Below, in pieces: positions 1 through 60,135 of a stretch of 60,135 nucleotides of DNA; position 1 is the stretch's first letter; each line of letters starts with the position of its first letter. The notes beneath the pieces are model-generated. The model made no database searches, was not told where the DNA came from, and was given only the letters and a program-made list of their open reading frames with translations. A program made the translations under genes and the position numbers. Source of the DNA: Aliiroseovarius marinus (lineage in GTDB: Bacteria > Pseudomonadota > Alphaproteobacteria > Rhodobacterales > Rhodobacteraceae); NCBI RefSeq assembly GCF_004360145.1, contig NZ_ML178719.1, forward strand, positions 1,570-61,704, given 5' to 3'.

Positions 1-20
1 TAGTAGTATTGGAGAAAATC

Positions 21-602
21 ATGCGAAGAAAAAGCGTCGTAGGGATAGCAATGGCAGCCATGCGATTTGCGACCATTTCAGAGGCAGAACAATTCGACGG
101 AAAAATGAACTGTCAGGTCAAGACCAATACGGTGATTGAAATCGAAGAAGGGCTTCCCAGTACCTATACAGGTATTGAGGATAGATTTGAGGTTGGTGAT
201 ACGCTTGAACTAACCTATGAATTTGGCGATAGCTTGCCTGAGTTTTACCTGTCTTTAGAAGACGTCAAGCGTGGCATACCCGTCACGTACTCTTATGTAG
301 GTGGCGATGATTTACTCGAAGCCATTTCAGCGCCCAAACGAAGCGACATCCTAGTTTTTGAAGATGACTTTTCTCAAACTTCGTTTGGCAAAGACTACAT
401 TCGCATCGAAGTTATCGGACATCCTGAACTTCGCTTGACGCGCTACTATAAGAGCGACTGGCAGGGAATTGCATCGGGGTTTATTGCGGCCGCTCATGCG
501 GCCCAAATATATACATTAGATTGCAGAACAGTTTCAGGTGATATCGACAATACACTAGAGGCGCTATTCGAGCTTTCAACAAACGAAAACTATGGAGAGT
601 AA
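21..602 (+). CDS. Hypothetical protein with a C-terminal Rap1a/Tai-like segment
   Basis: Protein of 193 residues. The ATG at 21 is preceded by GGAGA at 11-15, which fixes the start over an upstream in-frame TTG. The N-terminus (RRK then a short hydrophobic run, possible cleavage after SEA at about residue 22) suggests weak export. I do not recognise residues 30-140. Residues 147-184 (W147, G-F 153-154, A-A-H 157-159, C168, L-F-E 182-184) line up with W40, GF 46-47, AAH 50-52, C62 and LFE 75-77 of the next gene, so the C-terminus looks like a degenerate Rap1a/Tai-type segment fused to an unknown domain. Base composition is more AT-rich than the core genes to the right, consistent with accessory DNA. 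No function is claimed. Confidence 0.6.
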   Translation: MRRKSVVGIAMAAMRFATISEAEQFDGKMNCQVKTNTVIEIEEGLPSTYTGIEDRFEVGDTLELTYEFGDSLPEFYLSLEDVKRGIPVTYSYVGGDDLLEAISAPKRSDILVFEDDFSQTSFGKDYIRIEVIGHPELRLTRYYKSDWQGIASGFIAAAHAAQIYTLDCRTVSGDIDNTLEALFELSTNENYGE

Positions 603-741
603 GGGCGTCTAGTTGATCAATAATGAGCGCACCCTTTACTATCAATAGCACTCCAGCAGCCTCGGAGCTCGCAACACAAGGTCATCTTCGGAGCAAGCAT
701 CTTATTGTTCGTCGGCTGGAGACAAACTTGGAGGAACTGAA

Positions 742-1077
742 GTGAAGTTTACCTTTTTTTCTGCTTTTCTTTTGTCTTCCGGCGCGTGCTGGGCTTCGGA
801 AGATAACACGATTAAGACAAGCAATCTGCTGGAAGTATGTACCCGAGCAGACATGCACTGGATTGACTTTTGCAATGGGTTTTTCCAAGCCGCTCACGAC
901 GCGGCAACAATCCAAGGCTATGTGTGCACACCCCTTGGGGTCACCCGTACAAATTTAGTAGAACTCTTTGAAACGGAAGTGACTAAACTAATCTCTATCG
1001 ATTCCAGTATCTCTGAGGCAAGTGGGCTAGCTACCGCCATTTCCATCCTGACTGATGCCTTCCCGTGCAACAACTGA
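742..1077 (+). CDS. Small secreted Rap1a/Tai-like protein
   Basis: Protein of 111 residues with a GTG start preceded by GGAGGA at about 730-735. Residues 1-18 form a signal peptide (hydrophobic run, then CWA cleavage). The mature part has four cysteines (33, 44, 62, 109) in the arrangement seen in the Rap1a/Tai family: C-x-GFF-x-AAH, then C-T-P-x-G-V-T, and a terminal A-F-P-C. Founding members of that family are periplasmic immunity proteins against type VI amidase effectors, but many homologues stand alone and have no known role. No effector gene is visible next to it, so immunity is only a possibility. Probably from the same accessory block as the preceding gene. Confidence 0.6.
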   Translation: MKFTFFSAFLLSSGACWASEDNTIKTSNLLEVCTRADMHWIDFCNGFFQAAHDAATIQGYVCTPLGVTRTNLVELFETEVTKLISIDSSISEASGLATAISILTDAFPCNN

Positions 1078-1177
1078 AAGATTGAGTTTTACACTGCTCC
1101 ACCTAGAGCTTCGATCAAGTTAGCCCCAACCTTCCGACAGGAACTAGAGGTACTGTGCAGGTCACGGGAGCGGCGAA

Positions 1178-1588
1178 CTAGCAATAGGGAGCCTGACGGA
1201 TGTATCGCCGAGCATCTTTGGTCTCGAATTTCCGATACCGTCCACCCGAGTATCTGGCGCAATCGAGTGCGTTGCCTGTCGCGATGACGGAGGCGGCAAG
1301 GTCGTGCTCACCGACATAACAAATGCCAACATAGCGGTCGTAAGTTTTGTCACCATTCAAATGGCACACGACGATTTTCCCAGCGACCAGCTTCTGGAGC
1401 GCTTGCGTGGCCGCCCTATACCGTGCCTTACCTCGCTCGGGTGCGTCGATGCCGTTTAGCCTAATCTTGATCTTCCCAACCCAAAGGGTGTCTCCATCGA
1501 TGACACGGGCGCGCCCTTTGATTTCAGCCGCCTGCGCAGCAGTCGCCAAGGTGGCGAGTGCAAAAATCAGAAGAAGAAGTCGTGTCAT
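1178..1588 (-). CDS. Secreted thermonuclease (SNase-like)
   Basis: Protein of 136 residues starting at the ATG complementary to 1586-1588. Longer upstream reading would run towards the tRNA gene, so this start is preferred, and it opens directly into a signal peptide (MTRLLLLIFA... cleaved near AQA, residue 20). The mature part is a minimal staphylococcal-nuclease fold: V-I-D-G-D-T (29-34), R-L-N-G-I-D-A-P-E (43-51, catalytic Arg, Asp and Glu), and D-R-Y at 84-86 carrying the second catalytic Arg. Expected to hydrolyse DNA or RNA in the periplasm or outside the cell. Paired cysteines (75/90/110/136) suggest disulphides. It lies between accessory genes and tRNA-Ser, so it may be cargo of an integrated island. 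Confidence 0.8.
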   Translation of the reverse strand: MTRLLLLIFALATLATAAQAAEIKGRARVIDGDTLWVGKIKIRLNGIDAPERGKARYRAATQALQKLVAGKIVVCHLNGDKTYDRYVGICYVGEHDLAASVIATGNALDCARYSGGRYRKFETKDARRYIRQAPYC

Positions 1589-1683
1589 CGCAAACTCCGA
1601 TACAAAACGGCGGGCGAAATGGGGGACAGCAGCTTTTCTATAATGACTAACATGTTGGAAAATTATAGTTATTCCGAGATTAA

Positions 1684-1773
1684 TGGCGGAGGAGGTGGGA
1701 TTCGAACCCACGGTAGACTTTCACCTACGTCGGTTTTCAAGACCGGTGCATTCAACCACTCTGCCACTCCTCC
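1684..1773 (-). tRNA. tRNA-Ser (anticodon UGA)
   Basis: Read on the minus strand, the 7-bp acceptor stem GGAGGAG/CTCCTCC is complete. The anticodon loop CTTGAAA between CCGGT and ACCGA gives anticodon TGA (serine). A long variable arm of class II type is present, as is a T-loop GTTCGAATCC. Discriminator G is followed by an encoded CCA (complement of 1684-1686). The 3' end faces the low-GC block at 1-1600, the orientation expected if an element had integrated into this tRNA. Confidence 0.95.
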
Positions 1774-1971
1774 GACGGGTTGAGGCTTAACTTCCATCAA
1801 GCGATTCTGAAAGTGAAGAATTCACGCGGGAAGGTGCTCATGGGGGATGGATGTAATTGCCACTCTTTTCTCGCGTGGATGTTGTGTTTAGACTGCCTGC
1901 AAATCCGGGGGATACCCTGTACGAGCAGTCTGGATCCAACGATCCCAAATCAGAGAACCTAGGGGCGCAAA
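1774..1971. other. Intergenic region between tRNA-Ser and the SPOR lipoprotein gene
   Basis: About 200 bases with no convincing gene. It presumably holds the promoters of the leftward tRNA and the rightward SPOR gene, but I could not assign -35/-10 boxes with confidence. Confidence 0.4.
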
Positions 1972-2895
1972 ATGTCGATAAAGACCACCGTGAAAGTGGC
2001 CATGGCACTTGGAGGTGCCTTTCTTGTTGCTGCATGCGACGACACCAATCTTCCCGGCTTCATGAAAAACGCCAATTCAGGCGAGAAAAGCGTGCAAACG
2101 GCGGCCCGTCAGGGAAAAGTCATCGAGCGTGACGTCGAAGCGCCCGAGGTCTTTCAGGTGACCGAGAAAGGTCTTTGGGACGGACGCCCCAGCCTTGGTG
2201 GCGTCTGGGTCGCGCACCCCAATGCGACAGATCCGGAACGCGTGATCATTCGAAATCCTGCAAATGGGAAAACCGCCGTGGCGGCCCTGTTCCGTCGCGA
2301 ACGAGAAATTCCGGGACCGCGCCTGCAAGTATCGTCTGAAGCTGCTGCCGAGCTTGGGCTTTTGGCTGGCGCACCCGCCGAATTGACCGTGACAGCCTTG
2401 CGCAAAGAAAAGGTCCCTGTGGCGCCCCCGCCCGAGGCCGAACCGGTTCTTGAAGATCCGGAAGAGATCTCGCAATCGACGCTAGATGATCCGATTGCTG
2501 CTGCTGAAGCCGCACTGGACCGGACCGAGAAAACGACGCGACGCATTGGCACACGCCCCGCGCCCAAGCCCGCCGCCAAGCCCGAGGCCGGTGCAAAACC
2601 TGCCGCCGCGGCCAAGCCCGCAGCTGATGCCAAGCCCGCCGCCCCTGCTCCGGCAAGCAAGCTTTCCAAGCCCTTTATCCAGATTGGCATCTTCTCGGTC
2701 GAACAGAACGCGAAGAACACGGCAGAGTCTCTGCGCGGGGTCGGGATTATTCCGACCATCAAACCGGGCGACTCGAACGGCAAGAAGTTCTGGCGCGTGG
2801 TTGCTGGCCCGGCGACAAACAAGGCCGAGCTCGCTACTTTGCTGAAGAAGATTGAAGGACTTGGCTTCGTCGACGCCTATGCCGTCTCGAACTGA
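1972..2895 (+). CDS. SPOR-domain lipoprotein
   Basis: Protein of 307 residues. The N-terminus is a lipoprotein signal peptide with the lipobox V-A-A-C (lipidated Cys22), so the protein should be anchored in the outer membrane facing the periplasm. Residues about 50-150 form a folded region I cannot name with certainty. Residues about 197-232 are a low-complexity Ala/Pro/Lys linker that would span towards the wall. Residues about 233-307 are a SPOR domain (P-F-I-Q-I-G-I-F-S ... F-W-R-V-V-A-G-P), which binds denuded glycan strands at the division septum. It sits directly upstream of a D,D-carboxypeptidase gene, and both act on peptidoglycan, as is common in Rhodobacterales. Confidence 0.85.
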   Translation: MSIKTTVKVAMALGGAFLVAACDDTNLPGFMKNANSGEKSVQTAARQGKVIERDVEAPEVFQVTEKGLWDGRPSLGGVWVAHPNATDPERVIIRNPANGKTAVAALFRREREIPGPRLQVSSEAAAELGLLAGAPAELTVTALRKEKVPVAPPPEAEPVLEDPEEISQSTLDDPIAAAEAALDRTEKTTRRIGTRPAPKPAAKPEAGAKPAAAAKPAADAKPAAPAPASKLSKPFIQIGIFSVEQNAKNTAESLRGVGIIPTIKPGDSNGKKFWRVVAGPATNKAELATLLKKIEGLGFVDAYAVSN

Positions 2896-2956
2896 TACCG
2901 GAACGCAGATATCGGGCCCAAGGCCCTACAGAGCAACCAAAGGACACACCCTGACT

Positions 2957-4156
2957 ATGTTTCGTCGCCTGACTTTGCGCATTTCGACCCTTGTGGCGTT
3001 GGTTTTCCTTGCAGCACTGCCCGCGCACGCCTTTGATACGCGCGCCACATCGGCTTATGTGTTGGATGTGACCACGGGCACCGTTCTGCTTGAGAAGAAA
3101 GCGGATCTTCCCCTGCCGCCAGCGTCGATGTCCAAGCTTATGACGGTCAACATGCTGTTCGAAGCGCTGGCAGATGGCCGCGTGACGTTGTCGACCCCGT
3201 TTGGCGTGTCTGACCGGGCGGCTAATATGGGCGGCTCGACCATGTTCCTGACCCAAGGCGACCGCCCCACGGTCGAGGATTTGCTGCAGGGGATCATCGT
3301 TCAGTCGGGCAATGACGCCTGCGTGGCTGTTGCCGAAGGCCTGGCGGGCACCGAAGACGCTTTTGCCCGCATGATGACCGACCGCGCCCGCAACATGGGG
3401 CTGGAAAACACCAGCTTCGGCAACGCCTCGGGCTGGCCGCATCCGATGCAGCGCATGTCGATGAAAGATCTGGCGCTTCTGGCACGCCATCTGATTGTCG
3501 AGTTCCCGGACTACTACCGTTACTTCTCGCAGACTGAATATCATTACAAAGACCGCGCGCCGGACAACCGCTTCAACCGCAACCCGCTTCTGCGGCTTGG
3601 CATCGGTGCAGACGGATTGAAAACCGGTCACACGCAGGAAGCGGGCTATGGTCTGGTTGGCTCGGCCCGTCAGGGGGATCGTCGCATCGTCTTCGTGATC
3701 TCGGGCATGACCTCGGAAAAGGAACGCGCGGAAGAGGCCGAGGCCATCGTCAACTGGGCCTTCCGTCAATTCACCATGAAAACCACGGTCAAAGCCGGTC
3801 AGCGCGTGGCCGAGGCGCCCGTTTGGCTGGGTTCAAGCGCCTCTGTTGGGCTGGTCCCGGCCGAGGATGTGAATATGCTGATCCCCGCAGGGCAGCGTGG
3901 CGACATGACCGCAACGGTCAGCTGGACCGGCCCGATCCCTGCGCCGATCGCACAGGGGCAAGAACTGGCCCAGATGGTCATCAGCCGCGATGGGTTAAGC
4001 GACACGGTCGTGCCCCTTTATGCCGAACACGGCGTCGGCAATGCGGGCTATACCAAGCGCCTGACCACCGCCGCCAGCAAGGTTCTGACGATGGTCATGG
4101 GTGGCGACGCCCCGCCCCCGCTGGCGCTTCCCGGCGCGTCGTCGACGACAAACTGA
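2957..4156 (+). CDS. dacC: D-alanyl-D-alanine carboxypeptidase (PBP5/6 family)
   Basis: Protein of 399 residues. The ATG at 2957 is chosen because it opens into a clear signal peptide ending in AHA (residue 25); the longer in-frame reading would overlap the SPOR gene. All three penicillin-binding motifs are visible: S57-M-S-K60, S117-G-N119 and K222-T-G224. Residues about 275-380 form the C-terminal beta domain of PBP5. The enzyme removes the terminal D-Ala from peptidoglycan pentapeptides in the periplasm. tmk follows after 6 bases, so the genes are likely cotranscribed. The family assignment is firm; the dacC symbol, rather than dacA, is by convention. Confidence 0.93.
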   Translation: MFRRLTLRISTLVALVFLAALPAHAFDTRATSAYVLDVTTGTVLLEKKADLPLPPASMSKLMTVNMLFEALADGRVTLSTPFGVSDRAANMGGSTMFLTQGDRPTVEDLLQGIIVQSGNDACVAVAEGLAGTEDAFARMMTDRARNMGLENTSFGNASGWPHPMQRMSMKDLALLARHLIVEFPDYYRYFSQTEYHYKDRAPDNRFNRNPLLRLGIGADGLKTGHTQEAGYGLVGSARQGDRRIVFVISGMTSEKERAEEAEAIVNWAFRQFTMKTTVKAGQRVAEAPVWLGSSASVGLVPAEDVNMLIPAGQRGDMTATVSWTGPIPAPIAQGQELAQMVISRDGLSDTVVPLYAEHGVGNAGYTKRLTTAASKVLTMVMGGDAPPPLALPGASSTTN

Positions 4157-4162
4157 TCTGAC

Positions 4163-4792
4163 ATGGGCGGGTTATTCATCAGCTTCGAGGGCATCGACGG
4201 CTCGGGCAAGTCGACGCAAGCGCGCCTGCTGGCCGAGGCTTTGCGCGATGCGGGTCACGATGTGGTCCTGACCCGCGAACCCGGCGGGTCCGCCGGGGCC
4301 GAGGAAATCCGCGCGCTTGTGCTGGAAGGTGACCCCGACCGCTGGTCGGCCGAGACCGAGCTTCTGCTCTTCACCGCTGCCCGCCGCGACCATTTGGAGC
4401 GACTGATCAATCCGGCCTTGGCCGAAGGCAAGATCGTCATCACCGACCGTTTCGCCGACAGCACGCGCATGTATCAAGGCACGCGCTCGGGTGACAAACG
4501 TGCACAGGTCGACGCGCTGCATGATCTGATGATCGGCTGCGAACCGGATGTGACCTTCCTGATCGACATGGACCCGGATCTTGGTCACGCCCGCGCCAAG
4601 GGCCGCGGCGGCACCGAAGAACGGTTCGAGGATTTCGGCGCCGAGTTGCAGCACAAAATGCGCGCAGGTTTTCTGGAGCTTGCCCAAGACCACCCCGACC
4701 GCTTCCGCGTGATCGACGGCACCCGCGACATTGATGTGGTCGCCGCCGATGTGCTGGCGACGGCACTGAACGACATCAAGGCGCACGCATGA
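4163..4792 (+). CDS. tmk: Thymidylate kinase
   Basis: Protein of 209 residues, the usual size for the family. It phosphorylates dTMP to dTDP in the dTTP pathway. The P-loop G-I-D-G-S-G-K-S-T is at residues 10-18, the D-R motif is in T-D-R-F-A-D-S (about 93-99) and the Arg-rich lid follows the L-I-D-M-D-P strand. The stop overlaps the start of the next gene in an ATGA junction. tmk-holB-tatD is a conserved replication-linked gene string in proteobacteria, which supports the assignment. Confidence 0.97.
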   Translation: MGGLFISFEGIDGSGKSTQARLLAEALRDAGHDVVLTREPGGSAGAEEIRALVLEGDPDRWSAETELLLFTAARRDHLERLINPALAEGKIVITDRFADSTRMYQGTRSGDKRAQVDALHDLMIGCEPDVTFLIDMDPDLGHARAKGRGGTEERFEDFGAELQHKMRAGFLELAQDHPDRFRVIDGTRDIDVVAADVLATALNDIKAHA

Positions 4793-5916
4793 GCACCGAT
4801 CCCGACGACATCCCACAGCCCGACCGGATCGAAGGCGCCCCGCATCCGCGTGAGGCGACCCAGCTGATCGGACAGGACGCCGCGGAACAGGCGTTTTTGT
4901 CGGCCTATAACTCGGACCGGATGCACCACGGCTGGCTGATTTCCGGCCCGCGCGGCGTCGGCAAAGCGACATTGGCATGGCGCATCGCGCGCTTCCTGTT
5001 GGCCACCCCACCCGATGACGGCGGCATGTTCGCGGCCCCTGCCCCGGACACGTTGGACATTTCGCCCGACCACCCGGTCGCTCACCGGATTGCGGCCCTG
5101 TCGGAACCCGGCCTCTTCCTGCTGCGCCGTCCATGGGACGAAAAAGCCAAGCGCCTGAAGGGCGAGATTACGGTGGACGAGGTGCGTAAGCTGAAAAGCT
5201 TCTTTGCTCTGTCCTCGGCCGGTGGTGGGCGCCGCGTGGTGATCGTCGATGTGGCGGACGAGATGAACACCAACGCCGCCAACGCGCTGTTGAAACTCCT
5301 GGAAGAACCGCCCGAGGGTGCTGTGCTCCTGCTGATCAGCCACCAACCCTCGCGCCTTCTGCCCACGATCCGCTCTCGCTGCCGCGAGTTGCGTCTGCCT
5401 CCCTTGACGCCGGACGCACTGTCACAGGTCATGGCAGGGCTGGATGAAACGCCATCAGTGGACGAGGTTCTGCGTCTGAATGAGTTGGCCGCTGGATCCG
5501 CAGGCGATGCCCTACGCCTTTTACACCTGAACGGCTTGGGCACCTATGGCGACTTGGTCCAGATCTTTCAAAACCGCGATTTCGACCGCCCCCGTGCGTT
5601 GAAACTGGCAGAAAGCGCGGCCGGCAAAGCCAATGCCGAGCGCTATGCGCTGATCCTGCATCTGTTTGACCTGTTTCTGGCCCGACTGGCCCGCCACGGG
5701 GCCGGGTTTCACCCAGCGGCCGAGGCCGCGCCGGGCGAAGCTGCTTGCCTTGCGCGCCTATCGCCCCACTCCACTGCGGCGCGCTCTTGGGCCAGCCTGC
5801 AACAGGAATTGTCGGCCCGCGCAAGCCATGGACGGGCGGTGAACCTTGACCCGGCTGCGCTCATCCTTGATATGGTTTTCAAGATCAACGACACGGCCGT
5901 GAAATTGGCGGCCTGA
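4789..5916 (+). CDS. holB: DNA polymerase III subunit delta'
   Basis: Protein of 375 residues, part of the clamp-loader complex. AAA+ fold with Walker A-like G-P-R-G-V-G-K-A-T at 53-61, the segment A-N-A-L-L-K-L-L-E-E-P-P typical of delta', and a sensor region I-R-S-R-C-R. It overlaps tmk by four bases and is followed after 16 bases by tatD. The delta' subunit is a structural stator in the loader and need not hydrolyse ATP, although this Walker A looks largely intact. Confidence 0.95.
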   Translation: MSTDPDDIPQPDRIEGAPHPREATQLIGQDAAEQAFLSAYNSDRMHHGWLISGPRGVGKATLAWRIARFLLATPPDDGGMFAAPAPDTLDISPDHPVAHRIAALSEPGLFLLRRPWDEKAKRLKGEITVDEVRKLKSFFALSSAGGGRRVVIVDVADEMNTNAANALLKLLEEPPEGAVLLLISHQPSRLLPTIRSRCRELRLPPLTPDALSQVMAGLDETPSVDEVLRLNELAAGSAGDALRLLHLNGLGTYGDLVQIFQNRDFDRPRALKLAESAAGKANAERYALILHLFDLFLARLARHGAGFHPAAEAAPGEAACLARLSPHSTAARSWASLQQELSARASHGRAVNLDPAALILDMVFKINDTAVKLAA

Positions 5917-5932
5917 GGCAAGGACGCCCCCT

Positions 5933-6736
5933 ATGAGCACGCCGAAAATCACCGACAGCCACTGCCATCTGGACTTCCCCGATTTCGAAGGGCGTCTGGA
6001 CGAGGTGATTGCCAATGCCGCCGACGCAGGCGTGGCCCGCATGGTGACGATCTGCACCAAGATGGCCAATCTGCCACAAGTGCAGCCCATAGCCGAAGCC
6101 CACGCGCCCATCTTCTTCGCCGCTGCCACCCACCCGATGAGCGTAGCGTCGGAACCAATGGTCTCGGTCGAGGAACTGGTGGCGCTGGCCGCTCATCCCA
6201 AATTCGTCGGCATTGGCGAAACCGGGCTCGACTATCACTACACCGCCGAAAGCCGCGACGTGCAGATCGAAAGCCTGCGGATCCATATCGAGGCCGCGCG
6301 CCAAACGGGTCTGCCCCTGATCATCCATTCGCGTGACGCCGATGACGACATGGCCCGCATCCTGACCGAGGAACACGGCAAAGGCGCGTTTGACTGCGTG
6401 ATGCATTGCTTCAGCTCTGGTCCCGAAATGGCGCAGGCCGCACTGGATCTGGGCTTTTACCTGTCCATGTCCGGCATCGCCGCTTTCCCGCGCAGCAAAG
6501 AGGTACGCGAAATCTTTGCCGCCGCCCCGGTCGATCGCATTCTCGTCGAAACCGACGCGCCATATCTGGCCCCGCCGCCCCATCGCGGCAAGCGCAACGA
6601 GCCGGCTTTCACCGTACACACTGCCAAAGTGGGCGCCGAGCTATATGGCCTGAGCTATGAAGACTTCGCTGCGCAGACCGAAGCGAATTTCGAGCGCCTC
6701 TTCGCTAAGGCCGCCGCGTATCAGGTGCCCGCATGA
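5933..6736 (+). CDS. tatD: TatD family metal-dependent hydrolase / DNase
   Basis: Protein of 267 residues. TIM-barrel metallohydrolase with the family motifs D-S-H-C-H-L-D near residue 10, G-E-T-G-L-D-Y, I-I-H-S-R-D-A, M-H-C-F-S and V-E-T-D-A-P-Y-L-A-P. Homologues are 3'-5' exonucleases or DNases; some act in repair of oxidised ends. It is the third gene of the tmk-holB-tatD string, and its stop overlaps the next start in ATGA. The substrate in this organism is not deducible. Confidence 0.93.
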   Translation: MSTPKITDSHCHLDFPDFEGRLDEVIANAADAGVARMVTICTKMANLPQVQPIAEAHAPIFFAAATHPMSVASEPMVSVEELVALAAHPKFVGIGETGLDYHYTAESRDVQIESLRIHIEAARQTGLPLIIHSRDADDDMARILTEEHGKGAFDCVMHCFSSGPEMAQAALDLGFYLSMSGIAAFPRSKEVREIFAAAPVDRILVETDAPYLAPPPHRGKRNEPAFTVHTAKVGAELYGLSYEDFAAQTEANFERLFAKAAAYQVPA

Positions 6737-7554
6737 CGGAGCGCGCGCCCGGTACTTATTTCACCATCCTTGGCTGCGGATCCTCGGGCGGCGTGCCGCG
6801 TTTGGGGGGCCAATGGGGGGATTGCGACCCGGATAACCCCAAGAACCGCCGCACCCGCTGCTCGGCGCTGGTCACCCGCGTGGGCGAGGATGGAGGCGTC
6901 ACCCGCGTTCTGATCGACACCTCGCCCGATATGCGCAGCCAGCTTTTGGATGCAGGCGTCGGGGCATTGGATGCGGTGGTCTATACCCACAGCCACGCGG
7001 ACCACATGCATGGCATCGATGACCTGCGGATGATCGTCTACAACATGCGCAAGCGCGTGCCCGTCTGGGCCGACAGCCCCACGCAGACTGCGCTGATGTC
7101 GCGCTTTGGCTATGCGTTCATACAGCCCGAGGGTTCAAGCTATCCGCCCATTCTGGATCTGCACGCGATCCGCGACGACGAAGACGTGGTGATTGACGGC
7201 GAAGGTGGCCCGATCCGCCTGACCCCGTTCGAGGTCCGTCACGGCAATATGGACTCGCTGGGCTTCCGTATCGGTGATCTGGCCTATTTGCCGGATGTCA
7301 GCGAGATCCCCGAGGACGTGACCCATGTGATCCAAGGGCTGCAGACCTTTGTTATCGACTCGCTGCGTCGCTCGCCCCACCCGACCCATTTCAATCTGGA
7401 TGATGCGCTGGAGTGGATCAAACGCTCTGGCACCAAGCAGGGCGTGCTGACCAACATGCATATCGATCTGGACTATGACACGGTCCTTGCGGAAACGCCG
7501 GACAACGTGACCGTGGCCTATGACGGGATGGTTCTGCCCATTCGGCATTCATGA
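6733..7554 (+). CDS. MBL-fold metallohydrolase, PhnP / cyclic phosphodiesterase-like
   Basis: Protein of 273 residues. Metallo-beta-lactamase fold with T-H-S-H-A-D-H-M-H-G at 85-94 (zinc ligands H86, H88, D90, H91). The N-terminal G-C-G-S-S-G-G-V-P-R and the early Cys/Asp-rich loop are typical of the PhnP-like branch, which cleaves 1,2-cyclic ribose phosphates. No phn genes are nearby, so the carbon-phosphorus lyase link is not supported here and the substrate is open. Start overlaps tatD and stop overlaps the next gene, which places it in the same operon. Confidence 0.85.
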   Translation: MTERAPGTYFTILGCGSSGGVPRLGGQWGDCDPDNPKNRRTRCSALVTRVGEDGGVTRVLIDTSPDMRSQLLDAGVGALDAVVYTHSHADHMHGIDDLRMIVYNMRKRVPVWADSPTQTALMSRFGYAFIQPEGSSYPPILDLHAIRDDEDVVIDGEGGPIRLTPFEVRHGNMDSLGFRIGDLAYLPDVSEIPEDVTHVIQGLQTFVIDSLRRSPHPTHFNLDDALEWIKRSGTKQGVLTNMHIDLDYDTVLAETPDNVTVAYDGMVLPIRHS

Positions 7555-8486
7555 ACGCGCTGATCGATATCGTCCTGCCAGTCTTTCTGGTGGTCGGTTT
7601 CGGCTATGTCGTGCGCTGGCGCAATGTGTTGTCGGATGGCGCTGTTGATGGGCTGATGAAGTTCGCCCAAAGCGTCGCGATCCCCTGCCTTCTGTTTCTG
7701 GCCATAGCCCGGCTGGATCTGAAATCCGAGTTCAACGCGCCGCTGCTGCTCAGCTTCTATGCAGGCGCACTGAGCGGTTTCTTCGCGGGGCTTCTGGGGG
7801 CCCGATATTTGTTTGGCCGACCATGGCCCGACGCGGTGGCGTTCGGGTTCGTCTCGCTCTTCTCAAACTCGCTTTTGCTGGGCCTTCCCATCACCGAACG
7901 CGCCTTCGGCCCGGATGCTCTGGCTGGGAACTATGCGATTATCGCGCTGCATGCCCCGTTTTGTTATGCGGTGGGCATCACCGCGATGGAGATCGCACGC
8001 GCCCAAGGCAACGGCGCCCTGCAAACGCTGCGCCAAATTGGCCGGTCGATGTCGCGCAACATCTTGGTCTTGGCCATCGCAGCTGGCTTTGTCGTGAACC
8101 TGACCGGCCTGCATCTGCCCGGTGTATTCGTCGAGGCCGTAGCGCTTGTGGGTCGCGCCGCCCTGCCGACGGCACTCTTTGCGCTTGGGGGCGTGCTGTA
8201 TCTGTACCGGCCCGAGGGCGATCTGAAGATCGTGGCGTTCCTGTGCCTGATTTCGCTGGGCCTGCACCCCGCCATCACGTGGAGCTTGGGGAGCACCTTC
8301 GCCTTGGAAACCGACGCGTTCCGGTCGGCCATCCTGACCGCCGCCAGCGCACCGGGGATCAACGCCTATGTGTTTGCGAACCTCTATGGCGTGGGCAAAC
8401 GCGTGGCGGCCACGACGGTTCTGGTGGGCACGGCGCTGTCCATCTTTACCGTCTGGGGCTGGCTTGCCCTTTTGGGCGCTGCCTGA
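7551..8486 (+). CDS. AEC family transporter
   Basis: Protein of 311 residues consisting almost entirely of hydrophobic segments, about ten predicted membrane helices. The N-terminal I-V-L-P-V-F-L-V-V-G-F-G-Y and the repeated helix pattern with an A-S-A-P-G-I-N-A-Y motif fit the auxin-efflux-carrier / bile-salt transporter superfamily. Members export or import small organic acids; the substrate is unknown. It overlaps the MBL gene by four bases and is the last gene of this rightward run. The downstream 170 bases contain palindromes belonging to the paa promoter. Confidence 0.88.
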   Translation: MNALIDIVLPVFLVVGFGYVVRWRNVLSDGAVDGLMKFAQSVAIPCLLFLAIARLDLKSEFNAPLLLSFYAGALSGFFAGLLGARYLFGRPWPDAVAFGFVSLFSNSLLLGLPITERAFGPDALAGNYAIIALHAPFCYAVGITAMEIARAQGNGALQTLRQIGRSMSRNILVLAIAAGFVVNLTGLHLPGVFVEAVALVGRAALPTALFALGGVLYLYRPEGDLKIVAFLCLISLGLHPAITWSLGSTFALETDAFRSAILTAASAPGINAYVFANLYGVGKRVAATTVLVGTALSIFTVWGWLALLGAA

Positions 8487-8515
8487 CCCATCCCACAACT
8501 GCTTTCCTAGGTATT

Positions 8516-8606
8516 GTTACCAATAGAAGTGCGAGAATAATTTCTCGTAACATATCTATTGTGGCGAATCGTCAATCAGACTATATTCGACCAAACGGTC
8601 AGCAAT
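8516..8606 (+). promoter_or_regulatory. Candidate operator region of the paa operon
   Basis: The gap before the thiolase gene holds nested inverted repeats: GTTAC (8516-8520) with GTAAC (8547-8551), CAATAG (8521-8526) with CTATTG (8556-8561), and CGAGAA-TAAT-TTCTCG (8532-8547). A separate GACC-AAAC-GGTC (8589-8600) resembles TetR-type operators. PaaX encoded at the far end of the cluster, or a TetR-type regulator elsewhere, are candidates for binding. No run of T follows, so a terminator is unlikely. The assignment is inferred from symmetry and position only. Confidence 0.5.
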
Positions 8607-8663
8607 ACTCCAAGCCGCCGCAAGCTTATCCCGCGCCGCGCTTGGACATTCCGGGAGGGATAT

Positions 8664-9866
8664 ATGGAAGCTTTCATCTGCGACGCGGTGCGCACTCCGA
8701 TCGGTCGATATGGCGGGGCGCTGTCCAGCGTTCGGGCCGACGACCTTGCCGCACTGCCCATCGCCGCTTTGAAAGAGCGCAACCCAGATGTGGATTGGGC
8801 GTCGATTGATGACGTGATCTATGGCTCGGCCAACCAGGCAGGCGAAGACAACCGCAACGTGGCGCGCATGGCCGCCCTTCTGGCCGGTTTGCCGGTCGAG
8901 GTTCCGGGCACCACCATCAACCGCCTGTGCGCATCCGGCATGGATGCTGTGGGCATGGCGGCCCGTGGTGTGAAAGCAGGCGACTATGACCTGTGCATCG
9001 CAGGCGGCGTCGAAAGCATGAGCCGCGCGCCCTTCGTGATGCCCAAGGCCACCAGCGCCTTCACCCGCGCCAATACGGTTTACGACACCACCATTGGCTG
9101 GCGTTTCGTGAACCCGAAGATGGACAAGCTGCACGGCACCCATTCGATGCCGCAAACCGCCGACAACGTGGCCGAGGACTATAACGTTAGCCGCGAAGAC
9201 CAAGACGCATTTGCAGCCCGCAGCCAAGCCCGCTGGGCCGCTGCGCATGAGGCTGGCATGTTTGCGGATGAGATCATTCCGGTGACCATCCCTCAGCGCA
9301 AGGGTGATCCGATTGTTGTCGACACCGACGAACACCCCCGCCCCGGCACCACCGCTGAAAAGCTGTCTGGCCTGCGTGGCGTGAACGGCCCGGACCTGAC
9401 GGTTACGGCGGGCAATGCCTCGGGCGTGAATGATGGGGCAGCGGCGATGCTAATCGCGTCAGAGACCGCAGCCAACGCCAACAACCTGAAACCGATGGCC
9501 CGCGTGGTGGCCATGCAGGCGGCCGGTGTTGCGCCCCGCGTCATGGGCATCGGACCGGTTCCGGCCAGCCGCAAGGCGCTGGATAAGGCTGGTCTGACCA
9601 TCGACCAGATCGATGTGATAGAATTGAACGAAGCGTTCGCAAGCCAAGGTCTTGCCACGCTGCGCGAACTGGGTGTCGCGGATGATGATCCGCGCGTGAA
9701 CCCGAACGGCGGTGCGATTGCACTGGGCCACCCGCTGGGCATGTCCGGCGCGCGCCTTGTACTGACCGCCGCATATCAACTGCAACGCACCGGTGGGCGC
9801 TATGCGCTGTGCACCATGTGCGTAGGTGTGGGACAGGGCGTTGCCCTTATTCTGGAAAGGATCTGA
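8664..9866 (+). CDS. paaJ: 3-oxoadipyl-CoA / 3-oxo-5,6-dehydrosuberyl-CoA thiolase
   Basis: Protein of 400 residues. The ATG at 8664 has GGGAGGG at 8654-8660 and gives the standard thiolase N-terminus. The acyl-enzyme cysteine is C89 in [23 protein letters not shown] (His) and [10 protein letters not shown] (second Cys) complete the active site. Head gene of the paa cluster, where such a thiolase carries out the two last beta-oxidation cleavages, giving acetyl-CoA and succinyl-CoA. By sequence alone it could equally be pcaF of the beta-ketoadipate route; the operon context favours paaJ. Confidence 0.88.
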
Positions 9867-9868
9867 CG

Positions 9869-10846
9869 ATGTATGCACAGATGATCACAGCCGAGGCCTC
9901 GGACGAGGATCCCAAGCTGCTTGAAGAATTTCAGGCGCGGATTGACCGCGACGAAAAGATCGAGCCGAAAGACTGGATGCCGATGGCGTATCGCAAGACG
10001 CTGATCCGCCAGATCGGCCAGCACGCGCACTCGGAAGTCGTGGGTCAGCTGCCGGAAGGCAACTGGATCACCCGTGCGCCGACGCTAGAGCGTAAGGCGA
10101 TCCTGCTGGCGAAAGTGCAGGACGAGGCCGGACATGGTCTGTATCTGTATTCCGCCGCGGAAACGCTGGGTGTGTCGCGCGATGAACTGGTCGAGCTCTT
10201 GCACGAAGGCAAGATGAAGTATTCGTCGATCTTCAACTACCCCACCCTGAACTGGGCCGATATTGGTGCCGTGGGCTGGCTGGTGGATGGCGCGGCCATC
10301 GTGAACCAGGTGGCGTTGCAGCGGACATCCTATGGCCCCTACAGCCGCGCGATGATCCGGATCTGTAAGGAAGAAAGCTTCCACGCACGTCAGGGCTATC
10401 ACGCGATCATGCAGATGGCGTTTGGCACGCCTGCGCAGAAAGCCATGGCACAAGACGCCGTGAACCGCCTGTGGTTCCCCGCGATCATGATGTTCGGCCC
10501 GTCGGACAGCGAAAGTGTCCACTCGGAGCAGTCGATGCAGTGGAAGATCAAAGTGCGTTCGAACGACGACTTGCGCCAGCAGTTTGTCGACCAGACCGTC
10601 CCGCAGATCGAGTATCTGGGTCTGGATCTGCCTGATCCCGGGATCAAGTGGAACGAGGAACGCGGTCACTATGACTATTCGGACCCCGACTGGTCCGAGT
10701 TCTTCAACGTTATCAAAGGCAAAGGCCCCTGCAACGTGGACCGTCTGAACGACCGGACCAACGCTTGGGAAGACGGCGCATGGGTGCGCGATGGTCTTCT
10801 GGCCCATGGCCGTAAAAAAGCCGCTGCACGCACAGCCGCCGAATAA
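9869..10846 (+). CDS. paaA: Phenylacetyl-CoA 1,2-epoxidase catalytic subunit
   Basis: Protein of 325 residues. Ferritin-like diiron protein and catalytic subunit of the multicomponent monooxygenase that epoxidises the ring of phenylacetyl-CoA. The diiron ligands lie in E-A-G-H-G-L-Y (E and H) and in [13 protein letters not shown]. The start at 9869 follows the thiolase stop with two intervening bases. paaB, paaC, paaD and paaE follow in the canonical order. Confidence 0.97.
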
Positions 10847-10857
10847 GGAGAGATCAC

Positions 10858-11142
10858 ATGTCGAAAGAATGGCCCCTCTGGGAAGTTTTCATCCGCGGCC
10901 AGCACGGCCTGAGCCACCGTCACGTGGGCAGCCTGCACGCGCCGGACGCTGAAATGGCAATCAAGAACGCCCGCGACGTCTATACCCGTCGCAATGAAGG
11001 CGTGTCGATATGGGTTGTAGAAGCCCAGCACATCGCAGCCTCGTCGCCTGAAGAAAAAGGTCCACTTTACGAGCCCTCGAACTCGAAGGTCTATCGTCAC
11101 CCGACCTTCTTCGACATCCCCGAAGAAGTGGGGCACATGTAA
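10858..11142 (+). CDS. paaB: Phenylacetyl-CoA epoxidase subunit PaaB
   Basis: Protein of 94 residues, the usual size. Small structural subunit needed for assembly of the epoxidase complex. Recognised by the N-terminal W-P-L-W-E-V-F-I-R motif, the H-V-G-S-L-H-A-P-D-A block and its place between paaA and paaC. AAGGAGA lies just before the start, and its stop shares one base with the paaC start. Confidence 0.96.
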   Translation: MSKEWPLWEVFIRGQHGLSHRHVGSLHAPDAEMAIKNARDVYTRRNEGVSIWVVEAQHIAASSPEEKGPLYEPSNSKVYRHPTFFDIPEEVGHM

Positions 11143-11900
11143 TGGCTGACAACGCACTCTTTCAATTTCTGCTGCGGATGGGCGACAACAGCCTGATCCT
11201 CGGCCATCGCGTCAGCGAATGGTGTGGCCACTCGCCGGTGCTGGAAGAAGACATCGCTCTGGCCAACACGGCGTTGGACCTAATCGGCCAGACTCAGTTC
11301 TGGCTGGGCCTTGCTGGTGAAGTTGAAGGCAAAGGCCGCTCGGCTGACGATCTGGCTTTCCTGCGCGACGCTTGGGATTACCGAAACGTCCTGCTGTGTG
11401 AGCTGCCCAACGGTGACTTCGGCCAAACCCTGATGCGTCAGTTCCTGTATGACGCATGGGCGTCGGTGATGATGGGTCGTCTGATGACCTCGTCCGACGA
11501 ACGTGTGGCTGCGATTGCGGCCAAGGCATCCAAGGAAGTGGCCTATCACGTGGAACGCTCGGGCGACACGGTGGTTGGTCTTGGCGACGGGACCGAAGAA
11601 AGCCACGCCCGCATGCAGGCCGCGCTCGATTACCTCTGGCCCTATGTGGGCGAGATGTTTGATAGCGACGAGGTCGACGCGGCCATGGTTAAGGCAGGTA
11701 TTGCCCCCGACCCTGCAAGCTTGCGCGAAGAATACGACGCGCTGGTGGGCAAGGTTCTGGGTCAAGCAACCCTGACCATCCCGACCGACACGTTCCACCA
11801 CAAGGGCGGGCGCACGGGCTATATGCATACCGAGCATCTGGGGCACCTTCTGTGCACCATGCAATGGCTGCAGCGCGCTTATCCGGGCGCGACCTGGTAA
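11142..11900 (+). CDS. paaC: Phenylacetyl-CoA epoxidase structural subunit PaaC
   Basis: Protein of 252 residues. Ferritin-like subunit that pairs with PaaA in the epoxidase core but carries no functional diiron site. Family features: L-G-H-R-V-S-E-W near residue 25, A-L-D-L-I-G-Q, the R-D-A-W-D-Y-R-N block and G-G-R-T-G-Y-M-H-T-E-H-L-G near the end. Overlaps paaB by one base, and paaD follows after one base. Confidence 0.96.
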   Translation: MADNALFQFLLRMGDNSLILGHRVSEWCGHSPVLEEDIALANTALDLIGQTQFWLGLAGEVEGKGRSADDLAFLRDAWDYRNVLLCELPNGDFGQTLMRQFLYDAWASVMMGRLMTSSDERVAAIAAKASKEVAYHVERSGDTVVGLGDGTEESHARMQAALDYLWPYVGEMFDSDEVDAAMVKAGIAPDPASLREEYDALVGKVLGQATLTIPTDTFHHKGGRTGYMHTEHLGHLLCTMQWLQRAYPGATW

Positions 11901-11901
11901 G

Positions 11902-12363
11902 ATGGGTCAGCCGTCAGTTGATACGATCTGGGACTGGCTGGACCAGGTGCCCGACCCCGAGATCCCCGTGATCTCGCTGGTCGACCTGGGCATCATCCGG
12001 GATGTGAAATGGGAGGGCGACACCCTAAAGGTTGCCGTCACCCCCACCTATTCCGGCTGTCCGGCCACGTCCGTGATCAATTTCGATATCGAAACCGCGT
12101 TGCGCGACCGCGGGATCGAGAAGCTGACCCTGACACAGCAGCTGTCCCCCCCGTGGACCACCGACTGGCTGTCGGAAAAGGGCCGTGCGAAGCTTGAAGA
12201 ATACGGCATCGCCCCACCCTCGCCCAAAGGCGAACCAGACCGCTGCCCCAATTGCGGCGGCCACAATCTGGAACGCACCAGCCAATTCGGCTCGACCCCA
12301 TGCAAGGCGCTCTGGCGATGCCGCGACTGCCTTGAACCCTTTGACTATTTCAAGTGCATCTAG
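11902..12363 (+). CDS. paaD: PaaD, Fe-S maturation factor for the epoxidase
   Basis: Protein of 153 residues. The N-terminal MIP18/DUF59-type domain has D-P-E-I-P-V-I-S-L-V-D-L-G; the C-terminus has a zinc-ribbon-like pair C-P-N-C-G and C-R-D-C. Both parts are normal for PaaD. It is thought to help build the iron-sulfur centre of the reductase PaaE or the diiron core. Position between paaC and paaE supports the call. Confidence 0.95.
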   Translation: MGQPSVDTIWDWLDQVPDPEIPVISLVDLGIIRDVKWEGDTLKVAVTPTYSGCPATSVINFDIETALRDRGIEKLTLTQQLSPPWTTDWLSEKGRAKLEEYGIAPPSPKGEPDRCPNCGGHNLERTSQFGSTPCKALWRCRDCLEPFDYFKCI

Positions 12364-12382
12364 CGCACTGAGGAGACCCATT

Positions 12383-13447
12383 ATGGCGCGCTTCCACAAT
12401 CTTACTGTGACCGATATCCAGAAAACCATCCGCGATGCGGTGGTGGTAACGCTCACCCCTGACGACCCCGAAGCCTTTGACTTCACCCAAGGCCAATACA
12501 TCACCTTCCGTCGCGACTTTGACGGGCAGGAACTGCGCCGCTCCTACTCGATCTGTTCGGGTCTGGACGACGGCAAGCTGCAGGTGGGTATCAAACGTGT
12601 CGATGGCGGTGCGTTCTCGACCTGGGCCAATGAAGAGCTGACCCAAGGCGCGACCATCGAAGCCATGACGCCGATGGGTAACTTCCACATCCCGCTGGAT
12701 GCGACCACCAACCGCCACTATCTGGGCTTTGCCGGTGGCTCGGGCATCACGCCGGTTCTGTCGATCATCAAGACCACGCTGGCCCGCGAGCCGCAGTCGG
12801 AATTCACCCTAGTTTACGCCAACAAGGCCGTAACCACGATCATGTTCCGCGAGGAACTGGAAGACCTGAAGAACCGCTATATGGGCCGCTTCAACGTGAT
12901 CCATATTCTGGAGAGCGACGCGCAGGAAATCGACCTGTTCACCGGTCTGGTGGACGAAGCGAAATGCGCCGCGCTGTTCAAGAACTGGATCGACATCAAA
13001 TCCGTCGACACCGCCTTCATCTGTGGCCCCGAGCCGATGATGCTGGGCATTGCCAAGGCGCTGCGCGATCATGGGCTGGACGACGCACAGATCAAGTTCG
13101 AACTGTTTGCATCCTCGCAACCGGGTCGTGCGGCCAAGAAAGCCGCCAGCTCGACCGCTGCAACCGGCGACGGCATCGAGGCTGTGATCGCGATGGACGG
13201 CGCCAGCCGCACCATCACCATGGATGGCGAGACCTCGATCCTGGACGCAGCCCTCGCCAACGACATGGACGCCCCTTACGCCTGTAAGGCCGGTGTTTGC
13301 TCGACCTGCCGCTGTAAGGTTCTGGAAGGCGACGTGGACATGATCACCAACCACGCGCTGGAAGATTACGAGGTCGAGAAAGGCTATGTCCTCTCGTGCC
13401 AGTCCTTCGCGCGTTCGGGCAAAATCGTCGTCGATTTCGACCAATAA
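12383..13447 (+). CDS. paaE: Phenylacetyl-CoA epoxidase reductase subunit
   Basis: Protein of 354 residues. Supplies electrons from NADPH to PaaA. The N-terminal FAD/NAD domain shows R-R-S-Y-S-I-C-S (flavin binding), G-G-S-G-I-T-P (nucleotide binding) and C-G-P-E-P-M-M. The C-terminal plant-type [2Fe-2S] ferredoxin has C-K-A-G-V-C-S-T-C plus a distal Cys in S-C-Q-S. The start at 12383 has AGGAGA nine bases upstream; a longer in-frame reading would run into paaD and is rejected. Confidence 0.96.
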   Translation: MARFHNLTVTDIQKTIRDAVVVTLTPDDPEAFDFTQGQYITFRRDFDGQELRRSYSICSGLDDGKLQVGIKRVDGGAFSTWANEELTQGATIEAMTPMGNFHIPLDATTNRHYLGFAGGSGITPVLSIIKTTLAREPQSEFTLVYANKAVTTIMFREELEDLKNRYMGRFNVIHILESDAQEIDLFTGLVDEAKCAALFKNWIDIKSVDTAFICGPEPMMLGIAKALRDHGLDDAQIKFELFASSQPGRAAKKAASSTAATGDGIEAVIAMDGASRTITMDGETSILDAALANDMDAPYACKAGVCSTCRCKVLEGDVDMITNHALEDYEVEKGYVLSCQSFARSGKIVVDFDQ

Positions 13448-13457
13448 GGAGACCCCA

Positions 13458-14216
13458 ATGTCTGATATGAGCATCACCGATTATCTGGCTCAGGGCGGTG
13501 TCCTGACCAATCCCGAAAACGTCCCCGCGCGCTATCGTGCCGAACTGATGCGCCTGATGGCCACCTTTGTGGACAGCGCGCTGGCAGGGGCTGCCGGCTT
13601 TGCCGACATCATCAATGACGGCCCGGGCATCAAGGAACGCATCGCAGCCGCCAAGATTGTGCTGGAAAAGACCGACAATGCCGACAAGGTTCTGTCGATC
13701 ATGGGCGACTTCGGCGCCAACACCGCGCGCTATGCCAACCACCACCCGTGGACGGATCGTCTGGACCGCGACGCCGATATCGGCACCTCGCGTACCGATA
13801 CGGACATGCGCCTGTCGGTCTTCAACTACCCCATGCAGGGCTGGTCGGATGCCGTGGTCATGAACCTTCTGATGGGTCTGGCCGTGGGCGTGCAAATGAG
13901 CGAGTTTAAACGCGTGTCCTATGCGCCGCTCGCCGAAGCCTTCCGCGCCGTTGGCCCGGTCGAGGCCCGTCACGCCGAACTTGCCGCCGAGGGCATCGAA
14001 CGTCTGGTGGAAACCGGCACCAGCATGGCCGACCTGCAAGCCAGCGTCGACTATTGGTGGCCCCGCGTGGCGGCAAGCTTTGGCAAAGACGTGTCTACCC
14101 GCGCCAGCCAGCTGCAGGCCTTCGGGCTGCGCCATTCCAGTAACGCGGAACTGCGCGAGGAATGGGAAGCTGCTGCGGCCGCTCAACTTGAAAAACTGGG
14201 GCTGAGCGCGCCTTAA
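13458..14216 (+). CDS. PaaA/PaaC-like ferritin-fold protein
   Basis: Protein of 252 residues with AAGGAGA before the ATG at 13458. The helical, ferritin-like make-up and its position inside the paa operon suggest a member of the phenylacetate catabolic (PaaA/PaaC) superfamily. I do not see the paired E-x2-H iron-ligand motifs of PaaA, so a catalytic diiron centre is doubtful. It is an additional subunit or paralogue beyond the five genes of the textbook epoxidase, and I know of similar genes in other roseobacter paa clusters. Its exact role is unknown to me. Confidence 0.7.
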   Translation: MSDMSITDYLAQGGVLTNPENVPARYRAELMRLMATFVDSALAGAAGFADIINDGPGIKERIAAAKIVLEKTDNADKVLSIMGDFGANTARYANHHPWTDRLDRDADIGTSRTDTDMRLSVFNYPMQGWSDAVVMNLLMGLAVGVQMSEFKRVSYAPLAEAFRAVGPVEARHAELAAEGIERLVETGTSMADLQASVDYWWPRVAASFGKDVSTRASQLQAFGLRHSSNAELREEWEAAAAAQLEKLGLSAP

Positions 14217-14252
14217 GCGCCGCCCCGACCGCATACGAACAGAGGACAGAGA

Positions 14253-16280
14253 ATGACCCTGATGAAAGTCTCCAGCTTCGCGGCTGGTCAATGGATTGCA
14301 CCGGGTGCGAATGCCCGCCCCATCGCCTCGGCCATCACCGGGCTGCCGCTTGCAGAAGCGGGTGGCGCGGATCTGGATATGCAGAAGATGATCGACTATG
14401 CGCGCAATGTGGGCGGCCCAGCGCTCCGCGAGATGGGCTTTCACGACCGCGCCAAGATGCTGAAGGCTCTGGCGATGCATCTGGGTCAGCACAAGCAGGA
14501 ACTCTACGACCTCAGCTTCGACACAGGCGCCACGCAATCGGACCACATGATCGACATCGACGGCGGAGTGGGCACTGTGTTCGTCTTCGCCTCTAAGGGT
14601 CGACGCGAGATGCCCGATGGCAAGATCTATATCGACGGCGAACTTGAACAGCTGTCTCGCCACGGCACCTTCATGGGCATGCACATCGCGACCCCCCTGC
14701 AAGGTGTGGCCGTGCATATCAACGCCTTCAACTTCCCTGTCTGGGGGATGCTGGAAAAGCTGGCGCCGACGCTTCTGGCCGGTGTGCCCGCCATCGTGAA
14801 ACCTGCGACGGCCACGTCCTATGTGACAGAAGCCGCCGTGCGCATCATGCTGGACAGCGGCATCTTGCCTGAAGGTGCGTTGCAGCTGATTTCTGGCGGT
14901 ACGGGCGACCTGCTGGACCGCCTTGGTCCGCAGGATATCGTCAGCTTCACCGGCTCGGCGCAAACCGCGTCAATGCTGAGATCGAACCCGAATATCCTGA
15001 AAAACTCGGTGCGTTTCGTGGCCGAACAGGACAGCCTGAACGCGTCGATCCTTGGCCCGGACGTCACGCCCGACACCCCCGAATTTGACCTCTTTATCAA
15101 AGAGGTACATCGCGAGATGACCACGAAGGCCGGTCAGAAATGTACCGCCATCCGTCGCATCATCGCGCCGGAGGCACAGGTTCAGAACGTGATCGAGGCG
15201 CTATCGGCCCGTCTGGACAAAACCGTCATCGGCGACCCGCGCGCCGAAGGCGTGCGCATGGGGGCTCTGGTCTCGGCCGGTCAGAAAGCGGATGTGCTGG
15301 AAAAGGCCGCCGCGATTGGGTCAGAAAGCAAGCTTGTCTATGGCAACCCGGATGACAATGACTTCGCCGGAGACGTGGATGCAGGCGCCTTCGTAAAGCC
15401 GATGCTGTTCCACTGTGAAACCCCCGACACCGCGACCATCGTGCATGAATGCGAGGCGTTCGGCCCCGTGTCGACCATCATGGGATACCGCGACATTGCC
15501 CACGCCATCGAGCTGGCGAACAAAGGCGAAGGCTCGCTGGTGGCATCCGTGATTACAGGTTCGGGCGACGTTGCCCGCGAAGTGGCGATGGGCGCAGGTG
15601 CCTTCCACGGGCGCCTTTACTTCAACAACGCGACCTCGATGAAGGAATCGACCGGTCACGGCTCGCCCCTGCCCCACATGGTGCATGGTGGCCCCGGTCG
15701 TGCAGGCGGCGGCGAGGAAATGGGCGGCGTGCGTGGCGTGCTGCACTATATGCAGCGGACTGCTATTCAAGGCAGCCCCGACATCCTGACGTCCATCGGC
15801 AACCGCTGGGTGCCGGGTGCTGCCGAGATCAAAGGCCCCGCCCACCCGTTCACACGTAAATTTGGCGAGCTGTCGATCGGCGAAACCCTGCACACCAAAT
15901 CGCGCGAGATCACGCTGGATGATATCGAGCACTTCGCCAACTTCACCGGCGACACCTTCTATGCGCACATGGACAGTGCTGCTGCCAAGCGGAACCCGTT
16001 CTTCCCGGACCGCGTGGCGCATGGCTATCTGCTGTTGTCCTTCGCCGCTGGCCTGTTTGTGGAGCCTAACGAAGGTCCCGTTCTGGCCAACACCGGCCTT
16101 GACAACCTGCGCTTTATGAAGCCGGTTGAGGCTGGTGACAGCATGAAAGTCCGCCTGACCGTGAAGGCCAAAACACGCCGCACGGACGAGTATGGCGAGG
16201 TGCGCTGGCATGTCACCCTGACCAATCAGGATGACGAACTGGTGGCAGAATACGAGCTGCTAACAATGAACGCCTATTGA
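14253..16280 (+). CDS. paaZ: Bifunctional ring-opening enzyme: oxepin-CoA hydrolase / aldehyde dehydrogenase
   Basis: Protein of 675 residues, full length for PaaZ. The N-terminal aldehyde dehydrogenase domain (about 1-520) contains N-A-F-N-F-P-V-W-G and the catalytic Cys in K-A-G-Q-K-C-T-A-I. The C-terminal MaoC-like hot-dog domain (about 530-675) has F-A-N-F-T-G-D-T-F-Y-A-H-M-D and V-A-H-G-Y-L-L. The hydratase opens the oxepin ring and the dehydrogenase oxidises the aldehyde, giving 3-oxo-5,6-dehydrosuberyl-CoA for the thiolase. AGAGGACAGAG precedes the start. No sign of domain loss. Confidence 0.96.
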   Translation: MTLMKVSSFAAGQWIAPGANARPIASAITGLPLAEAGGADLDMQKMIDYARNVGGPALREMGFHDRAKMLKALAMHLGQHKQELYDLSFDTGATQSDHMIDIDGGVGTVFVFASKGRREMPDGKIYIDGELEQLSRHGTFMGMHIATPLQGVAVHINAFNFPVWGMLEKLAPTLLAGVPAIVKPATATSYVTEAAVRIMLDSGILPEGALQLISGGTGDLLDRLGPQDIVSFTGSAQTASMLRSNPNILKNSVRFVAEQDSLNASILGPDVTPDTPEFDLFIKEVHREMTTKAGQKCTAIRRIIAPEAQVQNVIEALSARLDKTVIGDPRAEGVRMGALVSAGQKADVLEKAAAIGSESKLVYGNPDDNDFAGDVDAGAFVKPMLFHCETPDTATIVHECEAFGPVSTIMGYRDIAHAIELANKGEGSLVASVITGSGDVAREVAMGAGAFHGRLYFNNATSMKESTGHGSPLPHMVHGGPGRAGGGEEMGGVRGVLHYMQRTAIQGSPDILTSIGNRWVPGAAEIKGPAHPFTRKFGELSIGETLHTKSREITLDDIEHFANFTGDTFYAHMDSAAAKRNPFFPDRVAHGYLLLSFAAGLFVEPNEGPVLANTGLDNLRFMKPVEAGDSMKVRLTVKAKTRRTDEYGEVRWHVTLTNQDDELVAEYELLTMNAY

Positions 16281-16287
16281 GGACCCG

Positions 16288-17079
16288 ATGACACTGACCG
16301 ACCCGCTTCATGACACTCTGGCGCAGTTGCGCGACAGCAGTGATTTGCGCGTCTGGTCGGTGATCGTCACCTTGATGGGGGATCTGACCGTTATGGGTAC
16401 GCCGGGCGCAGATGCGTCCGGCGTTTCCGGTCAGGCCTTGGGCAAAGTCATGGCTGCCCTTGGCATCCGCCCCGAGGCCACCCGCGTGGCGCTGCACCGG
16501 CTGCGCAAGGATGGCTGGATTGAAAGCACCCGACACGGGCGCCGGTCAGTCTATCACCTGACACCGGACGGGCTGGCCCAGACCAAAGCGGTGGCGGATC
16601 GCATCTACGGCCCAGCCCGGCCCACGCCTGACCAATGGCACCTGCTGGTCCTGCCCCCACAGGCCGAGGATGATGGCAGCTTTGACAGCCTGATCGCCGA
16701 AGGCTTCAGCGAGCTGATCCCCGGCGTATTCCTGGGCACATCTGCTCCGCAAACCACGCCCGACGCCCTGCATCTTTCTGATCCGAATACCGAGCTGCCC
16801 AGCTGGGTCATCGCAACGCTCGCGCCGCCAAAATTGCAAATAGATTCGGAACAGTTGCGAAACGCAATTGACCGCCTGCCCCTTGATGCATTGCACGACT
16901 TACCTGCGCTGGATCGCGCCGCGCTCCGCTTGGTTTTGCTGCATGAATGGCGCCGTATTGCCCTGCGTTTGCCCGACCTTCCCGTCGAGGCGATCTGCCC
17001 CGCGCTTCAAGTGCGTGGTTTAGTACAAGAGGCACTGTCCGCACTTGGCCCTCTGTCGATTGAAGAGCTGACCTCCTAA
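16288..17079 (+). CDS. paaX: PaaX family transcriptional repressor
   Basis: Protein of 263 residues. The N-terminal winged helix (about 20-95) contains A-T-R-V-A-L-H-R-L-R-K-D-G-W-I and Y-H-L-T-P-D-G, typical of PaaX; the C-terminal region matches PaaX-type domains in length and in the R-L-V-L-L-H-E-W-R motif. Well-studied homologues repress paa genes and release DNA on binding phenylacetyl-CoA. It follows paaZ after seven bases, so it is probably made from the operon it controls. The palindromes at 8516-8606 are natural candidates for its target. Confidence 0.85.
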   Translation: MTLTDPLHDTLAQLRDSSDLRVWSVIVTLMGDLTVMGTPGADASGVSGQALGKVMAALGIRPEATRVALHRLRKDGWIESTRHGRRSVYHLTPDGLAQTKAVADRIYGPARPTPDQWHLLVLPPQAEDDGSFDSLIAEGFSELIPGVFLGTSAPQTTPDALHLSDPNTELPSWVIATLAPPKLQIDSEQLRNAIDRLPLDALHDLPALDRAALRLVLLHEWRRIALRLPDLPVEAICPALQVRGLVQEALSALGPLSIEELTS

Positions 17080-17084
17080 ACGAA

Positions 17085-17115
17085 AACGGCCCCGCGCAAT
17101 CTGCACAGGGCCGTT
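17085..17115. terminator. Stem-loop between convergent paaX and rpoH
   Basis: AACGGCCC (17085-17092) pairs with GGGCCGTT (17108-17115) over a 15-base loop, just after the paaX stop and just before the rpoH stop. The AAAA before the first arm gives a short T run on the minus strand, so it probably serves both converging genes. Confidence 0.7.
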
Positions 17116-17134
17116 CCATCAATTGCATTCCAGA

Positions 17135-18031
17135 TCAGGCGTGTTCCAGCATGCCCTTCTCAGAAGCAAGCTCTTGCATGCGTTTTTGCAGCTTCTCGAA
17201 CGCGCGCACCTCGATCTGACGGATGCGCTCGCGGCTGACGTCATAGACGCCCGACAGGTCCTCAAGCGTGACCGGTTTGTCCTGCAGACGACGCTGGGTC
17301 AGGATGTCTTTCTCGCGGTCATTCAGAACCTCCATAGCCTGCGCCAGCAGCTCGCGACGGACGTTCATCTCGTCGGTTTCTGCATAGTCGCCTGCCTGGT
17401 CAGCATCTTCGTCTTCCAGCCAGTCCTGCCACTGCATCGCGCCTTCGCCGTCGTTGGACACAGTCGCATTCAGCGACGCATCCCCGCCCGACAGACGACG
17501 GTTCATGGAAATCACCTCTTCCTCGGTCACGTTCAGATCTTCAGCGATTTTCTGAACGTTCTCAGGACGCAGATCCCCCTCTTCCAGCGCACCAATGCGC
17601 GCCTTCGCCTTACGCAGGTTGAAGAACAGCTTTTTCTGGGCCGAGGTAGTGCCAAGTTTCACCAGCGACCACGAGCGCAGGATGTATTCCTGGATCGAGG
17701 CACGGATCCACCACATGGCATACGTCGCCAAACGGAAGCCCTTTTCCGGGTCAAACCGCTTCACGGCCTGCATCAGACCCACGTTCGCTTCGGAAATCAC
17801 CTCGGCCTGCGGCAGTCCATAGCCGCGATAGCCCATAGCGATCTTGGCCGCCAGACGCAGGTGCGAGTTCACCATCTGGTGCGCCGCATCACGATCTTCG
17901 TGATCCGCCCAGCGTTTGGCCAGCATATATTCCTCTTCCGGCTCCAGCATCGGGAACTTCCGAATCTCCTGAAGGTAGCGGTTCAAACCGCCTTCGGGCG
18001 TCGGGGCCGGTAAATTCTTATAGTTGCTCAT
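17135..18031 (-). CDS. rpoH: RNA polymerase sigma-32 factor
   Basis: Protein of 298 residues. Group 3 heat-shock sigma factor. Region 2 contains N-S-H-L-R-L-A-A-K-I-A and F-D-P-E-K-G-F-R-L-A-T-Y-A-M-W-W-I-R; the RpoH box Q-K-K-L-F-F-N-L-R-K follows; region 4 ends with S-R-E-R-I-R-Q-I-E-V-R-A-F. It directs heat-shock and, in Rhodobacterales, also oxidative-stress genes. These bacteria often carry two rpoH copies, and I cannot tell from this window which one this is. It converges with paaX and is preceded by a promoter-like region at 18082-18110. Confidence 0.95.
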   Translation of the reverse strand: MSNYKNLPAPTPEGGLNRYLQEIRKFPMLEPEEEYMLAKRWADHEDRDAAHQMVNSHLRLAAKIAMGYRGYGLPQAEVISEANVGLMQAVKRFDPEKGFRLATYAMWWIRASIQEYILRSWSLVKLGTTSAQKKLFFNLRKAKARIGALEEGDLRPENVQKIAEDLNVTEEEVISMNRRLSGGDASLNATVSNDGEGAMQWQDWLEDEDADQAGDYAETDEMNVRRELLAQAMEVLNDREKDILTQRRLQDKPVTLEDLSGVYDVSRERIRQIEVRAFEKLQKRMQELASEKGMLEHA

Positions 18032-18081
18032 TGGCGCAAACTTCTCCTGTCCGTTACCCTCATGTTTAAGGGCTTAACATC

Positions 18082-18110
18082 GAGATAAGCCTTACAACAC
18101 TGTTTTCAAG
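18082..18110 (-). promoter_or_regulatory. Candidate rpoH promoter
   Basis: On the minus strand CTTGAAA (18110-18104) is followed after 16 bases by TATCTC (18087-18082), itself within G-C-T-T-A-T-C-T. The CTTG -35 and CTTAT-type -10 resemble both housekeeping and RpoH-type promoters of alphaproteobacteria, so autoregulation is possible. Inferred from motif only. Confidence 0.45.
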
Positions 18111-18213
18111 AGGGTGTCGTCGAATTTCGTTACCAGAGTATGAACCTATGAGGGCGATTGTAAGAGGATGACACATTGCCTCACGGATTCGTGCAGAAAG
18201 TTGCAAATGCAAA

Positions 18214-19659
18214 TTATAGCAGCGGAGCCATCATTCCAACCCCGTTGATCAGAACCCGTCTGGTAATGGACCAGCTTTCAACCTTCTTGCGCGACACGGG
18301 CAGCGAGGCGTTCAGGAAAAGCTCTTGCTTGGCCACAATCGCGCCAACCGTGTCCGGATCTGCCAGCATCATGCAATTCTCATAGTTCAGATCAAAACTG
18401 CGTCGGTCCAGATTGGGCGAGCCGATCAGAGCAACCTGCCCGTCCACGGTCAGGATCTTCGCGTGCAACAGGCCGGGTTGGAATTCGTGAATCTCAACCC
18501 CCGCCTTCAGTAGCGCACGATAGAAGCTGCGCGAAGCAAAACCGACGAAGTGACTGTCATTGTTGGCGGGCAGGTTCAGCCGCACCCGCACTCCGCGCAC
18601 GGCGGTGGCGCAGATCTGCTGCTGCAGCGCCTCGGACGGCACATAATAGGGCGTGGTAATCACCACCTCTTCCTGTGCCGAGGCCAGAAGCATCTGCGCC
18701 ATATCCGGCACACCCTGCACGCTGATATTCGGGCCAGTGCCCGCGACAACGGCTGGGAACCCCCCGTCCGGCACCGGCGTCTCGCGCTGCAGCACAGACG
18801 AGATGTCCGCCCCGCCATTCACCATCCAATCCGAAACAAACAGCCGTTGCGACTGCCACGCAACCGGCCCCGTGATGCGCATCATAATATCGACCCAGGG
18901 CGCGAATTTTTTCTTCACCAGAAAGGCCGCATCGGCGCAGTTCTGGCTGCCCACATAGGTCGTATCATGGTCGATCACGATGATTTTGCGGTGGTTGCGA
19001 ATATCAAGGCGGCGGAAGAAGGCAGCGAACAGGGCGAAGCGGAAGGCGAAGGCCACGACGGTCTCGACCCCGGCCTCTTTCATGCTTTTCCACAGGGGAT
19101 TGGCCAGCAACCCGCGCGACCCCAGCCCGTCAACGATGACCCGACAGGTCACACCCCGTGCGGCGGCTCGCTTCACGGCCTCAGCCACGCGGGTCCCGTT
19201 GCGGTCCGTCAGCCAGATATAGAACAGCAGATGCACGTGATCGTGGGCCGCGTCGATATCCGCGATCAGCCAATCAATGCTCTCGTCGCTATCCGTCGTG
19301 ACCTTGGCGTGATTGCCTGCCACCGGCTGAAACCCGTTGACCGACGCCGCGCGCGCGAAAGATTGGCGATACAGCAAGGGTAGCTCGGGCTGCGGAAGTT
19401 CCCCTTGTGGTCGCTTGGGAAGTTCGCGTCGCAAGTCTTTGAGTTTTTTGTCAGACCGACGATCCGAGCTTGTATCCCCAAGGAAAAAATAGGCGATAAC
19501 CCCCACCAGCGGCAGAGACAGAATCACAACGACCCACGCCAGACGTGACGCGGCCGAGCGGTGCTCGCGCGTAACGGCGCGCGCAATGGTTCCGATGTCC
19601 AGAAGCACCAAAACCACGGCCCAGATACCGCCCCAGGATGCCCAGGAAAGCTCGGTCAT
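18214..19659 (-). CDS. cls: Cardiolipin synthase (phospholipase D family)
   Basis: Protein of 481 residues. Two N-terminal membrane helices (about 8-25 and 38-60) lead to two HKD motifs: H-R-K-I-I-V-I-D with downstream G-S-Q-N, and H-A-K-I-L-T-V-D with downstream G-S-P-N-L-D-R-R-S. It joins two phosphatidylglycerols, or a related lipid pair, to cardiolipin at the inner membrane. The length is normal. It lies between rpoH and rluD, all on the minus strand but with separate leaders. Confidence 0.93.
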   Translation of the reverse strand: MTELSWASWGGIWAVVLVLLDIGTIARAVTREHRSAASRLAWVVVILSLPLVGVIAYFFLGDTSSDRRSDKKLKDLRRELPKRPQGELPQPELPLLYRQSFARAASVNGFQPVAGNHAKVTTDSDESIDWLIADIDAAHDHVHLLFYIWLTDRNGTRVAEAVKRAAARGVTCRVIVDGLGSRGLLANPLWKSMKEAGVETVVAFAFRFALFAAFFRRLDIRNHRKIIVIDHDTTYVGSQNCADAAFLVKKKFAPWVDIMMRITGPVAWQSQRLFVSDWMVNGGADISSVLQRETPVPDGGFPAVVAGTGPNISVQGVPDMAQMLLASAQEEVVITTPYYVPSEALQQQICATAVRGVRVRLNLPANNDSHFVGFASRSFYRALLKAGVEIHEFQPGLLHAKILTVDGQVALIGSPNLDRRSFDLNYENCMMLADPDTVGAIVAKQELFLNASLPVSRKKVESWSITRRVLINGVGMMAPLL

Positions 19660-19690
19660 GCTCGCTCTGCCTCACGCGTATGCGTGCAGT

Positions 19691-20725
19691 TCAGCCCGCA
19701 CGCAGGGTTTCAATTAGCTCTAGCATATCGTCAGGAATGGGCGCTTCAAAGCTGAGTTTTTCGCCCGAGACCGGATGCACAAACCCCAATGTCGCGGCAT
19801 GCAGGGCTTGACGTGGGAAGGCGCGTGCGGCCTCAACAGCCTCGGGGCCGATCACCTTCACGTTCAGCTTACGCCGCCCGCCATAGGTGGGATCTCCGAT
19901 CAGCCCATGTCCTGCATGAGCCATGTGCACGCGAATCTGGTGGGTTCGGCCCGTTTCCAGCCAGCATTCGATCAGCGCGGCCTGCGCCGGCGTGCCGAAG
20001 CTTTCCAAAATCCGCGCTCGCGTCACCGCGTGGCGTCCGCCCGAAAACAGCACCGCTTGCTTCTGACGGTCTGTCTTGTGACGTGCCAGCTGGGTGGTGA
20101 TCTTCAGGATGTTGCCCTTCTCAAAGCTCGTTCCCTTGATCCCGCCCAGACGCGGATCCGCCTGATCCGGCGCACCGTGGGTGACAGCCAAATAGTGCCG
20201 CTCGGCCGAGTGCGCTTCGAACTGTTTTGCCAGCCCGTGATGCGCGGCGTCCGATTTCGCAACCACCAGCAGGCCAGACGTGTCTTTGTCGATCCGATGC
20301 ACGATCCCGGGGCGCTTTTCGCCGCCGACACCGGACAGGTTGCCGCCGAAGTGATGCAGCAGAGCATTCACCAGCGTGCCCGTGGGCGTGCCGGGCGCGG
20401 GGTGTACCACCATGCCCGCCGGTTTGTTCACCACGATCAGATCATCATCTTCGTAAACGATGTCCAGCGGGATATCCTCAGGGCCGATATGGCTTTCATT
20501 GGCCTCGGGCACGCGGATCTCCAACTCGTCGCCCTCAGCCAGTTTCGCGCGCGGATCATCCATCACCTGCCCGCCCATCATGACCGCGCCTTCGGCGATC
20601 AACTTGGCCAAACGGGACCGCGACAGGTTTGCTTCCTCTGGCACATCGCGCGCAATCGCCTTATCAAGACGCTTGGGCGGGTTCTCGGCTATGATGACCC
20701 GGACAATCCGGTGCGAGGTAGACAT
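19691..20725 (-). CDS. rluD: 23S rRNA pseudouridine synthase, RluD-type
   Basis: Protein of 344 residues. The N-terminal S4 RNA-binding domain (L-S-R-S-R-L-A-K-L-I-A-E-G) is followed by a RluA-type catalytic domain with R-I-D-K-D-T-S-G-L (catalytic Asp) and R-T-H-Q-I-R-V-H. Expected to modify helix 69 uridines of 23S rRNA. The ATG at 20725 fits family alignments; an upstream in-frame start would lie inside the divergent gene. The start codon overlaps that of the divergent gene within one CATG. Confidence 0.93.
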   Translation of the reverse strand: MSTSHRIVRVIIAENPPKRLDKAIARDVPEEANLSRSRLAKLIAEGAVMMGGQVMDDPRAKLAEGDELEIRVPEANESHIGPEDIPLDIVYEDDDLIVVNKPAGMVVHPAPGTPTGTLVNALLHHFGGNLSGVGGEKRPGIVHRIDKDTSGLLVVAKSDAAHHGLAKQFEAHSAERHYLAVTHGAPDQADPRLGGIKGTSFEKGNILKITTQLARHKTDRQKQAVLFSGGRHAVTRARILESFGTPAQAALIECWLETGRTHQIRVHMAHAGHGLIGDPTYGGRRKLNVKVIGPEAVEAARAFPRQALHAATLGFVHPVSGEKLSFEAPIPDDMLELIETLRAG

Positions 20726-21053
20726 GGACAAAACTCCTGAACAGGAACTAGACGCGGCCCTAGAGGACAGCGTGGGCCTTGGCACCGTGCGCTATCTGAA
20801 AACGATTGTCACGGCAATGACAGTGGCAACGATTCTGGGAATGATCGTGCTGATCACGGTTGTGGTGCTGCGATTCTCTCAGACGTCGCCCGAGGCGACA
20901 TCCCTGCCCCTGCCCGACCAGATCACCCTACCTGAAGGCGTCAGAGCCGAGGCCGTTACGCTGGGCCGCGACTGGATTGGCATCGTGTCGGGCGATGAAA
21001 TATTGATCTACGAGACAGACGGACAGCTGCGAAAACGTATCAACCTGCGCTGA
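20724..21053 (+). CDS. DUF6476 family membrane protein
   Basis: Protein of 109 residues beginning at ATG 20724. The acidic N-terminus is followed by one membrane helix (about 35-57, I-L-G-M-I-V-L-I-T-V-V-V-L) and a small C-terminal domain with the pattern R-D-W-I-G-I-V-S-G-D-E-I-L-I-Y-E. It matches the uncharacterised DUF6476 family found beside rluD in Rhodobacterales. Function unknown. Its start codon interlocks with that of rluD on the other strand. Confidence 0.8.
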   Translation: MDKTPEQELDAALEDSVGLGTVRYLKTIVTAMTVATILGMIVLITVVVLRFSQTSPEATSLPLPDQITLPEGVRAEAVTLGRDWIGIVSGDEILIYETDGQLRKRINLR

Positions 21054-21076
21054 AGTGGTCTGTTTTTAAGGGGGGA

Positions 21077-21153
21077 TGGTACCGACACCCCGGCTCGAAC
21101 GGGGGACCTCTTGATCCACAATCAAGCGCTCTAACCTACTGAGCTATGTCGGC
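21077..21153 (-). tRNA. tRNA-His (anticodon GUG)
   Basis: On the minus strand the acceptor GCCGACA pairs with TGTCGGT (one G-U at position 1-72), followed by discriminator A73 and an encoded CCA. The anticodon loop TTGTGGA between CTTGA and TCAAG gives GTG. The base before G1 is T, so no G-1 is encoded; the combination of A73 and missing G-1 is the known alphaproteobacterial form of tRNA-His. Confidence 0.95.
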
Positions 21154-21259
21154 ACGCTGGATGCGTTTACCCCCACCCGCGGGGCATTGCAAGAGGTCCC
21201 GGCTTGAAAAATGCACGAAAGCGCACTAACCCGATCAGAAGAAATTCAGGAGGCCACAC

Positions 21260-21469
21260 ATGGGCATCAACGACGAAAGCGACATCGACGCAAACCTTCA
21301 GATCGGGCCGACCTCGATGGGTATGGTGCGCCTTTATGTAGAAGGTGGCGGCGTGGAACTGCCGATGGATTTCGAACCGGAAGAGGCCGAAGAAATCGCG
21401 GAAGAGATGCTGGCCGCCGCCAAGCAGGCCCGCGCCTTGGCAGACAGCACCAAATCGAAGAAAAAGTAA
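21260..21469 (+). CDS. DUF6324 family small protein
   Basis: Protein of 69 residues with AGGAGG ahead of the ATG. It begins M-G-I-N-D-E-S-D-I-D and continues with a short beta segment (M-V-R-L-Y-V-E) and a long acidic helix (E-P-E-E-A-E-E-I-A-E-E) ending in a Lys tail. It resembles a small conserved Rhodobacterales family with no assigned function. No signal peptide or membrane helix. It converges with mmcB with only six bases between stops. Confidence 0.78.
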   Translation: MGINDESDIDANLQIGPTSMGMVRLYVEGGGVELPMDFEPEEAEEIAEEMLAAAKQARALADSTKSKKK

Positions 21470-21475
21470 CGTTTT

Positions 21476-21934
21476 CTAGACGTTGACCAAAGCCGCCACG
21501 CCGGGATCGCGGAACCCCTGCAACCGGCGTGCGGCATGGGTTGCGAATTTATGCACCATCACTTTGCGCCGGGCTGGGGCCAGCTTGTCTTCCGGCCCCA
21601 TGCGCAAAATCTCGGCATCATAGCTGTCTGCGATAATCAGCCCGGTGTCGTCCGGTAAAAGTTCGGTCGGAAAATCGGAATCAACGGCCCAGAAATAGCG
21701 GTCGCACCATTCCAGATAGCCTTCCCATTTATTGTCCGAAGTGAAATCCACGCGCGAGGATTTGCATTCAATCACCCAGACCTCGCCCTTTGGCCCCAAG
21801 GCCATCACATCGACCCGCAACCCGCGTGCCGGCACCAGTTCTTCGACCGTGACAAACCCGTGGCTCAGCATGTGGCGACATACGCCGCGCGCCAGCAATT
21901 GTCCGGGCATCAAGATTTGCGATTGGCTGTCCAT
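21476..21934 (-). CDS. mmcB: MmcB family DNA repair protein
   Basis: Protein of 152 residues. The restriction-endonuclease-like core (R-V-D-V-M-A-L ... V-W-V-I-E-C-K-S-S-R-V-D-F) has the D-x(n)-E-x-K nuclease pattern. In Caulobacter the homologue is SOS-induced and needed for mitomycin C resistance. An in-frame ATG five codons upstream (21949) lies inside a perfect LexA box, so the ATG at 21934 preceded by GTGGGG is preferred. Regulation by LexA is strongly suggested. Confidence 0.88.
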   Translation of the reverse strand: MDSQSQILMPGQLLARGVCRHMLSHGFVTVEELVPARGLRVDVMALGPKGEVWVIECKSSRVDFTSDNKWEGYLEWCDRYFWAVDSDFPTELLPDDTGLIIADSYDAEILRMGPEDKLAPARRKVMVHKFATHAARRLQGFRDPGVAALVNV

Positions 21935-21943
21935 GCCCCACAC

Positions 21944-21958
21944 GAACATTTCATGAAC
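21944..21958 (-). promoter_or_regulatory. LexA (SOS) box of mmcB
   Basis: GAAC-N7-GAAC on the plus strand, that is GTTC-N7-GTTC on the coding strand, the direct-repeat LexA site of alphaproteobacteria. It ends ten bases before the mmcB start. Exact match to the consensus in both half sites. Confidence 0.9.
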
Positions 21959-22045
21959 AAAATGTCAATGCAGCGTGCGTGGCGGCCCGCCCCCTTGCGC
22001 CCAGCGCCCCCCGCGCCTATCTAGGCCAAGGCGGCTTCTGCCCTT

Positions 22046-22219
22046 CGCGTCACATGCGGGTAAAATTCCGGTGGCCTTAAGCAATTCCGAGGGAGCTGGC
22101 TCTGTTTGGGCCGTGGTCCACTTACCCGGCGCCCACCTGTATATACAGGTCCTCGGGAATTCAGACCCCGACGGTTGCGGTGGGGCCGCCACTTCCCCTC
22201 TCATGCCAGTGCAATCGCG
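22046..22219 (+). ncRNA. Candidate rod-shaped structured RNA, possibly 6S RNA (ssrS)
   Basis: The 285-base gap between mmcB and coaD has no gene but can fold into one long rod of about 174 bases. Outer pairs: CGCG (22046-22049) with CGCG (22216-22219) and CATG (22053-22056) with CATG (22202-22205). Middle: GGTGGCC (22070-22076) with GGCCGCC (22184-22190), using a G-U pair that only works on the plus strand. Upper: AATTCCGAGG (22083-22092) with CCTCGGGAATT (22151-22161), capped by the palindrome ACCTGTATATACAGGT (22135-22150). An asymmetric bubble with a small CCCC/GGGG hairpin sits in the centre. Length and layout resemble 6S RNA, which sequesters RNA polymerase, but I cannot confirm the family by eye. 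Confidence 0.5.
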
Positions 22220-22220
22220 C

Positions 22221-22712
22221 TTATTTAATCTTGTCCAGAAGCTGAACACGCACGTCATCGGGAACGAACTTGCTGACGTCACCACCCAGCTTCGCGATCT
22301 CTTTCACCAGCTTCGACGCAATCGCCTGATAGCGCGCTTCCGCCATCAAGAACACGGTCTCCACACTGTCATCCATCGCGCGGTTCATGCCAACCATCTG
22401 ATATTCATACTCAAAATCCGTCACAGCTCGCAGGCCGCGAATGATAATCTGCGCGCCAACGTCATGGGCGCAGTCGATCAGAAGGTTCTGGAACGGATGC
22501 GCAACGATCTCTGTCCCGGTTTCGGCGGACAGTTTCGCGCATTCGCTTTCGACCATCGCCACGCGCTCTTCCAAGGAAAACAGAGGCCCCTTGCCCGTGT
22601 TGATGGCAACACCAATCACCAGCCGATCCACCAGCGCACAGGCACGACGAATGATGTCCGTGTGCCCCAAGGTGATCGGGTCGAAAGTTCCGGGATACAA
22701 TCCAATGCGCAT
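22221..22712 (-). CDS. coaD: Phosphopantetheine adenylyltransferase
   Basis: Protein of 163 residues, standard length. Fourth step of CoA synthesis: ATP plus 4'-phosphopantetheine to dephospho-CoA. The N-terminal G-L-Y-P-G-T-F-D-P-I-T-L-G-H nucleotidyl-transferase motif and the I-I-R-G-L-R-A-V-T-D-F-E-Y-E block are diagnostic. The ATG at 22712 has AAGGAGA seven to nine bases upstream; a longer reading is rejected for lack of a ribosome site. Confidence 0.97.
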   Translation of the reverse strand: MRIGLYPGTFDPITLGHTDIIRRACALVDRLVIGVAINTGKGPLFSLEERVAMVESECAKLSAETGTEIVAHPFQNLLIDCAHDVGAQIIIRGLRAVTDFEYEYQMVGMNRAMDDSVETVFLMAEARYQAIASKLVKEIAKLGGDVSKFVPDDVRVQLLDKIK

Positions 22713-22800
22713 GATATGATCTCCTTGCAGTGGGCGCACGCAACATTATGGCGCGCCCAAATGCAAGCTTTTTCCGCAGCGCAGCGTATTCCTACGTAAA

Positions 22801-22843
22801 GCATTTCGAAGCAAACTTGGGCCTCATGTTTGTTTCGAAACGC
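22801..22843. repeat. Strong 16-bp hairpin / inverted repeat
   Basis: GCATTTCGAAGCAAAC (22801-22816) pairs with GTTTGTTTCGAAACGC (22828-22843) over an 11-base loop; 15 of 16 positions pair on the plus strand, counting one G-U. It lies between the divergent-facing ends of coaD (start) and the CBS gene (stop). It could terminate the leftward CBS transcript, although only a weak TTTA follows, or act as a binding site upstream of coaD. Confidence 0.55.
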
Positions 22844-22917
22844 CCGCCACACGGAAATCCGGCTCTGCGCTTCGGCTTTTCCCTTCACAGGTCAAATCCG
22901 AAACGCTTTTATTTGCC

Positions 22918-23352
22918 TTAATAGCCCATGATCATGTTTTTCAGGGCATCCGCCTGCTGTGACAGCTCTTCCAAACGCGCCTTGACCACGTCCCCGATGG
23001 ACACCAGACCGACCATCTCGTCGCCTTCCATCACCGGCATGTGGCGGAAGCGACCCTCGGTCATGGTTTGCAGCACCTGAATGGCGCGGTCGCCCGGCGC
23101 ACAGGTGATCAGCTTCGCTGTCATCAGGTCGTCGACCGGCTGATCCAGACAGCCCGTGCCGACCTTGCCAAGCTCGGACACAATATCGCGCTCGGACAGA
23201 ATACCCGCAGGATGCACTCCGTCATTGGACACGATGACCGCACCGATTTTCTTCTCAGACAAAAGCTGTGCCGCATCTGCCACCTTGCTGCCCGGCTTGA
23301 CCGTTGCAACGCCCTCGATGTTCTTATCTTTGAGGATCTGGTGAATGAGCAT
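22918..23352 (-). CDS. CBS-domain protein
   Basis: Protein of 144 residues made of two CBS domains in tandem (about 5-65 and 75-135), with the second ending G-D-V-V-K-A-R-L-E. CBS pairs bind adenine nucleotides and sense energy state; stand-alone proteins of this type regulate unknown partners. Includes I-L-S-E-R-D-I-V and D-D-L-M-T. GGAGGG precedes the ATG. No partner domain or operon neighbour on this strand reveals its target. Confidence 0.87.
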   Translation of the reverse strand: MLIHQILKDKNIEGVATVKPGSKVADAAQLLSEKKIGAVIVSNDGVHPAGILSERDIVSELGKVGTGCLDQPVDDLMTAKLITCAPGDRAIQVLQTMTEGRFRHMPVMEGDEMVGLVSIGDVVKARLEELSQQADALKNMIMGY

Positions 23353-23444
23353 AGGCGCCCTCCTGACTGTATGTATTGTATTTTTCTGTCCCCAGCGTCA
23401 CCCTTTGCGCAACAAAATGTCAAGTGCTCTTTGCAGCTGCAGCA

Positions 23445-24341
23445 CTAAACTTCCACCATTCCTTCAAGACGGGCCACTTCGTCGCGAATGCCGCGCAAAA
23501 GCTCTTCGCCCACGCGCGCGAACCGCTCCATGCGGGCGTCGCCTTCGTGACGCACCAGATAGAACGACCGTTTGATCGACAACTCGTCCGTCAACACGCG
23601 TTTCAGTTCTGGCGTCGAGGGCAAGATGAAGTCATGCGTAACCCCGATGCCGCCGCCCTGCTTCACCAGCCCCAGCTGCACCGACACCAGATTCGACGCC
23701 AGCGCCGTCTTCTCCACCCCGAGGTCTTCAAGGAAATCCAACTCGGGGTACGAGATCATGTCCTGAATATACCCGACCACCGGATGATTGCGCAGATCCG
23801 CCAAACTGTCCAAGGGTGCGGCCTGTGCCAAATAGCTGTGCGCGGCCGCCAAATGCAGATGGTAATCCGTGATCTTCTGCACCGTGATCCGCCCCGTTTG
23901 CGGCGGAGACACCGTGATAGCCATATCCGCCTCGCGCTTGGACAGGTTGATCACGCGCGGAAGGGCCACGATCTGCAACTCCAACTCTGGATGATCGCGC
24001 TGAATGGCCGCGCAGACCTGCGGCAAGATGAAACTGGCCACCCCATCCGTTGCGCCGATCCGCACCTGCCCGGACAATTGCCCCGACTGCCCTGCCAGCT
24101 CGTCCACCCCAGACATCACCGCCTGCTCGGCCCGTTCGGCATGGGCCATCAAGCGCAACCCTGCATCTGTCAGCGCATACCCTTGCGGAGATTTCGTGAA
24201 CAAGGGCAGCCCTAGATCCGCCTCGAGCTTCGACACCCGCCGCCCGACCGTGGCCGCATCCCGCTTCAACACACGCCCAGCACGCGACAGGCTTTCCCCC
24301 CGCGCCACCGCCAAAAACACTTTCAGATCGTCCCAATCCAC
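23445..24341 (-). CDS. LysR family transcriptional regulator
   Basis: Protein of 298 residues from a GTG at 24341. A longer in-frame reading would start at a TTG (24368) inside a dispersed repeat (24352-24412), so the shorter start, which begins V-D-W-D-D-L-K-V-F, is preferred. The N-terminal winged helix has L-S-R-A-G-R-V-L-K-R and V-G-R-R-V-S-K-L-E; the rest is the effector domain of about 200 residues. It is divergent from mmsA, and two LysR-type boxes lie in between, so control of methylmalonate-semialdehyde dehydrogenase is likely. Confidence 0.85.
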   Translation of the reverse strand: MDWDDLKVFLAVARGESLSRAGRVLKRDAATVGRRVSKLEADLGLPLFTKSPQGYALTDAGLRLMAHAERAEQAVMSGVDELAGQSGQLSGQVRIGATDGVASFILPQVCAAIQRDHPELELQIVALPRVINLSKREADMAITVSPPQTGRITVQKITDYHLHLAAAHSYLAQAAPLDSLADLRNHPVVGYIQDMISYPELDFLEDLGVEKTALASNLVSVQLGLVKQGGGIGVTHDFILPSTPELKRVLTDELSIKRSFYLVRHEGDARMERFARVGEELLRGIRDEVARLEGMVEV

Positions 24342-24351
24342 CGCGACCGCC

Positions 24352-24412
24352 CCTTCCTCTTGCGCCAAATACCTTGGGGTGAATGCGCGCAGCGCAGAGG
24401 GGCAAAGCCCCT
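24352..24412. repeat. Dispersed repeat, copy 1
   Basis: Shares CCTTCCTCTTGC, AAATACCTTGGGGTG, GCGCGCAGCGCA and GCAAAGCCCCT, in that order, with a second copy at 39197-39302. GGGGCAAAGCCCC is a short hairpin at its right end. Both copies lie at gene ends or starts in non-coding DNA. Reminiscent of small palindromic repeats common in roseobacter genomes. Confidence 0.75.
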
Positions 24413-24439
24413 AACCACTCTCGCACCACACCCGAACCA

Positions 24440-24495
24440 TTGCAAAAATGCAAAACGCTTTTGGAAAACTACCCCTTTTCCCGGCAATTCTGCAA
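24440..24495. promoter_or_regulatory. Candidate LysR-type operators between lysR and mmsA
   Basis: TTGCA-AAAA-TGCAA (24440-24453) is a perfect T-N11-A dyad of LysR type. A second, weaker copy CGGCA-ATTC-TGCAA lies at 24482-24495, exactly 42 bases (four helical turns) downstream and closer to mmsA. The pair fits recognition and activation sites of a LysR regulator. Inferred from spacing and symmetry. Confidence 0.55.
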
Positions 24496-24529
24496 GACTA
24501 TCCTGCGCTGGAAATTTGGGAGACTTACC

Positions 24530-26029
24530 ATGCAGAAACTTGGACACTGGATCAACGGCCAGATGGTCGAAGGTACGTCGGGCCGCTACGCCGACGTCTA
24601 CAACCCCGCCACCGGCGAAGTGCAGGCACAGGTTGCTCTGGCCACCAAAGCCGAGCTGGACGACGCCGTCGCCAAAGCCGCAGAAGCTCAGAAAGCCTGG
24701 GGCGCCACCAACCCGCAGAAACGCGGCCGCGTGATGATGGCTCTGGTTGGCCTTCTGAACCGCGACATGGACAAACTGGCCGAAGCCCTGTCGCGCGAGC
24801 ATGGTAAAACCATCCCCGACGCAAAAGGCGACGTTCAGCGTGGTCTGGAAGTGATCGAATACTGCATCGGCGCCGCCCAGATGATGAAGGGCGAGTTCAC
24901 CGACAGCGCTGGCCCCGGCATCGACATGTACTCGATGCGTCAGCCGCTGGGCGTTGTGGCCTCGATCACCCCGTTCAACTTCCCCGCCATGATCCCGCTC
25001 TGGGGCATGGGCCCGGCTCTGGCCGCGGGTAACGCGATGATCCTGAAGCCGTCCGAGCGTGACCCCTCGGTTCCGCTGATGCTGGCTGAGCTGTGCAAAG
25101 AAGCTGGCCTGCCTGACGGCGTGCTCCAGGTTGTGAACGGCGACAAAGACTCGGTTGATGCCATTCTGGACAACGAAACCGTTCAAGGTGTGGCCTTCGT
25201 TGGCTCGACCCCGATCGCGCACTACATCTACTCGCGTGCAACTGCCAACGGCAAACGCGCACAGTGCTTCGGCGGCGCGAAGAACCACATGATCATCATG
25301 CCCGACGCGGACATGGAGCAAGCTGCTGACGCGCTGGTCGGCGCAGGCTTCGGTGCTGCTGGCGAACGCTGCATGGCGATCTCGGTTGCAGTTCCGGTTG
25401 GGAATGAGACCGCAGACAAGCTGCGCGACGCTCTGGTCCCGCGCATCGAGAAGCTGAAAGTGGCACCTTACACTGCTGGCGACGACGTGGACTACGGCCC
25501 GGTTGTGACCGCAGCCGCTAAGGAAAACATCCTGCGTCTGATCAACTCGGGCGTGGAACAGGGTGCTGATCTGGTTGTCGACAACCGCGACTTCACGCTG
25601 CAAGGCTACGAAGACGGCTTCTTTGTTGGCCCGCACCTCTTTGACAACGTCACCACCGACATGGACATCTACAAGCAGGAAATCTTTGGCCCTGTTCTGT
25701 CGATGGTCCGCGCCGAAACCTATGAAGAAGCCATCGGCCACGCCATGGATCACGAATACGGCAACGGCACCGCGATCTTTACCCGTGACGGTGACACCGC
25801 CCGTGACTTCGCCAACCGCATCAACATCGGCATGGTCGGCATCAACGTTCCGATCCCGGTTCCGCTGGCCTATCACACCTTTGGCGGCTGGAAGAAGTCG
25901 GGCTTTGGTGACCTGAACCAGCACGGCCCGGACGCGTTCAAGTTCTACACGCGCACCAAGACCGTGACCCAGCGCTGGCCGTCGGGCATCAAAGAAGGTG
26001 GCGAGTTCAACTTCAAAGCCATGGACTAA
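24530..26029 (+). CDS. mmsA: CoA-acylating methylmalonate-semialdehyde dehydrogenase
   Basis: Protein of 499 residues. Converts methylmalonate semialdehyde to propionyl-CoA in valine degradation and also acts on malonate semialdehyde. Motifs: [13 protein letters not shown] (cofactor site), F-G-G-A-K-N-H and the catalytic Cys in G-E-R-C-M-A-I-S. The ATG at 24530 has GGGAG about eight bases upstream. A strong terminator follows, so it is probably transcribed alone, under the divergent LysR regulator. Confidence 0.96.
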
Positions 26030-26049
26030 ACCCACACGCGGTTTACACG

Positions 26050-26080
26050 AAACGCCCCGGCCATCCGCCGGGGCGTTTTG
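26050..26080 (+). terminator. Rho-independent terminator of mmsA
   Basis: AAACGCCCCGG (26050-26060) and CCGGGGCGTTT (26068-26078) form a perfect 11-bp stem with a seven-base loop ending in TTTT, 20 bases after the mmsA stop. Confidence 0.92.
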
Positions 26081-26162
26081 CGTTTCAAGCCCCCTGCCTG
26101 CTTGTCCCTTCGGCATTCTCTTGCCAAAGTGGACCCGCGCGACGCAGACAGGAGGACAGGTT

Positions 26163-27296
26163 ATGGCCCGAACAGCCCCCACATTCTCGATCGGGATCGA
26201 GGAAGAATACCTTCTGGTAGATCGCGACAGTCTTGCCCTGCGCGAAGCCCCTGATGAGATGATGGAGGCCTGCCGCGCGGAACTGGAAGGCCAAGTCAGC
26301 CCCGAATACCTGCAATGCCAGATCGAAATCGGCACCCGCGTTTGCGCCAATGTGTCTGAAGCGCGCGATGACCTGAAACGCTTGCGCGCCAGCGTCGCGA
26401 AGAACGCGAAAGACTTCGGACTGGCCCCAATTGCCGCGTCCTGCCACCCGTTTGCCAGTTGGAAAGACCAGCACCATGTGAACAAGGACCGCTATAACGA
26501 TCTGCGTCGCGATCTGGCGGGGGTTGTGCGCCGAATGCTGATCTGCGGGATGCATGTGCATGTTGGCATTTCCGATCCAGACACGCGCATCGATCTTGTG
26601 AATCAGCTGTCCTATTTCCTGCCACACCTGCTGGCGATGTCCGCTAGCTCGCCTTTCTGGCAGGGCGAGGATACGGGGCTAGCATCCTATCGCCTGACCG
26701 TTTTCGACAACCTGCCCCGCACCGGGCTGCCGCCGCAACTGGGCAGTTGGTCGGAATACGAACGCTCGGTTCAGGCGCTGGTGGATATCGGCGTGATAGA
26801 AGACAGCTCGAAAATCTGGTGGGATCTGCGCCCTTCGGCCCGTTTCCCGACGATCGAGGCACGCATTTGCGATGTACAACCCCGGCTGGAAGACACGCTG
26901 TCGCTAGCAGCTCTGATCCAATGTCTGACCCGGATGTTGTGGCGCCTGAAAGCCAAGAACCAGCGCTGGCGGCTCTATGACAACTTCCTGGTCGGTGAAA
27001 ACCGCTGGCGCGCCCAGCGCTATGGGGTCTCGGGCGGGCTGATCGACTTTGGCCAAGGCGAGATCGTAGAGTTTGACGCGCTGCTGGAAGAAATGATCGA
27101 GTTGACCGCCGAAGACGCCCAGTTCCTGGGCTGCCAGGCCGAGGTCGAACACGCCCGCACCATCCTGTCCGGCGGTGTTGCTGCAGACCGGCAGCGCGCT
27201 GTCTTCCAAGACAGCATTCAAGCCGAAAAACCGAAAGAGGAAGCCCTGCGCGACGTGGTCCGCCATTTGGTCGACAGTTTTCACGAAGGGCTATAA
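26163..27296 (+). CDS. Carboxylate-amine ligase, YbdK / GCS2 family
   Basis: Protein of 377 residues. Belongs to the glutamate-cysteine ligase 2 family: G-I-E-E-E-Y-L-L-V near the start (metal-binding Glu residues), the G-M-H-V-H-V-G-I block at about 122, and [16 protein letters not shown]. coli YbdK has weak gamma-glutamylcysteine ligase activity; the true substrate of most members is unknown. AGGAGGACAGG precedes the ATG. It sits alone between mmsA and the valine operon with no obvious pathway link. Confidence 0.87.
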
Positions 27297-27437
27297 CGGC
27301 GCGCGATTTCTACGTGGGTTTTCTGATGGTTAGCTTCAGCGGCACCTTGTCACTCGGCGCAACAGTGACAGGGCTTGAAAAACTCCTGTAAGGATTGCCT
27401 CATAAGCTCCGTGCAAACACGTGGACGGGAGGACCAG

Positions 27438-28589
27438 ATGGATTTCGCGCTGACCGAAGAGCAGACCCTTATCTTCGACATGGCCAAAAGCTTTGGCGAA
27501 GAAAACATTGCACCAAATTCCGAGAAGTGGGAGGCCGACGGCACCATCCCGCGCGAGCTGTGGCCGCAACTGGCCGAGCTGGGTTTTGGCGGCGTTTACG
27601 TGTCCGAAGAATACGGCGGCTCGGGCCTGTCGCGCCTTGATGCCACGCTGATTTTCGAAGCGCTGGCGATGGCGGATCCCTCGGTGGGGTCCTTCCTGTC
27701 GATCCACAACATGTGTGGCGGCATGATCGACAAGTTCGGCAAGGAAGAAGACAAGCAGAAATGGCTGCCTGCGCTCTGCTCGATGGAGAAAGTTTTCTCG
27801 TACTGCCTGACCGAACCCGGATCGGGCTCGGACGCAGCGGCCCTGAAAACCCGCGCCGAAAAGACCGCTGATGGCTATGTGATGAACGGCAACAAGGCGT
27901 TCATCTCGGGCGGCAACTATTCGGACGTCTACGTCACCATGTGCCGCACCGGCGACGATGGCCCCAAGGGCATTTCGACCGTGGTGGTGGAAAATGGCAC
28001 GCCGGGCCTGAGCTTTGGCGCCAATGAACGCAAGATGGGCTGGAAGGCGCAGCCGACCTCTCAGGTGCAATTCGACGACTGCCTTGTCCCGCATGAAAAC
28101 CTGCTGGGCGAAGAGGGCAAAGGCTTTACCTATGCGATGGCCGGTCTGGACGGTGGACGTCTGAACATCTCGGCCGGTGCTTTGGGTGGCGCGCAGAAAG
28201 CGCTGGACTTGACCCTGCAATATATGGGCGAGCGCAAGGCGTTTGGCAAAACCATCGACCAGTTCCAAGCGCTGCAATTCCGTCTGGCCGAGTACGAGAC
28301 CAAGTTGCAAGCCGCCCGCACATTCCTGCGCCAGGCGGCGTGGAAGCTGGACAACGGCGCGCATGATGCTTCGAAATTCTGCGCCATGGCCAAACTGATG
28401 GTGACGGATGTGTCCTTCGAGGTCGCCAATGGCTGTCTGCAGCTGCATGGCGGTTATGGCTATCTGTCCGACTACGGCATCGAAAAGATCGTGCGTGACC
28501 TGCGCGTGCACCAGATTCTGGAAGGCACGAACGAGATCATGCGCCTGATCGTTGGACGTCAACTTCTGGCAGAGCGTGATCGCGGCTAA
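27438..28589 (+). CDS. Acyl-CoA dehydrogenase, probably isobutyryl-CoA dehydrogenase
   Basis: Protein of 383 residues. Flavin dehydrogenase with Y-C-L-T-E-P-G-S-G-S-D (FAD and substrate loop), R-K-A-F-G-K-T-I, Q-L-H-G-G-Y-G-Y and the catalytic Glu in L-E-G-T-N-E-I-M-R. GGGAGGA precedes the ATG. The next genes are 3-hydroxyisobutyryl-CoA hydrolase and 3-hydroxyisobutyrate dehydrogenase, so isobutyryl-CoA from valine is the most likely substrate. Stop and next start share one base (TAATG). Confidence 0.9.
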   Translation: MDFALTEEQTLIFDMAKSFGEENIAPNSEKWEADGTIPRELWPQLAELGFGGVYVSEEYGGSGLSRLDATLIFEALAMADPSVGSFLSIHNMCGGMIDKFGKEEDKQKWLPALCSMEKVFSYCLTEPGSGSDAAALKTRAEKTADGYVMNGNKAFISGGNYSDVYVTMCRTGDDGPKGISTVVVENGTPGLSFGANERKMGWKAQPTSQVQFDDCLVPHENLLGEEGKGFTYAMAGLDGGRLNISAGALGGAQKALDLTLQYMGERKAFGKTIDQFQALQFRLAEYETKLQAARTFLRQAAWKLDNGAHDASKFCAMAKLMVTDVSFEVANGCLQLHGGYGYLSDYGIEKIVRDLRVHQILEGTNEIMRLIVGRQLLAERDRG

Positions 28590-29617
28590 TGGCAGACATC
28601 CACATCCGAAAAGAAGGCAAGGCTGGGCGGATCACATTGACCCGCCCCGAGGCGCTTAATGCGCTCAGCTATGACATGTGCCTTGAAATTGACGCGGCCC
28701 TGATCAAATGGGCCGATGACGACGAGGTCGCGCTGATCCTGATCGACGCCGAAGGCGACCGCGCCTTCTGCGCAGGCGGTGATATTCGCGAGATTTACGA
28801 GATCGGCCTATCGGGCGATCACACCCGCGCGCAAGAATTCTGGCGCGACGAATACCGGATGAATGCGCGCCTGTTTGAGTTCCCCAAACCCGTGGTCAGC
28901 TTCATGCAAGGCTTCACCATGGGCGGCGGCGTTGGCGTAGGCTGTCACGGCTCGCACCGGATCATGGCGCGTTCGTCGCGCATGGCGATGCCGGAATGTG
29001 GGATTGGGTTGGTGCCGGATGTGGGCGGATCAATGATCTTGGCCCATGCGCCGGGCCGGTTGGGCGAATATATCGGCATGACCGGGGCGCGACTGGCGCC
29101 GGGCGATGCGATCCACGCGGGCTTTGCAGATTACGTGATCCGTCAGGCCGAATGGGACGCGCTGAAAGCGGACCTGATCCGCACCGGCGACCCCAGCCAC
29201 ATTGACGAAGCCGCAATCCCGCCGATCCCCGGCAACCTGTCGGCCATGCAGCCGATGATCGATGCCCATTTCGGTGGAGGGTCTCTGGGCGAGATCGTGG
29301 CGTCCCTGCGCGCCGAAGACAGCCAGTTCGCCGAAAACACGCTGGAGCTTCTGGGTCGCAATTCGCCCCTCTCGATGGCCTGCACGGTCGAGATGTTGCA
29401 CCGCATGGCGGGCACCCGTGATGTGCGGGCGTCGCTCGAACTGGAATACCGCTTCGTCTATCGCGCGCTAGAACACTCCGATCTGGTGGAAGGCATTCGC
29501 GCCGCCGTGATCGACAAAGATCGTAACCCGAACTGGGAATACGACATGGAAAACCTGCCGCAAGAGGCAGTCGAACATATGCTTGCCCCCTTGGGCGACA
29601 ACAAACTGACATTCTAG
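28589..29617 (+). CDS. 3-Hydroxyisobutyryl-CoA hydrolase
   Basis: Protein of 342 residues. Crotonase fold: the oxyanion-hole motifs C-A-G-G-D-I-R-E and G-G-G-V-G-V-G-C-H-G-S-H are present, together with the P-E-C-G-I-G-L-V-P-D-V-G-G block characteristic of HIBYL-CoA hydrolases. The length (about 340, longer than simple enoyl-CoA hydratases) also fits the hydrolase branch. It would release 3-hydroxyisobutyrate for MmsB. No separate short-chain enoyl-CoA hydratase lies in the operon, so the hydration of methacrylyl-CoA must be encoded elsewhere. Confidence 0.88.
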   Translation: MADIHIRKEGKAGRITLTRPEALNALSYDMCLEIDAALIKWADDDEVALILIDAEGDRAFCAGGDIREIYEIGLSGDHTRAQEFWRDEYRMNARLFEFPKPVVSFMQGFTMGGGVGVGCHGSHRIMARSSRMAMPECGIGLVPDVGGSMILAHAPGRLGEYIGMTGARLAPGDAIHAGFADYVIRQAEWDALKADLIRTGDPSHIDEAAIPPIPGNLSAMQPMIDAHFGGGSLGEIVASLRAEDSQFAENTLELLGRNSPLSMACTVEMLHRMAGTRDVRASLELEYRFVYRALEHSDLVEGIRAAVIDKDRNPNWEYDMENLPQEAVEHMLAPLGDNKLTF

Positions 29618-29627
29618 GGAGAACCAC

Positions 29628-30500
29628 ATGAAAATCGGATTTATCGGACTGGGCAACATGGGTGGCCCGATGGCGGCGAACTTGGCCAAAGCCGGTCACG
29701 AGGTCACCGGCTTTGACATGGCCCCGGTCGACATCGAAGGTGTGGTGCTGGCGGCATCGGGTGCAGAAGCCGCTGCGGGCAAAGACGTGGTTGTGACCAT
29801 GCTGCCCAACGGCCAGATCCTGCGCGCCGTCGCCAATGAAATCGTGCCCGCGATGGACAAGGGCACCGGGTTCGTCGATTGCTCGACCGTGGACGTGGAA
29901 AGCGCGCGTGCGGTGGCGGAACAAGCCGCGGCAGCTGGCATGCTGCCGGTAGACGCCCCCGTGTCGGGCGGTGTTGGCGGCGCGGCCGGTGGCACACTGA
30001 CCTTCATGGCCGGCGGTTCGGAAGAAGCCTTTGCCAAGGCCGAGCCCCTGTTCGACATCATGGGTCAAAAAGCCGTGCATTGCGGCGACAGCGGCGCCGG
30101 TCAGGCCGCCAAGATCTGTAACAACATGATCCTTGGCATCACCATGATCGGCACCTGTGAAGCTTTCGCGCTGGCCGACAAGCTGGGTCTGGATCGCCAG
30201 AAGATGTTCGACGTCGTGTCGACCTCGTCGGGCTATAGCTGGACGATGAATGCCTATTGCCCCGCGCCGGGTGTTGGCCCTCAGTCGCCAGCCGACAATG
30301 ACTATCAGCCCGGCTTTGCTGCCGAGTTGATGCTGAAAGACCTGCGTCTGAGCCAGCAGGCTGCCGAAGCTGCAGATGCCGACACCCCGATGGGTCAGGC
30401 CGCGACCGAACTGTATACGCAGTTCGTCGAAAACGAAGACGGTCTGGGCATGGATTTCTCAGCCATGTTGCCGCGCTTTGAAAAACGCGGTCGCAGCTAA
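29628..30500 (+). CDS. mmsB: 3-Hydroxyisobutyrate dehydrogenase
   Basis: Protein of 290 residues. NAD-dependent beta-hydroxyacid dehydrogenase: G-F-I-G-L-G-N-M-G-G-P-M-A at the N-terminus (nucleotide site), D-A-P-V-S-G-G-V-G-G-A (substrate site) and the catalytic Lys in G-A-G-Q-A-A-K-I-C-N-N. It makes methylmalonate semialdehyde, the substrate of MmsA. AGGGAGA precedes the ATG. Last gene of the three-gene valine operon. Confidence 0.95.
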   Translation: MKIGFIGLGNMGGPMAANLAKAGHEVTGFDMAPVDIEGVVLAASGAEAAAGKDVVVTMLPNGQILRAVANEIVPAMDKGTGFVDCSTVDVESARAVAEQAAAAGMLPVDAPVSGGVGGAAGGTLTFMAGGSEEAFAKAEPLFDIMGQKAVHCGDSGAGQAAKICNNMILGITMIGTCEAFALADKLGLDRQKMFDVVSTSSGYSWTMNAYCPAPGVGPQSPADNDYQPGFAAELMLKDLRLSQQAAEAADADTPMGQAATELYTQFVENEDGLGMDFSAMLPRFEKRGRS

Positions 30501-30525
30501 GACGCGTTCGGTCTAGCCTGTTCCT

Positions 30526-31185
30526 ATGAGTTGGACCGAACATACTGACCAGATCGCCGGGCTGGATGCCCCAGCCCGCGCGCTTCTGGATACGCTTTCC
30601 CCGATGGAGGTGCCCGAGGGCGCCGTTCTGTTTTGCCCCGGCGAGGCCGTGAAAGGCTATGTCGTCATGCTTTCTGGGCAGGTCGACGTGAACCTGATCG
30701 GCCCCAATGGGCGCGATATTCTGCTTTACCGCGTGGCGCCGGGCCAAAGCTGCATCCAGTCGACGCTGGGTCTGTTGGGTGGCGACGATTATACCGCCGA
30801 AGCAACCGCCGAGACCCCTGCCCGTCTGGTCCTGATCCCGCGCGACGTGTTCTTTGCACTTCTGGACAGTTCGCCCGGATTTCGACGTCTGGTCTTCGGG
30901 GCGTTCGCCGAACGCATGCAGTCGATGATGCAACTGATCGAAAACGTGTCCTTCATGAGCGTCGAGGCACGTCTGGCCGCGCTGATCCTCGACCGCTCTG
31001 GCCCCGATGGGTGCCTGCACATGACGCAGGCCGAGATGGCGACGGCGATTGGCACCGCGCGCGAAGTGATCTCGCGCAGGTTAGACAAGATGGCGCATGC
31101 GGGATCTGTGGCCCATGAACGCGGGGTGGTAACGGTTCTGGATCGCAAAGCGCTGAACAAAATCGTCAGCGGCACCGCTTTTTAA
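30526..31185 (+). CDS. Crp/Fnr family transcriptional regulator
   Basis: Protein of 219 residues. The N-terminal cyclic-nucleotide-binding-like beta barrel (about 20-140) ends in the dimer helix, followed by a winged helix with T-Q-A-E-M-A-T-A-I-G-T-A-R-E-V-I-S-R-R-L-D-K (recognition helix). No FNR-type N-terminal cysteine cluster is present, and the effector is unknown. A palindrome TGTGAC-CAC-GTCACA lies directly downstream, in front of a DUF2892 gene, and is the obvious candidate target. Gene pairing with DUF2892 is common in Rhodobacterales. Confidence 0.88.
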   Translation: MSWTEHTDQIAGLDAPARALLDTLSPMEVPEGAVLFCPGEAVKGYVVMLSGQVDVNLIGPNGRDILLYRVAPGQSCIQSTLGLLGGDDYTAEATAETPARLVLIPRDVFFALLDSSPGFRRLVFGAFAERMQSMMQLIENVSFMSVEARLAALILDRSGPDGCLHMTQAEMATAIGTAREVISRRLDKMAHAGSVAHERGVVTVLDRKALNKIVSGTAF

Positions 31186-31193
31186 TCCCCCTA

Positions 31194-31208
31194 TGTGACC
31201 ACGTCACA
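31194..31208. promoter_or_regulatory. Candidate Crp/Fnr operator upstream of DUF2892 gene
   Basis: TGTGAC-CAC-GTCACA, a perfect inverted repeat with a three-base centre, 55 bases before the DUF2892 start and nine bases after the crp-like stop. The half site resembles CRP sites, but the total spacing (TGTGA-N5-TCACA) is one base shorter than the classical N6. Confidence 0.65.
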
Positions 31209-31263
31209 TGCCTTTCGATTGGCGCCTTGCTAGCAAGGGGTCAGACAAGGAAAGGAGTTCATC

Positions 31264-31458
31264 ATGCTCAAACGTAACGAAGGTAATCTGGATCGTATTC
31301 TGCGCGTTGTTGCCGGTCTTGCCCTGTTGGGGTGGTACTTTTTCGCAGGCGGCCCGGTCTGGGCCTTGATCGGTGTGGTTCCTCTGGCCACCGGCGCGCT
31401 GGGATCCTGCCCGGTGTATTCGATCTTCGGGATCAACACCTGCAAGCTTAAAAGCTAA
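31264..31458 (+). CDS. DUF2892 family membrane protein
   Basis: Protein of 64 residues with AAGGAG upstream. It begins with a conserved N-E-G-N-L-D-R-I-L-R segment followed by two short hydrophobic helices, the second with G-V-V-P-L-A-T-G-A-L-G-S-C-P-V-Y. It matches the YgaP-like inner-membrane family, here without the rhodanese domain. Family members are linked to sulfur and redox stress in several bacteria, but no function is shown here. Probably regulated by the upstream Crp/Fnr-type protein. Confidence 0.85.
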   Translation: MLKRNEGNLDRILRVVAGLALLGWYFFAGGPVWALIGVVPLATGALGSCPVYSIFGINTCKLKS

Positions 31459-31527
31459 ACTGGATCCTATTCAGAGAATCTCAACACTCGCCCCCTAAAC
31501 AGGTCGAAGTAGCGAGTGGATAGGTTT

Positions 31528-31562
31528 GCGCCGGACCTTTTGGGGCCCGGCGCTGTTTTTTT
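31528..31562 (+). terminator. Rho-independent terminator after the DUF2892 gene
   Basis: GCGCCGG (31528-31534) and CCGGCGC (31547-31553) form the stem, followed by TGTTTTTTT. The T run overlaps the stop of dctM on the other strand, so the hairpin sits between the two convergent genes. Confidence 0.85.
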
Positions 31563-32970
31563 ATTTGGTTATGATTTCCGGCCCCATGAAGGTGTTGGGC
31601 AGGAAGGTCGATAGCCACGGTATGTACGTGATCATGATCAGGAAGACGAAGAGCACGGCCAAGAAGGGCAGCGCTGCACGCACCACTGACATCATCGGCA
31701 TACCGGCAACGCCACTGGTCACGAAGAGGTTCAGACCCACCGGTGGAGTAATCATCCCGATCTCCATGTTCACCACCATGATGATACCCAGATGGATCGG
31801 ATCGATGCCCAGCTCGATGGCAATCGGGAACACCAAGGGTGCCACGATGACCAGAAGGCCCGACGGCTCCATGAACTGACCACCGATCAGCAGGATCACG
31901 TTCACAACGATCAGGAACATGACCGGACCGAAGCCTGCGTTCAGCATGGCACCTGCGATTTGCTGCGGCACCTGTTGCTCGGTCAGCACGTGCTTCAGGA
32001 TTAGCGCGTTGGCAATCACGAACAAAAGCGTGACCGTCAGTTTCCCCGCCTCGAACAGCGTATGCTTGGTGTCCGGGTGGAAGAGCGATGTGATCAGCGC
32101 CTGCGGCTTCTTGAACAGGCTGACTTTCTCACCGGTCGATGCCTCGAGGTTGCCAGCCGACACCCCAGCTGCGGCCCCAGCGAGCGGCCCCATGTCCTTG
32201 TAGACGAAGGTCGCAATCAGGAAGGCATAAACAGCGGCAACAGCAGCGGCTTCGGTCGGAGTAAAGATACCGCCATAGATACCGCCCAGAATGATGACAA
32301 TCAGGAACAGACCCCAACCGGCTTCTCGACCGGACTCGATGATCTCGCCCCAGCCTTTCCATTCGCCCTTGGGCAGGTTTTTGACCTTGGCGATGACATA
32401 GATCGTCACCATCAGCATGAAGCCCGCCAGAAGGCCCGGGATCACACCAGCCAGGAACATCCGGCCAACCGACACCTCAACCGAGGCAGCATAGACCACC
32501 ATCACGATCGACGGCGGGATCAGGATGCCCAGCGTACCTGCGTTACAGATCACACCTGCGGCAAACTCCTTGGAATAGCCCACTTGGCGCATGCCTGCGA
32601 TCACGATCGAACCGATGGCGACCACAGTTGCGGGCGACGAGCCCGACAGGGCTGCGAACATCATACAGGCGAACACACCCGCGATGGCCAGACCGCCCGG
32701 AAGGTGGCCCACACAGGCAATCGAGAAGCGGATGATCCGGCGTGCCACACCACCCGTCGACATGAAGCTTGAGGCTAGGATGAAGAACGGGATGGCCAGC
32801 AGGGTGAAGTGCCCCTCAAAGGCTTCGAACAGCGTGCCTGCGACCGATGCCAGCGTGGCGTCCGAATAGAACAGCAGGAACAGGATCGAGCTGAGGCCCA
32901 GGCTGACTGCGATCGGCACACCGATCAGCAGAAGGCCGATCACCATTGCAAAAAGAATTACGACGTCCAT
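31561..32970 (-). CDS. dctM: TRAP transporter large permease DctM
   Basis: Protein of 469 residues with about twelve to fourteen predicted membrane helices. The L-S-G-S-S-P-A-T-V-V-A-I-G-S block, the F-T-P-T-E-A-A-A-V-A-A-V-Y motif and the terminal P-P-V-G-L-N-L-F are typical of TRAP M subunits. It is the channel subunit that imports carboxylates with sodium. It overlaps the dctQ stop by one base, so Q and M are translationally coupled. Confidence 0.96.
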   Translation of the reverse strand: MDVVILFAMVIGLLLIGVPIAVSLGLSSILFLLFYSDATLASVAGTLFEAFEGHFTLLAIPFFILASSFMSTGGVARRIIRFSIACVGHLPGGLAIAGVFACMMFAALSGSSPATVVAIGSIVIAGMRQVGYSKEFAAGVICNAGTLGILIPPSIVMVVYAASVEVSVGRMFLAGVIPGLLAGFMLMVTIYVIAKVKNLPKGEWKGWGEIIESGREAGWGLFLIVIILGGIYGGIFTPTEAAAVAAVYAFLIATFVYKDMGPLAGAAAGVSAGNLEASTGEKVSLFKKPQALITSLFHPDTKHTLFEAGKLTVTLLFVIANALILKHVLTEQQVPQQIAGAMLNAGFGPVMFLIVVNVILLIGGQFMEPSGLLVIVAPLVFPIAIELGIDPIHLGIIMVVNMEIGMITPPVGLNLFVTSGVAGMPMMSVVRAALPFLAVLFVFLIMITYIPWLSTFLPNTFMGPEIITK

Positions 32971-33635
32971 CAGTCATGCTCCCCCAATTGCTCACGAACT
33001 TCCTGGATCTCGTCCTCGACTTCGTGGCTTGCGACCAACCGGTCCGTTTTTCCGCTCCAGATCGCAAGCGAGGCCTGCAGGAACCTAAAGAGCAACAGCA
33101 TCATCGAGATCGGCAGAACAATGTAAGGCACGACTTTCGGAAGCTTTTCATAGCTTTCGCCGTAGTTGATCAGGTCTTCCAGAAACGCAAAGAGCCCAAT
33201 CATCGGCACGTCCTGTACCTCGTAAAAGGATTGCGAGCGGAACTTGTCGACAAAGCCCGTCGGGAACCAGCGACCCGAGGTGGGCGGCAGGTCGGCGAAC
33301 ACGGCCCAGTAGTCATACGCGCCCTTCACCATGAACACCGAGAACAGGACACAGGCGGCCGCTGCAATCAGTCCCAGAACACGCGCAACCGCGGGCGGAA
33401 CCATGTTGACGATCGCATCAACGCCCAAGTGGCTATGTTTCTTCACCGCATAAGAAGCGCCCAGCAGCACCAGCCACCCGAACAGGAACACGGTCAGTTC
33501 CAGCGCCCAGAGAATATTTGAATTGAACCCGAAACGGGCAATGACGTTTGCGAAGGTAATCGCCGTCATCAACCCAAGGAGCGTCGCGATAAGCGTCTCC
33601 TCGATTCGGTCCACGAAGGTGTGCTTGTGTTGCAT
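32970..33635 (-). CDS. dctQ: TRAP transporter small permease DctQ
   Basis: Protein of 221 residues with four membrane helices (starts near 15, 50, 95 and 170). The first helix region has E-E-T-L-I-A-T-L-L-G-L-M and the second V-F-L-F-G-W-L-V-L-L-G-A, as usual in DctQ. A hydrophilic insertion around residues 110-160 makes it longer than minimal Q subunits. It stabilises the M subunit. Coupled to dctM. Confidence 0.92.
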   Translation of the reverse strand: MQHKHTFVDRIEETLIATLLGLMTAITFANVIARFGFNSNILWALELTVFLFGWLVLLGASYAVKKHSHLGVDAIVNMVPPAVARVLGLIAAAACVLFSVFMVKGAYDYWAVFADLPPTSGRWFPTGFVDKFRSQSFYEVQDVPMIGLFAFLEDLINYGESYEKLPKVVPYIVLPISMMLLLFRFLQASLAIWSGKTDRLVASHEVEDEIQEVREQLGEHD

Positions 33636-33702
33636 GTCCTCGTCCCCGCAGAATTTTTGCTAAAGATGCGGGCCCGATGGGGCACCGCGACACCAGTGGT
33701 GT

Positions 33703-33728
33703 TCCGGGACGCTGATGCGCGTCCCGGA
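33703..33728 (-). terminator. Intergenic hairpin between dctP and dctQ
   Basis: TCCGGGACGC (33703-33712) and GCGTCCCGGA (33719-33728) form a perfect 10-bp stem with a six-base loop, 15 bases after the dctP stop and no following T run. This is typical of a partial terminator or mRNA-end stabiliser that keeps the binding protein far more abundant than the membrane subunits. Confidence 0.7.
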
Positions 33729-33742
33729 GAGTTTTCTATGGC

Positions 33743-34744
33743 TTACGAGCCTGCGTTGATGGCTTGTGCCGCGTCGATGTTTTCCTGGCCTACATCGTCC
33801 GAGAACTGGTCCCAAACCGGCTTCATCGCATCGACCCATGCCTGACGCTGTGCGGCGTCCAGCTGACGAACTTCACCACCGGCGTCGATGATCGACTGCT
33901 TGGCAGCTTCGTTCACGGCAGTCGATTCCGCGTTACGTGCGGTGGTCACTTCCGACAGGATGGTCAGGAACTGATCGCGTACATCGGCATCAAGGCTTTC
34001 CAGCCAATCGATGTTGGTCACAACCAGATAGTCGATCACACCGTGGTTGGTCTCGGTGATGCCGTCCTGAACTTCGAAGAACTTCTTACCGTAGATGTTC
34101 GACCAGGTGTTTTCCTGACCGTCCACAACACCCTGCTGCAGGCCGCCATAGACTTCCGAGAAGGCCATTTTCTGCGGGCTACCGCCGATGGCTTCCATCT
34201 GGGCAACCAGCACGTCCGACGACTGCACGCGGAACTTCAGGCCGGCAGCATCGGTCGGCAGAACCAGCGGCTTGTTGGCCGACATCTGCTTCATGCCATT
34301 GTGCCAATAGGCCAGCCCTTGCAGGCCGCGGCGCTGCATGCTGTCCAGAAGGGCCTGACCGCTTTCCGAAGCCTGGAAGGCGTCGACCGCGTTGATGTCG
34401 TTGAACATGAACGGCAGGTCAAAGATGCGGAATTTCTTGGTGAACTTTTCGAATTTCGACAGCGACGGTGCAGCCAACTGAACGTCGCCCTGCAGCATGG
34501 CTTCCAAAACTTTGTTGTCGTTGTAGAGCGTCGAGTTCGGGAAAACCTCCATACAGGCTTTGCCGTTCATCTCGTCGTTGACACGCTGTTCCAGAAGCGA
34601 CGCAGCGATCCCTTTCGGGTGCTTGTCGGTGTTGGTTACGTGGCTGAACTTGATCACGATCTCGCCGTCGTCACAGGCCGCCTGCGCGGTGGTGACAGAG
34701 GCTGCAATGGCCAGGGCCGAAGCCGCAATGGTCAGGAATTTCAT
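33743..34744 (-). CDS. dctP: TRAP transporter substrate-binding protein DctP
   Basis: Protein of 333 residues. Signal peptide of about 23 residues ending in A-Q-A. The mature part has I-K-F-S-H-V-T-N-T-D-K-H-P-K-G, L-K-F-R-V-Q-S-S-D-V containing the conserved Arg that pairs with substrate carboxylate, and D-G-Q-E-N-T-W-S-N-I-Y in the next strand. Belongs to the C4-dicarboxylate-type group, so succinate, malate or fumarate are likely substrates. Tandem palindromes upstream (34928-34978) point to control by DctD. Confidence 0.93.
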   Translation of the reverse strand: MKFLTIAASALAIAASVTTAQAACDDGEIVIKFSHVTNTDKHPKGIAASLLEQRVNDEMNGKACMEVFPNSTLYNDNKVLEAMLQGDVQLAAPSLSKFEKFTKKFRIFDLPFMFNDINAVDAFQASESGQALLDSMQRRGLQGLAYWHNGMKQMSANKPLVLPTDAAGLKFRVQSSDVLVAQMEAIGGSPQKMAFSEVYGGLQQGVVDGQENTWSNIYGKKFFEVQDGITETNHGVIDYLVVTNIDWLESLDADVRDQFLTILSEVTTARNAESTAVNEAAKQSIIDAGGEVRQLDAAQRQAWVDAMKPVWDQFSDDVGQENIDAAQAINAGS

Positions 34745-34927
34745 GTGGTGTCCTCCCAGACAGATAGAGTAAGCGCCGCAAAAATGGGCAACTGCTCTAT
34801 AGGCTCACGGCTTCGTGACGCCGCCAAGGGGAACCAGAAAAAACTCAGGAAATGTTGGTTTTTTCTTTTGTTTACTGCAGGTTGTCGCGCTTGACGCTGA
34901 GGAAATAGCGGACTTGCAGCTGCAGCA

Positions 34928-34978
34928 TGGGCGGAAAGTCACACAGGTGATTGTGGGGTTTGTGCGGAAATCCGCACA
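34928..34978 (-). promoter_or_regulatory. Tandem DctD-type binding sites upstream of dctP
   Basis: TGTGCGGA-AA-TCCGCACA (34961-34978) is a perfect palindrome. A second copy, TGGGCGGAAAGTCACACA (34928-34945), matches 14 of 18 positions and starts 33 bases away, three helical turns. The first lies immediately beyond the dctD stop and both precede dctP by 180-230 bases. Tandem upstream sites are the known layout for DctD at dctA in rhizobia. No GG-N10-GC (-24/-12) promoter was found between them and dctP. Confidence 0.75.
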
Positions 34979-34979
34979 G

Positions 34980-36221
34980 TCAGCCGCGAAATGCCTCGGG
35001 CCGAATCCCGTGCCGTGCCAGCTTGTCATAGAAGGTCTTGCGCGGCAGTTTCAGCTCTTTCGCCGCCGCACTCGCTCCGCCGCCGTGACGTTTCAGAGCA
35101 TCCATCAGCAGTGACCGTTCGACCTGCGCCAACTGCTCGGCCAAGCCCAACCCCGTGTCATCCTGAGGGCTGTCCATCTGCCCCAAACCAAGCCCCATCG
35201 CAAAGCGCATAGCCGCATTCATCAAGGCCCGCGCGTTGCCCGGCCAGTCCTGAGCCATCAGCTGCGCAATCGCATCCTGCCCGATCTCGGGCGGGGTCAA
35301 TGCTGCCTGCTCGGACGAGATCGAGACATAGTGGCGGAACAGAAGCGGGATGTCCTCTTTCCGCTCGCGAAGGGCCGGGATGCGAATGCGGAAGAGATCC
35401 AGCTTATAATAGAGGTCCGCATTGAAGCGGCCCGCCTGATGCTCTGCTTCCAGATCGCGATAGCTTCCGGCCACCATACGCCAGTTGCCGGGCTGCTCGA
35501 GCAGATCCAGCAGTTTGTATTGCACGGCAGCCTCCAGCGCGCCGACCTCGTCCAAAAACAAGGTGCCGCCCTCGGCCCGTTTCACCCCGTCCATCAGATC
35601 CTCGGCGGATAACCCCGCCGCCGCCAGTTTGACGAAAGGCCGCGTGGCATCGCCAGACAGTAGGTGTAAAACCTCGGCCACCTTGGACGTGCCCGACCCC
35701 GGCTCGCCACAGATCAGGACCTCGGCGTTGGTGGTGGCAGCCGCGCGGATCTGCGCCCTTAGCTCCTCAGCCAGCGCACTTTCACCGATCAATAGACGCG
35801 CTGCCGCGTCACCGGTCTGCGCCTTGGCGCGCAGGGCACGGTTTTCCAACACCAGCGCCCGGGTCTGCAGCGCCCGCCCAATCACTGAAAGCAGCGTATT
35901 CGGGTCACAGGGCTTTTCCAGAAAATCAAACGCCCCCTCGGTCATCCCGCGCACGGCGGTCGGAATGTCGCCCTCGCCCGTCAACAAGATGACAGGCAAA
36001 TCAGGATCAACCTCTTGCGCCTGCTGCAACAGCGCGAAGCCATCCTTCCCGGGCATACGAATATCCGACAGAATGGCCCCCGGAAAGTCGGGCTGGATGT
36101 GATCCTTAGCTTCGACATAGCTGCCCGCCGCGATCACCGTCAGACCGTTCAGCTCTAACGTCTGGCCCAGCGCTTCACGCACCATCATGTCATCATCAAC
36201 CAACAACACCGTCTGTGTCAT
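34980..36221 (-). CDS. dctD: DctD-like response regulator with a degenerate sigma-54 activator domain
   Basis: Protein of 413 residues from the ATG that overlaps the dctB stop (ATGA). The receiver domain (1-115) has D9-D11 and phospho-acceptor D53 in S-D-I-R-M-P. The AAA+ domain follows, but the Walker A is G-E-P-G-S-G-T-S-K (172-180) with Thr where Lys is required, and about 22 residues including the GAFTGA loop are missing between L-S-A-E-D-L (204-209) and G-G-T-L-F-L-D-E (218-225). A second shortening lies near 243-248. The C-terminal Fis-type helix-turn-helix (A-A-K-E-L-K-L-P-R-K-T-F-Y-D-K-L) is intact. It therefore should bind DNA but not work with sigma-54; a sigma-70 role like that of Rhodobacter NtrC is a reasonable guess. 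Confidence 0.85.
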   Translation of the reverse strand: MTQTVLLVDDDMMVREALGQTLELNGLTVIAAGSYVEAKDHIQPDFPGAILSDIRMPGKDGFALLQQAQEVDPDLPVILLTGEGDIPTAVRGMTEGAFDFLEKPCDPNTLLSVIGRALQTRALVLENRALRAKAQTGDAAARLLIGESALAEELRAQIRAAATTNAEVLICGEPGSGTSKVAEVLHLLSGDATRPFVKLAAAGLSAEDLMDGVKRAEGGTLFLDEVGALEAAVQYKLLDLLEQPGNWRMVAGSYRDLEAEHQAGRFNADLYYKLDLFRIRIPALRERKEDIPLLFRHYVSISSEQAALTPPEIGQDAIAQLMAQDWPGNARALMNAAMRFAMGLGLGQMDSPQDDTGLGLAEQLAQVERSLLMDALKRHGGGASAAAKELKLPRKTFYDKLARHGIRPEAFRG

Positions 36222-37960
36222 TCCGCGTCCTTCCAATAGGGCAGCTCGACCGTGAACATCGCCCCGTTTTCGCAATTGCGCCCGCGAATATCACCCCCGA
36301 AGCTTTGCACAAGCCCATAGGAAATCGACAGCCCCAGCCCCATGCCCTCGTCCCCCACCTGCTTGGTCGAGAAGAAGGGTTCAAAAATGCGGTCAGGGTC
36401 TTCAATGCCCGGCCCGCTATCCTGAACCGTCACCGACAGGGTCTTGCCCGCGTTCACAACGATCCGAATATGCCGGTCGTCTTGTTCCATCATGGCGTCC
36501 GCCGCGTTGTTGATCAGGTTGACGAAAACCTGAGACAACCGCACCTCGCCCGCCTTAGCAAATACCGGCGTGGCCGGAGGCGTCCAATCAAGCGTAACCC
36601 GATCCGCCTTAAGCCGCGGTTCCGTCAGCTCGACCGCCGTCGACACAACCTGTCCCAGATCAACCTTGCCGGTCGGTTCGGCTTCGTTCCGGGCAAAGGC
36701 GCGCAGGTTCTTGATGATCCGCGCCATGCGGTGGGACAGTTCGGAAATCCGGGTCAGGTTCTGCCCGGCCTGCTCCTCCTGCCCGCGCTCAAGAAACAGT
36801 GTGGCGTTCTCGGAAAAGCTGCGGATCGCCATCAGGGGCTGGTTCAACTCGTGACTAATGCCCGCTGACATCTGCCCAAGCGCCGACAGCTTGCCCGCTT
36901 GTACCAGATCATCCTGCGCCTTTTTCAACGCGGCCTCAGCTTCGCGCCGTTCGCGGTTTTCCCGCAGCAGATCGAGGTTCGCTTCGGACAGCGCTTGCGT
37001 GCGCTCTGCCACCCGGGCCTCAAGCCGCGCGTTGGCGGCAGCTTCGATGCGCAATCTTTCATTCAACGCACGCCTGCGTTCGCCAACCGCCAGAAGAAGT
37101 CCACCGATCCCCAAGCAAATCGCGGCGGCAATGGCCGCCAACAGGGCCGCGCTGCGCTCGGCAGGCGCGGTATCCAGCAGGATTTCACCATTCAACCCGA
37201 CAGTCGACAGATCGCGGGTCAGATGCAGCGCACTATCGGGAAGGTAGGGTCCAGCTTCGATCGCCCAAACTTCGTGTCCCGTCCAATGGCTGGCGCTGCT
37301 GTTCAAAAACCCTTCGGATGGTCGGGCAGCACTAACCAGATCCAGCCGGTTCGACACAAAAACGCGTGTGTCATTCAAGGTGAAAAACAACGCCGAGGCG
37401 GTCGACGGCCAGTTCTCTTCAAAATCCAGAAGGTTCGTGCGGGCGATCACCGCGCCCTGGCCCTGTTCTCCCTCACCCAGAACCGGCGCTGCGAAGGAAA
37501 ACACCCGGCGCAGGCTGTCATCACCCACCGCCTGAAACTCGGCTTCCGACCCCAAAGCACCTGTCAACGCACGGTGCAGCATCGCCCCAGCCGGATCCAA
37601 CTAGTGCTGTGTCTGATGCGACGCCGCCAATACGCGCCCACTGGCATCGACCAGCAAAAGCTGATGCGCGCCGGTCATATCCGCCATGGCGCGCAGCAGA
37701 TCATCCGCGGTGCGTGGGTCCTCGGCCTCGCCGCTCAGTCGGGCCCTCAAATCCGGATGGCGCGCCAACACGACGGCCAGTTCCCGATAGCGAAACAGGT
37801 GGCGCGTCAATTGGTCGGTCGCCAGCTCCAGTTCCGACGACGCCTGTTCTGCCAGCGGTGTTAATGCCGCCCGCCACGCCACCGCCCAGACCCCGGCACT
37901 GATCACCAGCGTCCCGAGAAGAAAGGGAAAAATCCACTTCGTATGCAGAAACCGCAACAT
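36218..37960 (-). pseudogene. dctB: dctB sensor kinase interrupted by one in-frame TAG
   Basis: Two reading frames in perfect register are separated only by a TAG at 37601-37603 (codon 120 of about 580). The upstream piece, starting near 37960, gives the first membrane helix and start of the periplasmic sensor; the downstream piece continues at once with the remaining sensor domain, second helix (about 37110-37160), coiled coil, H-box S-A-G-I-S-H-E-L-N-Q-P-L, and ATP-binding boxes N-N-A-A-D-A-M and D-S-G-P-G-I. All kinase motifs are intact. Without the TAG it would be a normal DctB. It could be a recent null mutation, a sequencing error, or the downstream part might start internally. The paired regulator overlaps its end. 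Confidence 0.8.
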
Positions 37961-38018
37961 GAGGGCAGCATAGGAAAGGCCTCTTGCATTGACCAGCCGC
38001 TTTAAGGAACATGCGCGC

Positions 38019-39194
38019 ATGAAGCGACTGAGCCAATCCCCAACGGATCCCGAATTTATCCAGAACCCCTATGCCTTCTATGACCACGCACGTGCGGAAG
38101 GGGACCTGTTCTTCTGGACCGATTACGACCTGCCCATGGCGGTCAGCTTTCGCGCGGTGAATGCGCTGTTGCGCGACCGTCGTTTCGGGCGTGAACCCGT
38201 TGAGCCACGCCAGTTTCCCGACCATCTGGCCCCGTTTTACGCGGTCGAGGCGCATTCGATGCTGGAACTGGAAGCCCCCCGCCACACGCGCCTGCGCAAA
38301 CTGGTTCTACGCGCTTTCACTTCACGCCGGATTGCGGCCCTAGGCCCCGAAATCGAGGCCCTGACCCACGACCTGATCGACGCGTTTCCAGACGGCGAAT
38401 TTGACCTTCTTCCCGCTTTCGCCACCCGTATCCCTGTGATCATCATTTGCCGCCTTCTGGGCGTCCCCGAGACCCGCGCCGATGACCTGCTGCGCTGGTC
38501 CAATGCCATGGTCTCGATGTATCAAGCCCGCCGCACTCGCGCGGTCGAAGACGAGGCGATTGCCGCCACCGAGGCCTTCGTCGCTTTCATGCGCGACTAC
38601 GTGGACCAGCGGCGTGGCGACCCGCGTGACGACCTGATTACCGAACTGATCCAAGCCGAGGAAGAAGGCGAAAAGCTGTCCACGGACGAGCTGATTTCGA
38701 CCTGCATCCTACTTTTGAACGCGGGCCACGAAGCCACCGTGCACGCGATGGCCATCGCCGTAAAAACCCTTCTGGAACAAGGTACTCCCTCTACCGCCCT
38801 GTCCCCAGACGCCATTGACGCAACGATCGAGGAAACCCTCCGCTTCGACCCGCCGCTGCACATGTTCACCCGCCATGTCTATGAAGACACGACGCTCTAT
38901 GGGCAGGCGTTCAAGCGCGGGGATGAAATTGGATTGCTGCTGGGCGCGGCCAATCGCGACCCGAACATGTGGGACGATCCCAACACCTTTGATCCGACCC
39001 GTCGCACCCAACAGAACACCGCCTTCGGTGCCGGGGTACATTTCTGCATCGGCGCGCCGCTGGCCCGGCTAGAGCTCAAATACGCGCTCCCAATACTATT
39101 CGACCGTTGCCCGAACCTGACCATCACAGCGCCGCCGAAATACGGAAATGTCTATCACTTCCACGGGCTCTCAGGCTTGATGGTAAAGACCTGA
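38019..39194 (+). CDS. Cytochrome P450
   Basis: Protein of 391 residues, a soluble bacterial type. The I-helix N-A-G-H-E-A-T (oxygen-binding Thr), K-helix E-E-T-L-R-F (ExxR) and heme loop F-G-A-G-V-H-F-C-I-G-A-P-L-A (Cys ligand) are all present. The ATG at 38019 is preceded by AAGGA; alternative upstream starts lack a ribosome site. No ferredoxin or reductase lies next to it, and the substrate is unknown. It is divergent from dctB with 58 bases between starts. Confidence 0.93.
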   Translation: MKRLSQSPTDPEFIQNPYAFYDHARAEGDLFFWTDYDLPMAVSFRAVNALLRDRRFGREPVEPRQFPDHLAPFYAVEAHSMLELEAPRHTRLRKLVLRAFTSRRIAALGPEIEALTHDLIDAFPDGEFDLLPAFATRIPVIIICRLLGVPETRADDLLRWSNAMVSMYQARRTRAVEDEAIAATEAFVAFMRDYVDQRRGDPRDDLITELIQAEEEGEKLSTDELISTCILLLNAGHEATVHAMAIAVKTLLEQGTPSTALSPDAIDATIEETLRFDPPLHMFTRHVYEDTTLYGQAFKRGDEIGLLLGAANRDPNMWDDPNTFDPTRRTQQNTAFGAGVHFCIGAPLARLELKYALPILFDRCPNLTITAPPKYGNVYHFHGLSGLMVKT

Positions 39195-39196
39195 CA

Positions 39197-39302
39197 CCTT
39201 CCTCTTGCCGAAAATACCTTGGGGTGTCCGAGGGCTTCCCGGAATTGGTCCGGGGGACCAATTCGCCCGAAGGACGCGCGCAGCGCAAGGCGCAAAGCCC
39301 CT
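39197..39302. repeat. Dispersed repeat, copy 2, with an inserted palindrome
   Basis: Same ordered blocks as the copy at 24352-24412 (CCTTCCTCTTGC, AAATACCTTGGGGTG, GCGCGCAGCGCA, GCAAAGCCCCT). Between the second and third blocks is an extra stretch of about 48 bases holding the perfect inverted repeat GAATTGGTCC-GGG-GGACCAATTC (39242-39264). It begins two bases after the P450 stop and probably also acts as its 3' hairpin. Confidence 0.75.
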
Positions 39303-39333
39303 CAGGCTCACGACGTGAGCCACCGACAGCGTA

Positions 39334-39795
39334 TCAGATCGGCAGCTCGGTCGAAAACTTGATCTCTTCCATAGACAACAGCGCGGTGACGTTGAAGATT
39401 TTCACCTCAGAGATCAGCGCTTGATAGAATTCGTCATAGGCACGGGCGTTCTTCACGCGGACCTTCAGGATATAATCAATCTCACCCGCCAACCGGTGCG
39501 CTTCCATCACCTCGGGGCGCGCGCGCAGGGCGGCCAGAAACTTCTCTTGCCAGTCGGCCTCATGCTCGGACGTGCGGATCAGAACGAAGAAACAAGCTTC
39601 AAATCCAAGGCTTTCGGCATCCATGACCATGGTGTTCTGCCCGATCACCCCATTTTCGCGCATCTTGCGAATCCGGTTCCACACGGGCGTCTTGGATGAC
39701 CCAACCTTTTTGGCAATTACGTCCAAAGACTGCCCCGCATCGCGCTGAAGCTCGCGCAGGATTTTCCGGTCGATCTCGTCCAGCCGAACAGACAT
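39334..39795 (-). CDS. Lrp/AsnC family transcriptional regulator
   Basis: Protein of 153 residues from ATG 39795; an upstream TTG-type start gives 20 poorly conserved residues and is rejected. The N-terminal helix-turn-helix (L-D-E-I-D-R-K-I-L-R-E-L-Q-R-D-A ... K-T-P-V-W-N-R-I) is followed by the RAM effector domain (about 75-150) with A-G-E-I-D-Y-I-L-K-V. Divergent from the sulfate-reduction operon, with a dyad at 39866-39881 between them. Sensing of cysteine, O-acetylserine or another amino acid is plausible but not shown. Confidence 0.9.
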   Translation of the reverse strand: MSVRLDEIDRKILRELQRDAGQSLDVIAKKVGSSKTPVWNRIRKMRENGVIGQNTMVMDAESLGFEACFFVLIRTSEHEADWQEKFLAALRARPEVMEAHRLAGEIDYILKVRVKNARAYDEFYQALISEVKIFNVTALLSMEEIKFSTELPI

Positions 39796-39865
39796 TCCGC
39801 TTTTTCCCCTCTTCTGGTCCAAGCGTTCCAACTGACGCGCAAACCGAAACAACATTCCTTATTTA

Positions 39866-39881
39866 CCGCGACACCTCGCGG
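39866..39881. promoter_or_regulatory. Dyad between the lrp-type gene and the sulfur operon
   Basis: CCGCGA-CACC-TCGCGG, a perfect 6-bp inverted repeat, flanked by AT-rich TTATT and AATAA halves that extend the symmetry. Located 70 bases from either start; candidate operator for the divergent Lrp-type regulator. Confidence 0.6.
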
Positions 39882-39935
39882 AATAATGGGAAAATGTCCT
39901 ATATAAAGCCCGAACGCAACCGGAAAGGACATGCC

Positions 39936-40262
39936 ATGCCCCGCCCTTTTAGCCCCAAAGTGGTAACCGCCAACGATCTGATCGAAGGTGACGTAATCTA
40001 TATGGCCCGTAACGGGTCGTGGGTCCGCGACATGTGTATGGCATGGCTGATCGAGGACGAGGCCGAGGCAAACACCCAATTGGCACGCGCCACGGACGAG
40101 CCCGGTATCGCCGTTGGCCCCTATCTGGCGGACGCCGCCGCAGGCCCCACCGGCCCGATCCCCACCCATTTCCGCGAAGCGTTCCGTGCCACCGGCCCGT
40201 CGAACCGTTTCCATGGCAAACAGACACAGCAATCGGCACCGGAGGCCGTGGCCAATGTATGA
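39936..40262 (+). CDS. DUF2849 family protein (sulfite-reductase associated)
   Basis: Protein of 108 residues. Begins with T-A-N-D-L-I-E-G-D-V-I-Y and contains G-P-Y-L-A-D and F-R-E-A-F-R-A, as in the DUF2849 family that almost always precedes cysI in alphaproteobacteria. Function unknown, though gene order implies a role in sulfite reduction or its regulation. The ATG at 39936 has AAAGGA upstream; its end overlaps the cysI start by eight bases. Confidence 0.85.
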   Translation: MPRPFSPKVVTANDLIEGDVIYMARNGSWVRDMCMAWLIEDEAEANTQLARATDEPGIAVGPYLADAAAGPTGPIPTHFREAFRATGPSNRFHGKQTQQSAPEAVANV

Positions 40263-41925
40263 TTACAACAATTTCGACGAAAGCTTCGTGCGCAACCGTG
40301 TCGCGCAGTTCCGCGAGCAAGTCGGCCGCCGCATCTCGGGCGCGCTGACCGAAGACGAATTCAAGCCGCTGCGCCTGATGAATGGCGTTTATCTGCAGCT
40401 GCACGCCTATATGCTGCGGGTCGCGATCCCCTATGGCTCGCTGAACCCGAACCAGATGCGCCAACTGGCGATGATCGGCGAACGCTGGGACAAGGGCTAT
40501 GGCCACTGGACCACGCGTCAGAACATCCAATACAACTGGCCGCGCCTGTCGGACATTCCGGATATGCTGGATGCGCTGGCCGATGTGGGCATGCACGCCA
40601 TCCAGACCTCGGGCAACACGATCCGCAACGTGACCGCCGACCATTTCGCCGGCGCCGCCGCGGACGAGGTTGAAGACCCCCGCCCCACCGCCGAGCTGCT
40701 GCGTCAGTGGTCCACCGACCACCCGGAATTCCAATTCCTGCCACGCAAGTTCAAGCTGGCTGTGACCGGATCGAAAGCTGACCGTGCTGTCACCAAGGCG
40801 CATGATATCGGCATCCGCATCGTGAAGAACGCGGCCGGAGAGATTGGCTACCAGATCCTCGTCGGTGGCGGCCTTGGCCGTACGCCCGTTGTGGGTCAAG
40901 TCCTGAAAGACTTCCTGCCGCGCGAAGATCTGCTGCCTTATGTCGAGGCTGTCGTCAGCGTCTACAACACGCTGGGTCGCCGCGATAACAAGTACAAGGC
41001 GCGCATCAAGATCACCACGATGGAGAACGGGATCGAGGCGATCCATGATCTGGTCGAGGCCCGTTTTGCCCAACTGCGCCCGCTCTTCTCGGGTGTGGAT
41101 CAAGAGCATTTCGCGAATATCGCCGCGGACTTTAAAGCGCCGGAGTTCAAGACCGCATCGCTGGACGGCTACCACGCCGCCCGCGACGCCGACCCGATCT
41201 TCCGCTCGTGGAGCGACACCAACGTGGATGACCACCGCGCGGACGGATACGGGATCGTCACAATCTCGATGAAGGCGCATGGCGCCACGCCGGGTGACGC
41301 GAGCGCCGATCAGATGCGCGTGCTTGCCGATCTGGCAGAAGAGTTCGGCCACGGCGACATTCGCATCAGCCACGAGCAGAACGTGATCTTCCCGCATGTC
41401 CACCGTTCGGACCTGCCCGCGATCTTTGCCGCCCTGCGTGCGCATGGCATGGCGACCGCAAATGCTGGCCTGATCTCGGACATCATCGCCTGCCCGGGCA
41501 TGGATTACTGCGCGCTGGCCACAGCCCGTTCGATCCCTGTCGCGCAAGAGATTGCGGAACGTTTCGACGCGCTGAAAATCGAGCACGATATCGGCCATCT
41601 ACAGATCAAGATCTCGGGCTGCATCAACGCCTGCGGGCACCACCACCTGGGCCATATCGGCATTCTGGGTCTGGATCGTGCGGGCGTGGAAAACTATCAG
41701 ATCACCTTGGGTGGTGACGCCGGCCCGGACACTGTGATTGGCAAGCGGGCGGGTCCCGGCTTTGCCTATGACCAGATCGTCCCGGCCATCGAACGCCTTG
41801 TGCACGCTTATCTAGAGCTGCGCGAGGACGAGGGCGAGACCTTCATCGACGCCTATCGCCGCCTTGGCGAAGCGCCGTTCAAGGCTGCTCTGTATCCGGA
41901 GGAGGACAAGACCAATGCCGCTTGA
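40255..41925 (+). CDS. cysI: Sulfite reductase (siroheme/4Fe-4S)
   Basis: Protein of 556 residues. Two ferredoxin-like and siroheme half-domains are visible. Cluster ligands are in I-A-C-P-G-M-D-Y-C and S-G-C-I-N-A-C-G-H-H (four Cys holding [4Fe-4S] bridged to siroheme). It reduces sulfite to sulfide in cysteine synthesis; similar sequences are sometimes annotated as nitrite reductase, but neighbours cysH and DUF934 settle the sulfur role. The end overlaps cysH by 11 bases. Confidence 0.95.
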   Translation: MYDYNNFDESFVRNRVAQFREQVGRRISGALTEDEFKPLRLMNGVYLQLHAYMLRVAIPYGSLNPNQMRQLAMIGERWDKGYGHWTTRQNIQYNWPRLSDIPDMLDALADVGMHAIQTSGNTIRNVTADHFAGAAADEVEDPRPTAELLRQWSTDHPEFQFLPRKFKLAVTGSKADRAVTKAHDIGIRIVKNAAGEIGYQILVGGGLGRTPVVGQVLKDFLPREDLLPYVEAVVSVYNTLGRRDNKYKARIKITTMENGIEAIHDLVEARFAQLRPLFSGVDQEHFANIAADFKAPEFKTASLDGYHAARDADPIFRSWSDTNVDDHRADGYGIVTISMKAHGATPGDASADQMRVLADLAEEFGHGDIRISHEQNVIFPHVHRSDLPAIFAALRAHGMATANAGLISDIIACPGMDYCALATARSIPVAQEIAERFDALKIEHDIGHLQIKISGCINACGHHHLGHIGILGLDRAGVENYQITLGGDAGPDTVIGKRAGPGFAYDQIVPAIERLVHAYLELREDEGETFIDAYRRLGEAPFKAALYPEEDKTNAA

Positions 41926-42655
41926 ACTCCCCCTTCCCCCCGCGGAAGAGCGCGCGGCCGATCTAAATGACCGCTACAAGCACCATTCCGCGACCTCGGT
42001 CGTGGAACGGGCGCTGTCGGACAGCACCATCGGCTCGCTTGCTCTGGTATCCAGCTTCGGTGCGGAAAGCGTTGTGCTGCTGCATCTTGTGGCCAAGGTC
42101 GACCGCACCGTTCCGGTGATCTTTCTGGACACGCAAATGCTGTTCCAGGAAACGCTCGACTATCAGGTCGAAGTGGCTGAGAAGCTGGGTTTGACGGATG
42201 TACGGGTCATTCACCCGGACGCGGAAGATCTGTTTGCCCGCGACCCGGACAACATTCTGCATCTGGCTGACACCGATGCCTGCTGCGAGCTGCGCAAGGT
42301 CGAACCGCTGGACCGTGCTTTGAACGGGTTTGACGGCTGGATCACCGGGCGCAAGCGCTTTCAGGGCGGCAAGCGCGTAGATCTGGAGTTCTTCGAAGCT
42401 GAAGACGGTCTGCTGAAGGTCAACCCGTTGGCCCATTGGGCGGCATCGGACGTGCAGGATTACCTGATCAACAACCGCCTGCCCAAGCACCCGCTGGTCG
42501 CACGCGGCTTCCCGTCGATCGGCTGTGCGCCCTGTACATCGGCTGTGAAACCCGGTGAAGACCCGCGTGCCGGACGCTGGCGCGGGGCCGAAAAGACGGA
42601 ATGCGGCATTCACTTTGTCGACGGAAAAATGGTTCGCGTAGGAGCAGAAGCATGA
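41915..42655 (+). CDS. cysH: Assimilatory adenylylsulfate (APS) reductase
   Basis: Protein of 246 residues starting at ATG 41915. PAPS/APS-reductase fold with S-S-F-G-A-E-S (phosphate loop), four Cys forming the [4Fe-4S] site (D-A-C-C-E-L-R and I-G-C-A-P-C) and the catalytic Cys in the terminal E-C-G-I-H. The extra cysteine pairs mark it as an APS rather than PAPS reductase, which explains the absence of a neighbouring APS kinase. It feeds sulfite to CysI. An ATGA overlap joins it to the next gene. Confidence 0.94.
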   Translation: MPLELPLPPAEERAADLNDRYKHHSATSVVERALSDSTIGSLALVSSFGAESVVLLHLVAKVDRTVPVIFLDTQMLFQETLDYQVEVAEKLGLTDVRVIHPDAEDLFARDPDNILHLADTDACCELRKVEPLDRALNGFDGWITGRKRFQGGKRVDLEFFEAEDGLLKVNPLAHWAASDVQDYLINNRLPKHPLVARGFPSIGCAPCTSAVKPGEDPRAGRWRGAEKTECGIHFVDGKMVRVGAEA

Positions 42656-43062
42656 GCGTGATTGTAACCGATAACGGCTTTGCCCGTGACGACTGGACCG
42701 AAGGGTTCGCAACCCCGGACGAGCGCGCTGCCAATGATACGCGCGGTCTGCACATCGCCTCGGACACGGATCCGGCGGCGCTGGCTGATCTGATGGTGGG
42801 CGTGCCTGCCATCCGCATCGACTTCCCGTCCTTCGCAGATGGGCGCGGCTTTACGCTGGGCCGTCAACTGCGCCTTCTGGGCTACGAGGGTCGCCTGCGC
42901 GCCCACGGCCACGTGATCTCGGATCAATATGCGATGGCGCGCCGGTCGGGCTTTGACGAGGTCGAGATCTCGGACGAGCTGGCCCAGCGCCAGCCGGAAG
43001 CCGAATGGCAGTACCGGGCGGACTGGAAAGCCTATGACTATAGGTCGCGGATGACCGGCTAG
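42652..43062 (+). CDS. DUF934 family protein
   Basis: Protein of 136 residues. Contains I-R-I-D-F-P-S-F-A-D-G-R-G-F-T-L-G-R-Q-L-R and L-R-A-H-G-H-V-I-S-D-Q-Y, the signature of DUF934 proteins encoded with cysI and cysH across proteobacteria. Role in sulfite reduction unknown. Translationally coupled to cysH. Confidence 0.92.
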   Translation: MSVIVTDNGFARDDWTEGFATPDERAANDTRGLHIASDTDPAALADLMVGVPAIRIDFPSFADGRGFTLGRQLRLLGYEGRLRAHGHVISDQYAMARRSGFDEVEISDELAQRQPEAEWQYRADWKAYDYRSRMTG

Positions 43063-43113
43063 ACCGCCCTTCGCAACCCCCCTATATACTCTGACAAGAA
43101 AGGGCGAGGCACC

Positions 43114-43986
43114 GTGCCTCGCTTTACGCTGATGAATGAAGTGACGCCCGTTATGGATGCTGAAACCAAAGTAAAACCGGTCCCGACCCTGCCCGACGCG
43201 CAGACGGTGACCGAAGTTGAACATTACACCGACCGCCTGTTCCGCTTCCGCTGCACGCGCCCTGCCAGCCTGCGTTTCCGCTCGGGCGAGTTCGTGATGA
43301 TCGGCCTGATGGGCGACCCGGACCCGAAGACCGGCAAACAGAAGCCGCTTCTGCGCGCCTATTCGATTGCCTCGCCCAGCTGGGATGAAGAGCTTGAATT
43401 CTATTCGATCAAAGTGCCGGATGGGCCGCTGACTTCGAAGCTGCAGCACCTTGAAGTGGGGGACGAGATCATCCTGCGCCCCAAACCTGTTGGCACGCTG
43501 GTGCATGACGCCCTGCTGCCCGGCAAGCGCATCTGGTTCTTCGCCACTGGCACTGGCTTTGCGCCCTTCGCCTCGCTGCTGCGTGAACCGCAGACCTACG
43601 AGGATTACGACGAGGTCATCATCACCCACACCTGCCGCGAAGTGGGCGAGCTGACTTATGGTGCGAACCTGATCGAAAGCCTGAAACACGACGAGCTCTT
43701 GAACGAAGTGATCGGCGAAGGCTTCTGGAAGAAGATCAAGTACTACCCGACCACCACCCGTGAAGAGAGCCCGAAAATGGGCCGTATCACCGACTTGATG
43801 CGCTCGGGCGAGGCATTTGCGGATCTGGGCGTTGAGCCTTTGAACCCCGACACCGACCGCGCGATGATCTGCGGCAACCTGGCCTTTAACCTAGAACTGA
43901 AAGAGATGTTCGAGGAATACGGGCTTGAGGAAGGCGCGAACTCGAAACCCGCGCAATATGTGGTCGAGAAGGCATTCTTGGACTGA
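43114..43986 (+). CDS. fpr: Ferredoxin--NADP(+) reductase
   Basis: Protein of up to 290 residues from a GTG at 43114; an ATG at 43132 is equally possible. Flavin motif L-R-A-Y-S-I-A-S-P-S-W-D-E, nucleotide motif A-T-G-T-G-F-A-P-F and the terminal Y-V-V-E-K-A-F type end of bacterial FPR-A are visible. Directly after the sulfate-reduction genes, it could supply electrons to CysI via ferredoxin, besides general redox stress roles. A clear terminator follows. Confidence 0.93.
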   Translation: MPRFTLMNEVTPVMDAETKVKPVPTLPDAQTVTEVEHYTDRLFRFRCTRPASLRFRSGEFVMIGLMGDPDPKTGKQKPLLRAYSIASPSWDEELEFYSIKVPDGPLTSKLQHLEVGDEIILRPKPVGTLVHDALLPGKRIWFFATGTGFAPFASLLREPQTYEDYDEVIITHTCREVGELTYGANLIESLKHDELLNEVIGEGFWKKIKYYPTTTREESPKMGRITDLMRSGEAFADLGVEPLNPDTDRAMICGNLAFNLELKEMFEEYGLEEGANSKPAQYVVEKAFLD

Positions 43987-44013
43987 TCCACGCCGTCCAC
44001 CGCTGACAGATTT

Positions 44014-44048
44014 ACCGCCCGCTGCGCCTCCGTGTAGCGGGCGGTTTT
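44014..44048 (+). terminator. Rho-independent terminator of fpr
   Basis: ACCGCCCGCT (44014-44023) and AGCGGGCGGT (44036-44045) form a 10-bp stem with a 12-base loop and end in TTTT. It abuts the LexA box of the next operon. Confidence 0.88.
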
Positions 44049-44063
44049 GTTCCGTATATGTTC
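44049..44063 (+). promoter_or_regulatory. LexA (SOS) box of imuA-imuB-dnaE2
   Basis: GTTC-CGTATAT-GTTC, a perfect GTTC-N7-GTTC direct repeat, 31 bases upstream of the imuA start. Same motif as at mmcB, so both loci should be induced by DNA damage. Confidence 0.92.
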
Positions 44064-44093
44064 CTTTTGGTGACGCGATGCTAATCTGGTCTC

Positions 44094-44660
44094 ATGCAGA
44101 TTCTCGACCGGCCTCACTTCCCCCCTGCCAAGACCCGCACACACGAGGTCTATGGCCCCGGCGCGCAGGTCTTTGCCTTTGTGCTGGCCGCACGTCTGGG
44201 CGGGCCGTGCCTTTGGGTGCGCGGCGGATGGGATGCGGCGCAGATCAATCCCAACGGCTTTGCTCCTTTCATCGACCCGGCAGACTTTGCCCTGTGCAAC
44301 ACCAAGGACCAGATGCAATCCTTGGCCGTCGCAGAGGAAGCGTTGCGCGACGGGGCCGTGCCGCTGGTTGTCATGGCCCTGCACAAGCCCCTTGGCCTGA
44401 CCGAGGGTCGCCGCCTGCAACTGGCCGCCCGCGATGGGAAATCCACGGGTTTGGCGTTGATTTCCGAAGGCATGGGCAGCAACGCGGCTGAAACGCGCTG
44501 GCACTGCGCGCCCGTTTTTGACCCGGAATATGGCGGCGAGGACTCGACTCTGCATCGGTGGGAGCTTAAAAAGAACAAATCAGGAACATTGGGTGTTTGG
44601 TATGTTCGATGGGATCGGGCGTCGCGTCGTGTCGTTGTGGTTCCCCCGGCTGGCAAGTGA
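44094..44660 (+). CDS. imuA: ImuA-like SOS mutagenesis protein
   Basis: Protein of 188 residues. Has the RecA-like fold segments of alphaproteobacterial ImuA (T-H-E-V-Y-G-P-G-A-Q-V-F-A-F, P-C-L-W-V-R, and the T-R-W-H-C-A-P block) but no Walker A, and is shorter than the 230-270 residues common in this family. It helps assemble ImuB and DnaE2 for error-prone lesion bypass. Its last 59 bases overlap the imuB reading frame. Confidence 0.85.
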   Translation: MQILDRPHFPPAKTRTHEVYGPGAQVFAFVLAARLGGPCLWVRGGWDAAQINPNGFAPFIDPADFALCNTKDQMQSLAVAEEALRDGAVPLVVMALHKPLGLTEGRRLQLAARDGKSTGLALISEGMGSNAAETRWHCAPVFDPEYGGEDSTLHRWELKKNKSGTLGVWYVRWDRASRRVVVVPPAGK

Positions 44661-46095
44661 CCGGGTTCTACGCCGCTGCCCGCTGGATGGCCCCTTTGCC
44701 CTGACCCAGAAAATCAGCAACACGGATCGGCTCTATTGCCTGAACACGCAGGCGCTGAGACAGGGGCTGCACGCGGGCATGCCCTTCTCTGACGCGCGCG
44801 CCTTTTGCCCGGATCTGCAAACCGCCCCGGTGGACCTACCGCAGGACGACCGCTTCCTGCATCTTCTGCGCCGCTGGGCCACGCGCTATTGCCCGTGGGT
44901 TGGGCTTGAGGGGCGGGATGGGCTGGTCTTGGACGTGACCGGCGCCACCCACCTGTTTGGCGGCGAAGACCGGATGTTGACCGATATGCGCATGCGCCTG
45001 ATGCGCGCGGGGCTATCCGTGCAGATCGGGATGGCCGACACCCGCGGCGCAGCGTGGGCCTTGGCGCATTTCGGCGAGGGTGTGGCCCCCGCAGGCGATC
45101 CTCTGCCCGTGCTTCAGACACTGCCTGTGGCGGCGCTGCGGCTGGGGGACAAGACCACCACCGCGCTGGAACGGCTGGGCCTGCGCAAGATCGGCGATCT
45201 GGCCAGCACCGCCCGCGCGCCCCTTGCGCGGCGCTTTGGGCCGGACGTGTTAATGCGGTTGGATCAGGCCTTGGGCCAGCAGCCCGAGGACGTGACCCCG
45301 CTGGCCGACCCGCCCCATTTCGGCATCCGCATGACTCTGCCCGAACCCATCGGCCTGATCGGGGATGTGATGGCCGGCGTTTCGCGTCTGCTGGATCAGC
45401 TTTGCGCCAAGCTGCAAACGCACGAGATGGGCGCGCGGGTGCTGGTCGTGACGGTGCGCCGGGTGGATCAGGACAGTCAGGATGTCGAGCTGCGACTGGC
45501 CCGCGCCTTGCATGATCCCCAGCGCATCCTGCCGCTGTTTGAGCGTGGTCTGGCCGAGGTCGATGCAGGTTTCGGCATTGACCAACTCCGCCTGCACGCC
45601 ACCCAAGTCGAGCCCCTGCGCGCCCAGCAGATCACCCATGCCTCGACCACGCAAAACGGCAGCGCGGGGCAGCTTGAAGATCTGGTCACCCGGATCGGCG
45701 CGCGGATCGGGCTGGAGAACATCCAGCGTTTTCTGCCCGCCGACAGCCACATCCCCGAACGCAGCTTCCTGATTGCTCCTGTGGCGTATTCCGAGGCCAC
45801 GCGCGGCGCCCCATGGGCCTGCACGCAGCCCCGTCCCCTGACGCTCTTCCAACCCGAAGCGATTGCCGCCCACGGCCCACAGCCCCCGAAACGCTTTCGC
45901 TGGCGGCGCATGTCGCTGACCACCGGGCGCGCCACGGGGCCCGAGCGCATCGCGCCGGAATGGTGGCTTCCCGATGACAACTGGCGCACGGGCCTGCGCG
46001 ATTACTGGCGGGTCGAGACCACGCAAGGACGGCGGTTGTGGCTGTTCTACACACCGCAAAATCCCGGCTGGTTCGTACAGGGGGAATTCGCATGA
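44602..46095 (+). CDS. imuB: ImuB, catalytically inactive Y-family polymerase homologue
   Basis: Protein of 497 residues from ATG 44602; a start further upstream is possible but would deepen the overlap with imuA. Y-family polymerase shape without the active-site carboxylates: the N-terminal motif reads V-S-L-W-F-P-R-L where active enzymes have an Asp pair. Q-P-R-P-L-T-L-F near residue 415 resembles a beta-clamp-binding motif. In other bacteria ImuB is the hub linking clamp, ImuA and DnaE2. ATGA overlap with dnaE2. Confidence 0.92.
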   Translation: MFDGIGRRVVSLWFPRLASDRVLRRCPLDGPFALTQKISNTDRLYCLNTQALRQGLHAGMPFSDARAFCPDLQTAPVDLPQDDRFLHLLRRWATRYCPWVGLEGRDGLVLDVTGATHLFGGEDRMLTDMRMRLMRAGLSVQIGMADTRGAAWALAHFGEGVAPAGDPLPVLQTLPVAALRLGDKTTTALERLGLRKIGDLASTARAPLARRFGPDVLMRLDQALGQQPEDVTPLADPPHFGIRMTLPEPIGLIGDVMAGVSRLLDQLCAKLQTHEMGARVLVVTVRRVDQDSQDVELRLARALHDPQRILPLFERGLAEVDAGFGIDQLRLHATQVEPLRAQQITHASTTQNGSAGQLEDLVTRIGARIGLENIQRFLPADSHIPERSFLIAPVAYSEATRGAPWACTQPRPLTLFQPEAIAAHGPQPPKRFRWRRMSLTTGRATGPERIAPEWWLPDDNWRTGLRDYWRVETTQGRRLWLFYTPQNPGWFVQGEFA

Positions 46096-49000
46096 CCCCA
46101 CCGCCACCCCATCTGCGCAGCCTGCAGACGCAGGGAAATTCCTATGCCGAGCTTTGCGTCACCACGAACTTCACCTTCCTAACGGGCGCCTCGCATCCTG
46201 AAGAGCTGATTGTCCGCGCCGCCGAGCTTGGCCTCTCTGCCATCGCCATCACCGACCACAACTCGCTGGCCGGGGTGGTGCGCGCGTGGTCGGCCCTCAA
46301 GCAGCTTCGGCAAGAGGCAGAGGCGGCGGTGAATATCCAGTCGCAACAGCGGGTGGATGCGTCATCGCGGCAGCCCGTGGGGCAAGAGACGCCAATTGCC
46401 AAACCCGACACCGTCCAACTGCCCAAGCTCATCGCCGGATGCCGTCTGGTGTTGCAGGACAGCACGGTGGACTGGGTCGCCCTGCCCCGCGACCGCGCCG
46501 CCTATCAGCGCCTGACACGTCTGCTGACCTTGGGCAAGCGCCGGGCCGAGAAAGGCCAGTGTATCCTTTACACCAAGGACCTGCTGGAGGCGTGCAAGGG
46601 CATGATCCTGATCGCCCTGCCGCAAAAGGGGTTCAGGCAGGCCGTGTCCGAGATCCAGCAGATGCGCCGCCGCTTTCCCGATCACGTCTTTCTGGGGGCG
46701 CCCCCCCGCTATGACGGCAGCGATCAGGCCTATCTGACGGCTTGCTCTGACTTGGCGCACCGGGCCTCGGCCCCGATGGTGGCGGTGGGGGATGTGCTGA
46801 TGCATCACGCCAGCCGTCGGCAGTTGGCGGATGTGCTGACCTGCATGCGCGAGCATATCACCATCGACCAAATTGGCACCCGCGCGCTGCCCAATGCCGA
46901 ACGGCGCATCAAGCCTGCACCCGACATGATCCGCCTGTTTCGCAACCACCCCGGCGCGATCCGCCGCACGTTGGAAATCGCGGACCGGTGCAGCTTTGAT
47001 CTGGGCGAGCTGTCCTATGAATACCCCCATGAAGAAGACGCGACCGAGCCCCCCTTTGCCCGGCTGGAACGGCTGGCGCATGAGGGGTTGGCACGGCGCT
47101 ATCCTAATGGCGCGCCGGACCGCGCGCGCACGCTGATGGCCAAGGAACTTGCGGTGGTGAAAGAGCTGGATTTCCCCGCCTATTTCCTGACCGTCCATGA
47201 CATTGTGCAGTTCGCCAAATCGCAGGGCATCCTGTGTCAGGGGCGTGGATCGGCGGCGAACTCGATCCTCTGCTATCTTCTGGGCATCACCGATGTCAGC
47301 CCCGACATGATCTCGATGGTGTTTGAACGGTTCATCTCGAAATATCGGGGCGAGCCGCCGGATATCGATGTGGATTTTGAACATGAGCGTCGCGAAGAGG
47401 TGATCCAGTGGATTTACCAAAAATACGGCCGCCATCACGCGGGGCTGTGTGCCACGGTCATCCACTTCCGCAGCCGCGCCGCCATCCGAGAAGTCGGCAA
47501 AGTCATGGGCCTATCGCAAGACGTGACCGCCAGCCTATCCGGCCAAATCTGGGGGATGAGCAATGGCGGCGTCGATCTGGAGCGCATCCGCGAGCTGGGA
47601 CTGGACCCCGACGATCGCCGCCTGATGCAGACCATCCACCTGATCCGTGAGGTCATCGGCTTCCCCCGCCACCTGTCCCAGCATGTGGGCGGGTTCGTCA
47701 TCACACGCGGGCGGCTGGACGAGTTGGCCCCGATCGAAAACGCCGCGATGGAGGACCGCACCGTCATCTGCTGGGACAAGGATGACATCGACGCGTTGGG
47801 CATTCTGAAAGTGGACATTCTGGGGCTGGGGATGCTCAGTTGCCTGCGCAAAAGCTTTGCGCTGCTCAGCGAATTCGAGGGGCAGGATCTGAGCATTGCC
47901 AGCGTCCCGCAGGAAGACCCCACCACCTATGACATGCTGTGTGCCGCCGATGCCGTCGGGGTGTTTCAGGTCGAAAGCCGCGCTCAGATGAACTTCCTGC
48001 CCCGGATGAAGCCGCAGACCTTCTATGATCTGGTGATCGAGGTCGCCATCGTCCGCCCCGGCCCCATTCAGGGCGGCATGGTGCAGCCCTATATCAAGCG
48101 GCGTCAGGGGCTGGAAAAGCCCGAACCCTTTGGCCCAGAATTGGAACAAGTCACCGCCCGCACCCTTGGCGTGCCGCTGTTTCAGGAGCAAGCCATGCAG
48201 ATCGCTGTGGTCGGCGCGGGCTTCACTGCGGAAGAAGCCGACCACCTGCGCCGCTCGCTCGCCTCGTTCCGGCGAATGGGCACCATCGGGCAATACCGCG
48301 ACAAGTTCGTCACCGGCATGCTAAAAAACGGATACAGCGCCGAGGTCGCCGACCGCTGTTTTGGCCAGATCGAGGGCTTTGCCGATTACGGCTTCCCGGA
48401 AAGCCACGCAGCGGCCTTTGCCATGCTGGCTTACGTCTCGGCCTGGATGAAATGCCACCACCCGGCGGTCTTTGCCTGCGCGCTTTTGAACTCGCAACCC
48501 ATGGGGTTCTACGCCCCCGCCCAGATCGTGCGGGATGCGCGCGAACATGGGGTCGAAACGCGGCCCATCTGCGTGAACCATTCAGACTGGGACAACCGGT
48601 TGGAACGCCGCCCGGACGGCACGCTGGCGCTGCGCTTGGGCTTTCGCCAGATCAAGGGATTTCGCGAGGAAGACGCTGGCTGGATTGTGGCGGCGCGCGG
48701 CAATGGCTATCCGGATCCGCAAGCGCTGTGGCTGCGCGCGGGCCTGATCCCCGCCGCATTGGAACGTCTGGCCGAGGCCGACGCCTTCGCGGACATGGGC
48801 CTGACCCGGCGCGATGCGCTGTGGCAGGTCAAGGCAATCCAAAGCCCCAAGCCTCTGCCGCTTTTCAACGACCCAATTGACGGCGAAAGCATCAACGAGC
48901 CACAGGTCACTCTGCCCGCCATGCATCTGGGCGAGGAAGTCGTCGAAGATTATGTCGCCACCCGCCTGACCCTGCGCGCCCACCCGATGGAGCTTTTGCG

Positions 49001-49445
49001 CCCCAAGATCCCCGGCCTGACCCGCCATGACACCCTGCAAGAGGTGCCGCTGGGCCGCCACTCGGTCTGCGGCCTTGTCATCACCCGCCAGCGCCCCGGC
49101 ACGGCCTCGGGCGTGATTTTCCTGACGCTGGAGGACGAAACCGGCGTCTGCAATGTGGTGGTCTGGCCCAAGGTCTATGAACGCCACCGCCGCATCGTCA
49201 TGGGCGCGCGGCTATTGCAGGTCACGGGCTATCTGCAACGCGAAGGCATCGTTGTGCACCTGATCGCGCAGGAAATCACCGACCTGTCCTATAAGCTCTA
49301 CGAGTTGGGCCACCCGATGCCCGAAGCCCTAACGACCGAGGGCGCGCGCACCGACGACACGCCGAAACAGTCCCGCTATCCCTCGCGTGCCATGCATCCG
49401 CGCGATCAGGCCAAACGCCTGTTCCCCAGCCGGGATTTTCACTAG
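46092..49445 (+). CDS. dnaE2: Error-prone DNA polymerase DnaE2
   Basis: Protein of 1117 residues. PHP domain at the N-terminus (F-T-F-L-T-G-A-S-H-P-E-E and A-I-T-D-H-N-S-L-A-G), then the C-family polymerase core with catalytic P-D-I-D-V-D-F-E and G-R-G-S-A-A-N-S, an H-h-H region and a C-terminal OB fold (S-G-V-I-F-L-T-L-E-D-E-T-G). Translesion polymerase of the SOS mutasome, induced through the upstream LexA box. Residues about 75-110 form a Gln/Ala-rich insertion in the PHP domain that looks variable. Confidence 0.96.
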   Translation: MTPPPPHLRSLQTQGNSYAELCVTTNFTFLTGASHPEELIVRAAELGLSAIAITDHNSLAGVVRAWSALKQLRQEAEAAVNIQSQQRVDASSRQPVGQETPIAKPDTVQLPKLIAGCRLVLQDSTVDWVALPRDRAAYQRLTRLLTLGKRRAEKGQCILYTKDLLEACKGMILIALPQKGFRQAVSEIQQMRRRFPDHVFLGAPPRYDGSDQAYLTACSDLAHRASAPMVAVGDVLMHHASRRQLADVLTCMREHITIDQIGTRALPNAERRIKPAPDMIRLFRNHPGAIRRTLEIADRCSFDLGELSYEYPHEEDATEPPFARLERLAHEGLARRYPNGAPDRARTLMAKELAVVKELDFPAYFLTVHDIVQFAKSQGILCQGRGSAANSILCYLLGITDVSPDMISMVFERFISKYRGEPPDIDVDFEHERREEVIQWIYQKYGRHHAGLCATVIHFRSRAAIREVGKVMGLSQDVTASLSGQIWGMSNGGVDLERIRELGLDPDDRRLMQTIHLIREVIGFPRHLSQHVGGFVITRGRLDELAPIENAAMEDRTVICWDKDDIDALGILKVDILGLGMLSCLRKSFALLSEFEGQDLSIASVPQEDPTTYDMLCAADAVGVFQVESRAQMNFLPRMKPQTFYDLVIEVAIVRPGPIQGGMVQPYIKRRQGLEKPEPFGPELEQVTARTLGVPLFQEQAMQIAVVGAGFTAEEADHLRRSLASFRRMGTIGQYRDKFVTGMLKNGYSAEVADRCFGQIEGFADYGFPESHAAAFAMLAYVSAWMKCHHPAVFACALLNSQPMGFYAPAQIVRDAREHGVETRPICVNHSDWDNRLERRPDGTLALRLGFRQIKGFREEDAGWIVAARGNGYPDPQALWLRAGLIPAALERLAEADAFADMGLTRRDALWQVKAIQSPKPLPLFNDPIDGESINEPQVTLPAMHLGEEVVEDYVATRLTLRAHPMELLRPKIPGLTRHDTLQEVPLGRHSVCGLVITRQRPGTASGVIFLTLEDETGVCNVVVWPKVYERHRRIVMGARLLQVTGYLQREGIVVHLIAQEITDLSYKLYELGHPMPEALTTEGARTDDTPKQSRYPSRAMHPRDQAKRLFPSRDFH

Positions 49446-49492
49446 GCCCGCCGGGCCTCATCGCCAAACAAAGCACACTCGGCACAAAAAAG

Positions 49493-49520
49493 AGATCCAA
49501 ATAGAGTGCGCGCGCGTAAG
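49493..49520 (+). promoter_or_regulatory. Sigma-E-type promoter of rpoE-chrR
   Basis: AGATCC (49493-49498), 18-base spacer, TAAG (49517-49520). The Rhodobacter sphaeroides RpoE consensus is close to TGATCC-N18-TAAG, so autoregulation is indicated. The start site would fall at about 49527, very close to the first ATG. Confidence 0.8.
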
Positions 49521-49526
49521 CGTGTT

Positions 49527-50162
49527 ATGGTACAGGAAATCATAGAACTCACGACATCAAGCGCGCCGGCGACTGGCGCGCGTTTTAACGAGGCAAAATC
49601 TGTGCCGCCAGAATGTATCGGTTATTCCGACCAAACCCATTGGATGATCGCCATCCGCGACAATCAGGACCGCGAGGCATTTGCAAAGCTGTTTGATTAC
49701 TTCGCACCGCGCCTGAAGGGTTTCATCATGAAATCCGGGACAAACGCGGCCCAAGCCGAAGAGATCGTACAGGATGTGATGCTGACGGTCTGGCGCAAGG
49801 CCGCGCAGTTTGATCCGCATCGGGCGCAGGTCTCGGCGTGGATCTATCAGATTACGCGGAACCGCCAGATCGACATCACGCGCAAGGAAAGCCGGCCCGT
49901 CCCCGAGGAGCTGAAGGAAGATCCGGGAAGCGAGGCGGATGCCAGTCAAGTTGTCGGGCTTGAACAAGAGGCAGGACTGCTGCGACAGGCCCTCGCCAAT
50001 CTCAAGCCGGAGCAGCGCGAGATCATCGAAAAGGCCTATCTGGGCGAGCTGACGCATCAAGAAATCAGCGCCCAAACTGGCCTGCCACTGGGAACCATAA
50101 AATCACGAATACGACTTGGAATGGAACGACTGAGACACGAGCTGAAGGACTTAAAACAATGA
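49527..50162 (+). CDS. rpoE: ECF sigma factor RpoE (ChrR-controlled group)
   Basis: Protein of 211 residues if read from ATG 49527. Since the promoter predicts transcription start at about this base, the mRNA would be leaderless; an internal GTG at 49602 with GAGG upstream (186 residues) is a good alternative. Region 2 has F-D-Y-F-A-P-R-L-K-G-F and A-E-E-I-V-Q-D-V-M-L-T-V-W; region 4 has L-T-H-Q-E-I-S-A-Q-T-G-L-P-L-G-T-I-K-S-R-I. In Rhodobacter this sigma factor answers singlet oxygen. Joined to chrR by ATGA. Confidence 0.93.
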   Translation: MVQEIIELTTSSAPATGARFNEAKSVPPECIGYSDQTHWMIAIRDNQDREAFAKLFDYFAPRLKGFIMKSGTNAAQAEEIVQDVMLTVWRKAAQFDPHRAQVSAWIYQITRNRQIDITRKESRPVPEELKEDPGSEADASQVVGLEQEAGLLRQALANLKPEQREIIEKAYLGELTHQEISAQTGLPLGTIKSRIRLGMERLRHELKDLKQ

Positions 50163-50794
50163 GCGCCGTGACCCATCATATCCCCGACGCGATGCTGGCC
50201 GCCTATGCCGCCGGTACGCTGCCCCATGCTTTCGCCGTGGTCGTCGCCAGCCATGTTTCGCTTTGCGACCACTGCCGCGTGGCCCTTGCTGCGCATCAAA
50301 CCGTGGGCGGTGTGGTCCTTGAAGACAGTGACGCCGTGCCGGTGTCGTCGTCGCTGAAGGACAACCTGTTTGCCCAGTTGGACGCGCCTTTCGTCCCCGA
50401 ACCCGTCTATGATCGCTCGGGCATCTATCCCGGTCCGGTGATGGAGGCCCTTCAGGGCCGCGCGCTGAAATGGAAGACGCTTGGGATGGGTGTACGTCAG
50501 GACATTCTGACCGAAGATGCGCATGGATCGGTGCGTCTGCTGTATATTCCACCCGGGCAGGCGGTACCGGATCACGGCCATAACGGGCTCGAGATGACCT
50601 TGGTGCTGCAGGGCAGCTTCAGTGATGAGACCGGGCAGTTCGGGGTCGGCGACGTTGAAATCGCGGATGAAGATCTTGAGCACACCCCGATCGCCGACGC
50701 AGGCGATCCCTGTATCTGCCTTGCCGCGACGGATGCACGACTGCGCTTCAACGCCTTCCTGCCACGTATTCTGCAGCCAATTTTCCGCATCTGA
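50159..50794 (+). CDS. chrR: Anti-sigma factor ChrR
   Basis: Protein of 211 residues. The N-terminal zinc anti-sigma domain has H7, H32, C36 and C39, the same spacing as the zinc ligands of Rhodobacter sphaeroides ChrR. The C-terminal cupin carries H139, H141, E145 and H175, matching the second zinc site. It holds RpoE inactive and releases it under singlet oxygen or certain peroxides. Every ligand is conserved, so the switch is probably functional. A strong terminator follows. Confidence 0.95.
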   Translation: MSAVTHHIPDAMLAAYAAGTLPHAFAVVVASHVSLCDHCRVALAAHQTVGGVVLEDSDAVPVSSSLKDNLFAQLDAPFVPEPVYDRSGIYPGPVMEALQGRALKWKTLGMGVRQDILTEDAHGSVRLLYIPPGQAVPDHGHNGLEMTLVLQGSFSDETGQFGVGDVEIADEDLEHTPIADAGDPCICLAATDARLRFNAFLPRILQPIFRI

Positions 50795-50816
50795 CACACC
50801 AGAAAATCTGTATGAA

Positions 50817-50847
50817 AGAACCGCCGAAATTCGGCGGTTCTTTTTTT
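50817..50847 (+). terminator. Rho-independent terminator of rpoE-chrR
   Basis: AGAACCGCCGAA (50817-50828) and TTCGGCGGTTCT (50830-50841), perfect 12-bp arms followed by a run of T. Confidence 0.93.
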
Positions 50848-50892
50848 GTTTCAAATGCTTAAATCACAATCCTTCACGCATTCGTGAGGTCG

Positions 50893-50920
50893 TGATCCGG
50901 CGACACTTCCCCTGCGTAAC
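50893..50920 (+). promoter_or_regulatory. Sigma-E-type promoter of the fasciclin gene
   Basis: TGATCC (50893-50898), 18-base spacer, TAAC (50917-50920). Exact -35 hexamer and spacing of the RpoE consensus, 60 bases upstream of the fasciclin ATG. Confidence 0.82.
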
Positions 50921-50979
50921 CTCCATACGAACCACAGATACATCTCGCGCCACACGCGCATCAACATGGAGAAGTCCTT

Positions 50980-51495
50980 ATGAAAACCGCCCTTAAATCT
51001 GCCGCCGCAGCCGCCGCAATTGCCCTGTCTGCAGGCGCCGCCACTGCCGATACGATCGTCGACATCGCCGCCGGCGACGAACGTTTCTCGACCCTCGTCG
51101 CTGCCGTTCAGGCCGCTGGTTTGGCCGAAACCCTGTCCGGCCCCGGCCCCTTCACCGTCTACGCCCCGGTCAATGATGCGTTTGCGGCCCTTCCTAAAGG
51201 CACCGTGGACAACCTGCTGAAGCCTGAAAACAAAGCTCAGCTGACCAACGTGCTGCTGTATCACGTCGATGACCGCAAGCTGACCGCGGGCATGATCCCC
51301 GCCGGATCGAACTACTTCAAACCGGTCCTGGCCAGCGAACGCCTGTGCATCACCGCAGGCTCGGACGGCGTGATGATCGCCGATGGTACGGGCGAGATGG
51401 CAAATGTGATCATTGCTGACATCATGGCCGACAATGGCGTGATCCACGTGATCGACAAGGTTCTACTGCCGGGCACCCGCCCTGCCTGCCATTAA
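50980..51495 (+). CDS. Secreted fasciclin-domain protein
   Basis: Protein of 171 residues. Signal peptide of about 23 residues (Ala-rich, cleavage near A-T-A). The rest is a single FAS1 domain with F-S-T-L-V-A-A-V, G-P-F-T-V-Y-A-P-V-N-D-A-F-A and the terminal G-V-I-H-V-I-D-K-V-L-L-P. FAS1 proteins mediate adhesion or matrix contact; the role here is unknown, but the upstream promoter places it in the RpoE stress response. GGAGAAG precedes the ATG. Confidence 0.92.
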   Translation: MKTALKSAAAAAAIALSAGAATADTIVDIAAGDERFSTLVAAVQAAGLAETLSGPGPFTVYAPVNDAFAALPKGTVDNLLKPENKAQLTNVLLYHVDDRKLTAGMIPAGSNYFKPVLASERLCITAGSDGVMIADGTGEMANVIIADIMADNGVIHVIDKVLLPGTRPACH

Positions 51496-51521
51496 GATCA
51501 GCGGTCATATCGCAAAGCTTC

Positions 51522-51550
51522 GGGCGCCTTGGGAACAAGGCGCCCATTTT
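51522..51550. terminator. Terminator between convergent fasciclin and SDR genes
   Basis: GGGCGCCTT (51522-51530) and AAGGCGCCC (51537-51545), then ATTTTATTTT on the plus strand. It mainly terminates the fasciclin transcript. Confidence 0.85.
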
Positions 51551-52274
51551 ATTTTCCGCGGTAGACCAGAATGTCCGGAAGATAGGCCAGAAGCCACATG
51601 AACCATGAAAACGGCGCGGGAAAATCGGTGCGAAACCGCCGCTTAGTCATGGCGCGCAGCACACGGGTTGCAGCAGCCTCGGGCTTCATCAGCATCGGCA
51701 TCTTGAAGTCGTTCTTCGCAGTCAGGCGCGTCTCAATGAAACCGGGATTAACCAGACGGACCGTCACGCCCGTGTCTTTCAAATCAAAACGCATGGTCTC
51801 GGCCAGACTGACCAAGGCGGCCTTGCTGGCGCCATAGCCGATTGCGGCGGGCAAGCCGCGATAGCCCGCAAGCGATCCCACAAGGGTGACGTCGCCTGCG
51901 CCGCGCGCAACGAAGTCCGGAACGACCTCGCCCAAAACCCGCATCGCGCCGGTGAAGTTCACGTCACACATGGCCAACGCGGCGGCGCTGTCCCATTCGG
52001 TCGCGCGCATCGGGGTATAGGCGCCCGCGTTGTAGATCACGCCATCAATCGTGCCGACCTGAAGCGCGGCGGCGCGTACGGCGGTCAGATCTGTGACATC
52101 CAGCGGCAAGGCGCGTGCGTTCGGCAGACCTTCGCAAAGGCTTTCCAACCGGTCTGCATTGCGGGCCGAGAGGATCAGATGCGCGCCTTCATCGCTGAGT
52201 TGCTGGGCCAGAGCACGCCCCAACCCCTCGCTTGCGCCAACAAGCCAGAAGGTTTTGCCTGAGAAGTGGGTCAT
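51549..52274 (-). CDS. Short-chain dehydrogenase/reductase
   Basis: Protein of 241 residues. Rossmann fold with G-A-S-E-G-L-G (NAD(P) loop), N-A-G strand and the catalytic Y-G-A-S-K with S-L in V-G-S-L-A-G. Closest in style to SDRs found with the Cfa-like lipid operon in proteobacteria. The likely substrate is a fatty-acyl or lipid intermediate, inferred only from context. ATGA overlap with the DUF1365 gene upstream. Confidence 0.88.
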   Translation of the reverse strand: MTHFSGKTFWLVGASEGLGRALAQQLSDEGAHLILSARNADRLESLCEGLPNARALPLDVTDLTAVRAAALQVGTIDGVIYNAGAYTPMRATEWDSAAALAMCDVNFTGAMRVLGEVVPDFVARGAGDVTLVGSLAGYRGLPAAIGYGASKAALVSLAETMRFDLKDTGVTVRLVNPGFIETRLTAKNDFKMPMLMKPEAAATRVLRAMTKRRFRTDFPAPFSWFMWLLAYLPDILVYRGK

Positions 52275-53035
52275 TTGTTCAGCGCTCCCCCATCAGACAC
52301 AAGTTGTTCTGCGGGCGGTTGTTTCTTCAGGAACGGCGCACGTTTCAGATAGAGGATGGCCGCCTGCCAGTGGATCAGCGCAACGACCCGCGCCGCCCCA
52401 AGCGGACGGCGCACTGCGGCCCACAGCAACGATCCGCTGGTGGCCTTCTTGCGCTTTCCAGCAAGGGTCGCCAGCACGCCTTGATCTCCGTTTCGATAGT
52501 CGATCCGGATGTTCACCGCATCGTCGGTCAGGCCGAAATTGAAGTGATACTGCCCCTCGATCTTCTGGAAGGGCGAAACATGCATCAGCTTGCGCGCCGT
52601 CAGGCGATCCTTCGCGTCGATCGGCCGGAAATCCTCGTGCGCGCAGACATAGCAATGGCGCTGGCCGAAGGTGCTGTTGACCTCGGCCACAAACGCGCGC
52701 GGCGTGCCATCCACAAGCGCCACCCAGAAGCTGACCGGATTAAAATGGAACCACAGAAAGCTGGGCTGCGTCAGAAGCAGCAGCTCGGCCCCTTCGGGAT
52801 CAAATCCACGCTCTTCCAGCACCTCGCGAAACCACGCGACACCGCGCCCGTCATCGCGCGGTCCGCCATGGCGGCGATCCCAGATCGACCAGAGATTCCA
52901 GCGATTGCGCGACAAAAGCCACGGGGTATCCTTTTCGGACAGATCCGTCAGAACGAAGTCCACCCCATAGGTGAACGCGTTCTTCAAAGAGCCCCTGCGA
53001 GCATGATGGGTTTTGGCTTGGATATGACTGATCAT
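52271..53035 (-). CDS. DUF1365 family protein
   Basis: Protein of 254 residues. Starts with H-A-R-R-G-S-L-K-N-A-F-T-Y-G-V-D-F-V, contains W-F-H-F-N-P-V-S-F-W and a C-terminal P-L-G-A-A-R-V-V-A-L-I-H-W-Q-A, all DUF1365 signatures. These proteins occur with a COG2907 flavoprotein and a Cfa-like methyltransferase and are thought to take part in membrane-lipid modification; the chemistry is not known to me. A sigma-E-like promoter on this strand ends about ten bases before the ATG, so its leader is very short or absent. Confidence 0.9.
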   Translation of the reverse strand: MISHIQAKTHHARRGSLKNAFTYGVDFVLTDLSEKDTPWLLSRNRWNLWSIWDRRHGGPRDDGRGVAWFREVLEERGFDPEGAELLLLTQPSFLWFHFNPVSFWVALVDGTPRAFVAEVNSTFGQRHCYVCAHEDFRPIDAKDRLTARKLMHVSPFQKIEGQYHFNFGLTDDAVNIRIDYRNGDQGVLATLAGKRKKATSGSLLWAAVRRPLGAARVVALIHWQAAILYLKRAPFLKKQPPAEQLVSDGGALNK

Positions 53036-53044
53036 GATACTTAT

Positions 53045-53072
53045 CCTACGCGCGCGGGCGCACGCCGGATCA
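53045..53072 (-). promoter_or_regulatory. Sigma-E-like promoter of DUF1365-SDR
   Basis: On the minus strand TGATCC (53072-53067), 18-base spacer, TAGG (53048-53045). Perfect -35 and spacing; the -10 has G for A at its third base. Confidence 0.65.
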
Positions 53073-53100
53073 TATTATTTTGCAAACATTGCGTTTTTTG

Positions 53101-53128
53101 TGATCCAGCCCCGTACCCCGGCCGTAAT
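53101..53128 (+). promoter_or_regulatory. Sigma-E-type promoter of the flavoprotein-methyltransferase operon
   Basis: TGATCC (53101-53106), 18-base spacer, TAAT (53125-53128), 32 bases before the flavoprotein ATG. Back to back with the leftward promoter at 53045-53072. Confidence 0.82.
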
Positions 53129-53159
53129 CCCTGCATAACAAACGCGAAAAGGGGTTGGC

Positions 53160-54503
53160 ATGTTCGATCAAACACAGGGACAGCGAAAGAGAATTGCAAT
53201 CGTCGGGGGTGGCATTTCGGGCCTCTCCGCCGCCTACTATCTGTCCCCCTACCACGACGTCACCCTGTTTGAGGCCGCCCCTCGCCTGGGCGGGCACGCC
53301 CGCACCGTTATGGCAGGCAAGAATGGCGATCAGCCGGTCGACACGGGCTTTATCGTGTTCAACTACGCCACCTACCCGTTCCTGACCCAGCTGTTTCGCG
53401 AGCTTGATGTGCCCGTCATCAAAAGCGAGATGAGCTTTGGGGCCAGCATCGACAATGGGCGTCTGGAATACGGTCTGAACACCCTGCGCGCCATCACTGC
53501 GCAGAAAAGCAACCTCCTGCGCCCCCGATATTATCGCATGATCGCCGACATCCTGCGTTTCGGAAAACGTGCCGAGGCCGCCGCGACTGACGACGACAAA
53601 ACCATCGGGGATCTGGTGGACGAGCTGGGCCTGAGCCGGACCTTTCGCGACGACTATTTGATGCCGATGTGCGGTGCGATCTGGTCCACCCCTGTGGCCG
53701 AGGTCGACGAATTCCCTGCAAAATCTCTGGTCCGCTTCTTCCGCAACCACGCGCTTCTCGCCGGTACAGGCGAGCATCAGTGGTGGACCGTCAAAGGCGG
53801 CAGCATCGAGTATGTCCGCAGGCTGGAAGCCGCTTTGATCGCGCGCGGGGTCACCTTGCGCACCGGCACCCCGGTGGAGAGCGTGACGCGCAGCGCCTTT
53901 GGCGACAGCCTTGTGGCAGAAGGCGCGCCGCCTCAGCCCTTTGACGAACTCATTCTAGCCTGCCATTCGGATCAGGCGTTGGCCATTCTGGGAAGCGACG
54001 CCCGCCCAGACGAGGTAGCAGCCCTTGGCAGCATCCGCTATCAGCCCAACAAAGCCGTCCTGCATTGCGACCCCGCCCAGATGCCCCGCCGCCGCGACTG
54101 CTGGTCCAGCTGGGCTTATCGCTCGCAGAATGGGGCCATCGGCGTCACCTATTGGATGAACCGTCTGCAGAACATTCCCGAAGACGATCCGCTGTTCGTC
54201 ACCCTGAACCCGTCGACCGAGATCCCTGCCGACGCGATCTATGACGAGGTGGAATTTGCCCATCCCGTCTTTGACCGCGCCGCGTTGAAGGCGCAGCAGG
54301 ACATCCGCGCCATGCAAGGCAACAACAACACCTGGTTTACCGGCGCCTGGAACCGTCACGGGTTCCACGAAGACGGCATCGCCAGCGCCATGCGCATCGT
54401 GCGCGCCCTGAACAACCGCCACACCACCAAAGGAGAGCCCCATGCGATTTGCGGACAAGAAACTGAAGTCACAATTCCTGTCGACCTGCGCGCGTCTGCA
54501 TGA
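53160..54503 (+). CDS. FAD/NAD-dependent oxidoreductase (COG2907), UfaD-like
   Basis: Protein of 447 residues. Dinucleotide fold at the start (I-A-I-V-G-G-G-I-S-G-L-S-A-A-Y) followed by G-L-L-like R-L-G-G-H-A-R-T; amine-oxidase / desaturase-type flavoprotein. In Rhodobacter sphaeroides a sigma-E-dependent flavoprotein in the equivalent gene set (UfaD) takes part in desaturating the methylated acyl chain on the way to furan fatty acids. Same gene neighbours and promoter type support an equivalent role here, by context only. Its last 62 bases overlap the next gene. Confidence 0.82.
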   Translation: MFDQTQGQRKRIAIVGGGISGLSAAYYLSPYHDVTLFEAAPRLGGHARTVMAGKNGDQPVDTGFIVFNYATYPFLTQLFRELDVPVIKSEMSFGASIDNGRLEYGLNTLRAITAQKSNLLRPRYYRMIADILRFGKRAEAAATDDDKTIGDLVDELGLSRTFRDDYLMPMCGAIWSTPVAEVDEFPAKSLVRFFRNHALLAGTGEHQWWTVKGGSIEYVRRLEAALIARGVTLRTGTPVESVTRSAFGDSLVAEGAPPQPFDELILACHSDQALAILGSDARPDEVAALGSIRYQPNKAVLHCDPAQMPRRRDCWSSWAYRSQNGAIGVTYWMNRLQNIPEDDPLFVTLNPSTEIPADAIYDEVEFAHPVFDRAALKAQQDIRAMQGNNNTWFTGAWNRHGFHEDGIASAMRIVRALNNRHTTKGEPHAICGQETEVTIPVDLRASA

Positions 54504-55599
54504 CGGCCAACTGACCCTACGCACCCCGGAAGGCGAACGCTTTCAGTTCGGCACATCTGGCCCCGAGGCCGAGATGGTGATCCGCGACTGGTCTGCCGTG
54601 TCTGCGCTGGCCGCGCATGGTCAGGTCGGGCTGGGCGAGGCGTATGTGCAGGGCCTGTGGGATACGCCCTCGATCGAAGGGCTTGTGGCGCTCGCGATGC
54701 GCAACCGCGACCAACTGGGCGCGTTCGACAAAGCCAGCCCCTTCAATCAGGCGAAATTCCGTCTGGTCGATACGATCCTACGCGCCAATTCGCGCCGTGG
54801 ATCGCGCAAGAACATCCGCTCGCATTACGATGTGGGGAACGAGTTCTACGCGCTGTGGCTGGACGAAGGGATGACCTATTCGTCGGGCATTTTCGACACG
54901 GGCGATAACGATCTTTCCCGTGCCCAGAAGAACAAGAATGACCGGGCGCTATCGCGTCTCAGCGATGGGGCGCGGACGCTGGAAATTGGCTGCGGCTGGG
55001 GCGGGTTTGCAGAGGCTGCCGCCGATGCAGGCCGAGACGTGACCGGCGTGACCATCTCGCGCAATCAACACAACTACGCCGACAGCCGCCTTGACGGTCG
55101 TGCGGATATTCAACTGCGCGACTACCGCGACATTGAAGGCCAATATGACAACATCGTCTCGATCGAGATGATCGAAGCTGTGGGGGCGCGCTATTGGCCC
55201 AGCTATTTCTCGGTTCTGAAAAATAAGCTGGCCGAAGGTGGTCGTGTACTGTTGCAGGCCATTACCGTACAGGACGCGTTCTTTGACACCTACAAGACGT
55301 CCTCGGACTACATCCGCCAATACGTCTTTCCGGGGGGCATGTTGCTGTCTGACGCGGTGATCGCGGATCAAGCGGGCCGTGCGGGCCTGAAGGTCAACGA
55401 CAACCACGCCTTTGGCCAAGACTATGCCAAAACCTGCCGCATCTGGTCCGAACGTCTGGTCGCACGCAAACTCAAGATCACCGAGCTGGGCTATGGCGAG
55501 GCGTTCTTCCGCAACTGGCAATACTACCTCGAAATCTGCGCGGCATCCTTCGCCGTGGGCCACACAAATGTTGTGCAAGTGGAGCTGGCCCATGCTTAG
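54442..55599 (+). CDS. Cfa-family SAM methyltransferase, UfaM-like
   Basis: Protein of 385 residues. GGAGAG precedes the ATG at 54442. Class I methyltransferase with L-E-I-G-C-G-W-G-G-F (SAM loop), N-I-R-S-H-Y-D-V-G-N-E-F-Y, G-M-T-Y-S-S-G and I-E-M-I-E-A-V-G, as in cyclopropane-fatty-acid synthases. In the sigma-E setting of Rhodobacter the homologous enzyme (UfaM) methylates the double bond of vaccenoyl chains, giving a branched unsaturated acid. It may also be a true cyclopropane synthase; the context favours the first. Confidence 0.85.
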   Translation: MRFADKKLKSQFLSTCARLHDGQLTLRTPEGERFQFGTSGPEAEMVIRDWSAVSALAAHGQVGLGEAYVQGLWDTPSIEGLVALAMRNRDQLGAFDKASPFNQAKFRLVDTILRANSRRGSRKNIRSHYDVGNEFYALWLDEGMTYSSGIFDTGDNDLSRAQKNKNDRALSRLSDGARTLEIGCGWGGFAEAAADAGRDVTGVTISRNQHNYADSRLDGRADIQLRDYRDIEGQYDNIVSIEMIEAVGARYWPSYFSVLKNKLAEGGRVLLQAITVQDAFFDTYKTSSDYIRQYVFPGGMLLSDAVIADQAGRAGLKVNDNHAFGQDYAKTCRIWSERLVARKLKITELGYGEAFFRNWQYYLEICAASFAVGHTNVVQVELAHA

Positions 55600-56086
55600 G
55601 CCCGTGCTTCTTTGCCTGCTGATCATGGTGGGCCACGCCGTTAACGCCTCGCCGGTCAATTCGGCTCTGCCGGATGCCGAACTGCGGGGCGAGGCAACGC
55701 TGCGGTTCCTTGGCTTTCCGCTCTACAAGGCGCGGCTGTTCACTCCGTCGGGTGCGCGCCTTGACTGGAACAAGGACTTCGCGCTGGAACTGACCTATCT
55801 GCGCAACTTGACCGCTTATGACCTTGTGGAAGGCACCATGCGAGAATTCGCGCGCACCGGCGGCACCCTGCCCGTGCGCGCACAGCTGAATCAGTGTTTC
55901 TTCGATGTGCGCAAAGGCGACCGTTATACCGCAGTCTCGGATGTTCCTAACACGTTGACCTTCTGGCGGAATGACACCCGGACCTGCACCCTGTCGCATC
56001 CCCAGATCAAGGCCCGCTTTATGGGGATCTTTCTGGGCGACAACACACGCTCGCGTCGCTTCACCAGCCTACTGCGGAGCGACTGA
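55592..56086 (+). CDS. Chalcone-isomerase-like periplasmic protein
   Basis: Protein of 164 residues with a signal peptide ending near V-N-A (residue 18). Contains A-T-L-R-F-L-G-F-P-L-Y-K-A-R-L-F-T and L-E-L-T-Y-L-R-N, the chalcone-isomerase-fold pattern of bacterial homologues. In such folds the role is usually fatty-acid binding rather than isomerisation. Expected in the periplasm, where it might carry a modified acyl chain; inferred. Overlaps its neighbours by eight and one bases. Confidence 0.8.
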   Translation: MLRPVLLCLLIMVGHAVNASPVNSALPDAELRGEATLRFLGFPLYKARLFTPSGARLDWNKDFALELTYLRNLTAYDLVEGTMREFARTGGTLPVRAQLNQCFFDVRKGDRYTAVSDVPNTLTFWRNDTRTCTLSHPQIKARFMGIFLGDNTRSRRFTSLLRSD

Positions 56087-57312
56087 TGACCTATCCGCGT
56101 GTCAGTCTTTATGCCCTGATGCTGGCTGCTGCTGGCATACCGCTATATATCCACCTGCCCCGGTTTGCCTCGGTGAACCTTGGGCTGGGGCTTGGGGCGG
56201 TGGGGGCAATTCTGCTGGCGATCCGTCTGGTTGACCTTGTCCAAGACCCGCTGATCGGCTGGGCCATCGACCGCTGGCCGCGCGCGCAAAGCGTCTTTGC
56301 CGTGACCGCCGCGCTTGGTCTTGCGGTGGGCTTCCCCCTGCTCTTCACCCTTGCCCCAGGTCCGAGTGTTACGACCGAGCTCGTCCTGATCCTGATCCTG
56401 CTGTTTTCCGCCTACAGCCTTGGGATGATCCTGCTTTACGGCCGCAGCGCGACATTGGCAAACAGCCCAACCCCGCGCGCGCTGATGACACTGGCCGCGT
56501 ACCGAGAGGTCGGCATGTTGGGCGGCGTGATCCTTGCGGCAATGGCCCCGGCGCTTCTGGCCGCGATGGGTGCCCGCGCGCAGGGCTATCCCAGCTTCGG
56601 CGTGTTTCTAGGCGTGCTGGCCGTCGCCACCGCGCTTCTGACCCTTCCGATCTGGCGCCGCACGCCCCTTCCCGGCGATCGCCTGAGCTTTCAGGGTCTT
56701 GTTCAGGCCGGTGCGCTGAAACTGCTTGCGCTGGCCTTGGTCAACAGCCTGCCCGTCGCGATCACGTCGACGCTGTTTCTGTTCTTTGTCGAGGACCGCC
56801 TGCAGCTTCCTGATCGGGCCGGACCGCTCTTGATCCTGTTCTTCCTCAGCGCCGGGGTCAGCGTGCCGCTCTGGACCCGCATCGCCCATGCCGTCGGCCC
56901 GAAACGCACACTGCTGATCGCCATGCCGCTGGCCATTCTGGGCTTTATCGGTGCGGCATTTCTTGCGCCGGGCAACCTGTTCGGGTTCGCGGTGATCTGC
57001 GTGGCCTCCGGCGCAGCCCTCGGCGCGGATATGGTGATCCTTCCCGCGATGTTTTCGGTCGTGCTGACGCGGGCGGGGCTGAAACCTTCGCTGGCCTTTG
57101 GGATCTGGTCATTTGCCGGGAAGCTCGGGCTTGCGCTGGCGGCCTTCGCGACCTTGCCGCTGCTCGAACGAAACGGCTTTACCCCCGGCGGCATCAACAG
57201 CGCAGACGCTCTTGCCGCGCTGAATATCTCGTACGCCATTATTCCCTGCATTCTGAAACTCGGCGCTCTGGCCATGGTGCTTGCGCTGCCTACAGAGGAC
57301 CAAACCCCATGA
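56086..57312 (+). CDS. MFS transporter
   Basis: Protein of 408 residues with about twelve hydrophobic segments. Motifs V-D-L-V-Q-D-P-L-I-G-W-A-I-D-R-W between helices 2 and 3 indicate the GPH/sugar:cation-symporter-like branch of MFS. Its cargo is unknown. Location inside the sigma-E lipid operon suggests lipid or lipid-precursor movement, but this is a guess. TGATG overlap upstream and ATGA downstream. Confidence 0.88.
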   Translation: MTYPRVSLYALMLAAAGIPLYIHLPRFASVNLGLGLGAVGAILLAIRLVDLVQDPLIGWAIDRWPRAQSVFAVTAALGLAVGFPLLFTLAPGPSVTTELVLILILLFSAYSLGMILLYGRSATLANSPTPRALMTLAAYREVGMLGGVILAAMAPALLAAMGARAQGYPSFGVFLGVLAVATALLTLPIWRRTPLPGDRLSFQGLVQAGALKLLALALVNSLPVAITSTLFLFFVEDRLQLPDRAGPLLILFFLSAGVSVPLWTRIAHAVGPKRTLLIAMPLAILGFIGAAFLAPGNLFGFAVICVASGAALGADMVILPAMFSVVLTRAGLKPSLAFGIWSFAGKLGLALAAFATLPLLERNGFTPGGINSADALAALNISYAIIPCILKLGALAMVLALPTEDQTP

Positions 57313-57863
57313 AACTCCTCACAGCTTTCCTTGTCTTGGTCCTTGTGGCCATCGTCGCCCGAAACATATTCTTCAGCTTCAAGGCGCAGGCCCCTGCGGA
57401 TTATGCCGACACCGGACCCGCCATATCATTGACCGAACACCTGTCCGGCGAAATCCTGTCCGAGGGCCTGATCTATGGCCCCACCGGTCGCGTCACCAAC
57501 AGCTTCACCGCCCGCATGGTCGGCCAGTGGGAGGGCAAAACCGGCACCCTGACCGAGGACTTCACCTATTCCAACGGCCGCACGCAAGCGCGCAAATGGT
57601 TCCTGACCTTGGGTGACAACAACACCTTCACTGCGACCGCCGATGACATCGTCGGCACAGCACAGGGCACGGTGTCCGGGTCGACCATCAAGATGACCTA
57701 TGACATCGTCCTGCCGGCCGAGGCCGGGGGCCACACGCTCAGCGTGACCGACTGGCTCTACATGACCGAAAGCGGCGTGATCCTGAACCGCTCGGAAATG
57801 CGCAAATTCGGCATCAAGGTGGCTGAACTGGTGGCCACCATGCGGCCCGATCCAACCCGTTGA
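57309..57863 (+). CDS. DUF3833 family protein, membrane-anchored
   Basis: Protein of 184 residues. An N-terminal hydrophobic helix (5-18) without a lipobox anchors it. The body has L-S-G-E-I-L-S-E-G-L-I-Y-G-P-T-G and L-T-E-D-F-T-Y-S-N-G and the R-K-W pattern of DUF3833. Paralogue of the next gene. Probably faces the periplasm; function unknown. Confidence 0.82.
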   Translation: MKLLTAFLVLVLVAIVARNIFFSFKAQAPADYADTGPAISLTEHLSGEILSEGLIYGPTGRVTNSFTARMVGQWEGKTGTLTEDFTYSNGRTQARKWFLTLGDNNTFTATADDIVGTAQGTVSGSTIKMTYDIVLPAEAGGHTLSVTDWLYMTESGVILNRSEMRKFGIKVAELVATMRPDPTR

Positions 57864-57890
57864 TCCCAAACGAAGCAGGAGGACAAGATC

Positions 57891-58433
57891 ATGCTGACCG
57901 GAAAGAAACGCATATTCGCAGCGCTGGCTGTGGCAGCTGTGACCTTATCCGCCTGCGCAGGACGGCCGGATCTGCAAGATCCCCCGCTGTCGGATCGCGA
58001 ACTTAATCTTGAGGAGTTCTTTGAAGGGGAATCCGTTGCCCGCGGTCAGTTTCAAGACCTGTTTGGGACGGTGCAACGCCGGTTCGATGTGGAAATCACA
58101 GGCGACTGGGATGGCCAGACGCTGACCTTGGTCGAAGATTTCACCTATGACGACGGCGAAACCGAACAGCGCATCTGGACGCTTGAAAAGACCGGCGAGG
58201 ACACATGGCAAGGCACCGCTCCGGGGGTGATTGGCACCGCAACAGGACGCGAGAATGGCGACACCTTCAATTGGGCCTATCGCATTGATCTACCTGTCAG
58301 AAAGGGCACGATGCGTGTCGATTTCGATGACTGGATGTGGATGCTGAGCGATGACCGCGTGCTCAATCGCGCCTACGTCTCGCGATACGGTGTGCGCATT
58401 GGTGAAGCGATCATCGTGTTTGAGAAAAAGTAA
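57891..58433 (+). CDS. DUF3833 family lipoprotein
   Basis: Protein of 180 residues with a lipobox L-S-A-C (Cys22), so it is an exported lipoprotein. Shares F-x-G-E-S-V-A-R-G-Q-F-Q-D, L-V-E-D-F-T-Y-D-D-G and W-M-W-M-L-S-D-D-R-V-L-N-R with its neighbour and with DUF3833 proteins found in the same operon in other proteobacteria. AGCAGGAGGA precedes the ATG. It ends seven bases from the stop of the converging adenylation gene. Confidence 0.87.
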   Translation: MLTGKKRIFAALAVAAVTLSACAGRPDLQDPPLSDRELNLEEFFEGESVARGQFQDLFGTVQRRFDVEITGDWDGQTLTLVEDFTYDDGETEQRIWTLEKTGEDTWQGTAPGVIGTATGRENGDTFNWAYRIDLPVRKGTMRVDFDDWMWMLSDDRVLNRAYVSRYGVRIGEAIIVFEKK

Positions 58434-58440
58434 GCAGGTC

Positions 58441-60135
58441 TTACGCCCCGCGCACCCTCAGCGCCACGTCGATCGAGCGTGCCAAATCGCCAACGGTATC
58501 TGGCTCGAAATACTCTCCGTGATCGCCGGGGATGATGTCGAAACTGGGGGCTGCGTGAAGTTTTTGCCATTCGGCGACCGGATCGTCGCGGGTGAAGAAC
58601 GGATTGAAGCGATGGCTTTCGCGGCCGAACACCATGTGAAGTGGCCCCGCATAGGGCGCTAAAGGCTCTGCTTCCAGTAAGATCAGATTGGCCGGGTGGT
58701 CGCTCTGATCGTTCCACACCCGCACCATTCGTTCCGCAATGGGACCCGCGCCGCAATTCCCGCCAAACCCTGCCAGATCGGCTTGGCCTGCGTCTTTTAG
58801 GCAGCTCAGATAAAGATCCGCCAGATCATCAATATAGTCCTGCCGAAGCGACCGGTCTCCAAGCACAAAGTTCAACGAGCGAAGCGCGATCAAGGGCTGG
58901 TCGGGATCCAACCCCGCCGCCAAGGCAACGGGTTCGCGCGTATCGTTGAAGCACCAGACCAAAGGCGGGCGCGATCCAGTCAGGTTAAACCCGTACACCG
59001 GCAATCGGTCTGACAAGCGGGTTCCCGGCCAGTCCCGTGTCATCTGATTGAGACGCTGCACGATATCCTCGAACGCCACGCCATCGGGCAACGGCCGGAC
59101 CTCATTGGCGTCATTGACTGGCCTGAGTTTCTTGGCTGCGGCGCGCAGCCGTCTTTGAACCCCTTTCGCAATGCGTTGCACTGTCCATCTGGGGGCAGGT
59201 TTCGGGGGCTGAGGCGTGACGGCGACGTCGCGCTTCTGTCGGATCATCGCCGCCATGCCTGCGACCGTTGCGCCCTGTTCAAAAATCACATCCGTCGCAA
59301 GCCAGATCCCTGTGACCTCCTCGATCGCCCCCAAAAGCCGCATGGCCTGCAGGGAATCCCCGCCTGCTTCGATGAAATTGGCGTTGGGGGATACGGCGTC
59401 CACGCCAAGGCATTCGGCCCAGAGCGTGGCAATGGTGCGTTCAAGCCCGGATTCCGGGGCCGGTGTCGGGTGAGTGCTTGGATCGGGATCGGTGGCCTCC
59501 GACAGCAGCCCATAATATTCGGGCGCCCCGATACGGTCCGGCTTGGTTGTCTTTCCCAGCGGAATATCCTTGGCGAAGAATAACGGGGTCGGCAGTTTGA
59601 ACGCGGCCAGACGCGTGCGCAGATGCGCCTTGATGTCATCCTCGGTCACGTCCTGACCGGACTTTGGCACCACAGCTGCTGCCGCGACCTGCCCAAGTGT
59701 CCGGTGCGGCATGGCAAAACTAATACTGTCCTGCACGGCCGGGTGCGCGCGGATCGCCTCCTCGATCTCGAAGGGCGAGATCTTTTCGCCGCCCCGATTG
59801 ATCAGCTCTTTCTTGCGCCCAACCAGTTCCAGCTGCCCATCCTCGTCCAGCTGGCCCATATCGCCGGTGTAGAACCACCCGTTACGAATGGATGCAGCGG
59901 TCGTTTCGGGGTCATTGTAGTATTCCGAGAACAGGTTGGTGCCACGCACCGCAATCTGACCCAGCGTGTTGGGCGGAAGGGCGGCGCCGTCGTCGTCATG
60001 AACCTCAAGCGCATAATGCAGCGACACGCCCACTTTGCCCGGAATGCGGCGCGCCGGGGGAAGCGGCGAGATGGTGATCAGCCCCGTTTCCGTCGATGTC
60101 AAGGGCGGCGCAAAAGTGGGCCAGTAGGGCGGCGT
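58441..60135 (-). CDS. NRPS-like adenylation - carrier - thioesterase protein (5' end outside window)
   Basis: The frame is open to the window edge, so only the last 564 residues are seen. Order: C-terminal part of an acyl/aminoacyl-adenylating domain (W-F-Y-T-G-D-M-G-Q-L, V-G-R-K-K-E-L-I-N-R-G-G-E-K-I-S, and a later K-T-T-K-P-D-R near the end of the domain), a phosphopantetheine carrier with G-G-D-S-L-Q-A-M-R, a linker and an alpha/beta-hydrolase thioesterase. The thioesterase nucleophile elbow reads G-F-G-G-N-C-G-A-G, so a Cys replaces the usual Ser; His is in P-G-D-H-G-E-Y. The product and substrate are unknown. It converges with the DUF3833 gene and shares no promoter with the sigma-E operon. 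Confidence 0.83.
   Translation of the reverse strand, partial: TPPYWPTFAPPLTSTETGLITISPLPPARRIPGKVGVSLHYALEVHDDDGAALPPNTLGQIAVRGTNLFSEYYNDPETTAASIRNGWFYTGDMGQLDEDGQLELVGRKKELINRGGEKISPFEIEEAIRAHPAVQDSISFAMPHRTLGQVAAAAVVPKSGQDVTEDDIKAHLRTRLAAFKLPTPLFFAKDIPLGKTTKPDRIGAPEYYGLLSEATDPDPSTHPTPAPESGLERTIATLWAECLGVDAVSPNANFIEAGGDSLQAMRLLGAIEEVTGIWLATDVIFEQGATVAGMAAMIRQKRDVAVTPQPPKPAPRWTVQRIAKGVQRRLRAAAKKLRPVNDANEVRPLPDGVAFEDIVQRLNQMTRDWPGTRLSDRLPVYGFNLTGSRPPLVWCFNDTREPVALAAGLDPDQPLIALRSLNFVLGDRSLRQDYIDDLADLYLSCLKDAGQADLAGFGGNCGAGPIAERMVRVWNDQSDHPANLILLEAEPLAPYAGPLHMVFGRESHRFNPFFTRDDPVAEWQKLHAAPSFDIIPGDHGEYFEPDTVGDLARSIDVALRVRGA

Follow-up and report, generated by a model that had tools for sequence, protein, structure and literature searches.

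The divergent gene cluster described here is a furan fatty acid (FuFA) locus: homologues of UfaM, UfaD and UfaO are all present together in it, and by homology the identity of this core is secure. The original prediction of a furan-fatty-acid-type locus is thus borne out. What we have is the known gene set for protective furan lipids under light stress, here accompanied by extra envelope proteins, and the locus would probably serve inducible FuFA synthesis together with a putative limb of lipid carriers in the cell envelope.

The window, i.e., the whole stretch of 60,135 nucleotides of Aliiroseovarius marinus DNA which was analysed, contains two units diverging from a 124-bp gap, 53036-53159 (Table 1). 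All genes which the original prediction named within 52271..58433 were found where it had placed them in the window and their Pfam/NCBIfam families agree, except that the SDR gene lies just outside that range. The left (-) unit consists of ufaO followed by the SDR gene and the right (+) unit of ufaD-ufaM-CHI-MFS_2-DUF3833-A-DUF3833-B. The genes on the + strand overlap or almost do so, and as neighbouring coding regions overlap or nearly overlap each side reads as a single operon. The widest gap, 27 bp, is found ahead of the second DUF3833 gene, and no sigma-E -10 was seen in it. For the CHI-like gene the ATG at 55592 is the better start. The rpoE, chrR and fasciclin genes are located 2-4 kb to the left of the divergent units. 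A large ORF on the other side (58441-60102, - strand), convergent with the operon, reads by eye as an NRPS-type AMP-binding/carrier protein.

Table 1. Genes and sigma-E-type sites of the furan fatty acid locus (positions in the window).
Feature	Position	Strand	Basis
Sigma-E-type site at rpoE, AGATCC-N18-TAA, near-consensus	49493..49519	+	motif reading
rpoE, ECF sigma factor	49557..50162	+	Pfam/NCBIfam; start is one of several in-frame options, ORF opens at 49506
chrR anti-sigma factor	50159..50794	+	TIGR02451
Sigma-E promoter-like site, fasciclin gene	50893..50919	+	strict motif
Fasciclin-domain protein	50980..51495	+	Pfam; export-type N-terminus (by eye)
SDR, short-chain dehydrogenase/reductase	51549..52274	-	Pfam and synteny; position of RSP1087
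UfaO (DUF1365), furan-forming oxygenase by homology	52271..53035	-	PF07103 E 1e-63 and literature
Sigma-E promoter-like site, ufaO-SDR unit	53046..53072	-	strict motif
Sigma-E promoter-like site, ufaD-ufaM-CHI-MFS-DUF3833 unit	53101..53127	+	strict motif
UfaD-type FAD-dependent fatty-acyl desaturase (flavoprotein)	53160..54503	+	PF01593 E 1e-22 and synteny
UfaM-type SAM methyltransferase (CMAS)	54442..55599	+	PF02353 E 2e-75 and residue alignment
CHI-like protein, signal-peptide-like N-terminus	55592..56086	+	Chalcone_3 20.0 bits, under 27-bit cut-off
MFS_2 cation symporter, without galactoside-binding aspartates	56086..57312	+	E 3e-37; position of RSP1089
DUF3833-A, predicted calycin-type barrel with N-terminal membrane-type helix	57309..57863	+	E 3e-53; position of RSP1088
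DUF3833-B, lipoprotein-type paralogue, lipobox LSAC, Ala at +2	57891..58433	+	E 6e-58

The core pathway is known from the work of Lemke (2020; PMC7380195), which reports that ufaM, ufaD and ufaO suffice for the synthesis of monomethyl furan fatty acid in vivo, and that the furan oxygen derives from O2 via UfaO, a DUF1365 protein. The three steps are demonstrated in R. sphaeroides and R. palustris. In the window the steps can be assigned by family and gene order. Since the DUF1365 protein is UfaO, three and not two of the locus proteins have an assigned step, and the claim that UfaM/UfaD chemistry explains two proteins and leaves the rest without a step had to be abandoned. In-frame deletions of RSP1087, RSP1088 and RSP1089 in R. 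sphaeroides are described in the same paper as leaving the fatty-acid profile unchanged. Judged from gene order and printed annotations these genes would correspond to the SDR, DUF3833 and MFS genes, which are therefore considered accessory. The fold modelled for UfaO (pLDDT 87) is rich in beta-strands, closes with a long helix and matches nitrobindin-like barrels weakly; thirteen polar positions are conserved in at least 93% of 63 rows.

The methyltransferase deserves a closer comparison with E. coli Cfa (6BQC), which belongs to the same CMAS family and in which Glu239, His266 and Tyr317 bind the bicarbonate (PMC11387697). Glu239 and Tyr317 are common to both proteins and His266 is replaced by Gln in the window protein; with this ligand set incomplete a canonical cyclopropane fatty acid synthase was rejected. 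At Cfa positions 139, 240 and 266 the window protein reads Ser/Ala/Gln (Cys139 to Ser, His240 to Ala). Positions 139 and 240 are also of interest in Cfa. Gln266 and Ala240 were found in 33/33 operon-linked rows and in 19/19 further loci. The 15 unlinked CMAS rows were mixed (10 Ser/Ala/Gln, 4 Cys/His/His and 1 Ala/His/Gln), and the single row merely near an operon was Cys/His/His. A midpoint-rooted tree of 49 CMAS proteins groups the operon-linked genes with unlinked UfaM-like genes and sets five Cfa-like proteins apart (support 100/100). The gene order fits R. palustris, and the window protein is a putative UfaM. Absence of the bicarbonate base would account for a methyl-alkene product in place of a cyclopropane, and the residue code would offer a simple means to separate UfaM-like methylases from cyclopropane synthases; the R. 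sphaeroides ufaM, RSP_2144, appears as "CfaS" in PMC7074977. A second UfaM-like gene elsewhere in the genome (L188, C13) is also Ser/Ala/Gln, and no sigma-E site was found within its 5.6-kb stretch. Five members of the genus without UfaO have CMAS genes of similar score, and the one which was read (L189) is Ser/Ala/Gln. We propose that one copy is for housekeeping and the other induced.

Control by sigma-E, as originally predicted, agrees with the presence of rpoE and chrR at 2-4 kb and with strict motifs at both units. The anti-sigma gene beside the ECF sigma gene is of the ChrR family (TIGR02451, 203 bits vs a cut-off of 124.5). The strict motif TGATCC-N16-CGTAD is found three times in the window (50893+, 53072-, 53101+), where 300 first-order Markov simulations averaged 0.05 and never exceeded 2. 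The whole genome has 16 such sites vs 0 for a reversed-pattern control; some of the 16 are inside, or distant from, likely genes and not every one is a promoter. Across 21 genomes of the genus the number ranges from 4 to 16 per genome (control 0 to 2). The looser form GATCC-N18-TAR occurs seven times in the window, four times at rpoE, fasciclin, ufaO and ufaD and three times at other places; the shuffle mean was 1.5 and 0/100 shuffles reached 7. The motif ends 11 nt (ufaO) and 33 nt (ufaD) 5' of the start codons, and each of the divergent units has a predicted ECF11-type sigma-E promoter, TGATCC-N16-CGTA. The RpoE2 sites of S. oneidensis printed in PMC4336711 are of the form TGATCC-N16-CGTAA, so the window motif is an ordinary ECF11 promoter. 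The core ECF11 regulon including these genes has already been published (Dufour 2008, as told in PMC6852236 and PMC5507510).

Other genes carry similar sites. The fasciclin gene, which lies between chrR and SDR and has a sigma-E-type site to itself (50893-51495), is found in most of the loci of the genus, and in PMC7074977 the fasciclin gene RSP_1409 is tabulated together with rpoE-chrR and RSP_1087-1091. In one genome of the set (L225; G008 C1:278798) a sigma-E-type site stands at the start of an ORF which by eye reads as ferrochelatase, hemH; near-identical site strings are present in G006, G011, G012 and G016, and hemH2 is among the RpoE2 candidates of S. oneidensis (PMC4336711). In genome G000 a strict site (L223, C6:220202) lies 184 bp upstream of an ORF which by eye is metK-like, i.e., a SAM synthetase; this could fit the SAM demand of UfaM. 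In the same genome the gene for a secreted solute-binding-type protein is preceded, at 48 bp, by a sigma-E-type site (L224, C8:95218; similar strings in G002, G003, G004 and G015), and further sites of this type stand ahead of three small proteins of unknown role which look exported (L220, L221 and L222).

Among the best 80 of 371 DUF3833-A relatives in the Rhodobacterales the loci have ufaD-ufaO-MFS-DUF3833-SDR adjoining rpoE-chrR, and of the 52 full-length loci from these 80 all carry rpoE, chrR, ufaD, ufaO and SDR, 44 carry the MFS gene, one carries a CMAS gene, Cfa-like by the tree, and none has a CHI-like gene at the cut-off used. In R. sphaeroides RSP1087-1091, which is sigma-E-controlled like the window locus, UfaD and UfaO are accompanied by what position and annotation indicate to be MFS, DUF3833 and SDR, all beside rpoE-chrR. 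There ufaM is RSP2144, outside this group, whereas the window has ufaM and the CHI-like gene in the operon, ufaO-SDR turned into a divergent unit, an extra lipoprotein-type DUF3833 and the second UfaM-like gene (L188). The arrangement with SDR and ufaO reversed and with ufaM and CHI inside the operon is that of the operon loci of the window's genus; the DUF3833-B gene adjoins DUF3833-A in part of the genomes and has a separate location in the rest. Both DUF1365 and DUF3833 are missing from 5/21 genus genomes, one of the five being 87% complete. R. palustris RPA2569-2571 (UfaM, UfaO, UfaD; PMC7380195) has ufaM beside ufaD and ufaO as in the window, but this organism makes dimethyl FuFA with FufM (RPA0924).

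In G025 (L090) and in loci from other classes the order D-O-M-CHI is found with MFS or DUF2878, and DUF3833, and the gene content of the window therefore appears to predate the R. sphaeroides arrangement. The other-class locus L283 has photolyase (by eye), SnoaL-like, SDR, UfaD, UfaO, UfaM, DUF2878, CHI and DUF3833. Loci of this type share the enzymes and the CHI-DUF3833 pair with the window, but the window operon does not contain their photolyase, SnoaL-like and DUF2878 genes, and in it MFS separates CHI from DUF3833, as is also the case in L277-L280. The RpoE2 operon of S. oneidensis with phrB and cfa (PMC4336711) compares with them. One record, titled Enemella evansiae (L108), is the same contig as G022, assigned to the window's own family. 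Enemella evansiae is an actinobacterium, and probably either the title of L108 or the genome G022 is mislabelled or contaminated.

When a profile built from 23 operon MFS proteins was searched against the PDB, the MFSD2A lysophospholipid symporters came first (7e-25), followed by MelB (2e-21). The window protein shares the MFS_2 family and the conserved cation site with MFSD2A, a sodium-dependent lysophosphatidylcholine symporter; it is distant from it in sequence, and MelB scores nearly as well. The cation site of MelB/MFS_2 (Asp55, Asp59, Lys377) is kept in 23/23 operon MFS proteins. The position of the galactoside-binding Asp124 of MelB is M/T/S/A/Q in 23/23, and no Asp for an Asp19-type ligand was found in columns 8-23 of helix I in 23/23; with both ligands missing a MelB-type galactoside symporter was rejected. 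According to PMC8329300 conservation of the galactoside residues is confined to MelB orthologues and the cation site is common to phospholipid carriers, a pattern which argues against a MelB-like sugar site without proving lipid transport.

The DUF3833 protein is predicted to be an antiparallel, calycin-like barrel of the FABP-nitrobindin kind with about ten strands. Of the two copies, DUF3833-A lacks a lipobox but starts with a membrane helix, and DUF3833-B has a lipobox. In E. coli a lipobox without Asp at +2 marks an outer-membrane lipoprotein. By this rule DUF3833-B, with Ala at +2, is predicted to reside in the outer membrane, and by eye a lipobox without Asp at +2 is present in 20/20 DUF3833 genes outside the genus. 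The expectation of periplasmic and lipoprotein members was right in that some of the products read as secreted or as lipoproteins. Among 249 genomes DUF1365 is present in 51/54 with DUF3833 vs 22/195 without, and the co-occurrence extends to genomes where the two are unlinked. The CHI-like protein of the window fails the curated cut-off of Chalcone_3 (PF16036), and 5/5 tested relatives pass it. In 19 loci of the phylum sample (17 other-class), picked mostly for closeness of DUF3833 and DUF1365, CHI immediately precedes DUF3833 in 11 and is separated from it by MFS alone in 4, and the other 4 show neither. The CHI-DUF3833 pair is on the opposite strand from, or distant from, the ufaD-O-M block in L286, L293, L294 and L295. 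A secreted 237-aa protein precedes DUF3833 in the usual place of the CHI-like gene in L281 (5184-5897, - strand) and gave no Pfam match; in L282 a 259-aa ORF has this place.

In the mechanism we propose a singlet-oxygen-type sigma-E/ChrR switch would turn on a complete FuFA pathway, in which UfaM would methylate cis-vaccenoyl chains on phospholipids, UfaD would desaturate the methylated chains and UfaO would insert O2, closing the furan ring. The accessory limb (MFS_2, the helix-anchored DUF3833 barrel, the secreted CHI-like protein, the DUF3833 lipoprotein and SDR) would not be needed for synthesis, but may bind and move fatty acids or lysolipids between the membranes, and either deliver furan acyl lipids outward or retrieve oxidised ones. 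A furan ring which traps singlet oxygen forms an ene-dione, and SDR may reduce it. The most far-reaching version has two parts. In the first, FuFA regulons would code for a lipid shuttle dedicated to crossing the envelope: MFS_2 as a cation-coupled symporter of lysophospholipids, a DUF3833 barrel in the inner membrane, a carrier of the chalcone-isomerase fold in the periplasm and a DUF3833 lipoprotein in the outer membrane would together bring furan acyl lipids to the outer membrane or remove oxidised ones from it. In the second, UfaM would make a methyl-branched alkene and not a cyclopropane through loss of the histidine holding the catalytic bicarbonate of Cfa. Taken jointly this is a tentative and rather unlikely proposition.

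The accessory genes might instead be catalytic, DUF3833 or the CHI-like protein being cyclases or isomerases working on an oxidised furan or other lipid product and the MFS moving a small product. OssO (a spirocyclase) and chalcone isomerase provide precedent elsewhere, but the three ufa genes suffice in vivo, the single RSP1087-1089 deletions are without effect on the profile (PMC7380195), and FuFA are made on phospholipids whereas the DUF3833 and CHI-like proteins bear export signals, and we find a catalytic role quite unlikely. That the genes are hitch-hikers of the regulon with unrelated envelope stress roles, e.g., an osmolyte/sugar symporter and generic lipoproteins, would account for the Rhodobacterales set, in which some or all relatives lack CHI and MFS, and for the annotation of RSP_1089 as "sugar/cation symporter, GPH family" (PMC7074977). 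The DUF3833-DUF1365 co-occurrence (51/54, unlinked cases included) and an MFS protein without the MelB galactoside aspartates speak against it, and its probability is smaller still.

A role in sigma-E signalling, in which the accessory proteins present or sense FuFA or oxidation products and aid ChrR turnover, is the least probable of these explanations. R. sphaeroides does need its FuFA-making genes for full sigma-E activation (PMC6852236), and RSP_1088, in the place of DUF3833, is among the listed core-regulon homologues (PMC5507510). However, cells without other regulon members are reported to show normal activation and ChrR proteolysis (PMC6852236), and ChrR is cytoplasmic whereas the accessory proteins look exported. 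That the accessory limb consists of lipid carriers is the best reading, with moderate confidence, and the hypothesis of a transport or scavenging branch put forward in the original prediction is better supported now.

The sigma-E FuFA regulon was already known; the variant layout, the evidence on DUF3833, CHI and MFS and the UfaM residue code are new. FuFA are membrane fatty acids which are destroyed by singlet oxygen and which are made by enzymes acting on existing phospholipids, and those parts of the cited literature drawn upon here are silent on their route to or from the outer membrane. Regulon genes without a fatty-acid deletion phenotype become testable candidates for lipid carriers.
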